Below are positions 1 to 64,000 of a stretch of DNA of 64,000 nucleotides, in pieces (within the stretch, counting starts at the first letter, position 1; each line of letters starts with the position of its first letter). Source of the stretch: Streptomyces sp. B1I3 (GTDB taxonomy: Bacteria; Actinomycetota; Actinomycetes; Streptomycetales; Streptomycetaceae); the NCBI RefSeq assembly GCF_030816615.1, contig NZ_JAUSYD010000001.1:3162001-3226000 (forward strand). Reading direction: 5' to 3'. Below the pieces are notes generated by a model. That model was not told the origin of the DNA and did no database searches. It saw only the letters and a list, made by a program, of their open reading frames with translations. The translations under genes were made by a program, and so were the position numbers.

Positions 1-532
1 GCACGGCCTTGTCGTGGTTGACGCCGTACGTTCCGTCCTCGACCGCGCTGCCGTCGCGCCAGACGAAGCCGTGGAAGGGGGCGACGGTGACGGCCGTGTC
101 GGCGCCGTCCCGGGCGACGGCGGCGGCGACGCCGTCGATGTCTTCCCGGGTGACGAAGGGGCTGGTGCACTGGACGAGCAGCACGACGTCGGCCGTCCGG
201 CCGTCCCGCATGGCCTCGTACGCGTCCAGCGCGTGCAGGACGGCCGCCTCGCTGGTCGCGGTGTCACCCGCGATGGCGGTGGGGCGCTGCACGCAGTGCA
301 GCCGGGCGGTGTCACCGAGCGTCTCGGCCGCGGCCCGGGCCGCCTCCGCGATGGCCTCGTCGTCGGTCGTGACGACGACGTCGGTGACCTCGGGCGACGC
401 CAGGCAGGCGCGGACCGCGCGGGCGACGAGGGGCACGCCGCCGACCTGGGCGAGATTCTTGGCGGGGACGCCCTTGGATCCGCCGCGGGCGGGGATCACG
501 GCGAGCACGGTGGGGGCCGGGGGCGGGGTCAT
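1..532 (-). CDS. Acylneuraminate cytidylyltransferase (NeuA-like), C-terminus cut by window edge
   Basis: Probably activates a sialic acid or related nonulosonic acid (such as Kdn) with CTP to give the CMP-sugar for a cell-wall polymer. About 177 N-terminal residues are visible; the rest lies beyond position 1. The nucleotide-binding signature PARGGSKGVPAKN is at residues 14-26, and QCTSPF (121-126) matches the family's QxTSP motif. The ATG follows a GGAG site in the gap of about 20 bp after the upstream glycosyltransferase gene, so the two are probably co-transcribed. Context (polysialyltransferase-like gene nearby) supports a polymer of sialic-acid-like sugars. The exact sugar cannot be read from sequence. 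Confidence 0.85.
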   Translation of the reverse strand, partial: MTPPPAPTVLAVIPARGGSKGVPAKNLAQVGGVPLVARAVRACLASPEVTDVVVTTDDEAIAEAARAAAETLGDTARLHCVQRPTAIAGDTATSEAAVLHALDAYEAMRDGRTADVVLLVQCTSPFVTREDIDGVAAAVARDGADTAVTVAPFHGFVWRDGSAVEDGTYGVNHDKAV

Positions 533-552
533 GGTTGCTCCTGGAGTGGTGG

Positions 553-1938
553 TCACAGCTCGCCCATCCGGCGGATCACCGGGGCGACCCGCTGGACGCC
601 GTGGCGGTAGGCACCGCGTGCCGCGTTGCGGACGGTCTCGCGCACGGCTCCCCTGACCCGGCCGGTCTCCTTGGGTGCGACGGCGCCCGGCAGCGGGTGG
701 CCGTCCGGGCCCAGGTGGTGGCGGGCGAGGATGCCGGGGAGGTATCCGGGGGCGGTGGCGGGTGTGTAGTAGGGGACGAGGCCGGGGAGGCGGCCGCCGG
801 CGAGCAGTTCGCCGACCCGGGCGCGGGCGGTGTCGTACGCGGTGGAGTACGAGCCGTCCGCTGCGACGCCCTGACCCGACAGCCACTCCTCGTCGGGCTG
901 CGGGCGGAATCCGCCGTCGAGGTGGTCCCACGACGTGATGAGCCCGGAACCGATGAAGTGGTGGTTGCCGAGGGCCTCGCGGACGCCGAGGTCGGAGAGG
1001 ACCGCGGTCGGGATACGCCGGTGCAGGGATTCCAGCGCGGCGGTCGAGGAGACGGTGACCAGCAGGTCGGTGCGGTCGAGTACCTCGCCCATGTGCCCGT
1101 ACACCAGGCGGAAGTTGGGCGGCAGCCCGCCGGGGATCCGCTCCGCGAGGCGCTGGTAGGGAAGCTCCTCGATGTGGGTGGTGTGCTCGCCCGGCTTGGA
1201 GCGGAGCTTCAGCAGCACCTCGCGGCCCGGGTGCAGCCGGGCGTGCTCGACGAGCCGGCGCAGCAGGTACGTGCGGTCGGCGCGGGACGCCGGCACGGAG
1301 GGCTGGGCGGCGAAGACGACGGTGTCGCGGCCGTCCTTCGCGCGGTATGGCTCCCCGCCCAGGAACGGCAGGGCCGCCTCGGTGACGGCCGACGCGTCCG
1401 CGCCGACCCCCTCGTACACGGCACGGAAGCGCTCCGCGTCGTGACGGGAGTTGGCGAGGACGATGTCGGCGCCGTGCCGCAGCAGCAGCCCGTCGGCGAG
1501 CTTCTCGTAGACGACCCCGACGTAACCGGTGACGACGACGGGCCTGCGCGGCAGTTCCAGCGCGGCCAGGCCGTGCAGCATCGCCTGGACGGCACCGCCG
1601 ACCAGGGCGAGGACGACGACGTCGTACGCCTCGTCCCGCACGGTGTGCAGGAACTCGACGGCGGTCACCTCACGCACCCGGCCCGCGTCCACACCGACCT
1701 CTCCGACCTCGGCGAGCTGCCTCGGGGTGGGAGTGGCCCGGCCGCGCAGCAGCAGCCCGCTGATGTCGACGGGCCGCTCCGGCGGACCGGCGCCGACGGC
1801 TCCGGCGAGGCGGCGCGCGGTGAGCGCGCCCCACTTCCACCGGGTGTCGGAGTCGGCGAGCACGGCCATACGCAGAGGCGTGCTGTCGGCTGCTGGGGTG
1901 ACGGCCGGATCGGCCGTGTTGCTGGTACGAGGAGGCAC
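553..1938 (-). CDS. DUF6716-type putative glycosyltransferase
   Basis: Protein of up to 461 residues resembling the DUF6716 putative glycosyltransferases of Streptomyces, recognised from memory. It begins with a Rossmann-like strand (MAVLADSDTRWKWG, residues 23-36). The C-terminal half reads like a GT-B nucleotide-sugar domain: a KLRSKPGEH stretch, then VTVSSTAALES, similar to the serine/threonine motif of polysialyltransferase-like enzymes. The start is uncertain: GTG at 1938, or ATG at 1872 just before the conserved core. It lies about 20 bp upstream of the cytidylyltransferase gene and diverges from the GT2 gene at 2148. Likely role: sugar transfer during synthesis of an acidic cell-wall glycopolymer. 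Acceptor and donor are unknown. Confidence 0.75.
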   Translation of the reverse strand: MPPRTSNTADPAVTPAADSTPLRMAVLADSDTRWKWGALTARRLAGAVGAGPPERPVDISGLLLRGRATPTPRQLAEVGEVGVDAGRVREVTAVEFLHTVRDEAYDVVVLALVGGAVQAMLHGLAALELPRRPVVVTGYVGVVYEKLADGLLLRHGADIVLANSRHDAERFRAVYEGVGADASAVTEAALPFLGGEPYRAKDGRDTVVFAAQPSVPASRADRTYLLRRLVEHARLHPGREVLLKLRSKPGEHTTHIEELPYQRLAERIPGGLPPNFRLVYGHMGEVLDRTDLLVTVSSTAALESLHRRIPTAVLSDLGVREALGNHHFIGSGLITSWDHLDGGFRPQPDEEWLSGQGVAADGSYSTAYDTARARVGELLAGGRLPGLVPYYTPATAPGYLPGILARHHLGPDGHPLPGAVAPKETGRVRGAVRETVRNAARGAYRHGVQRVAPVIRRMGEL

Positions 1939-2147
1939 GTCCTAGAAGTTAGGAAGGCATTCCGATGCGCGGCCCAACGCGGGGGCAACAGATGGTTAAC
2001 AGCCCGCCGACGATTGGGAATCGGGGCCGTCCCGGAGCGCTCGCACCCGTGGAAACGGGCGGGTTAACGGAGCCGACACGGCCCGTTCACCCCCTGTCCT
2101 TTCCGGGGACAGACCGCGTGACAGGGCCCGGACCTAGCGTGATCCGC

Positions 2148-3149
2148 ATGGTTAAGCTGTCCGTCATCGTGCCGTTCTACAACGTGCAGACCTACGCGCC
2201 CGACACCCTCAGAAGCCTGCGTACGAACGCGCGTGAGGACTTCGAGTTCATCCTCGTCGACGACTGTTCGACGGACGGGACGGCCGACATCCTGCGCCGC
2301 GCGCGGGAGGACATCCCCGGGGCGGTCGTGATCAGGCACGAGAAGAACGGCGGGCTCGCGACCGCGCGGAACACCGGACTGGACGCCGCGACCGGGGAGT
2401 TCATCACCTTCCTGGACGGCGACGACTGGCTCGCCCCCGGTTACTACGAGCGGCTGCTGGCCGCCGCGGAGGACCTGGGGTGCGACTTCGTACGCGCCGA
2501 CCACGTGCAGGTCACCGGCAGGGCCCGGACCGTGCACCGGGTGCCGCACGGACTGCGGGGTGTCCCTTTCAGCCCGCGGGAGGCCATCCTTCCGCCCGAC
2601 CGCACCACGTCGGTGGACTACCCGTACGCCTGGGCCGGCATCTACCACCGCCGTCTCGCCGACCGCGGGCTCCTGCACTTCACGCACGGGCTGCGGACCG
2701 CCGAGGACCGGCCGTGGATCTGGCGGCTGCACCGGGAGGCGGAGTCCTTCGCCGCTGTCGGGCTCCTCGGGGTGTTCTACCGGCGCGGCGTCGCCTCCTC
2801 GCTCACCCAGATAGGCGACGTGCGACAGCTCGACTTCATCCGGGCGTTCGACCAGGTCATCGAGGAGACCGCGCGGGATCCCGAGGCGGACAGGCTGCTG
2901 CCCAAGGCGGTCCGCACCTACGCGGCCGTGATGGCGCACCACCTGAACTCCGTCGAGAGGTTCGAACCGGCCGTCGCGCGGCAGCTGCGCTCCATGAGCG
3001 CCGCTGCACTCCAGCGCCTCCCGCAGGACCTCCTCAGCGACACACTCGACTCGCTCGGGGACCAGCGGGCGGCTCGGCTCCGCCGGCTCCGTCGCCGCCC
3101 GGTCCCCGCGGGGACCGTTCCCTCCGTCACCACAGGAGCCTCCGCCTGA
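2148..3149 (+). CDS. Glycosyltransferase family 2
   Basis: A 333-residue GT-A fold glycosyltransferase. The N-terminus (LSVIVPFYN, FILVDDCSTDGT) is the classic GT2 nucleotide-sugar site; the metal-binding DxD motif is DGDD at residues 90-93. No membrane segment is apparent. No Shine-Dalgarno site precedes the ATG at 2148; TAGCGT at 2135-2140 sits where a -10 box of a leaderless transcript would, and an in-frame GTG exists at 2139. The stop overlaps the next gene's ATG by one base (TGATG), implying translational coupling with the polysialyltransferase-like enzyme. Donor and acceptor are unknown. Confidence 0.88.
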   Translation: MVKLSVIVPFYNVQTYAPDTLRSLRTNAREDFEFILVDDCSTDGTADILRRAREDIPGAVVIRHEKNGGLATARNTGLDAATGEFITFLDGDDWLAPGYYERLLAAAEDLGCDFVRADHVQVTGRARTVHRVPHGLRGVPFSPREAILPPDRTTSVDYPYAWAGIYHRRLADRGLLHFTHGLRTAEDRPWIWRLHREAESFAAVGLLGVFYRRGVASSLTQIGDVRQLDFIRAFDQVIEETARDPEADRLLPKAVRTYAAVMAHHLNSVERFEPAVARQLRSMSAAALQRLPQDLLSDTLDSLGDQRAARLRRLRRRPVPAGTVPSVTTGASA

Positions 3150-4552
3150 TGCCCGGCCGCCGCACCACCCAGCTCTTCTCCGCCTGCTCGCAGTACGCCG
3201 CCGCCACGGTCACCGCGGCGATCCGCGCGGGCCAGTTCGGCCCCCGCGACGAACACCGCCGGATCCTGGTCGTCAGCGACACCTCGTACGCCCCGGAGGT
3301 GGGCACCCCGCTCGACCGGATGGACGGGTTCGAGTGCCTGCGCACCGAGTTCGACACCGTGCTCTCCTGGAACGAGTTCATCCAGCCCTTCCACCCGGCG
3401 GGCTGGTTCCCCCGCGAGCAGGACACCCTGCTCTGGGAGCGGTACCTGCGTCTGGCCTGGGGCCTCGGTGACGGGCCGGTCGAGATCGCCTTCGAGTCCA
3501 TCCAGGCGAACCCGTCCAACGCCCTGGCGAAGATCTTCAGCGAGAGCCCCGTGCACGTCTACGCCGACGGGCTGATGAGCTACGGCCCGACCCGGAACAA
3601 GATCGACCCGTTGATCGGCACCCGCGTGCAGCGGCTTCTCCACCTGGACCTGGTGCCGGGGCTCAGGCCGCTGCTGCTCTCCGAGTTCGGCGTCGAACCC
3701 GAAGTCGTCCCCACGGCCGAGTTCCGCAAGGTGCTCGCGGAACTGGCCGACGCCGCACCCGCGCTCACCTCGGTCCGGGGCCAGGGCTCCCCCGCCCTGG
3801 TGCTCGGGCAGTACCTGTCGGCGATCGACGTCCTGACGTCCGCCGAGGAGGAGGACCTCCACGTACGGATGGTGCGCGGCGCCGTCGCACTCGGGCACCG
3901 CCACGTCGTCTTCAAGCCGCATCCCTCCGCCCCGGCGGGCTGGTCCCGCACCCTGGAGGAGGAGGCGGAGCGGCTGGGCGCCGAACTGACCGTCCTGGAC
4001 GCCCCCGTCATCGCGGAAGTGGTCTACCAGCAGCTGCGTCCGGCGCTCGTCGTCGGCGCGTTCTCCACCGCCCTGCTCACCGCCGCCGTCTTCTACGACA
4101 TCCCCGTCGCCCGCCTCGGCACGGACGCGCTGCTCAACGGGCTCACCCCGTACCAGAACAGCAACCGCGTGCCGGTCACGATCGTCGACGCGCTGCTCCC
4201 CGACCTGGAGGACGCGGCGGCGACCGCTGCGTGGAGCCTGCCGGACGAGGAGCGGATACGGCGCGAGCTCAGCGGGCTGGTCACCGCCGTCGGCTTCGCG
4301 ATGCAGCCGAAGATCTACCCGGAACTGCGCCCCGCAGCGGAGACGTTCCTGGCCCGGCAGCCGACGTCCGGCAGGGACCGCTACTTCAGGCGCCGGCGCC
4401 TGACCGCGCTCGCCCTGCCCGGGGCACTGCCTTCGCAGTTCGACTTCATCCCCCGCAACCCCACCGTGCGCCGGTTCGCCCGGCAGGCCCGTGCCTGGCA
4501 GCGGGCGGCCGGCCGTCGTCTGCCGGGCAGCGGCCGGGCCGGCAACGGCTGA
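3149..4552 (+). CDS. Polysialyltransferase-like glycosyltransferase (POLYST family)
   Basis: A 467-residue enzyme resembling bacterial alpha-2,8-polysialyltransferases and related sialyltransferases. Three expected signatures are visible: an acidic-glycine element YADGLMSYG near residue 140, the HP motif FKPHPS (255-260), and a serine/threonine motif GAFSTALL (303-310). In known families the HP and S/T motifs bind CMP-sialic acid. With the CMP-sugar synthetase at the window edge, it probably polymerises or adds a nonulosonic acid such as Kdn onto a cell-wall polymer. I recall that S. coelicolor makes such a teichulosonic acid from a syntenic cluster; that link is inference. No signal peptide is seen, consistent with action on the cytoplasmic face. 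Confidence 0.8.
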   Translation: MPGRRTTQLFSACSQYAAATVTAAIRAGQFGPRDEHRRILVVSDTSYAPEVGTPLDRMDGFECLRTEFDTVLSWNEFIQPFHPAGWFPREQDTLLWERYLRLAWGLGDGPVEIAFESIQANPSNALAKIFSESPVHVYADGLMSYGPTRNKIDPLIGTRVQRLLHLDLVPGLRPLLLSEFGVEPEVVPTAEFRKVLAELADAAPALTSVRGQGSPALVLGQYLSAIDVLTSAEEEDLHVRMVRGAVALGHRHVVFKPHPSAPAGWSRTLEEEAERLGAELTVLDAPVIAEVVYQQLRPALVVGAFSTALLTAAVFYDIPVARLGTDALLNGLTPYQNSNRVPVTIVDALLPDLEDAAATAAWSLPDEERIRRELSGLVTAVGFAMQPKIYPELRPAAETFLARQPTSGRDRYFRRRRLTALALPGALPSQFDFIPRNPTVRRFARQARAWQRAAGRRLPGSGRAGNG

Positions 4553-4570
4553 GACCACCCATGACCGTCC

Positions 4571-4591
4571 GTCTTCCCGGGGGGGGAAGAC
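4571..4591. other. Hairpin with G8 tract between polysialyltransferase-like and acyltransferase genes
   Basis: Inverted repeat GTCTTCCC / GGGAAGAC around a loop of five G, giving an unbroken run of eight G. It ends 27 bp before the acyltransferase GTG. It could be an attenuator or mRNA processing structure inside the operon. No U-tract follows, so it is not a typical intrinsic terminator. Confidence 0.5.
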
Positions 4592-4618
4592 CGTGGAAGA
4601 CGTGGAAGGACCACCGAA

Positions 4619-5770
4619 GTGACGAGCGCGCCACCTCTGCCTGCCCAGGCAGCCGTCCCGATACAGGCACCCCGTCCCGCGCCCAGGGAGGCGGGCCGTC
4701 TCCGCGCCCTGGACGGCCTGCGCATCCTGGCGGCCCTCATGGTCTGCCTGTACCACTACGCGGGCAAGAACGGCCCGGTGGCCGAGGCCTGGGGCCAGTC
4801 ACCGGGCCTGAAGTTCCCCACCCTGTCGTCGTTCGCGACGTACGGCAGCCTCGGGGTCCAGCTCTTCTTCATCATCAGCGGCTTCGTCATCTGCATGAGC
4901 AGCTGGGGCCGGAGCCCGGGGGACTTCTTCCGCTCCCGGGTCGCCCGCCTGTACCCCGCCTACTGGGCGGCGATCGTCATCATCACCGCTGCCGCGGTGC
5001 TGCTGCCGGTGGTGGTCCGGCCGTTGCCGCTGGACGAGCTCCTCGTCAACCTCACCATGCTGCAGCAGCCGATGGGGGTGGACCGGGTCCTCGGGGTGTG
5101 CTGGACGCTCTGGGTGGAGATGCGGTTCTACCTCCTGTTCGCCGTCTTCGTCGTCTGGCGCGGTGTGACGTACCGCCGGGTGGTCATCTTCTGCATCGGC
5201 TGGACGTTCGCGGCCGTCTTCGCCCGGGTCGCGCAGACGCCGCTCACGGATGCCCTGGTCATGCGGGACCACGCCCCGTACTTCATCGGCGGCCTCGCCC
5301 TCTACCTGATCCACCGCTACGGCAGCGACCTGTTGCTGTGGGGCATCGTGGTCACGAGCTGGCTCCTCGGCCAGCGGTACTCGGTCACGGCACTCTGGCA
5401 CCCGGGCATGGACGGCGACTTCGCGCGTTCCCCCTACGTCGTCCAGGCGATCGTGACGCTGGCGTTCGTCGCGGTGGCCGCGGTGGCGCTGGGCAGGCTC
5501 CACTGGGCGAACTGGCGCTGGCTGACGGTCGCCGGCGCGCTCACCTACCCGTTCTACCTGCTGCACGAGCATCTGGGCTGGTTCGCGATCCGCGTCATGA
5601 ACCGCGCGCTGCACCTGCCGCCGCAGGTGACGATGATCGCCTCGGTGGGGACCATGCTCGTCCTGGCCCATCTGCTCCACCGTCTGGTGGAGAAGCCGAT
5701 CGGGCCCCGGCTGAAACGGGCCATGGCGGCGCAGGCGGCGAAGGTCCCCCTGCGGGAGCGGGTGGGCTGA
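4619..5770 (+). CDS. Acyltransferase family 3 (OafA/YrhL-type) membrane protein
   Basis: A 383-residue multi-spanning membrane acyltransferase. The family start motif RLRALDGLRILAALMV (residues 27-42) is followed by LYHY with the probable catalytic His46, then LFFIISGFVI and FFRSRVARLYPAYW, all typical of this family. About ten membrane segments follow. Such proteins O-acylate extracellular polysaccharides using cytoplasmic acyl-CoA. The position directly after the glycosyltransferases suggests it acetylates or otherwise acylates the glycopolymer. GTG start with a GGAAGGA site about 8 bp upstream. Substrate is inferred from context only. Confidence 0.85.
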   Translation: MTSAPPLPAQAAVPIQAPRPAPREAGRLRALDGLRILAALMVCLYHYAGKNGPVAEAWGQSPGLKFPTLSSFATYGSLGVQLFFIISGFVICMSSWGRSPGDFFRSRVARLYPAYWAAIVIITAAAVLLPVVVRPLPLDELLVNLTMLQQPMGVDRVLGVCWTLWVEMRFYLLFAVFVVWRGVTYRRVVIFCIGWTFAAVFARVAQTPLTDALVMRDHAPYFIGGLALYLIHRYGSDLLLWGIVVTSWLLGQRYSVTALWHPGMDGDFARSPYVVQAIVTLAFVAVAAVALGRLHWANWRWLTVAGALTYPFYLLHEHLGWFAIRVMNRALHLPPQVTMIASVGTMLVLAHLLHRLVEKPIGPRLKRAMAAQAAKVPLRERVG

Positions 5771-5781
5771 GAGCGTGGTGC

Positions 5782-5808
5782 CCGGTGGGTGGCCCCGGCC
5801 CCCACCGG
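5782..5808. terminator. Possible terminator after acyltransferase gene
   Basis: Inverted repeat CCGGTGGG / CCCACCGG with an 11-base loop, starting 12 bp after the acyltransferase stop and lying between two convergent genes. No U-tract, as is common in high-GC actinobacteria. Confidence 0.45.
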
Positions 5809-5960
5809 CTCGACGCCGGCCCCGGCACGGTGCGTGGGCGCGGTTCCGGGCAGGACCGGGTGAGCGGGGAGTCCCTCACGGCCCCCACGGCCCCCACGCT
5901 CGGCGCGCCACCCGCCGCGGCCTCCGGTGCCGCACCGGCCGCGGTCGCGTCAGCGATGGC

Positions 5961-6650
5961 TCAGACGCTGCTGAACGAGAGCTTCGCCGCGAAGCCGAGG
6001 AACAGCACACCCGCTGCCGACGTGGCTCCCGCCGACAGCCGCTTGCGACGGCGGAACGCGGTGGCCAGGCGGGTGCCGCCGAAGATGAGCGTGGAGAGGT
6101 AGAGGAAGCTGCCGACCTGCAGCAGTGTGCCCAGCAGCAGGAACGACAAGGCCGGATAGGCGTAGTCGGGATCGACGAACTGCACGAAGAAGGAGATCAG
6201 GAACAGGATGGCCTTCGGATTGAACAGGCTGACCACCAGCGCGCGCCGGTAGGGGTGTTCCTGCGACTGTTCCTGCGGTTGTTCCAGCGACGACGGCGCC
6301 GGGACCGCCCCGGCCCCGTCCGTCAGCTCGGTCACCCGCCGGTGCCGCTCCCGCCACATGGACACGGCGGCGCGCAGCATCCCGATCGCCATCCAGGTCA
6401 GATAGCCGGCACCCGCGTACTTCACGACGGCGAAGAGCAGAGGCGTCGTCTGCAGCAGCGAGGCGGCGCCCAGCGCGGACAACGTCATGAGGACGGCGTC
6501 CCCGGTCCACACCCCGGCGGCGGCCACATAACCGGTGCGCACCCCGCGCCGGGCCGCGACGGACAGCACGTACAGCGAGTTCGGCCCCGGCAGCAGAATG
6601 ATCAGCACCAGGCCGGCGAGATAGGTCGGAAGATCGGTGACACCCAGCAT
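5961..6650 (-). CDS. LysE/LeuE family amino-acid exporter
   Basis: A 229-residue inner-membrane protein of the LysE/RhtB family, which exports amino acids or related small molecules. The signature near the N-terminus is LIILLPGPNSLYVL, equivalent to the family's PGP motif, followed by RRGVRTGY. A second half carries SLFNPKAILFLISFF, the typical NPK motif. About six hydrophobic segments are seen; length fits the family. ATG at 6650 is chosen because the membrane segment begins within ten residues; longer in-frame upstream sequence is basic, proline-rich and unlike the family. The substrate (leucine-like?) is unknown. It stands alone, convergent with the acyltransferase gene. Confidence 0.85.
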   Translation of the reverse strand: MLGVTDLPTYLAGLVLIILLPGPNSLYVLSVAARRGVRTGYVAAAGVWTGDAVLMTLSALGAASLLQTTPLLFAVVKYAGAGYLTWMAIGMLRAAVSMWRERHRRVTELTDGAGAVPAPSSLEQPQEQSQEHPYRRALVVSLFNPKAILFLISFFVQFVDPDYAYPALSFLLLGTLLQVGSFLYLSTLIFGGTRLATAFRRRKRLSAGATSAAGVLFLGFAAKLSFSSV

Positions 6651-6954
6651 GGACGGAGTGTCGCACGCGGGCGCGGCGCTGCGTCCGAGCGGTCCGGGAT
6701 GCGGCGGATCGGTCCTCCCCGCCGTCCGGCAGGCGGTCCGCGGAGAGCCTCCTGTACTGCGCGCCGCACCATGGACCGGTGCGGGCCGGTGTCTGGTCGC
6801 GCTCGCGGCCGGCCACTCCGTGGGCCGGGACACCGGCCCGGGCCCGGGCGTAGTCCCGTCCGCGGGGCCGAGGCCGCCCGGGCGGTGGAGGCGGCCTCCC
6901 GGCCCACGGGTGCGGCGATCGGGGCGAGACCACCCGCGAGGGGTGGCCCGCCCG
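6651..6954. other. Intergenic region between exporter and mutase genes
   Basis: 304 bp without a convincing gene; short open frames here lack family-like features and are shadows. It should contain the promoter of the exporter gene and the 3' end of the mutase transcript. I see no clear hairpin or operator. Confidence 0.5.
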
Positions 6955-8544
6955 TCAGAAGGCGTCCGTCGGGACGTAGGCGCCCCAGACCTCCCGCAGC
7001 GCGTTGCAGACCTCGCCGACCGTCGCCCGTGCCTTGAGCGCGTCCTTCATCGGGTAGAGCACGTTGGCTGTGCCCGCGTCGCTCTCCGCCGCCTTCCTGA
7101 GCTCGGCCAGCGCCGCGTCGACCGCCCCCTGGTCACGTTCGGCGCGGAGTTTCGCCAGGCGTGCGGCCTGCTGGGCCTCGATCGCCGGGTCGACGCGGAG
7201 CGGCTCGTAGGGCTCCTCCTCGTCGAGGCGGAATCGGTTCACTCCCACGACGACGCGCTCGCCGCTGTCCGTCTCCTGGGCGATGCGGTAGGCGCTGCGC
7301 TCGATCTCGTTCTTCTGGAAGCCGCGTTCGATGGCGTTGACCGCGCCGCCCATGTCCTCGACCTTGATCATCAGTTCCAGGGCGGCGGCCTCGACGTCGT
7401 CGGTCATCTTCTCGACGACGTAGGACCCCGCGAACGGGTCCACCGTAGCCGTCACATCGGTCTCGTACGCCAGGACCTGCTGGGTGCGCAGCGCCAGGCG
7501 GGCCGACTTGTCCGTCGGCAGGGCGATCGCCTCGTCGAAGGAGTTGGTGTGCAGCGACTGCGTGCCGCCGAGGACCGCGCCCAGGCCCTGAACGGCCACC
7601 CGGACCAGGTTGACCTCGGGCTGCTGGGCGGTGAGCTGGACACCGGCGGTCTGGGTGTGGAAGCGCAGCATCAGCGACTTGGGGTTCTTCGCGCCGAACT
7701 CCTCCCGCATCACCTTGGCCCAGATCCGGCGCGCGGCACGGAACTTGGCGACCTCTTCGAGGATCGTCGTACGGGCGACGAAGAAGAAGGAGAGCCGCGG
7801 CGCGAAGTCGTCCACGTCCATGCCGGCGGCGACGGCCGTACGGACGTACTCGATCCCGTCCGCCAGGGTGAAGGCGATCTCCTGCGCGGGCGAGGCACCC
7901 GCCTCGGCCATGTGGTAGCCGGAGATCGAGATGGTGTTCCACTTCGGGATCTCGGCCCGGCAGTACTTGAAGATGTCCGCGATCAGCCGCAGCGAGGGCT
8001 TCGGCGGGAAGATGTACGTGCCCCGGGCGATGTACTCCTTGAGCACGTCGTTCTGGATCGTGCCCGTGAGCTTGTCCGCCGGCACGCCCTGCTCCTCGGC
8101 GACCAGCTGGTACAGGACCAGCAGCAGAGCTGCCGGCGCGTTGATCGTCATGGACGTGGAGACCTTGTCCAGCGGGATGCCGCCGAACAGGACGCGCATG
8201 TCGTCGATCGAGTCGATCGCCACCCCGACCTTGCCGACCTCGCCGGAGGCGATCGGGGCGTCCGAGTCGTGCCCCATCTGGGTGGGCAGGTCGAAGGCGA
8301 CCGACAGGCCGGTCGTGCCGTTGGCGATCAGCTGCTTGTAGCGGGCGTTGGACTCTGTGGCGGTACCGAACCCGGCGTACTGCCGCATCGTCCACGGCCG
8401 GCCCGTGTACATCGAGGGGTAGACACCACGCGTGAAGGGATACGAACCCGGCTCGCCCAGCTTCTCCTCGGCCCGCCAGCCCTCGAGTGCGTCCGGTCCG
8501 TACACCGGCTCGATCGGCAGCCCCGACTCGGACTCACGCGTCAT
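6955..8544 (-). CDS. Acyl-CoA mutase large subunit (methylmalonyl-CoA mutase type, no B12 domain)
   Basis: A 529-residue TIM-barrel subunit of the adenosylcobalamin-dependent acyl-CoA mutases, which interconvert branched and linear CoA thioesters. It ends after the barrel and lacks the B12-binding domain, so a separate small subunit is needed. Residues setting specificity in the P. shermanii enzyme are kept: Tyr56 in RQYAGF (Tyr89 there) and Arg174 (Arg207). Isobutyryl-CoA mutase has Phe and Gln there, so methylmalonyl-CoA-like substrates are predicted. His211 in SGYHM is the active-site histidine. The ATG follows GGGAGG at 8 bp spacing. A possible partner is the B12 subunit at 60903-61316. 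TTATCGGTAA in the upstream region (about 8571-8580) might be an operator. Confidence 0.9.
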
Positions 8545-8779
8545 GTGCTGTGCCTCCCACTCGCACTACTTATCGGTAACAAACCTCGCGACGGACTCTA
8601 GCGGCGGCGGCCCGGCCGGGAAGAGCCACGCGCTGGGACCTTGCTCACAGCGTGCGCCCCGGTGTCGGACGCCTGTCCCCCATCATGCGCAGGATTCGGC
8701 AACCGGGCAGGGCGGGAATTCGTCTCAGGAGATACCGCGCCACGACCGGGACGGTGGCGGGTGAGCCAGGGGGCCGAGG

Positions 8780-9703
8780 ATGAGACGGGTACGGAGCCTG
8801 CGGACGAACAGCCGTGCGGGCCGAGGGCGCAGGGCGACGGCTGCCGCCGTCGGCGTGCTCGCGGTCGCCACGCTGACGGCGGGATGCCGGGCGGAGCCCG
8901 TCGGCGCGGCGGAGCCCCCCACGCCGCCCGATCCGTCCGTCGCAGCCGCGGGTCCCACGGACGACGCCAGGCCGGGCGGCGCCCCGGCGAGCGCCTCCCT
9001 GCCGGCGTCCACGTCCCCCTCCGCCTCCGCCGCTCCGACGGAGACGGCCGACCCGCGGCCCTCGCCGCAGCCGGAGACCCTGATGTCCGTCGGGGACCGG
9101 AGCAAGCGGGTACGGGAACTGCAGGCCCGGCTGCGCCAGATCGGTCACTTCAACCGTGCCCCGACCGGCTACTACGGGACCGCGACAGTGGCTTCCGTGC
9201 AGTCCTTCCAGGGCAAGCGGGGACTCTCCCGGACGGGCAGGACCGACACCGTGACCTGGGAGCGGCTGCTCGCCATGACGCGGAAGCCGACGGCGCAGGA
9301 GCTCAGTCCACCGGCCGGGGAGCCGGCGGCCCGGCCCGACGCGCGCTGCATGACGGGCCGTGTCCTGTGCATCAGCAAGAACAGCCGCACCCTGTCCTGG
9401 ATGATCGACGGCCGGGTCGTCTCGTCGATGGACGTGCGCTTCGGCTCGCAGTACACGCCCACCCGCGAGGGCACCTTCTCGGTGTACTGGAAGTCGCGCC
9501 ACCACGTGTCGACGCTCTACGACTCGCCCATGCCGTACGCCATGTTCTTCAGCGGCGGACAGGCGGTGCACTACTCGTCGGACTTCGCGGCGCGCGGCTA
9601 CGGCGGCGCCTCGCACGGCTGCGTGAACGTACGGGACGAGGGGAAGATCGCCTCGCTCTTCGCCCAGGTGAAGAACGGCGACAAGGTCGTCATCTACTGG
9701 TGA
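8780..9703 (+). CDS. Lipoprotein L,D-transpeptidase with peptidoglycan-binding domain
   Basis: A 307-residue secreted lipoprotein that would form 3-3 peptidoglycan cross-links or attach proteins to peptidoglycan. The N-terminus has basic residues, a hydrophobic stretch and lipobox LTAG-Cys36. Residues 40-100 are a Pro/Ser/Ala-rich linker. Residues 102-165 form a peptidoglycan_binding_1 domain (VGDRSKRVRELQARL, GYYGTATVASVQSFQ). The C-terminal YkuD catalytic domain has His264 and the signature SHGCVNVRD with His279 and nucleophile Cys281. The ATG follows a purine-rich GGGGGCCGAGG. It diverges from the mutase gene and is monocistronic. All key residues are present. Confidence 0.93.
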   Translation: MRRVRSLRTNSRAGRGRRATAAAVGVLAVATLTAGCRAEPVGAAEPPTPPDPSVAAAGPTDDARPGGAPASASLPASTSPSASAAPTETADPRPSPQPETLMSVGDRSKRVRELQARLRQIGHFNRAPTGYYGTATVASVQSFQGKRGLSRTGRTDTVTWERLLAMTRKPTAQELSPPAGEPAARPDARCMTGRVLCISKNSRTLSWMIDGRVVSSMDVRFGSQYTPTREGTFSVYWKSRHHVSTLYDSPMPYAMFFSGGQAVHYSSDFAARGYGGASHGCVNVRDEGKIASLFAQVKNGDKVVIYW

Positions 9704-9970
9704 CGGGCCCGGAGCCGGTGGGGCGTGCCCGGTGGGACCGGGCCCGGCCGGCACCGGTGGCGGGGCCGGCCCACACTGCCGGCGGAGAGGCGCGGACGGG
9801 ACCGGGGGAACGTGTCCCGCCCGCGCCAGGTGCGCCGAGCCGAAGGTACGGGGGGAACCCCGGCTCGTGCGCGGCCGATGACCAGTCGGCTCACTCTCTA
9901 CTGCGTCCGGCCGTCGAAAAATGTCACACCTGATGGCCACAGAGCACACCGGACGACGTATGAGCGCAGG

Positions 9971-11071
9971 TCAGCGCGCTGGTGCCGGCGGTACGGGCGG
10001 TGCGGGCACCAAGGCGCCGGCCGCGGCCTCCGGGGTTTCTCCGCCTTCCGGAGCGCTCCGCGGGAAAGCCGTGCGGAAGGAGACCGAGGGGAGCGAGGGG
10101 AGCGAACCCTTGCCGCCCTCACCACTCCCGTCGTCCTCAGCACCGCCGGAGCCGTCCCCGGTGCCGCTGTCACTTCTGTCGGCGCTCCCGCCGTCGCGGC
10201 CCTCACCCAGGACCCGTTCGCAGAAGCGCGCCAGGTTGCGTTCGCCCTTCGCCAGCTTGACGAGGCGGCGCTCCTCCTTCCGGCTCATGTCGTCGTCGCG
10301 GTAGGCACGGCAGGCCTGGATCGACTTCGCGTACACGTCGGCGGCGCTCCCGCCGGCGGAGTCGTCGGGCACCCCGTTCCCGTCGGTGCTGTCGGGGGAG
10401 CCGTCCGGTGCCGGGGTGTCGTCCCGGGCGTCACCGTCCTGTGCGGCGCCGCCCCCGCCGGGGGCGGTTCCCGTCGCCCCGTCCTCCGGGTCGGCTCCGC
10501 CGTCCGTCGCCTCGGGGGCGGGCGGGCTGGACTCACCGGGCCGGACCGGCGGCCCGACCGAGGGCCCGGGGCCGGGCACCTCGGCACCCAGGTCCTCCGG
10601 GGACGCCGCCACCGAGACGGACGTGGCCGGAGCCGGGGCACCGTCGCCGCCGAAGGGGGCGGGCAGCATCCCCGTCCCGCCGGCGACCGCCACACCGCCG
10701 AGTGCGCACCCCGCGAGCGAGACGGCGAGGCCGTAGCGCACCGGCCGCGTCCAGCGCGGGCGCCGCGAGGGAGAGGTGCGCGTCCCGCCGATCCGTACGG
10801 TGTGGACGGCCTCCCGCTGCCCCGCCGGGCCGGCGGACGCCACCGCGGCGCCCCGCCCGGTGGCACGGGACGCCTCACGGAACGCGGCCAGTGCGGCCGC
10901 CTCGCCGGGGAGTTCCTCACCGGAGGGACGCGGGGTACGCACCGCGCGCAGCGCTTCCTCCAGCCGCCGGCTTCCGGTCCTGGCGTGATCGTCGACGGGT
11001 TCGACGGACTCGCCGCGGAGCAGACGCTCCGCCGCGTTCGCGTCGAGCCACTCGTCCTGCTCGTCGGCCAT
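9971..11071 (-). CDS. Membrane protein, putative anti-sigma factor of pair 1
   Basis: A 366-residue single-pass membrane protein. The cytoplasmic part (1-110) contains ELPGEAAALAAFREA, shared with the paralogue at 12048-12959, but no HxxxCxxC zinc anti-sigma motif. The membrane segment (about 112-134) ends in GGVAVAGGTGMLPAPFGG, nearly identical in the paralogue. A Gly/Pro/Asp-rich extracytoplasmic linker leads to a small domain with Cys254 and Cys284 (CRAYR ... FCERVLG), possibly disulfide-bonded, then an acidic tail. Its ATG overlaps the stop of the sigma gene by one base (TGATG), implying coupled translation. The anti-sigma role is inferred from gene order and topology; a signal-sensing role is possible. 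The target sigma should be its neighbour. Confidence 0.65.
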   Translation of the reverse strand: MADEQDEWLDANAAERLLRGESVEPVDDHARTGSRRLEEALRAVRTPRPSGEELPGEAAALAAFREASRATGRGAAVASAGPAGQREAVHTVRIGGTRTSPSRRPRWTRPVRYGLAVSLAGCALGGVAVAGGTGMLPAPFGGDGAPAPATSVSVAASPEDLGAEVPGPGPSVGPPVRPGESSPPAPEATDGGADPEDGATGTAPGGGGAAQDGDARDDTPAPDGSPDSTDGNGVPDDSAGGSAADVYAKSIQACRAYRDDDMSRKEERRLVKLAKGERNLARFCERVLGEGRDGGSADRSDSGTGDGSGGAEDDGSGEGGKGSLPSLPSVSFRTAFPRSAPEGGETPEAAAGALVPAPPVPPAPAR

Positions 11072-11754
11072 CACATGTCCTTCTGCGTCCACGGACGCGA
11101 ATGCGTCACACCGGCGGGCGCCGCCGTACCGTCACGGCCGGGGCGCTGTACGGGCACGGCACCCAGCTCCGCCACCGCCGCCGGGGTCCCGTCCTGGGAA
11201 GGATGCTCGGCGCCGACCAGTTCCGCCAACCGCTTCAGCCCCCGGTGGGCGGCCGTGCGCACCGCGCCGGGGCGCTTGCCCAGTGTCCGGGCCGCGCTCT
11301 TCGCGTCCAGGCCGACCACCACGCGGAGCACGACGGCCTCGGCCTGGTCCTGCGGCAGCTGCGCGATGAGGGACAGGGTGTGACTGGTGGCCAGGGACTC
11401 CAGTGCCTCGCCGGCCGTGTCGGACGTGGCCGGTTCCTCGAACAGTTCACTCTCGTCGCCGCCGGACACCGGGCGCCTGCCCCGCATCCGTATGTGGTCG
11501 AGCGAGCGGTTGCGCGCGATCCTGGCCGCCCAGCCCCGGAACCGGTCGGCGTCCCCGCTGAACCGGTCGAGGTCACGGGCTATCTGCAGCCAGGACTCGG
11601 ACGCCACGTCCTCCGCGTCCGGCTCCCCCACCAGCGTCCGTATGTAGCCCAACAACCGTGGATGCACGGCGCGGTACACAGTACGGAAGGCGTCCTCGTC
11701 CCCGTCCTGTGCCGCGAGCACCGCGGCGGTCAGCTCCGCGTCGTCCCCCAGCAC
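11071..11754 (-). CDS. ECF RNA polymerase sigma factor (pair 1)
   Basis: A group 4 (ECF) sigma factor of about 227 residues. Region 2 is visible as DAFRTVYRAVHPRLLGYIRTLVGEPDAEDV and FRGWAARIARNRSLDHIR (each interrupted here only by family variation); region 4 as LIAQLPQDQAEAVVLR and KRPGAVRTAAHRGLKRL. There is no region 3. The start is uncertain: GTG at 11754 aligns with the start of the paralogue at 13564, but its GAGGGA sits too close; an in-frame GTG at 11826 would add 24 residues. It is translationally coupled to the putative anti-sigma gene downstream. The promoter should lie in 11755-12047. Regulon unknown. Confidence 0.85.
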   Translation of the reverse strand: MLGDDAELTAAVLAAQDGDEDAFRTVYRAVHPRLLGYIRTLVGEPDAEDVASESWLQIARDLDRFSGDADRFRGWAARIARNRSLDHIRMRGRRPVSGGDESELFEEPATSDTAGEALESLATSHTLSLIAQLPQDQAEAVVLRVVVGLDAKSAARTLGKRPGAVRTAAHRGLKRLAELVGAEHPSQDGTPAAVAELGAVPVQRPGRDGTAAPAGVTHSRPWTQKDM

Positions 11755-12047
11755 TCCCTCAACCCGCCCTGCTGATCTGTATCGCAGCTGGTCACCACTG
11801 CTGCGCCGCTCTGCGCGACTCAGCACGCTACGTGGTCGGACGGTGCCACGTCCATGACTTGTACAACCCGCAACGGTCTCCTGACACAGTGCGGTGTGAC
11901 AGAAAACGCACCCTTGGCGCTGACATGAGTACGGGGTCGTACTGCGGCCCCGTGGAAGACGGCCGGGGCCTCTCCTGTGGGGGGTGGCGGCCCCGGTCGT
12001 CGTCCCTCGCCCCTGTGAGCCGTGGACGCGGCCTTCTCCGCATCCTC

Positions 12048-12959
12048 CTACGGCCCGGCGGTCCAGCCTGCGGACGCGTTGTCCCGGCCTTGTCCACCGT
12101 GCGCGCCGCCGGTCCCGCCGTTCGCACGGCCGTGGGTGTCTCCCCCGTCATGCCCGTTGCCCGGCGCCGGCCGCGCGGCGTTCCGCGCCTTGCCGTCCGT
12201 CTTCCGCGGGCCGTCCGTCTTCTGCGGGCTGTCCGTCTTCTGCGGGCTGTCCGGCTTCCGCGAACCGTCCGCCTTCCGCGAACCGTCCGCCTTCCGCGCG
12301 GGCAGTCGCCCGAGCACCTCGTCGCAGTAGGCCGGGACCGCCGAAGGCCCGCCGGCGGCCGTCTCCAGGCGCTCGAAGGCGGCTGAACCGGAGGCCTTCC
12401 CGCTGCTCGCGGCCTTGCGGTAGGCCGTACAGAGGGCGCCCTCACTCCGCCCCCGGCCGTGGCCACCGCCGCCGGAGCTGCCGGCTCCCGGGGTCGCCGC
12501 CGGACCGGGGGGAGGCGTCTCGGCGGCGTGCGGGGTCGCGATGCCGGCCGTGTGGCGGGGCGGTTGGGCGGGTGTCGCCGGAACGGAGTGCGCGGGACGG
12601 GACGGGTCACGCGGGCCGGGCCCGCCGAAGGGCGTCGGTATCACGCCCGACCCGGCGGCCACCGCGACCCCGCCCAGCGTCGCCGCCGTCACGAACGCGA
12701 CGACCAGTGTCCGCACCGGCCGCCCACCGCTGCGCCCGTACCCGGGCCGCCAGTCGTCACGCCTGCGCCGCCTCCGAAGCAACGGTGACACCGGCGCGTA
12801 CGCTCCGCCGTCACGCGCCGAACGGAACGCGGCGAGCGCGCGCTGCTCGGCCTCGGGGTCCGACGCCGAAGGGCCCCGAACGGCCGCCGGCGACGCGGCC
12901 GATGCGAGTGTGTCCGGAAGGTTTTCCGGGTCCGGCGGTGGCTGAGATGCGTGTGTCAT
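12048..12959 (-). CDS. Membrane protein, putative anti-sigma factor of pair 2
   Basis: A 303-residue paralogue of the product of 9971-11071 with the same architecture: cytoplasmic region with EAEQRALAAFRSARDGG, membrane segment (about 84-105) ending GGVAVAAGSGVIPTPFGG, Pro-rich linker, then a two-cysteine element (Cys177 in CTAYR, Cys212 in YCDEVLG). No zinc anti-sigma motif is present. After the cysteine domain comes a Lys/Asp repeat of six-residue units encoded by an 18-bp tandem repeat, then a Gly/His/Asn-rich end. Its ATG overlaps the sigma stop by four bases (ATGA). Likely restrains the sigma factor encoded upstream; the external signal is unknown. Confidence 0.65.
   Translation of the reverse strand: MTHASQPPPDPENLPDTLASAASPAAVRGPSASDPEAEQRALAAFRSARDGGAYAPVSPLLRRRRRRDDWRPGYGRSGGRPVRTLVVAFVTAATLGGVAVAAGSGVIPTPFGGPGPRDPSRPAHSVPATPAQPPRHTAGIATPHAAETPPPGPAATPGAGSSGGGGHGRGRSEGALCTAYRKAASSGKASGSAAFERLETAAGGPSAVPAYCDEVLGRLPARKADGSRKADGSRKPDSPQKTDSPQKTDGPRKTDGKARNAARPAPGNGHDGGDTHGRANGGTGGAHGGQGRDNASAGWTAGP
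12192..12297. repeat. 18-bp tandem repeat inside putative anti-sigma gene
   Basis: About six copies of an 18-bp unit, coding on the minus strand for KADGSR/KPDSPQ/KTDGPR-type hexapeptides. Copies are degenerate at third positions and between units but keep frame. It lengthens the external tail of the protein. Confidence 0.8.
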
Positions 12960-13564
12960 GGCTCATCACCGAGCGTACGGCGCTCTTCGTCCGTCACATC
13001 AGTCCGGCGAGCGTCCGGCCGGCCGCCGGGGATCAGTTGCTCGGCCAGTCGCCTGAGTCCGCGGTAGGCGGAGGTGCGCACCGCACCCGACCGCTTGCCG
13101 AGCACACGCGCCGTCGCCGGTCCGTCGAGGCCGACGACCACCCGCAGCAGTACGGCCTCCGCCTGCTCGCGAGGGAGCGTGCGGATCATCGCCAGAGCGG
13201 CCTCGGTCGAGAGGGACTCCAGCGCCGCGGCAGCCGTGTCGTGCTCTCCGGGCATCTCCAGCACGTCCTGCTCCAGTAGTCCGGTACGCGGCCGGCGGGC
13301 TTGTCTCCGCAGGTGGTCGAGCGCACGGTGACGGGCGATCATCGCGGTCCAGCCGCGGAACCCGGCTCCGTCGCCACGGAAGCGCCCCAGATCCCGGGCT
13401 ATCTCCAGCCAGGCGTCGGAGGCCACGTCCTCGGCGTCCTCACCGACGAGCCCGCGTACGTATCCGAGGAGACCCGGATGCACCATCCGGTAGGCGGCCG
13501 CGAAAGCGTCCTCGTCCCCCTGCTGGGCGCGCCCGACGGCAGCGGCGAGTTCGGCGTCGTACAT
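12956..13564 (-). CDS. ECF RNA polymerase sigma factor (pair 2)
   Basis: A 202-residue ECF sigma factor closely related to the one at 11071-11754: region 2 (YRMVHPGLLGYVRGLVG, EDAEDVASDAW, FRGWTAMIARHRALDHL) and region 4 (MIRTLPREQAEAVLLR, KRSGAVRTSAYRGLRRL). The ATG at 13564 is chosen because MYDAELAAAV begins right at the conserved region; 21 extra in-frame residues upstream (from 13627) look non-homologous. The stop overlaps the membrane-partner gene by four bases. With pair 1 it forms a tandem duplication of a two-gene signalling unit. Confidence 0.87.
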   Translation of the reverse strand: MYDAELAAAVGRAQQGDEDAFAAAYRMVHPGLLGYVRGLVGEDAEDVASDAWLEIARDLGRFRGDGAGFRGWTAMIARHRALDHLRRQARRPRTGLLEQDVLEMPGEHDTAAAALESLSTEAALAMIRTLPREQAEAVLLRVVVGLDGPATARVLGKRSGAVRTSAYRGLRRLAEQLIPGGRPDARRTDVTDEERRTLGDEP

Positions 13565-13800
13565 CCGCCCGCGACGCTGCTCCCCGCCCTTGCCCACGTA
13601 TCCCCACTCGGCGCCCGGCCCCGGCACGTCACCGTGACGTCGTCCGGCCCGGCGGTACCCGTCCCATCTCCCTCTGCGCCGGGACGGACGGAAACGTCAC
13701 AGGGGCCGTGCCGCACCCGCCCCGCGACCCACGGACGAAAGGCCCGGACCGGTGCCCGCAGGCCGTGCCCGCAGAGCTCCGGCCAGGTCCACCGCCGGGC

Positions 13801-14376
13801 TCAGACCTGGCCACGGGTCCGGCGCGTCATCACCGCGCGCAGTACGCGCCGGCCCTCGGTCGACAGGTCGAGCACCCGGAGCAGACCCGCTCCGCTGCCG
13901 ACCGTGCCCGAGGTCTCGGCGAGCACCTCCAGGATCTGCGCCTGGCGGCGCAGTTCACCCGTGACGAGCGGGCCGCCGCCCTCGGGGTCGCCCGCGCGGC
14001 AGCGCCGCAGCAGCCCGGCGCCGTCCACGGCCGCGCCCGGGAAGTCGAACTGCCGGTGGACGTCCAGGGCGACGTACGAGCAGGCGTCGGCCCATTCCCG
14101 CAGCGGCCCGGCGGTGAAGTCGGAGGGCGCGGCTGCGAGCATCGCGCGGACCTGGACGGCCGCGCCGTCCGTGATGTCGACGCTCTCCACCGCCTGCCGG
14201 ACGGCCTTCAGCCGGGTGGCCCATTCCTGACCGTCCTCGCAGCTCGCCCAGAGCGGGCGCAGCGGCTCCGGCGCGTCGCCGTCGGTGAGCAGCGGCAGGC
14301 AGCGGTCCAGGCACGCGAGCGCGCTCGCGGCCAGCCCTCGCTCGTCGGCAAGAGCGATCAGCTCCAGCAGGCTCAT
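13801..14376 (-). CDS. Conserved hypothetical protein
   Basis: A 191-residue, mainly helical, soluble protein of unknown function beginning SLLELIALADERGLA. No catalytic motif, signal peptide or membrane segment is seen. The ATG at 14376 is supported by a strong GAGGGGAG site; a longer in-frame reading to 14703 would include non-coding-looking sequence. It is on the same strand as the sigma pairs and about 240 bp upstream of the second sigma start, so it may be transcribed separately. The coding bias is clear, so I take it as a real gene. Confidence 0.7.
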   Translation of the reverse strand: MSLLELIALADERGLAASALACLDRCLPLLTDGDAPEPLRPLWASCEDGQEWATRLKAVRQAVESVDITDGAAVQVRAMLAAAPSDFTAGPLREWADACSYVALDVHRQFDFPGAAVDGAGLLRRCRAGDPEGGGPLVTGELRRQAQILEVLAETSGTVGSGAGLLRVLDLSTEGRRVLRAVMTRRTRGQV

Positions 14377-14805
14377 GGACGTCTCCCCTCGGTCCGGAAG
14401 CCGGCACTGTCGGGAGACCGACTCGGCCGGGACACAGCGGGGCGCTGTGCTTCCTGTTACCGCGTACTGCGTCAGATGGCTGAAAAGCGTCACTCTTACG
14501 ACAGGGAACGCGCCCTGGATGCTTATCGGGTGGGCCCCTCCGCGCCCGATCCGTTCAGCGATGCGCCGAATATCCCGCACGAGCGCCTCAGGCTGCGCGC
14601 TGTGCAGGAGCTCGGGCGGGAACCCGGCGAAGACGCCGTGACCGGTTTTCGCCCTGCTCCGACGGGACGTGCCGATCATCGGGCCCCCGGCCGAAAGGGA
14701 CACCCCGATCGGACGGGGCCTGCCATGGGACGGGGCTCCTGCCCGCCGTGCGGGGCCGGGAGGCCGGAGCAGTCGGGGTCGGATCAGGACGGAACCCGGT
14801 TCGGA
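14377..14805. other. Intergenic region between hypothetical gene and DUF4328 gene
   Basis: 429 bp without a supported gene. It includes the promoter region of the hypothetical gene and a drop in GC content around 14450-14520 relative to its surroundings. Near its end is one copy of the direct repeat described at 14779-14820. No tRNA or clear terminator hairpin is seen. Confidence 0.5.
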
Positions 14806-14820
14806 TCAGGACGGAACCGG
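14779..14820. repeat. 21-bp direct repeat at end of DUF4328 gene
   Basis: Two adjacent near-identical copies of TCGGATCAGGACGGAACC plus a few bases, at 14779-14800 and 14801-14820. The second copy contains the stop codon of the DUF4328 gene, so the duplication involves the 3' end of the gene. Confidence 0.75.
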
Positions 14821-15636
14821 TCCGGTCGCCGGCCGTTCCATGAGCGGGTGCGGCCCGAGGGCGGCGCGCTCACCCTGCATCCGGGTCAGGCTGCGCACGA
14901 AGACGATCGCGAGGACCGCGGCGAGCAGGTCCAGCACATCTCCCACGATCACCAGGCCGGCCGCGTCCATGACCTCCTGCGGCTCCTCCGACGCGACGTA
15001 CTGCCGGGACGCGTACCGGGAGAAGAGCAGCGAGACGACCCAGGCGGTCCACCAGGCGTTGAGCGTCGCCTTGGAGACGGAGCCTCGGCCGCCGTCCGGG
15101 GCCGGCCGCGCGCTCGCGGTCCAGATCCCGCCCGCGATCCGGCGGGGCAGCCAGAAGTTGCCGAACGGCACGAACCAGCTGCCGATCGCCCACCCCGCCT
15201 TCATGGGCTGCTGACTCGCGTCGAACACCTCGGCGTTCTGCCGTACCCGGTGGAACCAGATGACGAAGAGCACGGCGGTGCCGAGCAGCGCCAGCATCTG
15301 GAGGCTGCCGGCCCGGGAGTACAGGAGGTCCGCCCGGAGCGCCTCCGACTCCCCGCCGAAGTTCAGGAAGCCGTCGGTGACCCCGTCGCCGATCACGCCA
15401 CGGAGGTTCAGCCCGGCGGCCACGGCGAGCAGATCGGTCACCACGACGGCGGACAGCAGGGCGACCACGGCCTTGGAGAGCCCCACGGGCGAGCGCAGCC
15501 GGTGCCACGTCTCGGGCGGCGGTACGGCGGTGGGCCGCATCAGTCCGCCGGGGGCCGCCCGGTGGAGGGCGGTGCAGCGGGTGCAGCGCCCGGCCGCGTC
15601 GGCGACGGGTCTTACCCCGCATGTGGTGCACAGCAT
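14806..15636 (-). CDS. DUF4328 family membrane protein with N-terminal zinc ribbon
   Basis: A 276-residue protein of the DUF4328 type, common in Streptomyces and of unknown function. The N-terminus has CTTC and CTRC pairs that may form a zinc ribbon. Hydrophobic segments follow around VVALLSAVVVTDLLAV, MLALLGTAVLFVIW, and two more in the C-terminal half. The family-like motif WFHRVRQNAEVF and GWAIGSWFVPFGNFWLPRR are present. ATG at 15636 is preferred because it starts at the cysteine ribbon; an in-frame upstream start at 15672 adds 12 residues. It lies downstream of the hexosaminidase gene on the same strand. Confidence 0.8.
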   Translation of the reverse strand: MLCTTCGVRPVADAAGRCTRCTALHRAAPGGLMRPTAVPPPETWHRLRSPVGLSKAVVALLSAVVVTDLLAVAAGLNLRGVIGDGVTDGFLNFGGESEALRADLLYSRAGSLQMLALLGTAVLFVIWFHRVRQNAEVFDASQQPMKAGWAIGSWFVPFGNFWLPRRIAGGIWTASARPAPDGGRGSVSKATLNAWWTAWVVSLLFSRYASRQYVASEEPQEVMDAAGLVIVGDVLDLLAAVLAIVFVRSLTRMQGERAALGPHPLMERPATGPVPS

Positions 15637-15735
15637 GGTGGTGGAGCCCCCCAGGAATGGTGATCTCGGCACCGGCCGCGCGCCCCTCCCCGGGGCGCGC
15701 GGCCGGTGGATCCCAGGAGCGTACTGGGGCCCCGC

Positions 15736-17331
15736 TCAGCCGGACGAGGCGGTCCGGTCGGCCAGCTCCGTGAACTGCGCCCAGCTGAGCTGCGGCTTTC
15801 GCGGATCCCACAGCTTCTGGGAGATCGCGTTGAGCGGCATACGGATGCCGTCGGCCACCTGCTGGGGGGTCTGGGCGTTGGGGAAGTCCCCCCAGACCGC
15901 GAACCGGCCGCCCAGGATCTGCTTCGAGTACCGCGCGGGCACCGGCTCGGTACCGCGCAGGACGAGCGGGGTCCACTGCTCGTAGATCCGCTTGCCCGTG
16001 GGGTAGACGAAGTCGTTGGGCTGGCCGAGCACGTAGTAGAGGTACTCGTCGTTGAGGTTGACCACCTTGCGGCCCTCGGCCAGGTAGTCCTGCGGCGGCC
16101 GGGCGCCGATCTCCTTGCCTGTCCAGTACTCGACCTCGATGCCCTTGTCGCCGGTGACCGTGCCGCCGCTGAAGAAGCCGTCGTTCCACGCCTTGGGGAT
16201 CTTCTGCGCCTTCCGGACGACCGCGGCACGGTCGTTCAGCCAGCCCTCGGCCAGGTCCTGGATGGTGGCGCCGTTCCCGTACTTCTCCCGGGCGGCCGTG
16301 GCGAGCTGCGGGTAGGAGGCCTGCGGGTCGCTGACGGTGAGCGCCTGGTACTCGTCCGCGCCGACGTGGAACCACTGGCCGGGGAACAGCTCGGCGTACT
16401 CGCGCAACAGGTCGTCGACGATCTCGGCCGCCTCGGGCTCGGAGATGTCGATGGCGCCCTGCCGGGTCACGCCCTGGGTGTTGCGCAGTTGGAGATCGGG
16501 GTGGGCCCGCAGGACGGCTCCCAGGTGTCCGGGCGAGTCGATCTCGCCGACGACCGTGATGTGGAGACTCGCGGCGAGCTTCAGGATGCGGCGGACCTCC
16601 GCCTTGGTGAGGTGGTCCGCGGAGACGATCTCGGGGTGCGAGTCGGATTCGATCCGGAAGGCCTGGTCGTCGGAGAAGTGCAGGCCGAGCTGGTTGAGCT
16701 TGAGGTCGGCCATCTCCCGGAGCCGGTCCTCGATCCAGTCGGCGCTGTAGTGCTTGCGCGCGATGTCGAGGTTGAGCCCGCGCTGGGGCCGGTCGGGGGC
16801 GTCGCGCACCACACCCTCGGGCATGGTGCTGTCGGCGTTCAGCGACTGCTTCAGGGTGCGGGTCCCGTAGAAGACGCCCGCCTGGTCGGGCCCGCTGATC
16901 GTGACCCGGTCCCCTTCGGTCTTCAGGGTGTACGACTCCGGGGCGCCCTTGCCGGGGGTCCCGAGGGCGAGTTCGACGTCGCCGGCCCGTGCCGCGACCT
17001 CGCCCCGATAGCGGATCTTCAGCTCCTCGGCGAGTAGCTGCGCCTCGTCGGCGAGCTCGTGGTCGGCGGCGACGACCGTGCTGTCACCGGCCGGCTTCCA
17101 GCCCGGGCCGCGCGCCGCGGTGTGCTCGCGCACCGCCGGTACGGTCCGCGGCGTCGAGGAGAGCGGGTAGCTCCGCGTGGGCGACGGGGAGGCCGAGGTG
17201 CGGGACGAGGACGCCGCGCCGTTCTGGGGGCCGGAGCCGGAACCCTCGGGCCAGACGACGACGGTCAGGGTGACGGCGGCTACCGCCGTGACGGCCGCGC
17301 CGGCCACCAGGGCTCCACGTGAGGGCGACAT
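15736..17331 (-). CDS. Beta-N-acetylhexosaminidase, GH20, secreted or membrane-anchored
   Basis: A 531-residue glycoside hydrolase family 20 enzyme that removes terminal beta-GlcNAc/GalNAc, for example from chitin or peptidoglycan fragments. Residues 9-27 form a hydrophobic signal or anchor, followed by a Ser/Thr-rich linker. An N-terminal GH20b-like domain (about 75-180) precedes the TIM barrel, with RGLNLDIARKHY, GEIDSPGHLGAV and the catalytic pair Asp326-Glu327 in FHVGADEYQ. The ATG follows GGAGGA with 9 bp spacing. It diverges from the OHCU-decarboxylase-like gene. Length and motifs are complete for the family. Confidence 0.92.
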   Translation of the reverse strand: MSPSRGALVAGAAVTAVAAVTLTVVVWPEGSGSGPQNGAASSSRTSASPSPTRSYPLSSTPRTVPAVREHTAARGPGWKPAGDSTVVAADHELADEAQLLAEELKIRYRGEVAARAGDVELALGTPGKGAPESYTLKTEGDRVTISGPDQAGVFYGTRTLKQSLNADSTMPEGVVRDAPDRPQRGLNLDIARKHYSADWIEDRLREMADLKLNQLGLHFSDDQAFRIESDSHPEIVSADHLTKAEVRRILKLAASLHITVVGEIDSPGHLGAVLRAHPDLQLRNTQGVTRQGAIDISEPEAAEIVDDLLREYAELFPGQWFHVGADEYQALTVSDPQASYPQLATAAREKYGNGATIQDLAEGWLNDRAAVVRKAQKIPKAWNDGFFSGGTVTGDKGIEVEYWTGKEIGARPPQDYLAEGRKVVNLNDEYLYYVLGQPNDFVYPTGKRIYEQWTPLVLRGTEPVPARYSKQILGGRFAVWGDFPNAQTPQQVADGIRMPLNAISQKLWDPRKPQLSWAQFTELADRTASSG

Positions 17332-17590
17332 CGGTCAGAATCCTCCGGATCGAGGGAGAAAGAGATCAAAGAAGGAGAAGAAGTCGGGCATTCGCCCCAT
17401 TGATTCGTCCATCAAGCGTCCCGAAACTCTCCCGTCCGGGTGAATTTCGCGCACGCTTCGGGTGCTCGTTGCCTGGTCCCGCTAGCGTTACGGCACAGTC
17501 ATTTCGGCCCTTACTCTCTCCCCCGCGCAACCTTGTGGCTCTCGGGCCCCTCTCCAGGGTCACAGTTGTCATTCATTCGAGGAGTTCCCG
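17332..17590. promoter_or_regulatory. Divergent promoter region, hexosaminidase / OHCU-like gene
   Basis: Region between two divergent genes, locally richer in A and T (for example around 17345-17420) than its surroundings. It must hold both promoters. No clear operator was identified. Confidence 0.45.
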
Positions 17591-17680
17591 CTGTCCAGGT
17601 CCAGCGAGCCCCACGCCGGCCTGCCGAGGCGACCGCGGCCGGCCGGACGGACGGCGCTGCCCGTCCAGAGCCGCAGCCCC

Positions 17681-18241
17681 GTGGCGGCCTCGCAGGAGAC
17701 CCCGCCGGAGCCCCGGGTTCCGGAACCAGTCTCGGTGAGCGGACGCGCGAGTGCCCACTCGAGCGGATTCGACCGCTTCAACACCTGGCCCGGCGGGCTC
17801 GCCGAGGCGGCCCTGCTGGAGTGCTGCGGCAGCCGGCGCTGGGCGCTGCGGCTGGCGGCCCACCGCCCGTACCCGGACCTCGGCGCCCTGCTCGCCGCCT
17901 CCGACGAGGCCGGTTACGACCTGGCGCCCGCCGACATCGCCGAGGCGCTCGCCGCCGAGAGTGCCCCCTGTCTGCACCACGCCGCGCCCCGCGCCGCGCA
18001 CCTGGCGCTCCAGGCCGCGCACGCCGCGTACGAGAGCCGCTTCGGCCACGTCTTCGTGATCTGCCTGGACGGCCTGCCGCCCTCCCAGCACGTGGACCAG
18101 GTGCTGGGAGCCATCCGCACCCGGCTGGCTCACGACCCGGACGAGGAGCGGGCCCTCACCGCGGAGGAGATGCGGCGACTCGCCCGGGCCCGCATCATCG
18201 AGCTGGTGACGGCGGCGGGCAGGGACCGGAGCCCGTTCTGA
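17681..18241 (+). CDS. OHCU decarboxylase-like protein
   Basis: Resembles 2-oxo-4-hydroxy-4-carboxy-5-ureidoimidazoline decarboxylase, the third step from urate to allantoin. Visible family features are a helical core, FNTWPG near the start, PYPDLGALLAAS and YESRFGHVFVICLDG. The usual HPxLG motif is altered to HRPYPDLG, so activity is uncertain and a diverged role is possible. The start is unclear: GTG at 17681 or 17735 lacks a ribosome-binding site, while in-frame CTG at 17591 has GAGGAG about 7 bp before it and would add 30 residues. It precedes the sdh operon by about 190 bp on the same strand. Confidence 0.7.
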   Translation: MAASQETPPEPRVPEPVSVSGRASAHSSGFDRFNTWPGGLAEAALLECCGSRRWALRLAAHRPYPDLGALLAASDEAGYDLAPADIAEALAAESAPCLHHAAPRAAHLALQAAHAAYESRFGHVFVICLDGLPPSQHVDQVLGAIRTRLAHDPDEERALTAEEMRRLARARIIELVTAAGRDRSPF

Positions 18242-18275
18242 CCCGTGGCACACGGTCCGCGATAGCCCGTCCGTG

Positions 18276-18297
18276 CTTCTTTGATTGCCTCTTTGAT
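18276..18297. promoter_or_regulatory. Direct repeat upstream of sdhC
   Basis: Two copies of CTTTGAT spaced 12 bp apart, about 135 bp before sdhC; a TACGAT -10-like box lies further on at 18340-18345. This could be a regulator site for the sdh operon. No known operator consensus is recognised. Confidence 0.35.
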
Positions 18298-18431
18298 CAC
18301 ACCGGAGGCCCCGCCGCCATGGAACCGACAATGCGTCGCTACGATGGCCGGGGCCGGTGGACCGTACCCGGCCGGGTCAGACCGACAGTCAAGCCGGCCG
18401 ACCCCAATCCCCGCTCCCGGAGGGTTCTTCC

Positions 18432-18812
18432 GTGCCGGCTGGAACGCTGTACCGCGGCCGGGAAGGCATGTGGTCCTGGGTGGCTCATCGAGTCACCGGT
18501 GTCCTCATTTTCTTCTTCCTGTTCGTACACGTCCTTGACACCGCCCTGGTGCGTGTCTCCCCCGAGGCGTACGACGATGTCGTGGCCACTTACAAGACCC
18601 CGCTCGTCGCGCTGCTCGAGTACGGCCTGGTGGCCGCGATCCTCTTCCACGCGCTGAACGGTCTCCGCATCGTCGCCGTGGACTTCTGGGCCAAGGGCGC
18701 GCGCTATCAGAAGCAGATGCTGTGGACCGTCCTGGGCATCTGGATCGTGCTGATGGTCGGGGCCCTGTACCCCGTCCTCGGTCACGCCGTACGCGAAGTA
18801 TTCGGGAGCTGA
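18432..18812 (+). CDS. sdhC: Succinate dehydrogenase cytochrome b556 subunit
   Basis: A 126-residue membrane anchor of complex II. It has three membrane segments ([57 protein letters not shown]). The motif [11 protein letters not shown] and the histidines in FVHVLD and ILFHALNG fit haem b and quinone binding in the SdhC family. GTG start at 18432 with GGAGG upstream; longer in-frame N-terminal sequence is not family-like. First gene of sdhCDAB; 5 bp before sdhD. Confidence 0.92.
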
Positions 18813-18817
18813 GGCCG

Positions 18818-19297
18818 ATGTCCACCGAGACACCTTCTTCCGCGATCGGCGACGTCGAGGGCGTAAGCCTGTACGACGTCGACAACCCGGCCCCGGTGAT
18901 CGAGCCCCCGCGCAAGCGCACGGGCAAGACCCCCAAGGGTTCGCGCACCAACTTCGAGATGTACGCCTGGCTCTTCATGCGCCTGTCGGGCATCGTGCTG
19001 GTCGTCCTCGTCATCGGTCACCTGCTGATCCAGCTCGTGCTGGACGGCGGCGTCTCGAAGATCGGCTTCGCCTTCGTGGCGGGCCGCTGGGCCTCGCCGT
19101 TCTGGCAGGTCTGGGACCTGGCGATGCTGTGGCTCGCCATGCTCCACGGCGCCAACGGCCTCCGTACGGTCATCAACGACTACGCCGAACGGGACAACAC
19201 CCGTTTCTGGCTGAAGATGCTCCTGTACACCGCCACGGTGTTCACCGTCCTGCTGGGCACGCTGGTGATCTTCACCTTCGACCCGAACATCCGCTAG
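18818..19297 (+). CDS. sdhD: Succinate dehydrogenase hydrophobic membrane anchor subunit
   Basis: A 159-residue second membrane anchor of complex II. A polar N-terminus of about 45 residues precedes three membrane segments; [16 protein letters not shown] and [16 protein letters not shown] carry the conserved Arg, His and haem-ligand histidines. Together with sdhC it anchors the catalytic dimer in the cytoplasmic membrane and reduces menaquinone. ATG after GAGG. It sits between sdhC and sdhA in a tight operon. Confidence 0.92.
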
Positions 19298-19326
19298 GCG
19301 CCGGGACAGAGGGACCAGAGGAAACC

Positions 19327-21081
19327 ATGCAGATCCACAAGTACGACACCGTCATCGTCGGCGCCGGCGGCGCCGGTATGCGCGCGGCCATCGAGTCGAC
19401 GAAGCGCAGCCGCACCGCCGTGCTGACGAAGCTCTACCCCACCCGCTCCCACACGGGCGCCGCGCAGGGCGGCATGGCCGCCGCGCTGGCGAACGTGGAG
19501 GAGGACAACTGGGAGTGGCACACCTTCGACACGATCAAGGGCGGCGACTACCTGGTCGACCAGGACGCCGCCGAGATCCTGGCGAAGGAGGCCATCGACG
19601 CCGTCCTCGACCTGGAGAAGATGGGCCTGCCGTTCAACCGCACGCCCGAGGGCCGCATCGACCAGCGCCGCTTCGGCGGTCACACCCGTAGCCACGGCGA
19701 GGCCCCGGTCCGCCGGTCCTGCTACGCCTCCGACCGCACCGGCCACATGATCCTCCAGACGCTGTACCAGAACTGCGTCAAGGAGGGCGTGGAGTTCTTC
19801 AACGAGTTCTACGTCCTGGACCTCCTGCTGCAGGACGTGGACGGGGTCAAGAAGTCCGCGGGCGTCGTCGCCTACGAACTGGCGACCGGCGAGATCCACG
19901 TCTTCCAGGCGAAGGCGATCATCTTCGCCTCCGGCGGCACCGGCAAGTTCTTCAAGGTGACGTCCAACGCCCACACCCTGACGGGTGACGGCCAGGCCGC
20001 CGCGTACCGCCGTGGCCTGCCGCTGGAGGACATGGAGTTCTTCCAGTTCCACCCGACGGGCATCTGGCGCATGGGCATCCTGCTGACGGAGGGCGCCCGT
20101 GGTGAGGGCGGCATCCTCCGCAACAAGGACGGCGAGCGCTTCATGGAGAAGTACGCGCCGGTCATGAAGGACCTCGCGTCCCGTGACGTCGTGTCCCGCT
20201 CCATCTACACGGAGATCCGTGAGGGCCGCGGCTGCGGTCCCGAGGGTGACCACGTCTACCTCGACCTCACGCACCTCCCGCCGGAGCAGCTGGACGCGAA
20301 GCTCCCGGACATCACCGAGTTCGCGCGTACGTACCTCGGTATCGAGCCCTACACGGACCCGATCCCGATCCAGCCGACCGCGCACTACGCCATGGGCGGC
20401 ATCCCGACCAACGTCGAGGGCGAGGTGCTGGCCGACAACACCACCGTCGTCCCGGGCCTGTACGCCGCCGGCGAGGTCGCCTGCGTCTCCGTGCACGGCG
20501 CGAACCGCCTGGGTACCAACTCGCTGCTCGACATCAACGTCTTCGGGCGCCGGTCGGGTATCGCCGCCGCCGAGTACTCCGCGAAGAACGACTACGTCGA
20601 GCTTCCCGAGAACCCGGCGCAGCTGGTCCAGGAGCAGGTCGAGCGGCTGCGCAACTCGACGGGCACCGAGCGCGTCCACACGCTCCGCCTGGAGCTGCAG
20701 GAGTGCATGGACGCCAACGTCATGGTGTTCCGCACCGAGCAGACCATCAAGACCGCGGTCGAGAAGATCGCCGAGCTGCGCAAGCGCTACCTCAACGTGT
20801 CCATCCAGGACAAGGGCAAGCGGTTCAACACCGACCTCCTCGAGGCCATCGAGCTGGGCAACCTGCTCGACCTGGCCGAGGTCATGGCGATCTCCGCGCT
20901 GGCCCGCAAGGAGTCCCGCGGCGGTCACTACCGCGAGGACTACCCGAACCGCGACGACGTCAACTTCATGCGCCACACCATGGCGTACCGCGAGGTCGCG
21001 GACGACGGCACCGAGTCGATCCGGCTCGACTACAAGCCGGTCGTCACGACCCGCTACCAGCCGATGGAGCGTAAGTACTGA
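19327..21081 (+). CDS. sdhA: Succinate dehydrogenase flavoprotein subunit
   Basis: A 584-residue flavoprotein that oxidises succinate to fumarate. The N-terminal FAD-binding Rossmann motif is [27 protein letters not shown] contains the region of covalent FAD attachment. Substrate and catalytic elements are [32 protein letters not shown] and [12 protein letters not shown]. Length is normal. The ATG follows AGAGGAAACC. The stop overlaps the sdhB start (TGATG), so the two catalytic subunits are co-translated. Confidence 0.97.
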
Positions 21082-21848
21082 TGGCTACCCCGACCCTGGA
21101 CAAGACCGACAAGGCCGAGGCGGGCTTCGCCGACACGCCCTACATCACGGCCACGTTCCGGATCCGCCGGTTCAACCCCGAGGTCTCCGACGAGGCCCAG
21201 TGGCAGGACTTCCAGATCTCGATCGACCCGAAGGAGCGTGTCCTCGACGCCCTTCACAAGATCAAGTGGGAGATGGACGGCACCCTGACGTTCCGCCGCT
21301 CCTGCGCGCACGGCATCTGCGGCTCCGACGCGATGCGGATCAACGGCAAGAACAGGCTCGCCTGCAAGACGCTGATCAAGGACATCAACCCGGAGAAGCC
21401 GATCACGGTCGAGGCCATAAAGGGCCTCACGGTCCTCAAGGACCTCGTGGTCGACATGGACCCGTTCTTCCAGGCCTACCGTGATGTCATGCCCTTCCTC
21501 ATCACCAAGGGCAACGAGCCGACGCGCGAGCGTCTGCAGTCCGCCGAGGACCGCGAGCGCTTCGACGACACCACCAAGTGCATCCTGTGCGCCGCGTGCA
21601 CGTCCTCGTGCCCGGTTTTCTGGAACGACGGGCAGTACTTCGGCCCGGCGGCCATCGTCAACGCGCACCGGTTCATCTTCGACTCGCGTGACGAGGGCGG
21701 CGAGCAGCGCCTGGAGATCCTCAACGACCGTGACGGTGTGTGGCGTTGCCGCACGACCTTCAACTGCACGGACGCCTGCCCCCGTGGCATCGAGGTCACC
21801 AAGGCGATCCAGGAAGTGAAGCGCGCGCTCATCACCCGCCGCTTCTGA
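21081..21848 (+). CDS. sdhB: Succinate dehydrogenase iron-sulfur subunit
   Basis: A 255-residue electron-transfer subunit. The N-terminal ferredoxin domain binds [2Fe-2S] through SCAHGICGSDAM and the later RLAC; the C-terminal domain binds the [4Fe-4S] and [3Fe-4S] clusters through CILCAACTSSCP and CRTTFNCTDACPRGI. All cluster cysteines are present. It passes electrons from SdhA to the membrane anchors. Last gene of the operon, followed by a strong hairpin. Confidence 0.97.
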   Translation: MATPTLDKTDKAEAGFADTPYITATFRIRRFNPEVSDEAQWQDFQISIDPKERVLDALHKIKWEMDGTLTFRRSCAHGICGSDAMRINGKNRLACKTLIKDINPEKPITVEAIKGLTVLKDLVVDMDPFFQAYRDVMPFLITKGNEPTRERLQSAEDRERFDDTTKCILCAACTSSCPVFWNDGQYFGPAAIVNAHRFIFDSRDEGGEQRLEILNDRDGVWRCRTTFNCTDACPRGIEVTKAIQEVKRALITRRF

Positions 21849-21865
21849 CCCACGAGTTGCGGGAC

Positions 21866-21906
21866 AGGCCCCGTTTTCCGCACCGACTGTGCGGAAGGCG
21901 GGGCCT
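21866..21906 (+). terminator. Terminator after sdhCDAB
   Basis: Hairpin with arms AGGCCCC...TTCCGCAC and GTGCGGAA...GGGGCCT around a CGACT loop, followed by CTTG. It begins 17 bp after the sdhB stop and should end the sdh transcript. Confidence 0.8.
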
Positions 21907-22021
21907 CTTGGTGCGTCCGGCGTGCCGGGAAGGTACGGTCATGCGGAGCCGGTCACCGGTTCGCCTCTTCCGGCGCAGCACGGCACGGGAGCAGAAGGCT
22001 TGATGGAGAACGGGGAACGTT

Positions 22022-22612
22022 GTGAGCGATCCGAATCCGTACGCGGACGACTCATACAAGTGGGGCCCGCCCCAGCCGCCGGGCAGCCCGCCCACGATGC
22101 CGGACGGCCAGGGATACGGCTACCCCGCGCCGGGCGCCGCCCCGGGGTACGGCTACCCGCAGCCGCTCCCCGACTCCGCCGCCCAGCCCGGCCCCGGTTA
22201 CGGCTACCCGGGGCCCGGACAGCCCACCGAGCCCGGCTTCAACCTGCCGGTGCAGCACGGGGGCGGCAGCGTGCCGATGCTCTCCTTCGGTGACATCACC
22301 GTCATGAACGACGGCATCGTGACCCCCTCCGGGACGATGCCCCTCAAGGGGGCGGTGTGGACGGCGACCGACATGTCGCGCACCGAGGAGAAGATCCCGA
22401 CCGTGGGCATCGTGCTCGCCATCGTGTTCGCCCTCTTCTGTCTGATCGGCCTGCTCTTCCTGCTGATGAAGGAGAAGAGGACGACGGGCTTCGTCCAGGT
22501 CACGGTGACGAGCGGCGGCCGGCACCACTCGACGATGATCCCGGCGACGGGTCCGGAGACCTTCCAGATGGTCATGGCGCAGGTCAACACCGCGCGGTCG
22601 ATGAGCGCCTGA
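22022..22612 (+). CDS. Single-pass membrane protein with Pro/Gly/Tyr-rich N-terminus
   Basis: A 196-residue protein of unknown function. Residues 1-75 are low-complexity (repeated GYGYP and PGP), a form common in Streptomyces membrane proteins. A folded part (FGDITVMNDGIVTPSGTMPL) follows, then one membrane segment (VGIVLAIVFALFCLIGLLFLL) and a short polar domain of about 45 residues with HHSTMIPATG. GTG start. Transcribed separately from sdhB because of the intervening terminator; it is about 80 bp upstream of the TetR gene. Confidence 0.75.
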   Translation: MSDPNPYADDSYKWGPPQPPGSPPTMPDGQGYGYPAPGAAPGYGYPQPLPDSAAQPGPGYGYPGPGQPTEPGFNLPVQHGGGSVPMLSFGDITVMNDGIVTPSGTMPLKGAVWTATDMSRTEEKIPTVGIVLAIVFALFCLIGLLFLLMKEKRTTGFVQVTVTSGGRHHSTMIPATGPETFQMVMAQVNTARSMSA

Positions 22613-22691
22613 GCCGGAGCCGGACCCGGGCGCGGCCCCTCCGCCGCCGGGTGCCGGATCCGGCGGTGGATCTCCCGGATAGCCTGGGGCC

Positions 22692-23477
22692 GTGGCGAAG
22701 GACGAGAACGACCCCCCGGCTCCGGACGCGGTGGAACAGGCCGGAGACGACCGGCCGGCCAAGGCACCCAAGAGTGAGCAGACCCGCACGCTGATCCTGC
22801 GTACCGCACTGCGCCTCTTCGAGGAGCGGGGCTACGACCGCACGACAATGCGGGCCGTCGCCCAGGAGGCGGGGGTCTCCGTGGGGAACGCGTACTACTA
22901 CTTCGCCTCGAAGGAACACCTGGTCCAGGGCTTCTACGACCGGATCGCCGCCGAGCACGAGGCGGCCGTCCGCCCGGTCCTGGCCGGCGACCCGGACCTG
23001 GCCGTACGCATCCGCGGGGTGTTGCTCGGCTGGCTGGACGTGGCCGGGCAGTACCACCGCTTCGGGGCCCAGTTCTTCAAGAACGCCGCCGACCCGGACA
23101 GCCCGCTCTCGCCGTTCTCCGACGAGTCGGTCGCCGCCCGCGAGGCCGCCGTCTCGATCCACCGGCGGTGCCTGGCCGGGGCGTCCACCCGGCCCGATCC
23201 GGAACTCGAGGAGTCGCTGCCGCAGTTGCTGTGGCTGATGCAGATGGGCCTGGTGCTCTTCTGGGTCCACGACCGGTCCGAGGGCGCGGAACGCAGCCGT
23301 CGGCTCGTCGAGCGCACGGCGCCTCTGGCCGCACGGGCGATCGCGCTCTCCCGTTTCCGGGTGCTGCGCCCGCTCGTGCGTCAGCTTCACGGCGTACTGG
23401 TGGAGTTCATGCCCGCCGCGACCTCGCGCCCGTCGGGAGCGACCTCGCGCCCGTCGGCCGGCACCGGGCCCGGCTGA
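22692..23477 (+). CDS. TetR family transcriptional regulator
   Basis: A 261-residue repressor-type protein. The helix-turn-helix is at about residues 36-82: LILRTALRLFEERGYDRTTM, then AVAQEAGVSVGNAYYYFASK. The C-terminal ligand domain (about 85-235) has no recognisable ligand signature. The last 20 residues hold a small repeat (TSRPSGATSRPS). The GTG has no Shine-Dalgarno site; TAGCCT at 22680-22685 is placed for a leaderless transcript. Targets are unknown; neighbours are the membrane protein upstream and a convergent metallophosphoesterase. Confidence 0.85.
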   Translation: MAKDENDPPAPDAVEQAGDDRPAKAPKSEQTRTLILRTALRLFEERGYDRTTMRAVAQEAGVSVGNAYYYFASKEHLVQGFYDRIAAEHEAAVRPVLAGDPDLAVRIRGVLLGWLDVAGQYHRFGAQFFKNAADPDSPLSPFSDESVAAREAAVSIHRRCLAGASTRPDPELEESLPQLLWLMQMGLVLFWVHDRSEGAERSRRLVERTAPLAARAIALSRFRVLRPLVRQLHGVLVEFMPAATSRPSGATSRPSAGTGPG

Positions 23478-23623
23478 CCCCCGGGTCCGGCTGCCGTCAC
23501 GCCCCGCCGACGCCGGGTCCGGCCGGCTGCCGTCGGATCCGGCGCTTTCCGTGGTCACGCGGGCAGCCCGCAGTCCGTGGTCACGCGGTCCCGCGGTCCC
23601 GCGGTCGAGGGAGCCGTGGCCGC

Positions 23624-25012
23624 TCAGGCCTGGCGGGAGGCGAGTTCCACCACGGTGATGTCGGAGGGCGCACCCACCCGCACGGGCGGGCCCCAGGCGC
23701 CCGCGCCACGCGACACGTAGAGCTGTGTGTCGCCGTAGCGTTCGAGCCCGGCGACCGTGGGATTGGCCAGCTCGGCCAGCAGGTTGCCCGGCCAGAGCTG
23801 CCCGCCGTGCGTGTGGCCGGAGAGCTGGAGGTCCACGCCGTACTCGACGGCGTCGTCGATCACGACGGGCTGGTGCGCGAGCAGGACGGAGGCACGGTCG
23901 CGGTCCCGGTCGCCGAGCGCGCGCCCGAAGTCCGGGCCCTGGCCCTCGCTCTCGCCCGCGACGTCGTTGACCCCCGCGAGGTCGAACCCGCCGATCTCGA
24001 CCCGGGCGTTCTCCAGCGGGTGCAGCCCCAGTTCGCGTACGTGGTCCACCCACTCGGCCGCACCGGAGAAGTACTCGTGGTTGCCGGTGACGAAGTAGCT
24101 GCCGTGGCGGGCCTCGAGCCCGGCCAGCGGTTCGGCGGCGGAGCCCAGGTCGGCGACGGACCCGTCGACGAGGTCCCCGACGACGGCGACCAGGTCGGGC
24201 TGTGCCGCGTTGATCGCGTCGACGATGCGCCGGGTGTGGGCCCGTCCCAGGATGGGGCCGAGGTGGATGTCACTGACGACGGCGATCCGGAAGCCGTGCG
24301 CGGAGCGCGGCAGTTTCGCGAGCGGGACGGTGATCCGCTTCGTCCGGGGGCCGCGCAGCACTCCGTAGGTCCCGTACCCGACGGTGCCGAGCCCGGCGAC
24401 GGCGGCTGCGCCGCCGACGGCGCGGGCGACGAACAGCCGCCGCGTGGGACCGGCGGCGGCCGGGGCCGCGGGGCCCTGCCCACCGGACGGGACGTCCGTA
24501 CGGGTACCGGCTGCGGGCGCGGTGCCGCCGCGTGCGCCGGCGACGGCGTCCGTGGCCGCAACAGCCCCCGCACCGGCGCCGGCACCGGCGCCCGCGCCGG
24601 CAACGGCACCGGCGCCCGCGTCGGCCGTGCTCGCCGCCGTGTCCGCCGCGGGCTCCGGGGCCGTCCCGGCCACCCGGCGGGCCGTGACCCTGTGGAGCAC
24701 GGGGCGTACGGCCTCACCGACGAGCAGAGCCAGCGTCAGGTACAGGAGCGCGGCCAGCCACAGGAAACCCGGCCAGGCCAGCACCTGCTGCACCACGAAG
24801 GGAAGACCCGTACGGCTCGACACGAGGGCGCCGACGCTCAGGAGCGGCAGGACGAACGCGGCGACCGTGCCGGCGCGGCGTGCGAGGCTGCCCGGGGCCG
24901 TCGTGTCACCGATCAGCCTGCGCCACACATAGCGGTGCACGCCGACGAGCAGCGCGAGGACCGCGACCGCCACCCCTGCGAAGACCACGATCACGTACGC
25001 TCCCCCGCCCAC
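23624..25012 (-). CDS. Membrane metallophosphoesterase
   Basis: A 462-residue calcineurin-like phosphoesterase with an N-terminal membrane region of about four segments (residues 1-100) and a long Ala/Gly-rich linker (about 120-190, with an AGAGAGAGAG run). After TRRLFVARAVGG and another hydrophobic stretch comes the catalytic domain: VVSDIHLG, VVGDLVDG, TGNHEYF, LAHQP and SGHTHGGQ, giving all metal ligands of the YkuE/YaeI type. Such enzymes act on nucleotides or lipid-linked phosphates at the envelope; the substrate here is unknown. It is convergent with the TetR gene and 44 bp downstream of a small membrane protein gene on the same strand. Confidence 0.88.
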   Translation of the reverse strand: MGGGAYVIVVFAGVAVAVLALLVGVHRYVWRRLIGDTTAPGSLARRAGTVAAFVLPLLSVGALVSSRTGLPFVVQQVLAWPGFLWLAALLYLTLALLVGEAVRPVLHRVTARRVAGTAPEPAADTAASTADAGAGAVAGAGAGAGAGAGAVAATDAVAGARGGTAPAAGTRTDVPSGGQGPAAPAAAGPTRRLFVARAVGGAAAVAGLGTVGYGTYGVLRGPRTKRITVPLAKLPRSAHGFRIAVVSDIHLGPILGRAHTRRIVDAINAAQPDLVAVVGDLVDGSVADLGSAAEPLAGLEARHGSYFVTGNHEYFSGAAEWVDHVRELGLHPLENARVEIGGFDLAGVNDVAGESEGQGPDFGRALGDRDRDRASVLLAHQPVVIDDAVEYGVDLQLSGHTHGGQLWPGNLLAELANPTVAGLERYGDTQLYVSRGAGAWGPPVRVGAPSDITVVELASRQA

Positions 25013-25056
25013 CCTCTGAAATTCGCCCGTCCGCGTTCACTCGTCGGCCGGGGGTG

Positions 25057-25302
25057 TCATGCGCTCTCGCGCCGCAATGCCCTGACGCCACGGAACCCGA
25101 TGACCCCGACGGCCGTCCCCAGAAGAAACGACGTGATGGCGAGCAGCAGGTGGACCCAGAAGTACGCGGTCGGGTCGCCGGCGTCGTCGAAGGCGAGCCC
25201 GCTGCCGTCCTTCCACAGGTTCTTGACGAAAGTGACCCAGATGAACCAGCTCCACACCCCGAAGGCGAGCAGGAACCAGGAAACGGGGCGGCTGAGCTTC
25301 AT
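25057..25302 (-). CDS. Small membrane protein (SCO4848 family)
   Basis: An 81-residue protein with two membrane segments: VSWFLLAFGVWSWFIWVTFV near the N-terminus and VHLLLAITSFLLGTAVGVIG near the C-terminus, joined by a polar loop (KDGSGLAFDDAGDPTAY). It matches the small family named after S. coelicolor SCO4848, recognised from memory; function unknown. ATG at 25302 is chosen because it starts at the conserved MKLSRPVSW; an extended in-frame reading is a shadow. It precedes the metallophosphoesterase gene and diverges from the carboxypeptidase gene. Confidence 0.8.
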   Translation of the reverse strand: MKLSRPVSWFLLAFGVWSWFIWVTFVKNLWKDGSGLAFDDAGDPTAYFWVHLLLAITSFLLGTAVGVIGFRGVRALRRESA

Positions 25303-25423
25303 GGCATCAGTATCGCCGCCACGCCCGGGGCCGGTCGCGCGGGGTGGGCTGTACCGGCGGTATGCACGGCGGGTCAAGCCATCCGGGTCTCTGTCCTCGT
25401 CAACGCCCTGTACGTTTTCGACC

Positions 25424-26674
25424 GTGCCTGCTCTGAAAAAGACCGCATTGACGGTCCTCTCTGCCGCGTTGCTGTCCGTATGTGTCATCAGCCCCGGAGT
25501 GGCGGCCGACAAGGACAAGACCGACGACCAACAGCCGAAGCCGCCCGGCCGGATGTCGACCGTGGGCGGCGGGCGACTGGGCCAGGTGGGCACCCAGGTC
25601 GATCTCGGCCCCGGCGCGCCGGTCCTGCCCAAGGGCCTCACCGGCCGGTCGTGGATCGTCGCGGACGCGGAGAACGGCCAGGTGCTCGCCTCGCACAACG
25701 CCCACTGGCGGCTGCCACCGGCCTCCACCCTGAAGATGCTCTTCGCGGACACGGTCCTTCCCGCCCTGCAGCCGAAGAGCATGACCCACACGGTGACCGA
25801 GAGGGAACTCGCCGGTATCGGCGCGGGCAGCAGCCTGGTGGGCCTCAAGGAGGACCACACCTACACCGTCCACGACCTGTGGCTCGGGGTGTTCCTCCGC
25901 TCCGGCAACGACGCGGTGCACGTGCTGTCCTCGATGTACGGCGGCGTCGACGCGACGGTCGCTGCGATGCAGCGCCACGCCGAGGAACTGCAGGCACTCG
26001 ACACGACGGTCGTCTCGCCCGACGGCTACGACGCCCCCAACCAGGTCTCCAGCGCCTACGACCTGACGCTGTTCGCCCGGAGCGGGCTGCAGAAGGCGGA
26101 CTTCCGCGAGTACTGCGCGACGGCCACCGCGGAGTTCCCCGGCGAGCAGAAGAAGGGCAAGAAGCGCGAGAGCTTCGAGATCCAGAACACCAACAGGCTG
26201 ATCACCGGGGACATCGGGGTGGACCCGTACCAGGGCATCGCGGGGGTCAAGAACGGCTACACGACGCACGCGGGGAACACCTTCACCGGAGTCGCCGAAC
26301 GCAACGGCAAGGTGCTGCTCGTCACCGTCATGAACCCGTCGTCCGACGTGAGTCACGCCGTGTACAAGGAAGCGGCCGGTCTGCTGGACTGGGGCTTCTC
26401 GGCGAGCGGCAAGGTGACGCCGGTCGGCGAGCTGGTGCCGCCGAAGTCCGCCGAGACCGGGACCGGCAAGGGGGCCCAGCCCACCGGCGAGGACACGGCC
26501 CCCGGCGACGCGGCCACGCAGGTCGCCGCGGCGCGCCCCGCCGGGGGGTCCGGCGGGGCCTGGATCGCGCTGTCGGTCGCCTGCGGGCTGCTGGTGGTCC
26601 TGGCCGGCGGGGTCTTCCTGGTCAACCGGCGCTGGCCGCTGCCGGACCTGGTGCGCCGTCTGCCTCGTCGCTGA
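25424..26674 (+). CDS. D-alanyl-D-alanine carboxypeptidase (peptidase S11), membrane-anchored
   Basis: A 416-residue low-molecular-mass penicillin-binding protein that trims the terminal D-Ala of peptidoglycan pentapeptides. Signal peptide at 1-28. Catalytic motifs: STLK with Ser101 and Lys104, SGN at 160-162, and KNG (276-278) in place of the usual KTG, a common variant. A C-terminal membrane segment (IALSVACGLLVVLAGGVFLV) and basic tail anchor it. The GTG at 25424 lacks a Shine-Dalgarno site and TACGTT lies at 25411-25416, suggesting a leaderless mRNA. Its 3' end overlaps the convergent BrkB-like gene by 53 bp. Confidence 0.92.
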   Translation: MPALKKTALTVLSAALLSVCVISPGVAADKDKTDDQQPKPPGRMSTVGGGRLGQVGTQVDLGPGAPVLPKGLTGRSWIVADAENGQVLASHNAHWRLPPASTLKMLFADTVLPALQPKSMTHTVTERELAGIGAGSSLVGLKEDHTYTVHDLWLGVFLRSGNDAVHVLSSMYGGVDATVAAMQRHAEELQALDTTVVSPDGYDAPNQVSSAYDLTLFARSGLQKADFREYCATATAEFPGEQKKGKKRESFEIQNTNRLITGDIGVDPYQGIAGVKNGYTTHAGNTFTGVAERNGKVLLVTVMNPSSDVSHAVYKEAAGLLDWGFSASGKVTPVGELVPPKSAETGTGKGAQPTGEDTAPGDAATQVAAARPAGGSGGAWIALSVACGLLVVLAGGVFLVNRRWPLPDLVRRLPRR

Positions 26675-27542
26675 CGGTCGTGTCCGCGCTCTCCTTGCTC
26701 GGTGTGGCCGTCCAGGCGGCGCAGAACAGCAGCAGCTTCGCGCTGAAGTTGATCCAGAGGAGGAGCGCGACCGGGACCCCGAAGGCGCCGTACATGCTCT
26801 TGGAGGCGACGCCGCTCATGTAGCTGCCGAGCAGCAGCTTGAGGAGCTCGAAGCCGATGGCACCGATGAGCCCCGCGACGATCAGCCGCCGCCGGGGCGG
26901 CTCCACGCCGGGCAGCAGGGTGAGCAGGTAGAGGAGCAGCAGGAAGTCGGCGAACGCGGCGACGGCCAGGGCGGCCACCTGGAGCAGTACGCCGCCCGCG
27001 CCGTGCTCGGGGATGCCCAGCAGGTCGGCGGTCCAGCCGATGGCCGTGGAGCCGATCGTGGACGCGGCGAGTGTCACGAGAGCCGCACCGCCGAGTCCGA
27101 GCAGCAGCACCGCGTCCTTGAGCTTGCGGATCACCGGATTGCCCTCGTCCGCGTCGTCCCTCTCCCAGACGGCGCGCAGGCAGTCCCGCAGCGAACCGAC
27201 CCAGCCGATGCCGGTGAAGAGCAGCAGCGCACCGGCGACCAGACCGACCGTGCCCGCGTGGGCCACGAGGTTCTCGATGCCCAGCTGGTCCGAGATGCCC
27301 GGCACCTGTTCGGCGAGCTTGTCCTCGATCGTCCGCAGCTGATCGGCGGAGAGCAGCGAGGCACCGATCGCCGCCCCGACCGCGATGAGCGGGAAGAGCG
27401 CCAGGAAACTGACAAAGGTGATCGCCGCGGCGAGCCTGGCCCAGTGGGCCCGGTCCAGCGTCTCGTAGGAGCGCCAGGCGTGCGTCTCCATCAGCCGCGC
27501 GAGAGGCGGCCCGATGACGGGGAGTCTTGTCAGCCAGTCCAT
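26622..27542 (-). CDS. YihY/BrkB family membrane protein
   Basis: A 306-residue integral membrane protein with about six segments and the family elements TFVSFLALFPLIAVGAAIG and ALLLFTGIGWVGSLRDCL. In other bacteria YihY/BrkB proteins are of uncertain function; older links to virulence or RNase BN are not reliable. The C-terminus is acidic and Ala/Pro-rich. ATG at 27542. It is divergent from the DprE1-like gene, and its end overlaps the carboxypeptidase gene. Confidence 0.87.
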   Translation of the reverse strand: MDWLTRLPVIGPPLARLMETHAWRSYETLDRAHWARLAAAITFVSFLALFPLIAVGAAIGASLLSADQLRTIEDKLAEQVPGISDQLGIENLVAHAGTVGLVAGALLLFTGIGWVGSLRDCLRAVWERDDADEGNPVIRKLKDAVLLLGLGGAALVTLAASTIGSTAIGWTADLLGIPEHGAGGVLLQVAALAVAAFADFLLLLYLLTLLPGVEPPRRRLIVAGLIGAIGFELLKLLLGSYMSGVASKSMYGAFGVPVALLLWINFSAKLLLFCAAWTATPSKESADTTVSDEADGAPGPAAASAG

Positions 27543-27670
27543 GACGTACGCCTACCCTGCCGGACGCGGAAAACCGAGGTCCCGTAACTCTCCGGCTTCC
27601 GGTCACCCATTTCGGTGAGTGCTGTAACAAATCCCTCAAAAGGGTTTTCCCGGGCGATACGGTCACCTCC

Positions 27671-29020
27671 ATGTCCGTCGACACGGTGTCCATGACCGGC
27701 TGGGGCCGCACCTCCCCGACGACCGCGCTGCGGTTCTGCCCCCGTACGTACGAGGAGGCCGTCGTCGCCGTGCGGGGCCGCGGGCCCCGGGGGGTCGTCG
27801 CCCGCGGGCTGGGCCGCGCCCACGGCGACGCCGCGCAGAACGCGGGCGGCTCCGTCGTCGACATGACCGCGCTGAACCGGATCCGCACGGTCGACGCCGT
27901 CCACGGCACGGTGGTCTGCGAGGCCGGGACCGACCTGCACCACCTGATGCGGGTACTCCTGCCGCTCGGCTGGTTCGTGCCGGTCACCCCTGCGACCCGC
28001 CATGTCACCGTCGGCGGCGCGATCGCCTCCGACGTCCACGGCAGGAACCACCTCTGGGCCGGTTCCTTCGCCCGGCACGTGCGCTCCCTCGACCTGCTCA
28101 CCGCCGACGGCGAGGTGCGTACGGTGCTGCCGGGCACCCCGCTGTTCGACGCGACCACGGGCGGCCTGGGGCTGACCGGCGTCATCCTCTCCGCCACGCT
28201 CGGCTTCCGCCCCGTCGCCACCTCGATGATGTCGGTCGCCACCGAGCGCGCGGCCGACCTCGACGAGGCGATGGCCCGGCTCGCCGCCTCGGGCGGGTCC
28301 ACCCCGTACGCGGCGGCCCGGATCGATCTCCTGGCGCACGGGAAGGCGACAGGACGCGCCGTCGTGACCCGGGGGGAACACGCACCGCTGGACGCGCTCC
28401 CGGCGCGCGCCCGGCGCACACCGCTCGCCTTCCGCACCGGGCAGTTGCCCGCGGCTCCCCCGTTCCTGCCTCCCGCACTGCTCGGCCGGACCTCCGCGGC
28501 GCTCCTGGGCGAGCTGCGCCACCGCAGCGCCCCCCTCTCCCGCGTCGGGGAGCTCCAGCGGATCTCCGCCTTCTTCCATCCGCTGGACGCCGTTCCCCAC
28601 TGGAACCGCCTCTTCGGGCGGGCCGGCTTCGTGCGCTACCAGTTCGCCGTCGGCCACGGGCAGGAGGAGACGGTGCACCGCATCGTCCGCAGGCTCTCGG
28701 CCCGTCGCACCCCCGCCTTCCAGGCCGTGCTCAAACGCTTCGGCGCCGCCGGCCCCGGCTGGCTGTCGTTCCCCGTGCCCGGCTGGACGCTCTCCTTCGG
28801 GCTGCCCGCGGGGCTGCCCGGACTGTCGCGGCTGCTGGACGGTCTCGACGACGAGGTGGCGGGGGCGGGGGGCCGGGTCTGCCTGGCGAAGGACGCACGG
28901 CTGCACCCGGACGCCGTTGCCGCGATGTATCCGAGACTCGCCGAGTTCCGCGCCCTGCGCGAGGAGCTGGACCCGGACGGCGCCTTCCGGTCGGACCTGT
29001 CCCGCCGTCTCGGGCTGTGA
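27671..29020 (+). CDS. FAD-linked oxidoreductase, DprE1-like
   Basis: A 449-residue vanillyl-alcohol-oxidase-type flavoprotein resembling DprE1, which oxidises decaprenyl-phosphoryl-ribose at C2. FAD-binding elements are ARGLGRAHGDAAQNAGG (44-60) and TVGGAIASDVHGRNH (113-127); Lys407 in LAKDARL matches the catalytic lysine region. At the position of the cysteine targeted by benzothiazinones in mycobacteria there is Ser375 (GWTLSF versus GWNICV). The following gene is a DprE2-like reductase, giving the full two-step epimerase. Streptomyces lack mycobacterial arabinogalactan, so the product's use is unclear. ATG at 27671 after a possible CACCTCC-preceded start; no strong Shine-Dalgarno site is seen. 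Confidence 0.85.
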   Translation: MSVDTVSMTGWGRTSPTTALRFCPRTYEEAVVAVRGRGPRGVVARGLGRAHGDAAQNAGGSVVDMTALNRIRTVDAVHGTVVCEAGTDLHHLMRVLLPLGWFVPVTPATRHVTVGGAIASDVHGRNHLWAGSFARHVRSLDLLTADGEVRTVLPGTPLFDATTGGLGLTGVILSATLGFRPVATSMMSVATERAADLDEAMARLAASGGSTPYAAARIDLLAHGKATGRAVVTRGEHAPLDALPARARRTPLAFRTGQLPAAPPFLPPALLGRTSAALLGELRHRSAPLSRVGELQRISAFFHPLDAVPHWNRLFGRAGFVRYQFAVGHGQEETVHRIVRRLSARRTPAFQAVLKRFGAAGPGWLSFPVPGWTLSFGLPAGLPGLSRLLDGLDDEVAGAGGRVCLAKDARLHPDAVAAMYPRLAEFRALREELDPDGAFRSDLSRRLGL

Positions 29021-29123
29021 ATCCGGGCTCCGATCCGAGCCCCACCCACCTGCACGACCACCCCGCACGCCCGCCCCGCCACGCCCACCCCGCACACCCG
29101 GTCCACGTCGCCAGGAGTTTCCC

Positions 29124-29882
29124 GTGAAGGACGCCTTCGGTGCCCCGCAGTCCCTGCTCGTCCTCGGCGGCACCTCCGAGATCGGTCTGGCCACCGCGCG
29201 CCGGCTGATCGCCCGCCGCACCCGCACGGTCCGGCTGGCCGGCCGCCCCTCCCCCGCCCTGGAGCGGGCCGCGGCCGAGCTGCGCGAGCTGGGCGCGGAC
29301 GTCCGCACGATCGCCTTCGACGCCCTCGATCCCGCGTCCCACGAGGAGGTGCTCGGAAAGGTCTTCGCCGACGGCGACGTCGACGCGGTACTGCTGGCCT
29401 TCGGCATCCTCGGCGACCAGGCGCGCGACGAGGAGGAACCGCTCTCCGCGGTCCGGGTGGCTCAGACGAACTACACGGGAGCGGTCTCCGCCGGCCTGGT
29501 CTGCGCCGGCGCACTCCAGGCGCAGGGCCACGGAGCGCTGGTCGTGCTCTCGTCGGTGGCGGGTGAGCGGGCCAGGCGGGCCGACTTCATCTACGGCTCC
29601 AGCAAGGCGGGCCTGGACCTCTTCGCGCAGGGCCTCGGGGACGCACTGCACGGGACGGGGGTGCACGTGATGGTCGTGCGCCCCGGCTTCGTGCGGTCGA
29701 GGATGACGGCGGGGCGCGAGCAGGAGCCGCTCGCCACCACCCCCGGCGCGGTCGCGGACGCGATCGTGACGGGCCTGCGGCGGCGCTCGGAGACCGTATG
29801 GGTGCCCGGCGCCCTGCGGGTGGTCATGTCGGCCCTGCGGCACGTGCCGCGCCCGCTGTTCCGGCGGCTGCCGGTGCGGTGA
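29124..29882 (+). CDS. Short-chain dehydrogenase, DprE2-like decaprenylphosphoryl-keto-pentose reductase
   Basis: A 252-residue SDR enzyme. The NAD(P) site is VLGGTSEIGLATAR (13-26), the catalytic Tyr and Lys are in YGSSK, with Ser in VLSSVAGE. The C-terminal basic/hydrophobic stretch resembles the membrane-associating end of DprE2. It would reduce the keto-intermediate made by the preceding DprE1-like enzyme to decaprenyl-phosphoryl-arabinose. GTG start after CCAGGAG. About 100 bp after the DprE1-like gene, same strand. Confidence 0.85.
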   Translation: MKDAFGAPQSLLVLGGTSEIGLATARRLIARRTRTVRLAGRPSPALERAAAELRELGADVRTIAFDALDPASHEEVLGKVFADGDVDAVLLAFGILGDQARDEEEPLSAVRVAQTNYTGAVSAGLVCAGALQAQGHGALVVLSSVAGERARRADFIYGSSKAGLDLFAQGLGDALHGTGVHVMVVRPGFVRSRMTAGREQEPLATTPGAVADAIVTGLRRRSETVWVPGALRVVMSALRHVPRPLFRRLPVR

Positions 29883-29894
29883 GACGGCAGGCCG

Positions 29895-30485
29895 TCAGGG
29901 CCGCAGCGTCGGCCGTCCCACGGGCCGGCCGCCCTGGGCCGGCACGGCGGTCGGGCCGCCGCCGGCCCCGAACGGGAATTCGTTGATCTGGCGCCAGACA
30001 CTGTCCGCGCCCTGTTCGTACAGCCCGAAGGAACCGCAGGTCCAGGCCGCCTCGTAGGAGGAGAGCTCCTCGTACGCACGGTCCATCGCCTCCTCCGCGA
30101 TGCCGTGCGCCACGGTCACGTGCGGGTGGTACGGGAACTGCAGCTCGCGCACCAGCGGTCCCGAAGCCTCCCGGACCCGCTTCTGGAGCCAGGAACAGGC
30201 CGAGGCGCCCTCGACGACCTGGACGAAGACGACGGGTGACAGCGGACGGAAGGTGCCCGTGCCGGACAGCCGCATCGGGAAGGGGCGGCCGGCCGCGGCG
30301 ATCCCGTCGAGGTGCGCCTCGATCGCCGGCAGGTCGGCCCCCTCGGCCTCGGTCGGCGGGAGGAGGGTGACGTGGGTGGGAATGCCGTACGCGGCAGGGT
30401 CCCCGAAGCTCGCGCGCCGCTCCTGGAGCAGGCTGCCGTACGGCTCCGGGACCGCGATCGAAACGCCAAGCGTTACGGTCCCCAC
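29895..30485 (-). CDS. 2'-5' RNA ligase family protein (LigT/phosphoesterase fold)
   Basis: A 196-residue 2H phosphoesterase-superfamily protein. Both HxT motifs are present: HVT at residues 38-40 and 122-124 (YHPHVTVAHG). Family members hydrolyse or form 2'-5' phosphodiesters, for example cyclic phosphates on RNA or nucleotides. The C-terminal 30 residues are Gly/Pro-rich. GTG start with GAGGAG 6 bp upstream. It follows trpS by about 100 bp on the same strand and may be read through. The physiological substrate is not known. Confidence 0.87.
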   Translation of the reverse strand: MGTVTLGVSIAVPEPYGSLLQERRASFGDPAAYGIPTHVTLLPPTEAEGADLPAIEAHLDGIAAAGRPFPMRLSGTGTFRPLSPVVFVQVVEGASACSWLQKRVREASGPLVRELQFPYHPHVTVAHGIAEEAMDRAYEELSSYEAAWTCGSFGLYEQGADSVWRQINEFPFGAGGGPTAVPAQGGRPVGRPTLRP

Positions 30486-30587
30486 ATCGTTCTCCTCAAT
30501 CGTCGATGGTCGATTTTCGGCCGTACCGGCAGTCGTACCGACGCCAGTGTGCCGCGTCGGGCCGTGCCGCCGCCAGGGTCCTTTGAC

Positions 30588-31613
<1,026 letters not shown>

Positions 31614-31767
31614 TCAGGTGCGGAACCGATCTCCGCCAAGCGGTGCGGGAAAGATGTGCGGGCGGCGCACAGGGCGCGCCGCGCTTCGAAGGTTTCCCCG
31701 TGCGTGATCCGACCGACGATACAAAGTGGGCACACCCCGCCCACCCCGCACGACGAACGGAGACCCC

Positions 31768-32973
31768 GTGCCGACCACGGAAACCGCCCTCGCCTCCGCC
31801 GAGGCGCACAGTGCGCACAACTACCACCCGTTGCCGGTCGTCGTCGCCTCGGCGGACGGTGCCTGGATGACCGACGTCGAGGGGCGTCGCTACCTCGACA
31901 TGCTGGCCGGTTACTCGGCGCTCAATTTCGGCCACGGCAACCGGCGTCTGATCGACGCGGCCAAGGCCCAGCTGGAGCGGGTGACGCTGACCTCGCGGGC
32001 CTTCCACCACGACCGGTTCGCCGACTTCTGCGCGGGGCTCGCCGATTTGTGCGGCATGGAGATGGTCCTGCCCATGAACACCGGCGCGGAGGCGGTGGAG
32101 ACGGCGGTGAAGACGGCCCGCAAGTGGGGCTACCGCGTCAAGGGGGTGCCGGACGGGATGGCGAAGATCATCGTGGCCGCCGGGAACTTCCACGGCAGGA
32201 CGACGACGATCGTCAGCTTCTCCACCGATTCCGAGGCGCGGGCCGACTTCGGCCCCTACACGCCCGGGTTCGAGATCGTGCCGTACGGGGACCTGACCGC
32301 GCTCGGCGAGGCGATGACCGAGAACACCGTGGCGGTGCTCATGGAGCCGATCCAGGGCGAGGCCGGGGTCCTGGTGCCACCACCCGGTTATCTGGCGGGG
32401 GTGCGCGAGATGACCCGGGAGCGGAACGTCCTGTTCATCGCCGACGAGATCCAGTCGGGCCTCGGCCGTACCGGCAGGACCTTCGCGTGCGAGCACGAGG
32501 GTGTGGTGCCCGACATGTACGTGCTGGGCAAGGCGCTGGGCGGCGGCGTGGTGCCTGTTTCGGCCGTGGTGTCCTCGGCCGCGGTGCTGGGGGTCTTCCG
32601 CGCCGGCGAGCACGGGTCGACCTTCGGCGGGAACCCGCTGGCCTGCGCGGTCGCGCTGGAGGTGATCGCGATGCTGCGCACGGGCGAGTTCCAGCAGCGG
32701 GCGACGGAGCTGGGCGACCACCTCCACCACGAGCTCGGGCTGCTGGCCGGCGGGGGCCCGGTGACGGCCGTACGGGGACGCGGTCTGTGGGCGGGCGTCG
32801 ACATCGCCCCGGCGCTCGGCACGGGCCGGGAGATCTCGGAGAAGCTGATGGACCGTGGGGTCCTGGTCAAGGACACCCACGGCTCCACGATCCGGATCGC
32901 CCCGCCCCTGGTGATCACCAAGGAGGACCTGGACTGGGGCCTGGACCAGCTCCGGGGCGTGCTGCGGGGCTGA
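31768..32973 (+). CDS. rocD: Ornithine aminotransferase (ornithine-oxo-acid transaminase)
   Basis: A 401-residue class III PLP aminotransferase, probably converting ornithine and 2-oxoglutarate to glutamate-5-semialdehyde. AHNYHPLPVVV at the N-terminus and GYSALNFGHGN are characteristic of RocD. The PLP site includes NTGAEAVETAVKTARKWGY, the Asp in FIADEIQSGLGRTG and the Schiff-base lysine in LGKALGGG. GTG at 31768 follows ACGGAGACC; an upstream in-frame start adds 14 unlikely residues. A class III enzyme of slightly different specificity cannot be excluded. Confidence 0.88.
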   Translation: MPTTETALASAEAHSAHNYHPLPVVVASADGAWMTDVEGRRYLDMLAGYSALNFGHGNRRLIDAAKAQLERVTLTSRAFHHDRFADFCAGLADLCGMEMVLPMNTGAEAVETAVKTARKWGYRVKGVPDGMAKIIVAAGNFHGRTTTIVSFSTDSEARADFGPYTPGFEIVPYGDLTALGEAMTENTVAVLMEPIQGEAGVLVPPPGYLAGVREMTRERNVLFIADEIQSGLGRTGRTFACEHEGVVPDMYVLGKALGGGVVPVSAVVSSAAVLGVFRAGEHGSTFGGNPLACAVALEVIAMLRTGEFQQRATELGDHLHHELGLLAGGGPVTAVRGRGLWAGVDIAPALGTGREISEKLMDRGVLVKDTHGSTIRIAPPLVITKEDLDWGLDQLRGVLRG

Positions 32974-33019
32974 GCGCCAGCCGCCGGGCACCGGCCGGGG
33001 TGCCGGGCGCGGGGGCTTC

Positions 33020-33058
33020 CGTCCGGATCAGGCCCGCGAGCCCGGCATGGTCCGGACG
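33020..33058. terminator. Possible bidirectional terminator
   Basis: Inverted repeat CGTCCGGA / TCCGGACG with a 23-base spacer, between the convergent rocD and ATP-grasp genes. Confidence 0.4.
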
Positions 33059-33065
33059 CGAGACG

Positions 33066-34253
33066 CTAGAGGATGACGTGGGGCAGGAAGCGGGCGTACT
33101 CGTCCGTGACCGGTCCCGCCGACTCCCGGATGCCGAGCCCGGCCGCCTCGCTCCCGACCACCCAGGCGCCGAGGACCACCCGGTTGCCCGCGAAGTCCGG
33201 CAGCGGCGCGAACTCCTGGTAGCAGCAGGCCTCGTAGCGCGTCACCGGCGCGCTGCCCGGTTCGTGCACGGTGACTCCGGCGCCCTCGCGGCCGAGCAGC
33301 GGTTTGGTGACGTAACCCGCCGCCCCGTCGCCCGCGAGTTCGCGCGGGCCGTCGAGGTAGGCGGGCAGCAGGTTCGGGTGTCCGGGGTACAGCTCCCACA
33401 ACAAGGCCAGCAGTGCCTTGTTGGAGAGGAGCATCTTCCAGGCGGGCTCGATCCAGCAGGTGGTGCCGGTGCCGCCGCCGTTGTCGAGGGTGTCCAGCAC
33501 ATGCGGCCCGAACCGGTCGGTCGCCAGCCACTCCCACGGGTAGAGCTTGAAGCAGCTGCGGATGAATCGGAGCCGCTCGTCGACGAAACGGCCGGTCAGC
33601 CGGTCCCAGCCGATCCGCTCCACGGAGAGGGCCTCCGTGGCGATGCCGGCCTGTTCGGCGGTCTCCCGCAGATAGGCGACGGTCATCAGGTCCTCGCCCA
33701 GCTCGTCACCGTCGGAGTGGACGAAGTGCAGCGGGCCGGACGGCAGGAGGGGGGCCTGCCGCTTCCACGCGTCGACGAGGCGCTCGTGCAGCGAGTTCCA
33801 CTGGTCGGCCCCGGGGAAGCGGTCTTCCATCCAGAACCACTGGGGACCGGCCGCCTCCAGGAGGGAGGTCGGCGTGTCGGCGTTGTACTCCAGCATCTTG
33901 GCCGGCCCCGAGCCGTCGTACCGCAGGTCGAACCGGCCGTACAGGGAGGGGAGTTCAGCTCGGCGGCGCCAGGACTCGGCGATCAGCCCCGCCAGCCGGC
34001 GGTCGGTGATGCCGAGGTCGGCGAAGCGGTCGTGCTCGACGATGTACGCGGCTGCGGCCAGGCACATCGCGTGGAGCTCCTCCACGACCTCCTCCAGCGC
34101 CTCGACCTCGGGCAACGAGAAGACGTAGTAGGCGCTCTCGTCCCAGTACGGGCGCAGCGATCCGTCCGGGTAGCGGGTCAGGGGGTAGACCAGCCCCTGC
34201 TCCTCGACGGTCCGCTGCCAGCCGGGGCGGGGCTCGATGGTGCGGCGCTCCAT
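33066..34253 (-). CDS. Glutathionylspermidine synthase-like ATP-grasp ligase (YgiC/YjfC type)
   Basis: A 395-residue ATP-grasp enzyme resembling the synthetase domain of glutathionylspermidine synthase. Visible elements are YGRFDLRYDG, MLEYNADTPTSLLEA (acidic substrate/metal site), DELGEDLMTV, the LSNKALLALLWELYPG stretch and the ATP loop KPLLGREGAGV. In E. coli the homologues YgiC and YjfC sit beside small lipoproteins; here the gene begins 5 bp after a small lipoprotein gene. The likely reaction is ATP-dependent amide bond formation between a peptide carboxylate and an amine; substrate unknown. The start at 34253 is set by the conserved beginning and operon spacing. Confidence 0.85.
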   Translation of the reverse strand: MERRTIEPRPGWQRTVEEQGLVYPLTRYPDGSLRPYWDESAYYVFSLPEVEALEEVVEELHAMCLAAAAYIVEHDRFADLGITDRRLAGLIAESWRRRAELPSLYGRFDLRYDGSGPAKMLEYNADTPTSLLEAAGPQWFWMEDRFPGADQWNSLHERLVDAWKRQAPLLPSGPLHFVHSDGDELGEDLMTVAYLRETAEQAGIATEALSVERIGWDRLTGRFVDERLRFIRSCFKLYPWEWLATDRFGPHVLDTLDNGGGTGTTCWIEPAWKMLLSNKALLALLWELYPGHPNLLPAYLDGPRELAGDGAAGYVTKPLLGREGAGVTVHEPGSAPVTRYEACCYQEFAPLPDFAGNRVVLGAWVVGSEAAGLGIRESAGPVTDEYARFLPHVIL

Positions 34254-34258
34254 GCGGG

Positions 34259-34534
34259 TCAGCCGCCGCCGGTGCCGGAGCTGCCGAAACCGCCGCGGTC
34301 GACCGCGGACTTGTCGAAGCTTCCGCCGGAGAGCTTGCCGCTGTGGCTGCTGCCCCCGTAGTAGTAGGAACCGCTGCCGCCGCTGCCCTTGCACTCGTAG
34401 CTGGGCAGTTCCTCCCGGGTCACCCGGTCGGCACACCGCCTGTCGGGTTCGGACCCGCAAGCGGTGAGCGTCGCCGCGAGCAGCCCCACGCCACCGAGCA
34501 CCACCGTGCTCGACCGCAGCCTGCGCCTGATCAT
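34259..34534 (-). CDS. Small lipoprotein with RGGFG tail (YgiB/DUF1190-like)
   Basis: A 91-residue lipoprotein. Signal peptide and lipobox LTACG are at residues 1-27, then CADRVTREELPSYECKG and a Ser/Gly/Tyr-rich stretch ending in VDRGGFGSSGTGGG. The RGGFG element near the C-terminus is like that of E. coli YgiB (DUF1190) proteins, which also pair with an ATP-grasp ligase. ATG at 34534 has a GGGACGG site upstream. The gene is 5 bp before the ATP-grasp gene, so the two form an operon. It may be the ligase's substrate; that is inference. Confidence 0.78.
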   Translation of the reverse strand: MIRRRLRSSTVVLGGVGLLAATLTACGSEPDRRCADRVTREELPSYECKGSGGSGSYYYGGSSHSGKLSGGSFDKSAVDRGGFGSSGTGGG

Positions 34535-34706
34535 GTTCCGTCCCCCCGTCGTACCCACGAACCATTCGACTGCCGGTCAACCACTCCGACTTAACAGTCA
34601 GATTAGATGGCTGGCCAGCCTGGCCGAAACCCGGTGACGAGGCCCCCGCCCTCCATGTCCGGACCTCCGGCGCCCACGGCTCCACCCGCCGTCCCGCACC
34701 GGGCCG

Positions 34707-36104
34707 TCACGGCAGTACCCGGCAGAGGGCGTCCAGCGCCCCCGCCCAGCCGCTCTCCGACGGAGAGCCGTAGCCGATCACCAGGCCGTCCTGGACCGGC
34801 TCCGCCTCCCGGTGCCGGAACCGCGACAGCCGCTCCAGAGCGAGCCCCTGCCATGCTGCGGCCCGGGCCACCGACTGCTCGGTGCCCTCCGGGAGTTCGA
34901 GCACCGCGTGCAGCCCGGCCGCGATTCCGCTCACCCGGCAGCCCGGCACCCGCTCGGCGAGCGTCTGTACGAGCTGGTCGCGGCGCCGCCGGTAGCGCAG
35001 CCGGACGGAGCGCACGTGGCGGTCGTACGCCCCCGACCTCATGAACTCCGCGAGTGTCAGCTGGTCCAGCGTCCCGGACATCCAGTCGGAAGCGCCCTTC
35101 GCCTCGCACACCTCCCCCACCAGCCGCTGGGGCAGCACCATCCAGGCCAGCCTCAGCCCCGGGGCGAGGGACTTGCTGGACGTCCCCAGGTAGACGACCC
35201 GTTCGGGATCGAGGCCCTGGAGGGCACCCACCGGCTGCCGGTCGTAGCGGAACTCGCCGTCGTAGTCGTCCTCCAGGATCAGCCCCGACCCGGACCGCGC
35301 CCAGTCGATCGCCTCGGCCCGCCGGTCCGGGTGCAGCGGCACGCCCGTGGGGAACTGGTGGGCGGGGGTCATCAGCACCGCGCCCACGCCCCGCATCCCG
35401 CCCAGTTCACCGGTCCGGGCCCCGAGCGCGTCCACCGGCAGGCACGGGGTGCGCAGGCCCGCCTCGGCCAGGATGTTCCAGTGGATGTCGAGTCCGTACG
35501 ACTCCACGGCCGTCTCCCGCACCCGGCGCTGCCGCAGCACCTTCCCCATCAGCATCAGCCCGTGGACGAACCCGGAGCAGATCACGATGCGTTCCGGGTC
35601 CGCGTACACCCCGCGCGCCCTCGCCAGGTAGTCCGCCAGCACGGTGCGCAGCTCGATGCGCCCCTGGGGGTCGGCGTACCCGAAGGCCTCGTCGGGGGCG
35701 GCGGTGAGGGCGCGCCGGGACGCCTTGAGCCATTCGGTGCGCGGGAACGCCGAGAGGTCCGGCGACCCGGGCATCAGATTGTGCACGGGGCGCCGCTCCT
35801 GGCGGGACCGTACCGGCCGGGTGGCCGGCCTCCGGGCGACGGCCCGCTGCGCGACCCTGGTCCCCGAGCCCTGACGTGCGGTGAGCCAGCCCTCCGCGAC
35901 CAGTTCGGCGTAGGCGTCCGCGACGGTGTTGCGGGCTATGCCGAGGTCGACGGCGAGTGTCCGGGAGGAGGGCAGCCGGGTGCCGGGCACCAGCCGGCCG
36001 CTGCGCACCGCGTCCCGCAGCGCGTTCACCAACCCGCTGCGCACTCCGGCGCCGACCGGTTCGATGTGCAGGTCGGCACCGAAAGCGGCCCAGGTATCCG
36101 TCAT
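34707..36104 (-). CDS. MocR/PdxR-type regulator (GntR domain fused to aminotransferase)
   Basis: A 465-residue chimeric transcription factor. The N-terminal winged helix is GntR-like (LVNALRDAVRSGRLVPGTRL, PSSRTLAVDLGIARNTVADA, ARQGSGTRV). A linker of basic residues joins it to a fold-type I aminotransferase domain (from about 125) with YADPQGRIELR, GFVHGLMLMGK, LILEDDYDGEFRYDR and the PLP lysine in YLGTSSKSLAPGLRL. MocR proteins bind PLP and usually regulate a divergent gene. Here the divergent gene, 47 bp away, encodes an AhpD-like protein. It is not a PdxR by context, since no PLP synthase genes are adjacent. Confidence 0.9.
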   Translation of the reverse strand: MTDTWAAFGADLHIEPVGAGVRSGLVNALRDAVRSGRLVPGTRLPSSRTLAVDLGIARNTVADAYAELVAEGWLTARQGSGTRVAQRAVARRPATRPVRSRQERRPVHNLMPGSPDLSAFPRTEWLKASRRALTAAPDEAFGYADPQGRIELRTVLADYLARARGVYADPERIVICSGFVHGLMLMGKVLRQRRVRETAVESYGLDIHWNILAEAGLRTPCLPVDALGARTGELGGMRGVGAVLMTPAHQFPTGVPLHPDRRAEAIDWARSGSGLILEDDYDGEFRYDRQPVGALQGLDPERVVYLGTSSKSLAPGLRLAWMVLPQRLVGEVCEAKGASDWMSGTLDQLTLAEFMRSGAYDRHVRSVRLRYRRRRDQLVQTLAERVPGCRVSGIAAGLHAVLELPEGTEQSVARAAAWQGLALERLSRFRHREAEPVQDGLVIGYGSPSESGWAGALDALCRVLP

Positions 36105-36151
36105 GGAAATGGACCATACCGGTGCGCCACCCGCGCCGTAGCGTCATATCC

Positions 36152-36664
36152 ATGACGACGCACACGCACTCCCACGCATCCGCCGAGCACGCCCCCGAGC
36201 ACCCCGCCCGCCTGCAGTGGGCCCAGCTCGCCCCCGAGGTGTACAAGGCCATGGTCCGGCTGGACATCGCGGCCTCCAAGGGGCTCGACCCGGTGCTCGT
36301 CGAACTCGTGAAGATCCGCGCCTCGCAGCTCAACCGCTGCGCACTGTGTCTGGACATGCACTCGAAGGACGCGCTGGCGGCGGGCGAATCCGTCGAGCGG
36401 ATCATTCAGCTCGGCGCCTGGGAGGAGTCGCAGCACTTCTACACGGAGAAGGAACTGGCGGCGATCGAGCTGACGGAGACCGTGACCGTACTGACCGACG
36501 GCTTCGTGCCGGACGAGGTCTACGCGAAGGCCGCCAAGCACTTCGAAGAGGCCGAGCTCGCCCAGCTGCTCGCCGCCATCACGGTGATCAACGCGTGGAA
36601 CCGCTTCGGGGTGGCCACCCGCCAGGTCCCCGGCCACTACACGCCCGGTGACATCAAGCACTGA
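36152..36664 (+). CDS. Carboxymuconolactone decarboxylase / AhpD-like protein
   Basis: A 170-residue protein of the CMD/AhpD family. The redox motif is CALCLDMHSKDA, with the CxxC pair and downstream His of peroxidase-type members, and an upstream Glu in VELVKIRASQLN. A His-rich N-terminus (TTHTHSHASAEH) could bind metal. Likely an alkylhydroperoxidase- or disulfide-type reductase. ATG at 36152. Divergent from the MocR regulator with a 47-bp gap, so probably its target. Confidence 0.87.
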   Translation: MTTHTHSHASAEHAPEHPARLQWAQLAPEVYKAMVRLDIAASKGLDPVLVELVKIRASQLNRCALCLDMHSKDALAAGESVERIIQLGAWEESQHFYTEKELAAIELTETVTVLTDGFVPDEVYAKAAKHFEEAELAQLLAAITVINAWNRFGVATRQVPGHYTPGDIKH

Positions 36665-36745
36665 GCCGCCGGAGCAGGCGTCCGCCGCCCCTGCGCCCAC
36701 CCTGCCGCCGGAAGCCGGCCACGGCTTCCCAGCATCGGAGCACCG

Positions 36746-37483
36746 ATGAACGAGCCCGTCTCCGTCTTCCGTGCCCTGCACCAGGGCCGCTCCCCCGGCG
36801 ACCCGCTGGTCCTGCCCGGCCCGTGGGACGCCCCCAGCGCACGCGCTTTCGAGGACGCCGGATTCCCGGCGCTGGCCACCCCGAGCGCCGGCGTCGCGGC
36901 CTGCCTCGGCCACGCGGACGGACGGACGCCCGCCACCGAGATGTTCGCGGCGGTGGCACGGATCACCCGCGCCGTGTCCGTGCCGGTGTCGGCGGACGTC
37001 GAGGCCGGGTACGGCCTGCCCCCCGCGGAACTCGTGGAGCGCCTCCTGGAAGCGGGCGCGGTCGGCTGCAATCTGGAGGACTCCGCCGACGGGGTCCTGC
37101 AGGATCCGGAGCGCCAGGCCGAACGCCTCGCCGCGGTCCGCGCCGCGGCGGGCGGGCACCTCTTCGTCAACGCCCGCGTCGACACGTACATCCGGGGGGT
37201 CCCGGCCGGTACGGACGTGGTCGAGGAGACGATCGCCCGCGCCCGGCTGTACGCGGCCGCCGGAGCCGAGTGCGTCTATCCGATCACCGCGCCGGCCGGC
37301 GACCTGCCCCGGCTGGCCGCGGCCGTCCCGGTCCCGCTCAACGCCCTCGGCTCACCCGACGGCCCGTCCGACGCCCGCCGCCTGGGGGAGCTCGGCGCGG
37401 TACGGGTCACGTTCGGCCCGCAGCTGCAGCGGCGTGCGGCGGACGCCGTGCGCGGTCTGGCCGACCGGCTGCGCGGCGACTGA
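36746..37483 (+). CDS. Isocitrate lyase / phosphoenolpyruvate mutase family protein
   Basis: A 245-residue TIM-barrel C-C or C-P bond enzyme. Family features are LPGPWDAPSARAFEDAGFPA, PVSADVEAGYG with metal-binding acidic residues, VGCNLEDSADG and NARVDTYIRG. It lacks the KKCGH active-site loop of true isocitrate lyase, placing it with the oxaloacetase/PEP-mutase-like members (2-methylisocitrate lyase-like or carboxyvinyl-type enzymes). The reaction is unassigned. ATG after CGGAGCACCG; 80 bp after the AhpD-like gene, perhaps the same transcript. Confidence 0.85.
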   Translation: MNEPVSVFRALHQGRSPGDPLVLPGPWDAPSARAFEDAGFPALATPSAGVAACLGHADGRTPATEMFAAVARITRAVSVPVSADVEAGYGLPPAELVERLLEAGAVGCNLEDSADGVLQDPERQAERLAAVRAAAGGHLFVNARVDTYIRGVPAGTDVVEETIARARLYAAAGAECVYPITAPAGDLPRLAAAVPVPLNALGSPDGPSDARRLGELGAVRVTFGPQLQRRAADAVRGLADRLRGD

Positions 37484-37497
37484 CCCCGGTGGACACG

Positions 37498-37540
37498 CGT
37501 GGGCGCCTCCCTTCAGCGATGCTGCAGGGAGGCGCCCACG
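37498..37540. terminator. Bidirectional terminator between convergent genes
   Basis: Perfect 15-bp inverted repeat (CGTGGGCGCCTCCCT and its complement) with a 13-base loop, between the PEP-mutase-family gene and mdh, which converge here. Confidence 0.85.
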
Positions 37541-37575
37541 TGCGTCCGGGTCCGGCCCGGGGGCCGGAAGACCGG

Positions 37576-38968
<1,393 letters not shown>

Positions 38969-39661
38969 CTAACGGATCGTGAAGTGGACGGCGTCCTGCA
39001 GGAAGGGGACGTCCAGCCACGGTTTGGGCTGCGCCATCAGGGCGAGCAGCACGATCAGCGTCCCCATCAGGCCGTACGTGACGAGGTCGGTGAACCGGGA
39101 CCGCACGGCCAGCATGCCGACGGAGGGGACCACCCAGCGCAGCACCGCCCCGGTGAGCAGGGCGAGGCCGATCAGCATCGTGCCGATCCTGAACGCTTCG
39201 GTGAAGGGGTCGGCGCCCACGAGGAGCAGGCCGATTCCCGCGGTGCAGAGCACCGCGAGGAGCGGCCACTGCCGGGCGGGAGCGGGGGCGTCCCCCGAGG
39301 CGGCCCGGCCACCGCCCTCGGGGCGGGCGGTGTCACGGGTGAGCGAGAAGCGGCGCGAGGGCGCCCGGGTCGAGCCGCCGCCCTCTTCGGACCCGGTCGG
39401 GTCCCCGGGCTCGGCCGGCTCTCCGGCCTCCGCCGTCTTCACGACCTCCGCCGTGTGTACCGGCTCCGCGCTCCCGGTCCCGGCCGGCTCCTCGTGGCCC
39501 GCCCCGGCCGGCTCCTCGTGGCCCGCCCGGTCATCCTTTTCACGGCCGCCCGCGGCGACGGCCCCGGTGCCTGCGGACGTCCCGGCGTCCCCGGGCACCC
39601 CGGCGTCCCCGGCCGCCCCGGCCGCGTGCGTACCGTCCGCCGGACTCGTACCAGCACCCAT
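38969..39661 (-). CDS. DUF3017 family membrane protein
   Basis: A 230-residue protein. The N-terminal 130 residues are low-complexity (Ala/Gly/Glu/Pro; HEEPAG appears twice). The C-terminal part has three membrane segments (LLAVLCTAGIGLLLVGADPF, MLIGLALLTGAVLRWVV, GLMGTLIVLLALMAQPKPWL) matching DUF3017, which is typically encoded next to folD in Streptomyces. Function unknown. It starts 19 bp after the folD stop, so the two are co-transcribed. Confidence 0.83.
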   Translation of the reverse strand: MGAGTSPADGTHAAGAAGDAGVPGDAGTSAGTGAVAAGGREKDDRAGHEEPAGAGHEEPAGTGSAEPVHTAEVVKTAEAGEPAEPGDPTGSEEGGGSTRAPSRRFSLTRDTARPEGGGRAASGDAPAPARQWPLLAVLCTAGIGLLLVGADPFTEAFRIGTMLIGLALLTGAVLRWVVPSVGMLAVRSRFTDLVTYGLMGTLIVLLALMAQPKPWLDVPFLQDAVHFTIR

Positions 39662-39680
39662 GACTTCCTTCCGGTCCGGA

Positions 39681-40556
39681 TCAGCCGGCGGACGCGGCGG
39701 AGTCGGCGGCGGCGCGCTCGGCCGCCTCGACCACGTTGACGAGCAGCTGGGCCCTGGTCATCGGACCGACGCCGCCCGGGTTGGGGGCGACCCAGGCAGC
39801 CACCTCCGCGACACCGGGGTGGACATCGCCGACGATCTTGCCGTTCTCGTCGCGGCTGACGCCGACGTCGAGCACGGCCGCGCCCGGCTTCACGTCCTCG
39901 GGCTTGATGAGGTGGGGGACGCCGGCGGCGGCGACGATGATGTCGGCCTGCCTGAGGTGGGCCGACAGGTCACGGGTACCGGTGTGGCACTGGGTGACGG
40001 TCGCGTTCTCGGACTTGCGCGTCAGCAGGAGGGGGATCGAGCGGCCGATGGTGACCCCGCGGCCGACGACCACCACGTGGGCGCCGTTGATCTCCACGCC
40101 GTGGCGGCGCAGGAGCGTGACGACACCCTGCGGGGTGCAGGGCAGCGGGCCGGTCTCGTTCAGCACGAGCTTGCCCAGGCTCATCGGGTGCAGCCCGTCG
40201 GCGTCCTTCGCCGGGTCCATCAGTTCCAGCACGCGGTTGGTGTCGATGCCCTTGGGGAGGGGGAGCTGCACGATGTAGCCCGTGCAGTCGGGGTCGGCGT
40301 TGAGTTCCCGTACGACGCCCTCGATGTCCTCCTGGGTCGCCGTGCCGGGAAGTTCACGCTGGATGGACGCGATGCCGACCTGGGCACAGTCACGGTGCTT
40401 GCCGTTCACGTACCACCGGCTGCCCGGATCGTCCCCGACGAGCAGGGTCCCCAGCCCGGGGGTGACGCCCTGCGCCTTGAGGGCCGCCACGCGGACGGTC
40501 AGATCGGACTTGATCGCAGCTGCGGTGGCCTTGCCATCGAGAATCTGGGCAGTCAT
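39681..40556 (-). CDS. folD: Methylenetetrahydrofolate dehydrogenase / cyclohydrolase
   Basis: A 291-residue bifunctional enzyme of one-carbon metabolism that makes 10-formyl-THF, used by PurN and PurH. Catalytic Tyr-Lys pair in SRWYVNGK, substrate motif [22 protein letters not shown] site [11 protein letters not shown] and C-terminal NPGGVGPMT are all present. ATG at 40556 is chosen at [11 protein letters not shown]; an in-frame start at 40589 adds 11 residues. First gene of a pair with DUF3017. Confidence 0.96.
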
Positions 40557-40790
40557 GACACCCATCCTCGCGGATGACCCCGCCCGCATACCAATTCAGG
40601 TGTGCGATGTGGACACAAGGTTGCACTTGCACAACACATTCGGCGGTCGACTGGACAGAAAGCCGAGGTCGCGACGACGATGAGGCGCGCAGCACCGTGG
40701 ACAGTGTCGGGGGGACAACCGTTCAGATCGCGCAGCTTTCCTCCGCCAGGACCGCGTCGTCCCCAGATTTCACAACGGAGGAAATGCGCC

Positions 40791-41411
40791 ATGAGCTTCG
40801 GCGACCCCAACAACCCCTACGGCCAGCAGCAGCCCTACGGCCAGCAGCCGGGCGGGCAGCAGCAGGGCGGGCAGCCGGGCTACGGCTATCCCCAGCAGGC
40901 CCCGCAGGGTGTGCCCCAGCAGGGGTACGGCTACCCGCAGGCACCGCCCGTCCAGGGCGGTTACGGCTTCCCGGGGGTCCCCACGGAGATGCCCGGTGGC
41001 GTCAAGGCCGCGCGCGTCATGCTCTACGTGATCGTCGGCCTGCAGGTCATAGGCGCCATCATCTTCGCCCTCGCGGCCGTGGCGGTGAACGCCGCCAGGA
41101 ACGACGAGACTCTCCAGGAAGACGTCCAGTTCCAGCAGCTCGCCGACTACTCGGGCAACGCGCTGTGGGCCATCGTCGCCTTCGCGGTCCTGTGGGGCGT
41201 CTTCGCCGTCGTCCTCGCCGCCAAGTTCGGCAAGGGGGGCAACGCCCTGCGGATCACCACCATCGTCTTCGGTGTGATCACCGCGATCCTCGGCATCTAC
41301 CCGTTCATCGTCTTCGGTCTCGTCCACACGGTTCTCGCCATCCTGATCACCGTCTTCGTGGCGAAGTCCGACGGCGGCGCCTGGTTCAACCGCCAGCAGC
41401 CGCAGCACTGA
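40791..41411 (+). CDS. Multi-pass membrane protein with Gln/Gly/Tyr-rich N-terminus
   Basis: A 206-residue protein of unknown function. Residues 1-65 are Gln/Pro/Gly/Tyr repeats (YGQQQP, GYGYPQ). From residue 70 there are four hydrophobic segments (MLYVIVGLQVIGAIIFALAA; ALWAIVAFAVLWGVFAVVLA; ITTIVFGVITAILGIYPF; HTVLAILITVFVA). ATG at 40791 follows GGAGGAAATG. It diverges from folD and ends at a strong hairpin shared with the convergent DUF2079 gene. Confidence 0.82.
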   Translation: MSFGDPNNPYGQQQPYGQQPGGQQQGGQPGYGYPQQAPQGVPQQGYGYPQAPPVQGGYGFPGVPTEMPGGVKAARVMLYVIVGLQVIGAIIFALAAVAVNAARNDETLQEDVQFQQLADYSGNALWAIVAFAVLWGVFAVVLAAKFGKGGNALRITTIVFGVITAILGIYPFIVFGLVHTVLAILITVFVAKSDGGAWFNRQQPQH

Positions 41412-41427
41412 ACAGGCGCACGCGCCC

Positions 41428-41469
41428 GAAGGCCGTGACATCCGTCGATCCGGCGGATGTACGGCCTTC
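41428..41469. terminator. Bidirectional terminator
   Basis: Inverted repeat GAAGGCCGT(G)ACATCCG / CGGATGTACGGCCTTC with one bulged base and a short loop, between convergent genes; it overlaps the stop codon of the DUF2079 gene. Confidence 0.8.
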
Positions 41470-42982
41470 AGCCGTTTCCGGGCGCCGGCGTGGTCCGCTC
41501 CATCACCACGAACGGAGCCGCCTCGCGTGTGATCCGGTACCGGGCCTCGGGGTGGAGTTGCTGCGCGTATTTCACGGGGTCGTCGATCGGCCGTGACCAG
41601 CCGAAGTCCAGATTGATCGCGACGACGTCGGGCGCGGTGCCCGGGGCGCCGCCGACCCAGTAGACCGTACGGTCACCGGTCAGGTGCGCCATCAGCGTGA
41701 TGTCCGTCTCCACCCGCGCGCCCACCGGAATGGCCTCCAGCGCCGCCTCGGCCGCGTCGGTGCGCGCGTCGGCGCCGTACGTCTCGGGGCGCAGCAGGTC
41801 GCGCAGCGGGAGGTGCTGGGTGAGCGCCACGGCGATCGCGGCGGCGACGGGGACGGCGACGTTCGCATAGGCGGCCAGCCAGGGCCGCGCTGATCCGCGG
41901 CTGCGGCGGACACCGTCGGCCATGGCCAGGAAGACCACCGGCATGAGGATCGCGCTGTAGTGCCAGACCATGCCCCAGTGGTTGGAGTCCTGGGAGAGCA
42001 GGCGCCAGCCGAGCGTGGGCAGCACGAGCAGGACCAGGGGCGAGCGCAGCGCCATGAAGGCGGTGATGCCGACGAGGAAGACCAGCATCTCGATCTTGAC
42101 GGAGGAGTCGAGGACGCCGAGGACCGAATCGAGCGGGGAGACCCGCTGCCCACCGTCCTGCTCGATCTTCTTCCAGTAGTCGTACGTCCCCGCACTGCTG
42201 GCCGCCGGTATGAGGACGAGGACGGTCAGTGCGAACGCGAACACCCCGAAGGCCGCCAGCAGGAAGCCATGGAGCCGCCGCCCGTACACGGCCAGGAGCG
42301 CGCCGACGACCGCGACGGTGATCCCGAGGTCCTCCTTGACCAGGACGAGGGGCAGCGACCACAGGAGGGCGGCCCGCCAGCGCTCCATGAGCAGGGCCCG
42401 GCACACGAGCGCGATCAGCGGCACGGCGAAGGCTATTTCGTGGAAGTCGGCCTTCACCGCTTCCTGGAGGCCCCAGGAGAGCCCGTAGGCGACGGTGACG
42501 CACATGCCGCTGCGGCCGCCGAGGATCTGCTGGACGGTGCGCCCGACGACCGCCGCGGAGACGGCGAAGAGAGCGGCCTGCGCGAAGAGCAGGGCGAGGG
42601 CGGACGGCCAGATCCAGTACAGCGGCACCAGGAGCGCCACCACGGGGCTGAAGTGGTCGCCGAGTATCAGATAGCCGGGGCCCTTGATGTCGACGACCGG
42701 GGCCTTCAGCGAGGCGTACGCGCGCACCTCCTGCTCGAAGATCCCGAGGTCCCACGAGGGCGAGTGGAAGTGGCTGTACCGGAGGTAGGAGTACAGGAAG
42801 TAAAGCGCGCACAGGAGGATGGCCGCGATCACGTACGGACGCAGCGGGGCCGGGTGCGGCGCCGCGGCCGCCGCGGTACCGGTGGCCCGCCCCCGCTCCT
42901 CGTCACCGTGCCGACCGGACCCGTTCCCGTTCCCGTCTCCGTTCCCGGGCACGTCCGTCTCGCTCTGGTTCAGGTCAAGCAC
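41468..42982 (-). CDS. DUF2079 family polytopic membrane protein
   Basis: A protein of about 504 residues with a polar N-terminus and around ten membrane segments, matching DUF2079, a GT-C-like family of unknown function. Characteristic stretches are HFHSPSWDLGIFEQEV and LILGDHFSPVVALLVPLYW, with acidic and His residues in the first external loop as in lipid-dependent GT-C glycosyltransferases. The GTG at 42982 has a GCGGGGG site before it and is preferred; the in-frame ATG at 43060 lacks one. Single gene between two converging and diverging neighbours. Confidence 0.8.
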   Translation of the reverse strand: MLDLNQSETDVPGNGDGNGNGSGRHGDEERGRATGTAAAAAPHPAPLRPYVIAAILLCALYFLYSYLRYSHFHSPSWDLGIFEQEVRAYASLKAPVVDIKGPGYLILGDHFSPVVALLVPLYWIWPSALALLFAQAALFAVSAAVVGRTVQQILGGRSGMCVTVAYGLSWGLQEAVKADFHEIAFAVPLIALVCRALLMERWRAALLWSLPLVLVKEDLGITVAVVGALLAVYGRRLHGFLLAAFGVFAFALTVLVLIPAASSAGTYDYWKKIEQDGGQRVSPLDSVLGVLDSSVKIEMLVFLVGITAFMALRSPLVLLVLPTLGWRLLSQDSNHWGMVWHYSAILMPVVFLAMADGVRRSRGSARPWLAAYANVAVPVAAAIAVALTQHLPLRDLLRPETYGADARTDAAEAALEAIPVGARVETDITLMAHLTGDRTVYWVGGAPGTAPDVVAINLDFGWSRPIDDPVKYAQQLHPEARYRITREAAPFVVMERTTPAPGNG

Positions 42983-43154
42983 GATGCCCCCGCAACGGAG
43001 TCCCTCACTGGTCACTGCCGGCCGCGCCGGTTCCGGCCACTGCCCGACAAGGCCATTCATTAGAACAGAGGGACGACTGATATCCGTACGCCGCGACGCA
43101 CCGCAGACCGCACCCGGAACGGGTACGGCCTACGGATGGGCGCTGCGGGTGCCG

Positions 43155-44708
43155 TCAGTGGAAGAAGTGGCGCGTGCCCGTGAAGTACATGGTCACGCCG
43201 GCCTTCTTCGCCGCCTCGACGACCAGCTCGTCACGGACCGAGCCACCGGGCTGGGCCACGGCCCTGATGCCGGCGGCGGTCAGGATCTCCAGGCCGTCGG
43301 GGAAGGGGAAGAAGGCGTCCGACGCGGCGTAGGAGCCCTTCGCCCGCTCCTCACCGGCCCGCTCGACGGCGAGCTTGGCGGAGTCGACGCGGTTGACCTG
43401 GCCCATGCCGACACCGACCGAGGCGCCGTCCTTGGCGAGCAGGATCGCGTTGGACTTGACGGCCCGGCAGGCCTTCCACGCGAAGGCGAGCTCCCTGAGC
43501 TCCTCCGCGGAGAGGGCCTCTCCGGTGGCGAGGGTCCAGTTGGCCGGGTCGTCGCCGTCGGCCTGGAGCCGGTCGGCGACCTGGAGCAGCGCGCCGCCGT
43601 CGATCGGCTTGACCTCGACCGTGGATGCCGGGGCGTCGGGGCAGCGCAGCACCCGGATGTTCTTCTTACGGGCGAGCACCTCGACGGCGCCGTCCTCGTA
43701 TGCCGGGGCGACGATGACCTCGGTGAAGATCTCGGCGACCTGCTCGGCCAGCGCGACGGTCACCGGGCGGTTGACCGCGATGACACCACCGAAGGCGGAG
43801 AGCGGGTCACAGGCGTGCGCGTTGCGGTGCGCCGTCGCGACGTCCTCGGCGATGGCGATGCCGCACGGGTTGGCGTGCTTGATGATCGCGACGCACGGCT
43901 CGGCGTGGTCGTAGGCGGCACGGCGGGCGGCGTCGGTGTCCGTGAAGTTGTTGTAGGACATCTCCTTGCCGTGCAGCTGCTCGGCCTCGGCGAGGCCGCC
44001 CTCGCCGGAGGTGTAGAGCGCGGCGGGCTGGTGCGGGTTCTCGCCGTAGCGCAGGACGTTCTTCCGCGCGTACGTCGCACCGGAGAAGTCCGGGAAGCCG
44101 GAGTCGTCGGCCGCCGCGTAACCGTCGGCGAACCAGGAGGCGACGGCCACGTCGTACGCGGCGGTGTGCTGGAAGGCCTCGGCGGCGAGCCGCTTGCGGG
44201 CGGTCAGGTCGAAGCCGCCCGCCTTGACGGCCGCGAGGACGTCGGCGTAACGCTCCGGGCTCGTCACCACTGCCACGGACGGGTGATTCTTGGCGGCGGC
44301 GCGGACCATCGACGGGCCGCCGATGTCGATCTGCTCCACGCACTCGTCGTCGGACGCGCCCGAGGCGACGGTCGCCTTGAACGGGTACAGGTTGACGACC
44401 ACGAGGTCGAACGGCTCGACGCCCAGCTCGGCGAGCTGCTCGCGGTGGGTGTCCAGGCGCAGGTCGGCGAGGATGCCGGCATGGACCCGGGGGTGCAGCG
44501 TCTTCACGCGGCCGTCGAGGCACTCGGGGAAACCGGTGAGCTCCTCGACCTTGGTGACCGGCACTCCGGCGGCGGCGATCTTCCCGGCGGTGGAGCCGGT
44601 GGAGACCAGCTCGACACCCGCCTCGTGGAGACCGCGGGCGAGGTCTTCGAGCCCCGTCTTGTCGTAGACGCTGACCAGGGCGCGGCGGATGGGCTTATTC
44701 ACCGACAT
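43155..44708 (-). CDS. purH: Bifunctional AICAR transformylase / IMP cyclohydrolase
   Basis: A 517-residue enzyme catalysing the last two steps of IMP synthesis. The N-terminal IMP cyclohydrolase (MGS-like) has [11 protein letters not shown], and [11 protein letters not shown]; the C-terminal AICAR transformylase has [25 protein letters not shown], and [11 protein letters not shown]. Uses 10-formyl-THF from the FolD pathway. ATG at 44708 is chosen at [12 protein letters not shown]. Its start lies within the last 14 bp of purN, so the two are coupled. Confidence 0.97.
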
Positions 44709-45351
44709 GACCGAGATGAACCTTTCGTCCCTCAATGCGATAGCCGTCGCGGGCGAGCCGCCCTACGGCCTCGACGAGCAGCTTGCGCTCGACTTCTTTG
44801 ATGCGTTCATGGAGAGCGGCTTCGCCCTCCGCCGTGTCCTCTTCGGTCACCTCGACCACGCCCTGCGCGATGATCGGACCGGTGTCGACGCCGTCGTCGA
44901 CGAAGTGGACGGTGCACCCGGTGACCTTGACGCCGTACGCGAGCGCGTCGCGCACTCCGTGGGCACCGGGAAAGCTGGGGAGCAGGGCGGGGTGGGTGTT
45001 GACGATCCGGCCGCCGAACGCGGCGAGGAACGCCTTGCCCACGATCTTCATGAAGCCCGCGGACACGACGAGGTCCGGACGGTGCTCGTCGACGGCCTCG
45101 GTGAGCGCCGCGTCCCATTCCTCGCGGGTCGCGTGTTCGCCGACCTTGCACACGAAGGTGGGAAGCCCGGCGCGCTCGGCGCGCTCGAGCCCGGCCGTTC
45201 CGTGGCGGTCCGCGCCGACCGCGACGACCTGGGCGCCGTAGCCCTCGGGATCGTCACCGATCGCGTCGAGCAGCGCTTGGAGATTCGTACCCGAGCCGGA
45301 GACCAGGACGACCAGGCGGGCCGGGGCGGCGGAAGGGGGCGGGGAGGCCAC
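44695..45351 (-). CDS. purN: Phosphoribosylglycinamide formyltransferase
   Basis: A 218-residue GAR transformylase using 10-formyl-THF. Motifs: [17 protein letters not shown] (phosphate binding), and catalytic region [15 protein letters not shown] plus [13 protein letters not shown]. Length is normal. GTG start with AAAGGG upstream. It overlaps purH by 14 bp, forming a purNH operon. An inverted repeat lies upstream at 45406-45417. Confidence 0.96.
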
Positions 45352-45405
45352 AGCTGGGCCCTTTCTCGCGTGGTAAGGCAGGTGCGATGTGCCAGGAATG
45401 CGTTT

Positions 45406-45417
45406 GTACGGTCGTAC
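45406..45417. promoter_or_regulatory. Small inverted repeat upstream of purN
   Basis: GTACG-GT-CGTAC, extended by TTT on the left and GAAA on the right; 55 bp upstream of the purN start. It could be an operator. No known regulator consensus is matched. Confidence 0.3.
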
Positions 45418-45589
45418 GAAAGAATCTCACCCCGGGATACGGGGAACTCTACGAACGGCCCGACCGTCAGCAACGATACCGGCACACCCGGCGGCCCCCA
45501 CGGGACGGGGGCGTGGCCGGGAGGTAGCGTCAGGGGACAGGGAACCGTCCTCGGGGCGGAAACGACGAGATGGGGAAGACGTTCACCAC

Positions 45590-46561
45590 ATGCCGGACCG
45601 CCTCCGCACCGCCTTTGGCCACCCGCTGCCCGAGCGGGCATCCACGCTGATGCGGGAACGCCGGCCCTCGTCGCCGGACTCCTCGTCGCCGGGCTCATCG
45701 TCGCCGGGCTCCTCGGGCTCGGGGGCCCCGGACTCCTCCTCGGACGGCGCCCCCTCCAGGGACTCCTCCTCGGACGGCGCCCCCTCCAGGGACTCCTCCT
45801 CCGCGCCCTCGGACGACAATCCGTTCGCCGCGCCGCCCGAGGACCGGCCCGACCGGCCCTGGCAGCCCCGCCACCCCTCCCCGGGGCCGGGGAACCACGG
45901 CGGCGACGGCGGCAGTGGTGACGACGGTGACGGCCCGTCCGACGGCCGTCCGGTCTGGGGCAGCCGGTGGAGCGACCAGCAGCCGGGCCGGCAGGACGGC
46001 GGCTTCGGCAGCCGTCCCGGCAACACCGGCGGTGCGGGCGGCCAGGGCGGCCCCGAGGGCAAGCCCGGAGGGCTTCGCTGGGACCCGGCCGACCCCGCCC
46101 AACGGCGTGCGCGCTACGCACTGCTGGGTGGCATGTGGGCGTTCTTCTTCGCCCTCTTCGACTTCCCGGAGATCGCCCTGCTCCTCGGCGCCCTCGCCGT
46201 GTACTGGTCGATCAGCGCCTTGCGGGCGGGTCCGCACAGCACTCCCGCCCCCGTCTCCGGGAGCACCGGAATTCCGGATGGCGCGAGTGGCGACGCACCG
46301 GACCGTGCCCCCGCGCCGGTGCCGCCCGCTGCCGCGCCCGGCACCCCCCGGAGCGGCGGCCGGCAGCAGACCACGGCGGCCGTGAGCGGCCTGGTGACCG
46401 CGCTGCTCGCGCTGGCGATCGTCGCCACGGGCTACACGGTCCAGCTGGTCTACCGGGACTACTACACCTGCGTGAACGACGCCCTCACCAAGACCGGCGC
46501 CCTGGCCTGCAACGACCGGCTGCCGGATCCGCTCGAGCCCTTCTTCGGCGTGAAGAAGTAA
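45590..46561 (+). CDS. Membrane protein with disordered Ser/Asp/Gly-rich N-terminus
   Basis: A 323-residue protein of unknown function. Residues 1-160 are low-complexity (SSPGSS, DGAPSRDSSS twice, Gly/Asp-rich), probably cytoplasmic and disordered. Membrane segments follow at about RYALLGGMWAFFFALFDF and IALLLGALAVYWSISAL, then a Pro-rich loop and a final segment VTALLALAIVATGYTVQL. The short C-terminal domain has two cysteines (YTCVNDALTKTGALAC), possibly disulfide-bonded. ATG at 45590 has a weak Shine-Dalgarno site; the internal ATG at the MRERRPSS stretch is an alternative. It ends 18 bp from the convergent PerM-like gene. Confidence 0.75.
   Translation: MPDRLRTAFGHPLPERASTLMRERRPSSPDSSSPGSSSPGSSGSGAPDSSSDGAPSRDSSSDGAPSRDSSSAPSDDNPFAAPPEDRPDRPWQPRHPSPGPGNHGGDGGSGDDGDGPSDGRPVWGSRWSDQQPGRQDGGFGSRPGNTGGAGGQGGPEGKPGGLRWDPADPAQRRARYALLGGMWAFFFALFDFPEIALLLGALAVYWSISALRAGPHSTPAPVSGSTGIPDGASGDAPDRAPAPVPPAAAPGTPRSGGRQQTTAAVSGLVTALLALAIVATGYTVQLVYRDYYTCVNDALTKTGALACNDRLPDPLEPFFGVKK
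45731..45800. repeat. 30-bp tandem repeat in membrane protein gene
   Basis: Two identical 30-bp units (45731-45760 and 45761-45790) plus a third partial copy, coding for the decapeptide repeat DGAPSRDSSS. Perfect identity suggests recent duplication. Confidence 0.85.
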
Positions 46562-46579
46562 CGCGGCGGTCCTCGCCGA

Positions 46580-48469
46580 TCAGTCCTCCCGGCCCGGTTC
46601 CACATGCCCTTGCGCATCGGGAACCGGGCCGTTCCGTGTGTCCCCCTGAGGAGCGGTATCGACCTCGGAAGCGGGAGGCGCGGGCACCGGGGTGCCGGGC
46701 GCCGGGGTGCCGGGCACCGGCGCCTGGGCTGCGGCTGGAGCGGTGGGCGGGACCGGTGCGGGAGCGGGAGTGGGAGCGGCAGCGGGGACGTGGCCGGGGA
46801 CCGGCGGGAAGTCCGCCATGAGTCCTCCGGAGCCCTTCTTCAGCGAGGCCCACCGCGCGGTCCTCGCACCGTCCTCGTGCCAGGGGTCGGCCGAGAGGAA
46901 TTCGTACGGATCCGCGTCCCCGTCCCACTCCTCCGGCTCCCTGCCCGCCTTGCGTGCGCGCCTCCGCGCCGCCCTGCGCTCCCACCACGACCCGGCTCCC
47001 GGCAGGGCTTCCGGCCGGGACTCTCCCTCGCCCTCCTCCTTCGTCTCCGCCTCCGCCCGCGGCTCCTCCTCGGCTTCCGGTCGCCCCTCGCTCCAAGGCT
47101 TCGGCGCTCCCGGCTGCCCGTGCGCCCGCTCCCTCTCCTCCGGGCGCGGCTTCTCCTCCGCCTCGGTCCGCACCGTGTCGCGCCGCCACTGCCACCCGTG
47201 CACCCGGAGTCTCCAGGACCTGAGCAGCAGCGCAGCGGGTACACCGATCACGGCCGTCCACGCCACCGCCGCCGGACCCACGAGCCACCACACCGGGCCG
47301 AACTCCGCCAGCGCCCCCGTACCCAGCGGGCCGCCCGACGCCGCCGCCAGCACCGCCGCACCCACCCCGCATCCCACGGCGGCGAGCCCCGCCGCCACGG
47401 CCGTGCCTCCCGGTTCCCACGCCTCCTCACGCACCCCGGGGACGGGAGCCGCTGCCCGGGCCGTGAACCGGGCGACGACCAGGCCCGCGACGACGGGCAC
47501 CGCGACGGCCACCCAGTTCGCCCCCGTACCCGGGCCCTGGGACGGCACGGCGGCGAGCAGCGGGAAGTCGGGGAGCGCGGGGTGCCCGGTGACGGCGAGG
47601 GGGGTGGCCGTGGACGTCGTGCCCAGGGCGAAGCCGGGCCCGAGGCCGTAGGCGGCGCCCCACGTCGCCGCGTTCGGCACGAGGGCCAGGGCGAGCAGGA
47701 GCACCGAGACCCGGCCGGCCCAGTTGCCCGACAGCGCCATGAACGACGCATGCGCCGCCCCCGCGTGCCACGCCAGTGCGACCGCGGCCAGCAGCGCCCC
47801 GGTGCCCAGCAAGGCCAGGACGCCGGCGGCCGACGACCGCAGGACCGCGTCGGCCCCGGCCCGGCAACGCGAGCGGGCCGCCGCCTCCTGCAGACGCAGC
47901 GGCGCCCAGGCGAGCAGCGGGCCGAGGGGGCGCCCTCGCGCCGTCCACATCCCCGCCGCGGCCGCACCGGTCACCACGGCGGTGAGCGGGAAGGCGAGCG
48001 AGGCCCGCTCGGCGGGCAGCCCACCGCCCTGCGCGTACGCCGCCGCCACCAGCGCCACCAGCAGGTATCCGGCGCTGACCGCACAGAACGCACCGACCGC
48101 CGAGTGCCGTGCCGCAGGCTGCTCGTCGGCCTCCCCGGAGTCCCGGGCCGCCCGGTGCAGCAGCCACATCGGCAGAATCGCGAGCAGCAACGGGACGGTC
48201 CCCACAGGCGCCGGGTGCCCGCTGAGGGTGTCGGCTCTGACGAGTTCCGCGCCGTGGGCGAGAAGCCAGAGTCCGGTCGCCACCCGAAGGGCCCCGTCCG
48301 GGCCGCTGTCGGGGTACGGGGAGATGATCCACAGCACCACGACGAGGACCGCCAGCGAGCCGAGTCCGAGCCCCGCAGCCACCGCTCCGCGCACGAAAGC
48401 GGAGGCCAGCGCGGCTGACCTGCTCCGCTCGGCCTGCAACATCGGGCTGCGTTCGGTCACTTGGGTCAC
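46580..48469 (-). CDS. PerM-like / DUF6350 membrane protein
   Basis: A large polytopic membrane protein of about 630 residues. From residue 15 it has many membrane segments (for example [35 protein letters not shown]), matching the actinobacterial DUF6350 family, which is annotated as cell division protein PerM by similarity to a mycobacterial protein required for growth under stress. The C-terminal 220 residues are charged then Pro/Ala-rich and cytoplasmic. The start is uncertain: GTG at 48469 or 48460, or an in-frame codon at 48535. Exact function in Streptomyces is unknown. Confidence 0.78.
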
Positions 48470-48585
48470 CGGGTCATGGTCCCAACGACACGCGCTTATT
48501 TCGTGTAACGGGCGATCGGCCGCTGTGTCGCCCAATATATGTTTATGTACTTTTTCACCCAGTGCAGTGTCATGAGGGGCCCGGA

Positions 48586-49902
48586 ATGACCCGGAGCACC
48601 CCCGGCCCGGCCCCGGCCTCCAGGGACCTGTTGCCCTCCCCCAAGGAACGTCGTCGGCTGCGCGAGGCCCGCGCCCTGAGCGAGGAGCAGATCGCGGCCG
48701 CCCTGGGCGTCACCCCCGCGACCGTGCGCGCCTGGGAGAAGGGGCGCACCAGCCCGCGGGGGCGCCGACGCGTCGCGTACGCCCGGCTGATCGGCTCCGC
48801 CGAGGCGCCGGCGGCGGTGCGGGACGAGCCGCCCACCGAGGTCGAAGTCCCAGGGGGCACCACGTCGTCCCGGACCGAGGCCTCCGGGAGCATCACGCCG
48901 CCTCCGACCGAGGGCGAAGCCCCCGGGAGCACCACGACGTCCCCGACCGAGCCCGGCACCGGCATCGGCACGGGCACCGGGCCCTCCACCCGGCAGGCCG
49001 TGTCCGCCGGAGCCACCGGGCCCCCGGAATCGGGTGGGCGCGCCGCTCCTGACGTGCCCCCTGACGTACGGACACCGGCGCCCCCCACGGCCGAAGAGGC
49101 GTTCGACGCCCTGTACACCCGGACCGCCCCGGGCCTCGCCCGCCAGACGTACGTGCTGACCGGGCGCCGGGCTCTCTCCCGGGAGGCCGTCGAGCACGCC
49201 TTCCAGCTCGCCTGGCAGCGCTGGCCCGAGGTCGCCAGGGACCGCGACCCCGCGGGGTGGGTGCGGGCGGCGGCGTACGAGTACGCGACGTCACCCTGGC
49301 ACCGTCTGCGCCGCGCGCACCGCCGCCCCGACGCACTCCCCGAGGACCCGGGCCGGCGGGCGCTGCTGGAGGCACTGCTCGCCATGCCGCCCGCGCACCG
49401 CCGCACGCTGCTGCTCTACGACGGCGTGGGGCTGGACCTGCCGGAGACGGCTGCGGAGACGGAGGCGAGCACCCCCGCCGCGGCCAACCGGCTGATGCGC
49501 GCGCGGGCCGCCGTCACCGAGCGGCTGCCCGAACTGGCGGGCCGCTCCTCGCCCGGCGCACAGTCCGCGCTGCTCCATCAGCGGCTCGGTGCGCTCGCCC
49601 TCGGTGAACACGTGCCGGCGCCACCCTCGGCCCGTACCGTGCGTACGGGCGGCGAACGCAAGGCCGAGCTCTGGACCCGGGCGGCAGTGTGCTTCGGTGT
49701 GCTGCTCGTCGGCGCGACGAGCTTCACCCTGCACACGGCTCCCACGCGCTACGAGCAGCCGATCGCCCCGGCCGAACGGGTCGCGGGCGTGCCCGTGCTG
49801 AGCGGCCCTCAGAGACTGGCGCCGCAGGACCTGAAGCTGCAGGAGAAGCTCCGCGGCGAACTCGTGCACGGCCCGGAACGCCTGGTGCCGGGCATCCCCT
49901 GA
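48586..49902 (+). CDS. Xre-type HTH / sigma-70-like / transmembrane chimera
   Basis: A 438-residue protein with an unusual order of parts. Residues 25-70 are an Xre-like helix-turn-helix ([29 protein letters not shown]). Residues 71-168 are a Pro/Gly/Thr-rich linker. Residues 170-238 resemble sigma region 2 ([32 protein letters not shown]) and 260-312 region 4 ([34 protein letters not shown]). A membrane segment at about 363-383 ([19 protein letters not shown]) leaves an external tail of 55 residues. It could be a membrane-tethered regulator. The sigma-like parts are diverged, so promoter recognition is not assured. ATG follows GAGGGG. Confidence 0.75.
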
Positions 49903-49951
49903 CGGCAGTCCGGCGGGCGGTCCCCTGCCCGCCGCCGTTCGCCCGGCACGC

Positions 49952-50004
49952 GCAACGGCGCGGGTCCGCACCCCGTCGATGGGGGTGCGGACCCGCGCCG
50001 TTGC
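49952..50004. terminator. Strong bidirectional terminator after sucD and the chimera gene
   Basis: Perfect 23-bp inverted repeat (left arm begins GCAACGGCGCGGGTCCGC) with a 7-base loop, between the convergent sigma-like chimera gene and sucD. Confidence 0.9.
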
Positions 50005-50048
50005 TGCGGTGACACGGTGCCGGGCGGACGGGCCGCCGCGGCGCGCGG

Positions 50049-50933
50049 TCAGCCGCCGAGGATCTCGCGCGCCAGCTTGGCGGTCTCGGTCGGCGTCTTG
50101 CCGACCTTCACGCCGGCGGCCTCGAGGGCCTCCTTCTTGGCGGCGGCGGTGCCGGAGGAACCGGAGACGATGGCGCCCGCGTGGCCCATGGTCTTGCCCT
50201 CGGGGGCGGTGAAGCCCGCGACGTAACCGACGACCGGCTTGGTGACGTTCTTCGCGATGTAGTCGGCCGCGCGCTCCTCGGCGTCGCCGCCGATCTCGCC
50301 GATCATCACGATGAGGTCGGTGTCGGGGTCCGCCTCGAACGCCGCGAGGGCGTCGATGTGCGTGGTGCCGATGACCGGGTCGCCACCGATGCCGACGGCG
50401 GACGAGAAGCCGATGTCACGGAGCTCGTACATCATCTGGTAGGTCAGCGTGCCGGACTTGGACACGAGACCGATGCGGCCGGGCTTGGTGATGTCGCCCG
50501 GGATGATGCCGGCGTTCGACTGGCCGGGGGTGATCAGACCGGGGCAGTTCGGGCCGATGATCCGGGTCTTGTTGCCCTTCGAACCGGCGTACGCCCAGAA
50601 GGCGGCCGAGTCGTGGACGGCGATGCCCTCGGTGATCACGACGGCGAGCGGGATCTCGGCGTCGATCGCCTCGACGACGGCGGCCTTCGCGAAGGCCGGC
50701 GGCACGAAGAGGACCGACACGTCGGCGCCCGTCTTCTCCATCGCTTCCTTGACGGAGCCGAATACGGGTACCTCGGTGCCGTCGAAGTCGACGGACGTGC
50801 CCGCCTTGCGCGGGTTCACGCCACCGACGATGTTGGTGCCGTCGGCCAGCATGAGCTTGGTGTGCTTCATGCCCGTGGCGCCGGTCATCCCCTGGACGAT
50901 GACCTTGCTGTCCTTGGTGAGGAAGATAGCCAT
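50049..50933 (-). CDS. sucD: Succinyl-CoA synthetase alpha subunit
   Basis: A 294-residue subunit that carries the phospho-histidine intermediate of succinyl-CoA synthetase. CoA-binding motif [13 protein letters not shown], substrate region [12 protein letters not shown], and active-site His in [15 protein letters not shown] are present. It begins 21 bp after the sucC stop and forms the sucCD operon, ending at a 23-bp hairpin. Part of the TCA cycle with mdh and sdhCDAB in this window. Confidence 0.97.
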
Positions 50934-50954
50934 GGTGTTGGAGTCCCTCGTCCC

Positions 50955-52136
50955 TTACTTCGCAGCCGCGGCGAGCTCGGCGGCCTTGTCGGCCGCGCCG
51001 TCCATGGTGTCCACACGCTGCACGAGCGGGTGGTTGGCGTCGGAGAGGATCTTGCGACCCAGCTCCGCGTTGTTGCCGTCGAGGCGCACGACCAGCGGCT
51101 TGGTGACGTCCTCACCCTTGGACTTGAGCAGCTCCAGGGCCTGGACGATGCCGTTGGCGACCTCGTCGCAGGCGGTGATGCCACCGAAGACGTTGACGAA
51201 GACGGACTTGACGTCCGGGTCGCCGAGGATGATCTCCAGGCCGTTCGCCATGACCTCTGCGGAGGCGCCGCCACCGATGTCCAGGAAGTTGGCGGGCTTC
51301 ACGTTGCCGTGGTTCTCACCGGCGTACGCGACGACGTCCAGGGTCGACATGACCAGACCGGCACCGTTACCGATGATGCCGACCTCGCCCTCGAGCTTGA
51401 CGTAGTTGAGGTTCTTGGCCTTGGCGGCCGCCTCGAGGGGGTTGGCCGCGGCCTTGTCCTCGAGCGCCTCGTGGCCGGGCTGACGGAAGTCGGCGTTCTC
51501 GTCGAGAGACACCTTGCCGTCCAGCGCCAGGATGCGGCCGTCCTTGGTCTTCACCAGCGGGTTGACCTCGACGAGGAGCGCGTCCTCGGCGACGAAGGTG
51601 TCCCACAGGGTCACCATGGCCTCGGCGACACCCTCGGCCACCTCGGCCGGGAACTTCGCCTGGGCCACGATCTCGCGGGCCTTCTCGATGTCCACGCCGT
51701 CGACAGCGTTGACCGGGACCTTCGCGAGGGCCTCGGGGGTCTTCTCCGCGACCTCCTCGATGTCCATGCCGCCCTGCACCGACGCCATGGCGAGGAAGGT
51801 GCGGTTGGTGCGGTCCAGGAGGTACGAGACGTAGTACTCCGCCTCGATCTCCGGGGAGAGCTCGGCGATCATCACCTTGTGGACCGTGTGGCCCTTGATG
51901 TCCATGCCGAGGATGTCGGTCGCGCGAGCGACCGCCTCATCCGGGTCTGCCGCCAGCTTCACGCCACCGGCCTTGCCTCGGCCACCGACCTTCACCTGCG
52001 CCTTGACGACTGACTTGCCGCCCAGCCGCTCGGTCGCCTCGCGGGCTGCCTCAGGCGTGTCGATCACTTCACCGGCCAGCACCGGTACACCGTGCTTGGC
52101 GAAGAGGTCCCTCGCCTGGTACTCGAACAGGTCCAC
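50955..52136 (-). CDS. sucC: Succinyl-CoA synthetase beta subunit (ADP-forming)
   Basis: A 393-residue ATP-grasp subunit. The nucleotide-binding domain has [18 protein letters not shown] and [11 protein letters not shown]; the metal site and substrate region has [21 protein letters not shown]-terminal motifs include [12 protein letters not shown] and [11 protein letters not shown]. Full-length. ATG at 52136. First gene of the sucCD operon; about 400 bp upstream has no gene but carries repeats. Confidence 0.97.
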
Positions 52137-52380
52137 GCGCGTCCGTCCCTTTTAGTGGTCTCGCGGTTCGTTCTTCTGCGTGGGCGTGCCGCGAGGGCAA
52201 CGTGACTGCGCGGTCACAGGGGAGGCGCACACGGTGACCCGGTACGCGGCATGTCCATCCGGCAGGTTATCCCCGCGCTCCTCCGGACCCTAAATTGCAG
52301 ATCACACCTGAGCGGTGATAACGGTCACAGACCACGCCGGTGGCCGGGGCGCGGAGGACGGAACGGCACGGCGGTGTCCC
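52137..52380. promoter_or_regulatory. sucC upstream region
   Basis: Non-coding sequence upstream of sucC. It includes inverted repeat GTGAC-N6-GTCAC at 52202-52217 and ATCAC-N8-GTGAT near 52301-52318, within a locally A/T-richer stretch. These could be operators for the TCA operon; the sites do not match an exact CRP spacing. Confidence 0.4.
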
Positions 52381-52492
52381 GTTTCCGGTGTCCCCTTTCC
52401 GGCGGCCGGTCTCCGGTGTCCCGCTTCCGGCGGCCCGCTTCCGGCGGCCGGTCTCCGGTGTCCCGCTTCCGGCGGCCCGTTTCCGGCAGCCG
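52381..52492. repeat. Intergenic tandem repeat downstream of the vWA gene
   Basis: Two near-identical 42-bp units (52409-52450, 52451-52492), each made of TCTCCGGTGTCCCGCTTCCG plus a 14-bp variant of CTTCCGGCGGCCC, preceded by a shorter copy (52381-52408). No spacers, so not a CRISPR array. It lies between the vWA gene end and the sucC upstream region. Confidence 0.8.
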
Positions 52493-52544
52493 GTCTCCGT
52501 ACCGCCGGGCGGTCCCGGCGAGGCACCGCCGGGGCCGCCCGTTC

Positions 52545-53813
52545 TCATCGGCCGGGCTCCGGTATCGGCAGGGGCCGTTTCTCGAGCGCCGCCGCCATGA
52601 CCGCCGGAAACAGATCCGGCGTACAGGCGAAGGCCGGCGCGCCGAGCGCTCCCAGCGCCGCGGCGTGCTCCCGGTCGTAGGAGGGCGCGCCCTCGTCCGA
52701 GAGGGCGAGCAGGGTCACGAACTGCACACCGGACGCCGTCATCGCGGCGGCGCGCCGGAGCATCTCGTCCCGGATACCACCCTCGTAGAGATCGCTGATG
52801 AGCACGACGACGGTGTCCGCCGGGCGGGTGATCTTCGACTGGCAGTAGGCGAGGGCACGGTTGATGTCCGTACCGCCGCCGAGCTGCGTGCCGAACAGCA
52901 CGTCGACCGGGTCGTCGAGCCGGTCGGTGAGATCGGCCACGGCCGTGTCGAACACCACGAGCCTGGTCGCCAGGGTGCGCATGGACGCGAGCACCGCTCC
53001 GAAGACGGAGGCGTACACGACCGAGGGGGCCATGGATGCCGACTGGTCGATGCAGAGGATGACGTCCTTCTTCACGGACCGGCCGGCTCGCCCGTACCCG
53101 ACGAGGCGCTCGGGGACGACCGTGTGAGCTCCGTCCCCTCCGGGAAGGGGCAGGTAGTTCCTGAGGTTGGCCCGGATCGTGCGGTCCCAGTCGATGTCCC
53201 GGTGGCGCGGCCTGGCCGCGCGGACGGAGCGGTCCAGGGCACCGGTGACCGTCGCCCTGGTCCGGGCGGCCAGGCGGCTCTCCAGATCATCGACGACCTT
53301 GCGCACGACGGCCCGGGCGGTTTCCCTCGTCGTCTCGGGCATGGCCTTGCTGAGCGAGAGCAGTGTGCCGACCAGGTGGACGTCCGGTTCCAGCGCCTCC
53401 AGCATCTCCGGTTCCAGCAGCAGCGCGGACAGCCCGAGACGGTCGATGGCGTCCCGCTGCATGACCTGGACGACGGAGCCGGGGAAGTACGTACGGATGT
53501 CCCCGAGCCAGCGGGCGACGGACGGGGCGGACGCGCCGAGCCCGGCCGAACGCTCGGCCCCTCCGCGGCCACCCGGTTTCTTCCCGCCGCCGTAGAGGTC
53601 GGTCAGCGCGCCGTCCATCGCGACGTCGCGGCCGGTGAGTGTGTACCCCGTGCTCTCGGCGCCGTCCGCGCCGAGCACCATGCGCCAGCGCCGCAGCCGC
53701 TCGTCCTCGGACGCGACCGCTGCCCTCTCCTTCTCCTCCCCCGGCCGTTCCCCGATGCCTGTCCTGCCGGTCGTCATCGGCCCATCCCCCGTGTCCGTCC
53801 TGCCGGTGGTCAT
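52545..53813 (-). CDS. von Willebrand factor A domain protein, MoxR partner
   Basis: A 422-residue protein. The N-terminal 240 residues are helical and unassigned; the C-terminal vWA domain has an intact metal-ion-dependent adhesion site: Asp256, Ser258 and Ser260 in DQSAS, Thr315 in GGGTDI, and Asp341 in LISDLYEGG. Such proteins act with a MoxR AAA+ ATPase as adaptor for the client. The first codons are duplicated (see repeat), giving two possible ATG starts, 53813 and 53777. The first overlaps the DUF5682 stop by four bases. It ends the MoxR-DUF5682-vWA operon. Client unknown. Confidence 0.85.
   Translation of the reverse strand: MTTGRTDTGDGPMTTGRTGIGERPGEEKERAAVASEDERLRRWRMVLGADGAESTGYTLTGRDVAMDGALTDLYGGGKKPGGRGGAERSAGLGASAPSVARWLGDIRTYFPGSVVQVMQRDAIDRLGLSALLLEPEMLEALEPDVHLVGTLLSLSKAMPETTRETARAVVRKVVDDLESRLAARTRATVTGALDRSVRAARPRHRDIDWDRTIRANLRNYLPLPGGDGAHTVVPERLVGYGRAGRSVKKDVILCIDQSASMAPSVVYASVFGAVLASMRTLATRLVVFDTAVADLTDRLDDPVDVLFGTQLGGGTDINRALAYCQSKITRPADTVVVLISDLYEGGIRDEMLRRAAAMTASGVQFVTLLALSDEGAPSYDREHAAALGALGAPAFACTPDLFPAVMAAALEKRPLPIPEPGR
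53742..53813. repeat. 36-bp tandem duplication at the vWA gene start
   Basis: Two 36-bp copies, each beginning with an in-frame ATG and coding for MTTGRT-type dodecapeptides. Each copy has a purine-rich stretch before its ATG, so either may be used for initiation. Confidence 0.7.
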
Positions 53814-56125
53814 CGCGCACCTGTCCGATCCGCTCCGGTGCCGCTCCCGAGCAGCAGCCGGAGCACGGGCACCACGGCGGCCGCCCGCTCCTCGTCGAGT
53901 CCGGCGCCGAAGCCCGGTGCCGCCGCCTCCACCTCGCCCCGCGCCCGGTCCGGGTCCCGGCCGCGCCGGACGAGTTCGCCCAAGGCGCGCCGCGTGCCCG
54001 GCTCGTAGGCGGAGAACGTGCGGCGCAGAAGAGGCAGTACGTCGGTGAACGTCCCGGCCGGTACCCCGGTCAGCCAGGCGTCGACGAGTCCCAGGAGCCG
54101 CTCGTCGTGGACGAGCAGCATGCCGCCGCCGGCCGCCCCGCCGAAGAAGCCCTCGATCCACGCCGCCGCCTCGGCCGGCGGTGTGCCCGGTGAGAGGGCC
54201 AGTCCCATCAGCCGCGCCGCGCCGTCGCCGGCGAGCCGTCCCTCGTCCAGGAGCAGGCGCGTGGCGCGGCCCCGGATCACGCCCGCGACCGTGTCCCTGG
54301 CCGCCAGCGTGCCCAGGACTCCGGCCCAGCGCTCGCGCAGCCCGTCCGCCGGTACGGCGCCGGCCAGCAGCCCCACCGCCGTGTGCACGCCGTCCACCTG
54401 CCGGTGCACCTCCGCCGCGGCGTCCGCGTCGAGACCGGCGCAGGCGGACGGCAGACCCACGCAGACGCGGTCGGCGAGGCCGACGGCCACCTCTCCCAGG
54501 GCCGCCGTGCCGGTGGAGCGCACGTCCCCGTACCGCAGGGAGCGGGCCAGAGCGGGCAGCGCGTCGGCGAGGTGGCCCACGTCCGTGTCGAGGGCCGCGC
54601 GGTCGGCGAGGGCCTTCATCACGACGGGCAGCGCATCGGACAGCCCGGCCAGGAGACACCGCTCGGCGAGCGCCGTGACCTCGGCGAGGGAGGCCGCCGC
54701 CACGGCGTCCGCCGCACTCCGGGCGGTCGCCGCGGAGAGCACGGTGGTGCCCCACACCCCGGCTTCCGCGATGCGTACGGACAGCTCCGGCTGCCAGCGC
54801 AGCCGCCAGGTCTCCCGGAACGTACCCGTGCTGCCCCTGCCCGCCGCGGGTTCGCCCCAGCCGATGTCCAGGAGCCGCAGCCGGTGCAGCAGCCTGCTGC
54901 GGGCCGCGTCGGTGTCCTTGCGCAGGTCGAGCTCCAACTCGCGCTCCTGCGCGTCGGGTCTGAGCCTCAGGGTGCGCTGCTGTCCGGTCAGGTCGCGCTG
55001 CAGTGGGACGGCGGGGGCGGTGTCCGGCACCTCGCCGAGGGTCTCGCCCACGACGAGCCGGTCCCGGACGAGGTGGAGCGGTACGTCGGAGCCCTCGCAC
55101 ATGACGGCCCGGACCGCGTCGGTGGTCTCGGCCAGCCCGGCGGCCGGGCGGCCCCTCAGTGCGGCCAGCGTGCCGGCGAGCCGCACGGCCTCGATGACGT
55201 GGGCGGAGGAGACGAACCGGTCCTCGTCCCGCAGCAGCCCGGCGACTTTCGTCATCCAGCGCTCGACGGTCCGGTCGGGCGCGGCGAAGAGGTGGCCGTA
55301 CCACCCGGGTGATTCGATCCCGGCGCCGTAGCCGCTGTGCCGGGCGAGCCGGCGGTGCGTCCACGGGACCCACGTCAGCTCCGTCCTGACCTTGGGCATT
55401 CCCTTGAGGAGGGCCTTGTCGGCGGCGACCGTCGTGCGCGCGGCCAGCGCGGGAACGTGCCAGGCGCCACAGACCACGGCGACGTCGTCCCCGTACTCCT
55501 TGCGGGCGGAGCGCAGGCGGAGGCGCATGCAGGCCTCCCTGACGGCGTCCCGGGGGTGCCCACCGTCGCCGTACGCCTCACGCAGGGCCGTCATGGCCTC
55601 GGCGAGCGCGGCGAACGGGGCCCACGGGCCGGCCGGGGAACCGTCGGCCGACCGGTGCTCGACCACGTCCTCCCACCAGCGCTCGGGGTCGTCGTAGCCG
55701 GCGGTTCGGGCGAGGATCCCGATGGGGTCGATGCCCCGGTCGTCCTCCGGGGCGCCCTCCCCCCGCTCCGTCATGGCCAGGGAGTGGGCGGCCGGCAGGT
55801 CGATGAAGCGCACCGGTGTGCCGTGCGCCAAGGCCCAGCGGATCGCCACCCACTCGGGGGAGAACTCGGCCATCGGCCAGAACGCGGCGTGACCCGGGTC
55901 GTCCACCGCGTGGGCGAGGAGCGCGACCGGCGGACGCATCCCCTCGTCGGCGGCGAGCGCCAGCAGCGCGTCGCCCTCGGGCGGTCCCTCGACGAGCACG
56001 GCACGCGGCCGTACGGATTCGAGGACGGCAAGGACCGCGCGCGCTGATCCCGGCCCGTGGTGACGCACCCCGAGCAGCAGCGGTCCCTCGGGCGCCCGCC
56101 CCGGGCCCGGCGCGGGGGGCGTCAC
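53810..56125 (-). CDS. DUF5682 family protein
   Basis: A 771-residue soluble protein, recognised as DUF5682. The N-terminal 250 residues resemble the TraB/TIKI/EreA-ChaN superfamily by eye: LLGVRHHGPGS (residues 17-27), VLVEGPP (43-49) and VVCGAWHVPAL (217-227) give conserved His and Glu at the spacing of that hydrolase fold. The remaining 500 residues are helical repeats rich in Ala/Leu. GTG start overlaps the MoxR stop by four bases. Probably a component or client-processing enzyme of the MoxR-vWA system. The hydrolase assignment is inference. Confidence 0.75.
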   Translation of the reverse strand: MTPPAPGPGRAPEGPLLLGVRHHGPGSARAVLAVLESVRPRAVLVEGPPEGDALLALAADEGMRPPVALLAHAVDDPGHAAFWPMAEFSPEWVAIRWALAHGTPVRFIDLPAAHSLAMTERGEGAPEDDRGIDPIGILARTAGYDDPERWWEDVVEHRSADGSPAGPWAPFAALAEAMTALREAYGDGGHPRDAVREACMRLRLRSARKEYGDDVAVVCGAWHVPALAARTTVAADKALLKGMPKVRTELTWVPWTHRRLARHSGYGAGIESPGWYGHLFAAPDRTVERWMTKVAGLLRDEDRFVSSAHVIEAVRLAGTLAALRGRPAAGLAETTDAVRAVMCEGSDVPLHLVRDRLVVGETLGEVPDTAPAVPLQRDLTGQQRTLRLRPDAQERELELDLRKDTDAARSRLLHRLRLLDIGWGEPAAGRGSTGTFRETWRLRWQPELSVRIAEAGVWGTTVLSAATARSAADAVAAASLAEVTALAERCLLAGLSDALPVVMKALADRAALDTDVGHLADALPALARSLRYGDVRSTGTAALGEVAVGLADRVCVGLPSACAGLDADAAAEVHRQVDGVHTAVGLLAGAVPADGLRERWAGVLGTLAARDTVAGVIRGRATRLLLDEGRLAGDGAARLMGLALSPGTPPAEAAAWIEGFFGGAAGGGMLLVHDERLLGLVDAWLTGVPAGTFTDVLPLLRRTFSAYEPGTRRALGELVRRGRDPDRARGEVEAAAPGFGAGLDEERAAAVVPVLRLLLGSGTGADRTGAR

Positions 56126-57234
56126 GCGGACGCCTCACGGCAGGCGCGGTAGAAGTCCTTCCAGCCGTCGCGCTCCCGGACCACCGTCTCCACGTACTCC
56201 TGCCAGACCACGCGGTCGGCCGAGGGGTCACGGACGACCGCGCCGAGGACACCGGCCGCCACATCGCCGGGCCGCAGGACGCCGTCGCCGAAGTGGGCCG
56301 CGAGCGCGAGGCCGCCGGTGACGACGGAGATGGCCTCGGCCGTGGACAGCGTCCCGGAGGGGGACTTGAGCCTGGTGCGGCCGTCCGTGGTGACCCCGTC
56401 GCGCAGTTCGCGGAAGACGGTGACGACCCGTCTGATCTCGGTGATGCCGTCGGGAGCCGGAGGCAGGTCGAGCGCACGCCCTATCTGGTCGACACGCCGG
56501 GACACGATGTCCACCTCGGCCTCGGGTGTCGCCGGCAGGGGCAGCACGACGGTGTTGAACCGGCGGCGCAGGGCGCTGGAGAGCTCGTTGACCCCGCGGT
56601 CGCGGTCGTTGGCCGTAGCGATGAGGTTGAAGCCGCGGACCGCCTGGACCTCCTGTCCCAGCTCGGGGATGGGAAGCGTCTTCTCGGACAGGATCGTGAT
56701 GAGCGCGTCCTGCACGTCGGCGGGGATGCGGGTGAGCTCCTCGATCCGGGCGGTCATGCCCTCGGCCATGGCCCGCATGACCGGACTCGGCACCAGTGCC
56801 TCGCGACTGGGGCCGTGGGCCAGCAGTTGCGCGTAGTTCCAGCCGTGGCGGACGGCCTCCTCGGGGGTGCCGGCGGTCCCCTGGACGAGCAGGGTCGAGT
56901 CCCCGCTGACCGCGGCGGCGAGGTGCTCGGACACCCACGTCTTGGCGGTGCCCGGCACGCCCAGGAGCAGCAGCGCCCGGTCGGTCGCGAGCGTGCTGAC
57001 GGCGACCTCCACGAGGCGGCGCGGGCCTACGTACTTGGGTGTGATCAGCGTGCCGTCCGCGAGCGTGCCGCCGAGCAGATAGGTGGCTACGGCCCACGGC
57101 GAGAGCTTCCAGCGGGCGGGCCTCGGCCGGTCGTCCGCGGCGGCGAGGGCCGTGAGTTCGTCGGCGAAGGCGTGCTCGGCGTGCGGCCTCAGGGCCTCGC
57201 CCCCGGCAGGTGCGGTGTCCGCGAACGCGGTCAT
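56122..57234 (-). CDS. MoxR-type AAA+ ATPase
   Basis: A 370-residue AAA+ ATPase of the MoxR group, chaperone-like ATPases that remodel or activate protein clients with a vWA partner. Walker A is GVPGTAKT (92-99); the Walker B region is ARIEELTRIP with Glu165-Glu166 instead of the usual Asp-Glu; sensor 1 is Asn209 in ATAND; arginine finger near Arg225 in ALRRRF. ATG at 57234 follows GGAGGGGGATCC. It heads an operon overlapping DUF5682 and vWA genes, and diverges from the SWIM gene across 241 bp. Confidence 0.9.
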   Translation of the reverse strand: MTAFADTAPAGGEALRPHAEHAFADELTALAAADDRPRPARWKLSPWAVATYLLGGTLADGTLITPKYVGPRRLVEVAVSTLATDRALLLLGVPGTAKTWVSEHLAAAVSGDSTLLVQGTAGTPEEAVRHGWNYAQLLAHGPSREALVPSPVMRAMAEGMTARIEELTRIPADVQDALITILSEKTLPIPELGQEVQAVRGFNLIATANDRDRGVNELSSALRRRFNTVVLPLPATPEAEVDIVSRRVDQIGRALDLPPAPDGITEIRRVVTVFRELRDGVTTDGRTRLKSPSGTLSTAEAISVVTGGLALAAHFGDGVLRPGDVAAGVLGAVVRDPSADRVVWQEYVETVVRERDGWKDFYRACREASA

Positions 57235-57475
57235 GGATCCCCCTCCAGATCGTCGACCCGATGTGGTCCCACCGTGCACCACGGCACTGACAATCGGCCC
57301 CGAAGGCGTCCCAGGTGGGTGGTGCCGGTCATGTGCTTCATCTGGTCTCCCCGCGTGACGGCCGCGTGCGCTCGACCGCGGGCAAGCGAGCGGGCCCGCC
57401 GCGGTCAGGAGTTGGAGAACGGGAAGAAGCACAGGTCGGAGCCGGTTGTCAGTGGGGCGCCCTACCGTCGTACCC

Positions 57476-58861
57476 ATGCTGCTATCTCACGGGGGAGAAA
57501 CGCCGCGCACCGCCGGGTCCGTGGTGCGCTGGACGGTGGGGCAGGTCCTGGCGCTGGCCCCTGACGCGGCGTCACGCTCGGCGGGGAGCGGGCTAGGCGT
57601 GCCGCGCCGGTGGTCGGACGCGGGCTGCGGCGATTCGGGCATGGTGTGGGGCGTGTGCGCGGGAGGCGGCGGCACGCCCTACCGCACGGTGATCGACACG
57701 AAGGCGCCCGCGTACCGGTGCGGCTGCCCCAGCCGGCAGCTCCCGTGCGAGCACGCGCTGGGGCTGCTGCTCCTCTGGGCCTCCGGCGACCCGGCGGTGG
57801 CCTCGGGCGACGCCCCCCACTGGGCCGCGGAGTCACCGGCGGCCGGCCGCGCCCCGGAACCGGCACGGCCGGACGCCCCCGCCGCCGGCCCCGCGGACCC
57901 CCAGGCCGCCAGGCGGCGCGCGGAACGGCGCGCCGAGCGGATCACCGGGGGCGCGCTGGAGCTGGAACAGCGCCTCGCCGACCTGCTGCGCGGCGGCCTC
58001 GCGACGGCCGGCGGACCGGGGCGCACGCTGTGGGAGGAGACCGCGGCCAGGATGGTGGACGCACAGGCACCCGGACTCGCGGGCCGGGTGCGCGAGTTGG
58101 GTGCGATCCCGGACTCCGGCGCGGGCTGGCCGGTGCGGCTGCTCGAGGAGTGCGCGCTGCTGCATCTGCTGGACTCGGCGTGGCTCCGGCTCGACCGGCT
58201 GCCGGAGCCACTGGCGGCGACGGTCCGCACCCGGGTCGGGCTGACGGCCCCCGCCCGGGGTCCGGCGATCCGCGACCGGTGGCAGGTCCTCGCGCAGTAC
58301 GACACCCCGGACGGCAAGATCGTCACCCGCCGCAGCTGGCTGTACGGCGAGGTGTCGGGCCGCACGGCCCTGCTGCTCTCCTTCGGGGCGGCGGGGCGCT
58401 CCCCCGGCCATGACCTGCCGGTGGGGGCGACGGTCGACGCCGAGGTGACGGCGTATCCGGGCGGCGGCCGGCTCAGGGCCGACCTCGGACGGCAGTTCGG
58501 CACGCCCTCCGTGACGGCGGCCCCGCCTCCGGGCGGCACGACGGCCGATGCCGTCGCCGCGTACGGGCGCGCCCTGCGGGACGATCCCTGGCTGGGCTCC
58601 TGGCCGGCCATCCTGCGCGAGGTCGTACCCGTGCCGGCCGGGGACGGCTGGCAGCTGGCCGGCGCGACGGACGGGGAAGCCCTGCCGGTCGCCCCCTGGG
58701 CACTGTCCCGGCCGGGTCTGTGGAAGCTCGTCGCCCTCTCCGGAGGCCGTCCGGTGACGGTGTTCGGCACCTGCGGGCACCAAGGCTTCGATCCTCTCGC
58801 GGCCTGGTGCCGGGAGTCGTCCGACGGCATCGTCGCGGGCGCACCCGTGGCGCTCCGCTGA
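57476..58861 (+). CDS. SWIM zinc-finger protein
   Basis: A 461-residue protein with a SWIM finger, C-x-C-x6-C-x-H, at Cys82, Cys84, Cys91 and His93 (YRCGCPSRQLPCEHALG). The rest is helical with an Arg/Glu-rich region about residues 125-160 and no catalytic motif. SWIM domains usually bind DNA or proteins. The ATG at 57476 has no Shine-Dalgarno site; TACCGT at 57463-57468 suits a leaderless start. It diverges from the MoxR gene and precedes a DUF5691 gene, a combination conserved in Streptomyces as I recall. Confidence 0.85.
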   Translation: MLLSHGGETPRTAGSVVRWTVGQVLALAPDAASRSAGSGLGVPRRWSDAGCGDSGMVWGVCAGGGGTPYRTVIDTKAPAYRCGCPSRQLPCEHALGLLLLWASGDPAVASGDAPHWAAESPAAGRAPEPARPDAPAAGPADPQAARRRAERRAERITGGALELEQRLADLLRGGLATAGGPGRTLWEETAARMVDAQAPGLAGRVRELGAIPDSGAGWPVRLLEECALLHLLDSAWLRLDRLPEPLAATVRTRVGLTAPARGPAIRDRWQVLAQYDTPDGKIVTRRSWLYGEVSGRTALLLSFGAAGRSPGHDLPVGATVDAEVTAYPGGGRLRADLGRQFGTPSVTAAPPPGGTTADAVAAYGRALRDDPWLGSWPAILREVVPVPAGDGWQLAGATDGEALPVAPWALSRPGLWKLVALSGGRPVTVFGTCGHQGFDPLAAWCRESSDGIVAGAPVALR

Positions 58862-58945
58862 CGCGGCCCCGAGCCCCGGCCCGCACGTGCCGACCGCATT
58901 CCCCGACCCGTGATCCGACTCTTTCCCGACGACCGGAGGGAACCG

Positions 58946-60652
58946 ATGCCCGACACCGCCCCCGTCTCCCGTTCCTGCACGCCCGCCGAGCCCGACAGCC
59001 CTGTGCGCACTCCGTGGGAAGAGCTGGTCACGTCGGCACTGCTCGGCACGGACCGGCGCCCGCCGAGGAGGGACGGCGACCCGGCGGACGGGCCGACGGC
59101 GCTGCTGGACGCCGCGGCTCTCCACACCGTGCGGCGCCGGGCCGCACTGCGGCCGGCCACCGCGGCCGCCGCACCTCCGGCGGCTCCCGCCGATCCCCGG
59201 CCGCCGCTCCCCGCCGCCGCCCGTCGCCGGCTCGCCCAACTCCTCGCCGACCGTTCCGCTCCTCCCGTCGGCGGACGGCGGGGGACGGCTCCCGATCTCA
59301 CCGAGCTCATCCCCCAGTGGCTCGCCACCGCCGGTGCCCACGGCTTCCGAGCGCCGGCCGAGCTGCTGCCCGCACTGCTGGACGCCGCCAGAGCACGCAC
59401 CGACCTGCGCCCGCAGGCACTGGCGTTCGCCGGGCCGCGCGGGCTCTGGCTGGCCGGCCTGAACCCGGACTGGAGGTTCGCGCTGCGCGCCTCGGCCGGC
59501 GGTGCGCGGCGGCCCGGTACCGATGACCCGGAGGCGGTGCGCCGGCTCTGGGAGGAGGGGCTCTTCGCGGAACGGGTCGCGCTGCTCGGAGCCGTACGGG
59601 CGCGGGATCCCGGTGCCGCGCGGGCGCTGCTCGCCTCCACATGGCCCACCGAGCGGGCCGAGGACCGGCTGATGTTCCTCGATTCCCTGCGGGCCGGCCT
59701 GACCGGTGACGACGAGGCGTTCCTGGAGGAGGCCCTCTCGGACCGCAGCCGTAATGTCCGCGCCACGGCTGCCGAACTGCTGTCCGCGCTGCCGGGCTCG
59801 GCGCTCGCCGGGCGGATGGCGGACCGCGCCACCTCCTGTGTGAGCCCCGACCGCACGGGGCCCGCCGTCTCCGTCGCCGTGGAGGCACCGCACGAGTGCG
59901 ATGCCGCCATGCAGCGCGACGGCGTGGTCCCGGTTCCGCCGTCGGGGCGGGGCGAACGGTCGTGGTGGCTGGGTCAGCTGGTGGAGGCCACCCCCCTGGG
60001 CGCCTGGCGGGAGCGGTTCGGCGGCCGTACGGCTCAGGAGGTCGTCGCCCTGCCCGTCGCCGACGACTGGGGCGGCGAGCTCCATGCCGCCTGGTGCCGC
60101 GCGGCGGTACGCCAGCGGGATCCCGACTGGGCGCGCGCGCTGCTCGGCGCCCCCTCCACGCCCCCGGCGAGCGGCCCCGGGACGGTGTCCCTCGCGGAGC
60201 GGGCGCAGCTCCTCGCCGTGCTGCCTCCTGCCGAGCGGGCTGTGTGGGTGGCCGGCTTCATAGCGGCGCACGGGCTGTCCGAGGCGTTTCAGCTGCTGGG
60301 TGTCTGCCCCGTGCCCTGGGCGGGGCCGCTCGGCCGCTCGGTGGTGGACGCGCTGGACATCGCGCGGGACGCGGGGAGCTACCCGTGGAGTTTCAGCGGC
60401 GTGATGGGCCTCGCCGAGCGCTGTCTGAACCCTGCCGAGGCGGACCGGCTCGAGGTGCTCACCACCACGCCGGACGAGCCGGAAGGCGCGTCGCCCGGGG
60501 CGGGCGGCTACTGGTCGGAGGCGTTCCAGCGGCTGGTCTCCACGTTGCGCCTCCGCGCGGCCATGGACGCGGAACTGACCCCGGAGCCGGACGGGGAGCC
60601 GACCGAGCCGGACGGGGAGCCGGCCCCGGAGCCGACCGAGCCGGAGGCGTAG
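58946..60652 (+). CDS. DUF5691 family protein
   Basis: A 568-residue protein, recognised as DUF5691. It begins PVRTPWEELVTSALLGTDRR, a family-type start, and continues as helical HEAT-like repeats (for example LAGRMADR, LSDRSRNVRATAAELLSAL). A glutamate/proline tail (TEPDGEPA repeated) ends it. No enzyme motif. ATG at 58946 follows GGAGGGAACCG. It lies 84 bp after the SWIM gene and opposite the MoxR-DUF5682-vWA operon; a joint role with these is likely but unproven. Confidence 0.83.
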   Translation: MPDTAPVSRSCTPAEPDSPVRTPWEELVTSALLGTDRRPPRRDGDPADGPTALLDAAALHTVRRRAALRPATAAAAPPAAPADPRPPLPAAARRRLAQLLADRSAPPVGGRRGTAPDLTELIPQWLATAGAHGFRAPAELLPALLDAARARTDLRPQALAFAGPRGLWLAGLNPDWRFALRASAGGARRPGTDDPEAVRRLWEEGLFAERVALLGAVRARDPGAARALLASTWPTERAEDRLMFLDSLRAGLTGDDEAFLEEALSDRSRNVRATAAELLSALPGSALAGRMADRATSCVSPDRTGPAVSVAVEAPHECDAAMQRDGVVPVPPSGRGERSWWLGQLVEATPLGAWRERFGGRTAQEVVALPVADDWGGELHAAWCRAAVRQRDPDWARALLGAPSTPPASGPGTVSLAERAQLLAVLPPAERAVWVAGFIAAHGLSEAFQLLGVCPVPWAGPLGRSVVDALDIARDAGSYPWSFSGVMGLAERCLNPAEADRLEVLTTTPDEPEGASPGAGGYWSEAFQRLVSTLRLRAAMDAELTPEPDGEPTEPDGEPAPEPTEPEA

Positions 60653-60902
60653 CCGGCCCCGGACGCGGCGCGGGGTGGAGACGTAGCCGACCACGGACTC
60701 GGCGCGGGCCGTACCTCCGCAGCCGGCCACTGCTCAGGAGGCGCGTACGGACCCCGAGCCGGCCACCGCTCCCGCACCGGACACCGATCGGGCCGGGAGC
60801 ACCGCCCCGGGCCGGATCGGGCCCCGGGGCCGGCCCCGGACGTCGTGAGCCGGCCCCGGGGCACCCCCCGGCCCTTGCCGACCGGGGGTCCACGGCCCTC
60901 GG

Positions 60903-61316
60903 TCAGGCCTCCGCCGGCTGGCGGACGTGAGCGTTCACCCAGTCGACGATGGAGGCCGTCGTCGCACCCGGGGTGAAGATCGCCGCGACGCCCCGCTCCT
61001 TCAGCGGAGCGATGTCCGCCTCGGGGATGATGCCGCCGCCGAACACCTTGATGTCCTCCGCCTCGCGCTCCTTCAGGAGCTCGATGACCTTGGCGAAGAG
61101 CGTGTTGTGCGCGCCGGAGAGGATCGAGAGGCCGATGGCGTCGGCATCCTCCTGGATCGCCGTGTCCACGATCTGTTCGGGCGTCTGGTGAAGCCCCGTG
61201 TAGATGACCTCCATACCCGCGTCCCGCAGCGCCCGCGCGATCACCTTGGCCCCGCGGTCGTGGCCGTCGAGGCCCGGCTTGGCCACCACCACACGGATCG
61301 GACCGGTCACACCCAT
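60903..61316 (-). CDS. icmB: Cobalamin-binding small subunit of acyl-CoA mutase (IcmB-like)
   Basis: A 137-residue adenosylcobalamin-binding domain protein. The B12 motif DxHxxG is at Asp17, His19 and Gly22 in [10 protein letters not shown]; the nucleotide-loop serine is in [10 protein letters not shown], and FGGGIIP follows. Length matches IcmB of isobutyryl-CoA mutase. It has no mutase barrel, so it needs a large subunit encoded elsewhere, such as the one at 6955-8544 or an IcmA. ATG at 61316 has GGAGG 5 bp upstream. It diverges from the lipase gene. Confidence 0.9.
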
Positions 61317-61662
61317 CACTGCCTCCACATGCGTTTCCCGTACCGAAAGGGCCGGGGATGTGAACGAACGTTATCCACAGCATCTCGCACGGCGTCGTTT
61401 CGCGGTGGGCGGGGAGGGGGAAATCACACATGGGACACGTTCGCCAAGCGTCGCTCCCCGCATCGCGCGGCTCATCCGCCGCACAGGGAGCATCGCCAGG
61501 GGAGCCGCAACGAGGTCGTCGTGTCACCGCGCCGTCAGCCGCACGGCACGGTGACACGACGCCCGGTCCGACGAGGGCCGTCGCCACCTCCACAGCGACA
61601 CCCCACGGGGGCGTACGGGGCAGGGAGCCGCCTGCCCCGTACGCCAGTGCAGGAGGTCGGCC
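61317..61662. promoter_or_regulatory. Divergent region between icmB and lipase genes
   Basis: 346 bp without a gene. It contains a perfect 13-bp inverted repeat (CGTCGTGTCACCG at 61517-61529, complement at 61549-61561) with a smaller inner stem, about 100 bp before the lipase ATG, and a perfect E. coli-type DnaA box TTATCCACA at 61371-61379. The hairpin could be an operator or leader structure. Confidence 0.55.
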
Positions 61663-62655
61663 ATGAAGGTCATGAGGGTCCTGCCCATCCTTTCCCTACT
61701 GCTGCACCGATCGCCGTTCCGGCCGACCTGGCTGTCGTTCGCACTGGTCAGAGCGTCGGCGCTGGAGCTGGCCGTCCTCGCCGGGCACGTCCTCATCTAC
61801 CCCTCGGGCATGACGTCCGAGCGCCGGGCCCCCACGGCGCCCCCCGCCCCCGGCGGTCGCACGGGGGCCGACGGCTCCCCCGCCACAGACCCCGCCGGAA
61901 CCGCCCTCGGCATCGCTGCCGGCACCTCCGCCGGAGACCCCGCCGACACCGACCGGTTCACCCGTTCGGCCGAAGCGACCACGCTGCCGACGAGCGCGCT
62001 GGGCGGCCCTCCCGCCGAGGACCGCCTGCCCGTCGTCCTCCTGCACGGTTTCATCGACAACCGCTCGGTCTTCGTCCTGCTGCGGCGCTTCCTGGCGCGC
62101 CACGGCTGGCACCACCTGGAATCGCTCAACTACTCCCCGCTCACCTGTGACGTCCGCACGGCGGCCGAACTGCTGGGCCGCCACGTCGAGGAGATCTGCG
62201 ACCGCACCGGACGCCACGAGATCGACATCGTCGGGCACAGTCTCGGAGGCCTGATCGCGCGGTACTACGTGCAGCGGCTGGGCGGCGACCGACGGGTACG
62301 CACCCTCGTCACCCTCGGTACCCCACACGGCGGCACGGCCGTCGCCCCACTGGCGGCCGCGCTCCCGATCGTCCGCCAGATGCGCACGGGTTCCGACCTG
62401 ATCGAGGAGCTCCGCCACCCGGCCTCAGGCTGCAGGACCCGGTTCGTCAGCTTCTGGAGCGAGTTGGACAGGGTGATGGTCCCGGTCGAGACGGCGCGCA
62501 TCGACCATCCCGACCTCGACGCGGTCAATGTGCGCGTGACCGGCATCGGCCATCTCGCACTGCCGGTCCATCCCGCGGTCGCGGCCGCGATCCGCCAGGC
62601 ACTGGAGTCCGGGACCGCGGCCATCGACGTCCCGGGAACCGCTTCCGTCGCCTGA
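61663..62655 (+). CDS. Lipase/esterase, alpha/beta hydrolase
   Basis: A 330-residue lipase of the class with lid-like N-terminal segment. A hydrophobic N-terminus (1-45) may be a signal or anchor. The oxyanion region is VVLLHGF (124-130); the nucleophile elbow is GHSLGG with Ser193. Probable catalytic Asp in SELDRVMVP and His in TGIGHLALPVH. Similar to triacylglycerol lipases of Streptomyces. ATG after GCAGGAGG. Substrate unknown. Confidence 0.87.
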   Translation: MKVMRVLPILSLLLHRSPFRPTWLSFALVRASALELAVLAGHVLIYPSGMTSERRAPTAPPAPGGRTGADGSPATDPAGTALGIAAGTSAGDPADTDRFTRSAEATTLPTSALGGPPAEDRLPVVLLHGFIDNRSVFVLLRRFLARHGWHHLESLNYSPLTCDVRTAAELLGRHVEEICDRTGRHEIDIVGHSLGGLIARYYVQRLGGDRRVRTLVTLGTPHGGTAVAPLAAALPIVRQMRTGSDLIEELRHPASGCRTRFVSFWSELDRVMVPVETARIDHPDLDAVNVRVTGIGHLALPVHPAVAAAIRQALESGTAAIDVPGTASVA

Positions 62656-62924
62656 CCATCGGGCGGCAAGGCTCAGGCACGGCGGCAGGCACTCCGACAG
62701 GCTTCGCCGACAGCGCCGGTAACCGAACGTCAATCGAAAATAGAGCCAAGCCTCTTGCCCCTGTCCACCGAAAGGCCGCCGATTGCCCGTTTCCTGAGCA
62801 ACCGGAACCTGCCGAAGATTGTCGTCGTCACGTACCGCCGGGTACAGTCGCGGCCACTGCTTCCCCTGGGATCCTCCAACCGGACCCCAGAACAGGTCCT
62901 GCTGCCGAGGCGAGAGAGAAGTTG

Positions 62925-64000
62925 GTGAACGACCAGCACCCCCACGCCGGGTACGTCGGGTACGACAGCCATTCAACCGGCAGCTTCGACACCGACCCGC
63001 TCTTCGGAACCCTTCCGGGTCACCCCGACAACGGCCATGAGACGTACGACGGCGGCTACGCCACCGCGTACGACGGCGCCGACACCGGCTACTCCACCGC
63101 CTACCCCGCCGAGCCCTCTTCTCACACCGGATCGTGGGACACGGGCGCGCATCAGCAGGCCTCGTACGACGCCTACGGCGCCCAGACCCCCCCGCAGGCG
63201 CAGCCGGGGTACGAGACGACCGCCACCACCGCCACGTGGATGCCCGAAGCCGGAATCCCGGCGCAGGCAGCCGCCCACTCCCCTGACGCGACGGGCCAGT
63301 GGGACACCACCGGCTGGGAGAACACCGGCCAGGCGGACCAGTGGGCCACGGGCGACACCGGAGCCTTCCCCACCACGACGTTCAGCAGCACCGCCTACGC
63401 CACGGGCACCTACGCGGTCCCGGCCTTCGAGGCCTCCGGGTACGGAACCACCGACACCGGCGCCTACGACGCCACCGCCTGGAACACGGGCGCCACGCCC
63501 GATAGCGCCGCGTACACACCCGAACAGACGTCGCAGACCTCGTACGAACACCAGTCGCCGTCCTACGAGTCCTACGAGTCCCACGAGTCCTACGCCTCGG
63601 AACAGCACGCGGCACAGCCGTACGAGACGGAACAACACGCGGCGGAGCAGCACGCGTCGGAGCAGTACGGATCCGAGCCGTACGAGGCCCGGCCGTACGA
63701 GCCGGAACCCTACGGAGCTGACGCGCCCGGTTCCCACGGCGCCGCGGCCGGGACCGCCGACGCGGAGGCCGACAGCCACGCCGCCGCAGGGGCCGACGCC
63801 CACGACGCCGGGACGGGGGACGACCCGGACACCCGCATCGCCGACGTGACCGTGGCCCACGCCTCCGTAGCCGCGCGCCCGGTGGGCCGTGCGGCGCAGC
63901 GTGGCGGCAGCCGCGGCCGGCGGCGCACCCCGGCCAAGCGGTCCGCCCTCCTCACCGTCGCCGTCCCCTCCGCCTGCGTCATGAGCGTGGCAGGCATCGC
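62925..64000 (+). CDS. Disordered N-terminus of a large membrane or secreted protein, cut by window edge
   Basis: The frame is open from GTG 62925 to the window end, 358 residues. The first 330 residues are low-complexity, rich in Tyr, Glu, Ser, His, Thr and Ala (YESYESHESYASEQHA and similar). Basic GGSRGRRRTPAKRS then precedes the start of a hydrophobic stretch (ALLTVAVPSACVMSVAG) that looks like a membrane anchor or signal. By synteny, as recalled, this gene is an M23-type peptidoglycan peptidase; the peptidase itself would lie outside the window. GTG follows GAGAGAGAAG. No riboswitch was recognised upstream. Confidence 0.6.
   Translation, partial: MNDQHPHAGYVGYDSHSTGSFDTDPLFGTLPGHPDNGHETYDGGYATAYDGADTGYSTAYPAEPSSHTGSWDTGAHQQASYDAYGAQTPPQAQPGYETTATTATWMPEAGIPAQAAAHSPDATGQWDTTGWENTGQADQWATGDTGAFPTTTFSSTAYATGTYAVPAFEASGYGTTDTGAYDATAWNTGATPDSAAYTPEQTSQTSYEHQSPSYESYESHESYASEQHAAQPYETEQHAAEQHASEQYGSEPYEARPYEPEPYGADAPGSHGAAAGTADAEADSHAAAGADAHDAGTGDDPDTRIADVTVAHASVAARPVGRAAQRGGSRGRRRTPAKRSALLTVAVPSACVMSVAGI

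Follow-up and report, generated by a model that had tools for sequence, protein, structure and literature searches.

A conserved Streptomyces cassette of MoxR, vWA, DUF5682, SWIM and DUF5691 proteins, with a predicted hydrolase domain and predicted DNA-damage promoters

What could a MoxR ATPase, a vWA protein and a DUF5682 protein achieve together with two divergently encoded partners, a SWIM zinc-finger protein and a DUF5691 protein, and what would call for all five of them? This question is raised by a locus of Streptomyces sp. B1I3, which we followed up in a window of 64,000 nucleotides (the whole stretch of DNA that was analysed, to which positions refer). The minus strand carries the genes of a vWA protein of the VWA_CoxE kind, similar to YehP of E. 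coli (52545 to 53813; Pfam E-value 5.9e-57), of a YehM-like DUF5682 protein that starts with GTG (53810 to 56125; 3.3e-290) and of a MoxR AAA+ ATPase similar to YehL (56122 to 57234; AAA_5, 2.5e-37; the MoxR query sequences extended to 57237, that is, one residue extra). A divergent promoter region of 241 bp (57235 to 57475, no strand assigned) separates them from the genes of the SWIM protein (57476 to 58861) and of the DUF5691 protein (58910 to 60652; 1.5e-179) on the plus strand. This five-gene layout, with its reading frames, strands and coordinates, its shared region and its 4-bp overlaps at the vWA/DUF5682 and DUF5682/MoxR junctions, is as the sequence-only reading had described it.

A MIDAS-type DxSxS/T/D motif is readable in the vWA protein, whose metal site had earlier been called complete. 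The SWIM Pfam match lies slightly below the cut-off (18.0 against 19.6 bits), and the C-x-C-x6-C-x-H signature is intact, its four Cys/His ligands being kept in 15 of 16 aligned sequences, with the remaining row not covering the region. As for the HEAT-like nature proposed for DUF5691, a Pfam HEAT match is its sole basis, and at 13.4 bits it falls below the cut-off of 23.5. We also considered DUF5691 as a relative of DUF5682; comparison of the two shows no relationship. In a sequence search of solved structures, neither the DUF5682 profile nor the SWIM profile had a significant match.

The five genes are a conserved unit. All of them are found in 62 of the 63 long loci (at least 18.9 kb) among the best 80 of the matches listed for the window DUF5682 protein, a sample made of Streptomycetaceae only, and in 65 of the 80 once short contigs are included. 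The sole long locus without DUF5691 (L147) has its SWIM match at the very edge of the stretch, about 6 kb from MoxR, so its DUF5691 gene may lie outside. Across 296 Actinomycetota genomes, DUF5691 exceeds the cut-off in 18 (three matches below it being excluded from this count), all of them among the 21 genomes with DUF5682 and at the same locus, which argues that the arrangement is not due to chance. In the further Actinomycetota, 17 of 18 main loci hold all five parts, and the 18th is a contig of 4.4 kb. The set also occurs in Deinococcus, Hymenobacter, Alphaproteobacteria and other Actinomycetota, with Methylosinus, Rhizobium, Methylobacterium, Nonomuraea and Nocardia among the genera. Moreover, DUF5682 and vWA are fused in a single frame at two loci by Pfam (L074 and L076) and at six by pairwise search, SWIM and DUF5691 likewise share one frame at L073 and L167, and the MoxR-DUF5682-vWA trio is kept together in the subtypes examined. 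The SWIM and DUF5691 proteins are thus regular partners of one MoxR-vWA system, and their genes are not usually elsewhere; the opposite would have counted against the earlier proposal. Within the genus, DUF5691 is near-core (143 of 150 genomes), and the genome under study has a paralogous MoxR-vWA/DUF5682 locus of its own (L004).

This trio has relatives in a much better known organism. The window MoxR protein is 38% identical to E. coli YehL over 364 positions, DUF5682 is 29% identical to YehM over 557 aligned positions, and the vWA protein is 35% identical to YehP over 373 aa; by sequence, the three are homologues of yehL-yehM-yehP. YehL is a named subfamily of MoxR ATPases in the available part of PMC3893208, and the window protein shows both the similarity to YehL and the local MoxR-DUF5682-vWA gene structure. 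The E. coli operon, yehL-yehM-yehP-yehQ, shares this gene order and the presence of a SWIM protein, but all its genes are on one strand, it adjoins the DUF4132 protein YehI, and YehQ has no detectable relation to the window SWIM protein or to DUF5691, which also led us to reject the idea that YehQ is a fusion of the two. Among complete E. coli genomes, yehLMPQ is covered to at least 80% in 5162 of 5426. The sequence-only reading, which knew of no established client or function for the set, had missed both these homologues and the named subfamily; in the open-access literature we found no study of the YehL kind. NorQ and NorD likewise are a working pair of a MoxR and a vWA protein. So are RavA and ViaA, for which a role in the maturation of the Nuo complex has been suggested (PMC3893208, part available), but both pairs belong to MoxR subfamilies other than that of the cassette.

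The nature of DUF5682 is best approached through its N-terminus, which was folded on its own because helical-repeat proteins mostly filled the fold search with the whole length (there, the top three by Z were a Tetrahymena chain). In the AlphaFold model of residues 1-345 (mean pLDDT 82), three entries of a Tetrahymena complex IV chain (8b6h_DQ) again come on top (Z 10.5-10.6), followed by ChaN (2g5g, Z 8.5), HopBA1 (5t09, 8.2), EreC (6xcq, 7.2) and 2qgm, 2rad and 3b55 (7.0-7.1). Apart from the Tetrahymena entries, the nine top rows thus comprise six of the TIKI/EreA/ChaN/TraB kind, at Z values of 7-8.5 that are modest, the comparison tool warning that those below 8 may reflect a common arrangement only; 5T09, 3B55 and 2G5G are named as members of the TIKI superfamily in the accessible text of PMC6254334. 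Foldseek alone gave no match for DUF5682 against the PDB at E <= 0.001. A profile comparison with TraB/GumN gave E 1.6e-4 (prob 50) and aligned R196..H223 with R228..H252; two unrelated pairs gave 0.11 and 0.53, and a comparison of Ere with TraB gave 0.17. Since the TraB/GumN profile matched no TIKI structure at all when run by sequence against solved structures, it is uninformative on the Tetrahymena chain.

The conserved residues point the same way. The first His after the first strand, the Glu, the Arg and the C-terminal G-x-x-H of the TIKI type are all present, and each of 20 diverse sequences has H22, E46, R196, G220 and H223; the first G-x-x-H keeps its Gly in 18 of the 20. Ere/RRSP enzymes have a second catalytic Glu two residues ahead of the first His in their 2His/2Glu motif (PMC6254334, part available); in DUF5682 this position is Val20, and it is likewise not Glu in nine aligned TraB/GumN proteins. 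The Pfam models TraB_PrgY_gumN (PF01963) and Erythro_esteras do not match DUF5682 at E <= 0.1, which sets it apart from the superfamily, as do the helical C-terminal part to which the domain is fused and its tie to an AAA+ ATPase. By predicted structure and motifs, the N-terminus (about residues 1-260; 55346 to 56125, minus strand; H22, E46, R196 and H223) looks like a TIKI/EreA/ChaN/TraB-like hydrolase fold and would probably act as a peptidase or esterase. It had been suggested that DUF5682 is either an effector or the client, and the first of these roles gains support from the hydrolase-like prediction.

The promoter region suggests when the cassette may be used. It contains two facing predicted promoters of the PafBC type (RecA-independent): TTGTCAGTG-8nt-CACGGT towards MoxR (57271 to 57293, minus strand), of which the first -10 base deviates from TannnT, and TTGTCAGTG-8nt-TACCGT towards SWIM (57446 to 57468, plus strand), a full consensus match located 7 nt ahead of the ATG. 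The consensus, tTGTCRgtg-8nt-TannnT, is that given in the available part of PMC5656591. With C or T allowed as first -10 base, the 7.5-Mb genome has 30 such sites (16 strict TannnT, 14 CannnT), against 2 in the reversed control, and the only two of the window are those of the cassette. A footprint over 72 intergenic regions (the window and 71 of the 80 related loci, nine being left out because their SWIM and MoxR matches, or the spacing between these, could not be used) finds both sites in 65, one in five and none in two. Over the best 80 DUF5682 loci, 143 sites fall within the cassette span and 1 in 813,716 flanking bases. Nine of a further 14 MoxR-vWA/DUF5682 loci, including the paralogue, also have an upstream site that faces the operon. 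Nine of the 28 other genomic sites precede ORFs for repair or topology (RecA, UvrB-type, RuvC, DinB-type, polymerase I, NAD ligase, gyrase/topo IV A, Lhr and RecD2), 12 an ORF without Pfam match and seven a gene without clear repair tie.

Other damage elements were looked for by pattern. With two mismatches allowed, the 241-bp region of the cassette has no box of the LexA, E. coli or Deinococcus types, and nothing convincing lies upstream of the operons of other phyla. In the 120-1039 nt before the first gene of ten other loci, there is no alpha-LexA or actinobacterial LexA box, and the same scan gave one E. coli-type box with one mismatch (Nocardia) and one Deinococcus-type site with three. 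The cassette resembles the PafBC regulon in its promoter consensus, and the RecA, RuvC and DinB-type genes of this genome share the motif, but PafBC control in Streptomyces itself is unproven as far as the accessible text of PMC9380542 goes; there, Streptomyces encodes PafBC homologues, and conservation of the PafBC motif of M. smegmatis was not seen when S. venezuelae was first searched for it. Tandem WYL genes of the genome under study (G000:C1:6463600-6464760) are candidates for PafB and PafC. We found no open-access paper that describes the cassette.

Taking homology, neighbourhood, fusions, fold, residue conservation, the promoter motif and the repair genes that share it as computed, we propose, at somewhat less than an even chance, that DNA damage induces this cassette and that its products are a MoxR-vWA machine, coupled to a TIKI-fold hydrolase and aimed by an exchangeable SWIM-DUF5691 module. 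Its core would be a MoxR AAA+ ring and a vWA adaptor, built with a DUF5682 protein whose TIKI-like hydrolase domain would sit on a helical stalk. The SWIM and DUF5691 proteins would form the second module and bring this core to nucleic acid or nucleoprotein targets through the SWIM finger. When DNA is damaged, the two facing promoters would be read by a PafBC-type activator, so that both halves are made together, and MoxR, with ATP, would either present the target to the DUF5682 active site or open that site. Induction, enzymatic activity, the complex and its target are what we infer here. It is rather doubtful that one can go as far as a widespread DNA-damage-response machine, whose SWIM finger would read nucleic acid while a TIKI-fold protease or esterase, driven by the MoxR-vWA motor, removes proteins from damaged DNA, and of which E. 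coli would have a form with another SWIM protein and with DUF4132 next to it.

The same parts could be arranged otherwise. MoxR and vWA may be a classical maturation chaperone with DUF5682 as its client, which would receive a metal or be remodelled once and then act alone as a hydrolase, with SWIM and DUF5691 as delivery factors. Other MoxR proteins, such as NorQ and CoxD, mature dedicated complexes (PMC3893208, part available), and NorQ is, after midasin, the next solved relative of the window MoxR protein by sequence; the DUF5682-vWA fusions and the constancy of the trio are however better explained by a fixed subunit than by a client, and we consider this arrangement unlikely, though worth keeping in mind. 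A housekeeping protein-quality system, for which the motif would be a general promoter element, is harder still to accept: its near-core distribution, the 19 of 28 other sites that precede ORFs without a repair or topology tie and the absence of the full motif from 11 of 11 actinobacterial five-gene loci outside Streptomycetaceae (some with weaker versions) speak for it, but the motif matches a published DNA-damage consensus (PMC5656591, excerpt) and nine of the 28 are repair or topology genes.

The earlier reading had left room for a conflict or stress system, and its two halves fare differently. Stress holds as one possibility, the promoters pointing to DNA damage. Predicted conflict systems are built around MoxR-vWA pairs, and the VMAP, iSTAND, FtsH and beta-propeller ternary systems also combine such a pair with a constant third protein (PMC7159879, part available); some cassette copies are on plasmid records, and one copy lies next to transposases. 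The third protein of the cassette is however DUF5682, the Pfam matches of the five proteins include none of those components as that source defines them, and the bpMoxR match of the window MoxR protein is below the cut-off. PADLOC gave partial and weak matches only (at best 16.8 bits to JetA for the vWA protein and 13.2 bits to IetA for MoxR), a pattern-based search of viral contigs found no relative, and the cassette is not patchy, neither in the genus nor, as yehLMPQ, in E. coli. We thus rejected conflict or defence as the reading, an anti-phage or inter-bacterial role of this kind being very improbable. One unannotated record, 'UNVERIFIED Bacteriophage sp.', carries MoxR-DUF5682-vWA, and we do not conclude from it that phages have a copy. 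The region neighbouring yehL in E. coli was formerly called molR. This label is also used in the DGF-298 paper and, with the yehH/yehI-yehL neighbourhood, evokes a factor in molybdenum metabolism, to which we give hardly any credence, as DUF4132/YehI is outside the five-gene type and no molybdenum gene is annotated in the E. coli and other-phyla regions examined.

The preferred reading, a damage-induced machine with a hydrolase, concerns a kind of system that nearly all complete E. coli genomes have and that is near-core in the genus Streptomyces. The 30 motif sites suggest a PafBC-like response in Streptomyces, a question left open in the available part of PMC9380542. DUF5682/YehM is predicted to be a hydrolase, with its candidate catalytic residues named, and the operons of the Streptomyces cassette are predicted to be members of a DNA-damage regulon; with these two predictions, the purpose of the cassette now becomes testable.

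The cassette is real and conserved. Its genes encode a vWA protein (52545-53813, minus strand), a DUF5682 protein (53810-56125, minus), a MoxR ATPase (56122-57234, minus), a SWIM protein (57476-58861, plus) and a DUF5691 protein (58910-60652, plus). The open reading frames of the window agree in position with the sequence-only reading, which had described five genes, two 4-bp overlaps and a 241-bp region between the divergent MoxR and SWIM genes. The MoxR start is at 57234 (minus) and the SWIM start at 57476 (plus). Pfam assigns AAA_5, DUF5682, VWA_CoxE and DUF5691, with SWIM slightly below the cut-off; NCBIfam gives none of the five proteins a name, its few MoxR matches all falling far under the cut-offs. 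Among the matches listed, DUF5682 shares at most 85% identity with its nearest named Streptomyces relatives. The vWA gene has succinyl-CoA ligase genes (50049-52136) as its same-strand neighbours.

DUF5682 was found in 21 of 296 Actinomycetota genomes, and DUF5691, above its cut-off, in 18, all inside those 21. That the two halves belong together, as had been proposed, is borne out by their neighbourhoods: the five parts occur together in 17 of the 18 main actinomycetotal loci examined (L056-L073), DUF5691 being counted by Pfam profile in L069, L071 and L072, all three of which the pairwise search had missed. The exception, the 4.4-kb contig L066, carries DUF5682 and vWA. The halves are divergent, as in the window, in eight Streptomyces loci, and the nine other full loci carry SWIM-DUF5691-MoxR-DUF5682-vWA on a single strand throughout. 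Among the matches listed, 65 of 80 Streptomycetaceae loci hold all five genes (the remainder are shorter contigs except L147), as do 62 of the 63 named loci of at least 18.9 kb; DUF5691 is present in 143 of 150 genomes of the genus. In five loci of one actinobacterial family, f29 (L067, L068, L069, L070 and L072), the DUF5691 frame is just ~310-350 aa long and matches only the initial portion of the profile. The same gene order is seen in Deinococcus, Hymenobacter, Rhizobium and Methylosinus, the first two with one small additional gene each between MoxR and DUF5682, and profiles recognise the five-part set in Methylobacterium, Nonomuraea and Nocardia. In a Fusobacterium record the profile search recognised MoxR, DUF5682 and vWA, matched SWIM in part and gave no DUF5691 match. 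Occurrence in the plasmid collection searched does not imply mobility, because it includes chromosome-sized replicons. On a Methylosinus trichosporium plasmid, the unannotated vWA gene (L168:11184-12319) is broken across three frames and shares a 20-kb stretch with transposase genes.

Alignment of the divergent region of 71 of the 80 loci with that of the window revealed two conserved TTGTCAGTG blocks facing opposite ways. The SWIM-side site (57446-57468, plus), TTGTCAGTG-GGGCGCCC-TACCGT, fits the mycobacterial LexA/RecA-independent promoter consensus, tTGTCRgtg - 8 nt - TannnT (PMC5656591), the damage promoter activated by PafBC (an activator also discussed in PMC11804915 and PMC8151990); the MoxR-side site (57271-57293, minus), TTGTCAGTG-CCGTGGTG-CACGGT, fits it except for its first -10 base, a C. 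The search pattern permitted C or T there; strict TannnT retains the SWIM side alone in the window, and of the 30 genome sites it keeps 16. These 30 sites (L212-L241) compare with 2 for the reversed pattern, and the only two in the window both lie within the divergent region; with one mismatch permitted, 3 of 100 shuffles attain two sites. Both sites occur in 65 of 72 divergent regions, the MoxR side alone in 5 and neither in 2. Over the 80 loci, 143 sites fall within the cassette span (two in 67 loci, one in 9, zero in 4), against a single site in the 813,716 bases of flanking sequence.

For the 28 remaining genome sites, the longest ORF beginning at most 250 nt away was scanned with Pfam (E <= 1e-5), and at this high GC content some of the ORFs may be false. 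Nine sites precede repair or topology ORFs: RecA, a UvrB-type protein (UvrB_inter domain), RuvC, a DinB-type polymerase, DNA polymerase I, NAD ligase, the gyrase/topoisomerase IV A subunit, Lhr helicase and RecD2. Seven precede a PhoH protein, a sigma factor, a HEPN protein, a pentapeptide protein, a TPR protein, an oxidoreductase and a transporter, and 12 an ORF without a match at that threshold. Streptomyces encodes PafBC homologues (PMC9380542), and this genome has a tandem pair of WYL genes that may encode them. According to the same paper, a first search did not show conservation of the motif in S. venezuelae; the sites found here, in other species, point the other way. In M. smegmatis lacking pafBC, MoxR1 (-1.6) and MoxR2 (-1.7) are among the altered proteins tabulated (PMC5656591).

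Nine of 14 other MoxR-vWA/DUF5682 loci have an operon-facing upstream site (L004, with one motif at 14470-14492, minus; L076; L078-L084), and none was found in L074, L075, L077, L085 and L176. Four of the nine, which are also four of the six loci with a DUF5682-vWA fusion (L074, L076-L080), have the motif ~6 kb upstream, which suggests a longer operon there. The full motif is absent from all 11 five-gene loci of actinobacteria outside Streptomycetaceae; with one or two mismatches, a right-facing site occurs in the stretch searched in 6 of them (L064, L065, L068, L070, L073, L173), and in L065, L073 and L173 it lies at most 60 nt ahead of the first gene's homology start.

DUF5682 is predicted to have a TIKI-like domain at its N-terminus and a helical part beyond it. 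The AlphaFold models of the full-length protein and of residues 1-345 both have a mean pLDDT of 82. For residues 1-345, the three top structural entries all show one chain of Tetrahymena complex IV (Z 10.5-10.6, 4.6-4.7 A over 186-189 residues), and the other six of the best nine are ChaN (Z 8.5), HopBA1 (8.2), EreC (7.2) and 2qgm/2rad/3b55 (7.0-7.1); ChaN, HopBA1 and 3B55 are assigned to the TIKI superfamily, whose active members have a catalytic 2His/2Glu plus Arg (PMC6254334). From the tenth row on, matches are mostly AAA+ lid helices over residues 266-345 (55091-55330; Z <=6.8), a likeness that possibly reflects a common helical arrangement and nothing more. Counting against the TIKI-like reading, these Z values are modest; Foldseek by itself gave no significant match for residues 1-345, and the Pfam TraB model does not match DUF5682. 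In its favour, G19-x-x-H22, E46, R196 and G220-x-x-H223 correspond, in the same order, to G38-x-x-H41, E67, R228 and G249-x-x-H252 of the TraB-family protein YbaP, and hhalign aligned the R..GxxH part with TraB unaided (E 1.6e-4, prob 50; controls 0.11 and 0.53). Ere against TraB itself reached just 0.17; a comparison of DUF5682 with Ere gave 0.028 and paired the conserved Arg. H22, E46, R196 and H223 are the same in every one of 20 sequences, and G19 is kept in 18. A further point against is that DUF5682 lacks the second Glu of Ere/RRSP, which TraB proteins lack as well.

The E. coli yehL, yehM and yehP products are homologues of MoxR, DUF5682 and vWA (38, 29 and 35% identity), YehM being a Pfam DUF5682 protein as in the cassette. 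YehQ carries a SWIM finger like the window SWIM protein, but comparison detected no relation of YehQ to that protein or to DUF5691. Of 5426 E. coli genomes, 5162 cover the yehL-yehQ region to at least 80%, and the region is dispensable, since the reduced strain DGF-298 lacks it (PMC10652928). Other subtypes pair a YehL-like MoxR with a one-frame DUF5682-vWA fusion (the six loci L074, L076-L080) or include DUF4132 (L081 and L170), and the window's own genome holds a paralogue, L004 (G000:C1:2006001-2026000), with a second MoxR-vWA pair and a divergent DUF5682 (profile E 1.6e-43). SWIM and DUF5691 are fused in L073 and L167. L065:5781-9146 is also a fused SWIM-DUF5691 frame, with the SWIM finger undetected; the gene start may exclude the finger, because a one-mismatch promoter motif lies at ~6555. 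We infer a core of MoxR, DUF5682 and vWA with an exchangeable module of SWIM and a partner.

DUF5682 might be a one-time client of the MoxR-vWA pair, but its fusion to vWA favours a fixed subunit. Most weight is given to an ATP-driven machine in which DUF5682 would be the fixed enzymatic subunit, which would be made upon DNA damage and which SWIM-DUF5691 would aim. The open-access papers searched mention neither DUF5682, nor DUF5691, nor MoxR together with DUF4132; those read have the yeh genes as list entries, and the single gene names retrieved mostly papers on other topics, to judge by the titles listed. Within that literature the cassette is uncharacterised. The YehL subfamily is named in PMC3893208 and four MoxR-vWA ternary systems are defined in PMC7159879, the main text of which lacks the terms 'SWIM', 'YehL' and 'DUF5682'. 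The cassette is of the MoxR-vWA (YehL) kind, with a predicted hydrolase and a predicted DNA-damage promoter. Within a repair regulon, one possible role among several would be the clearing or processing of proteins at damaged DNA.
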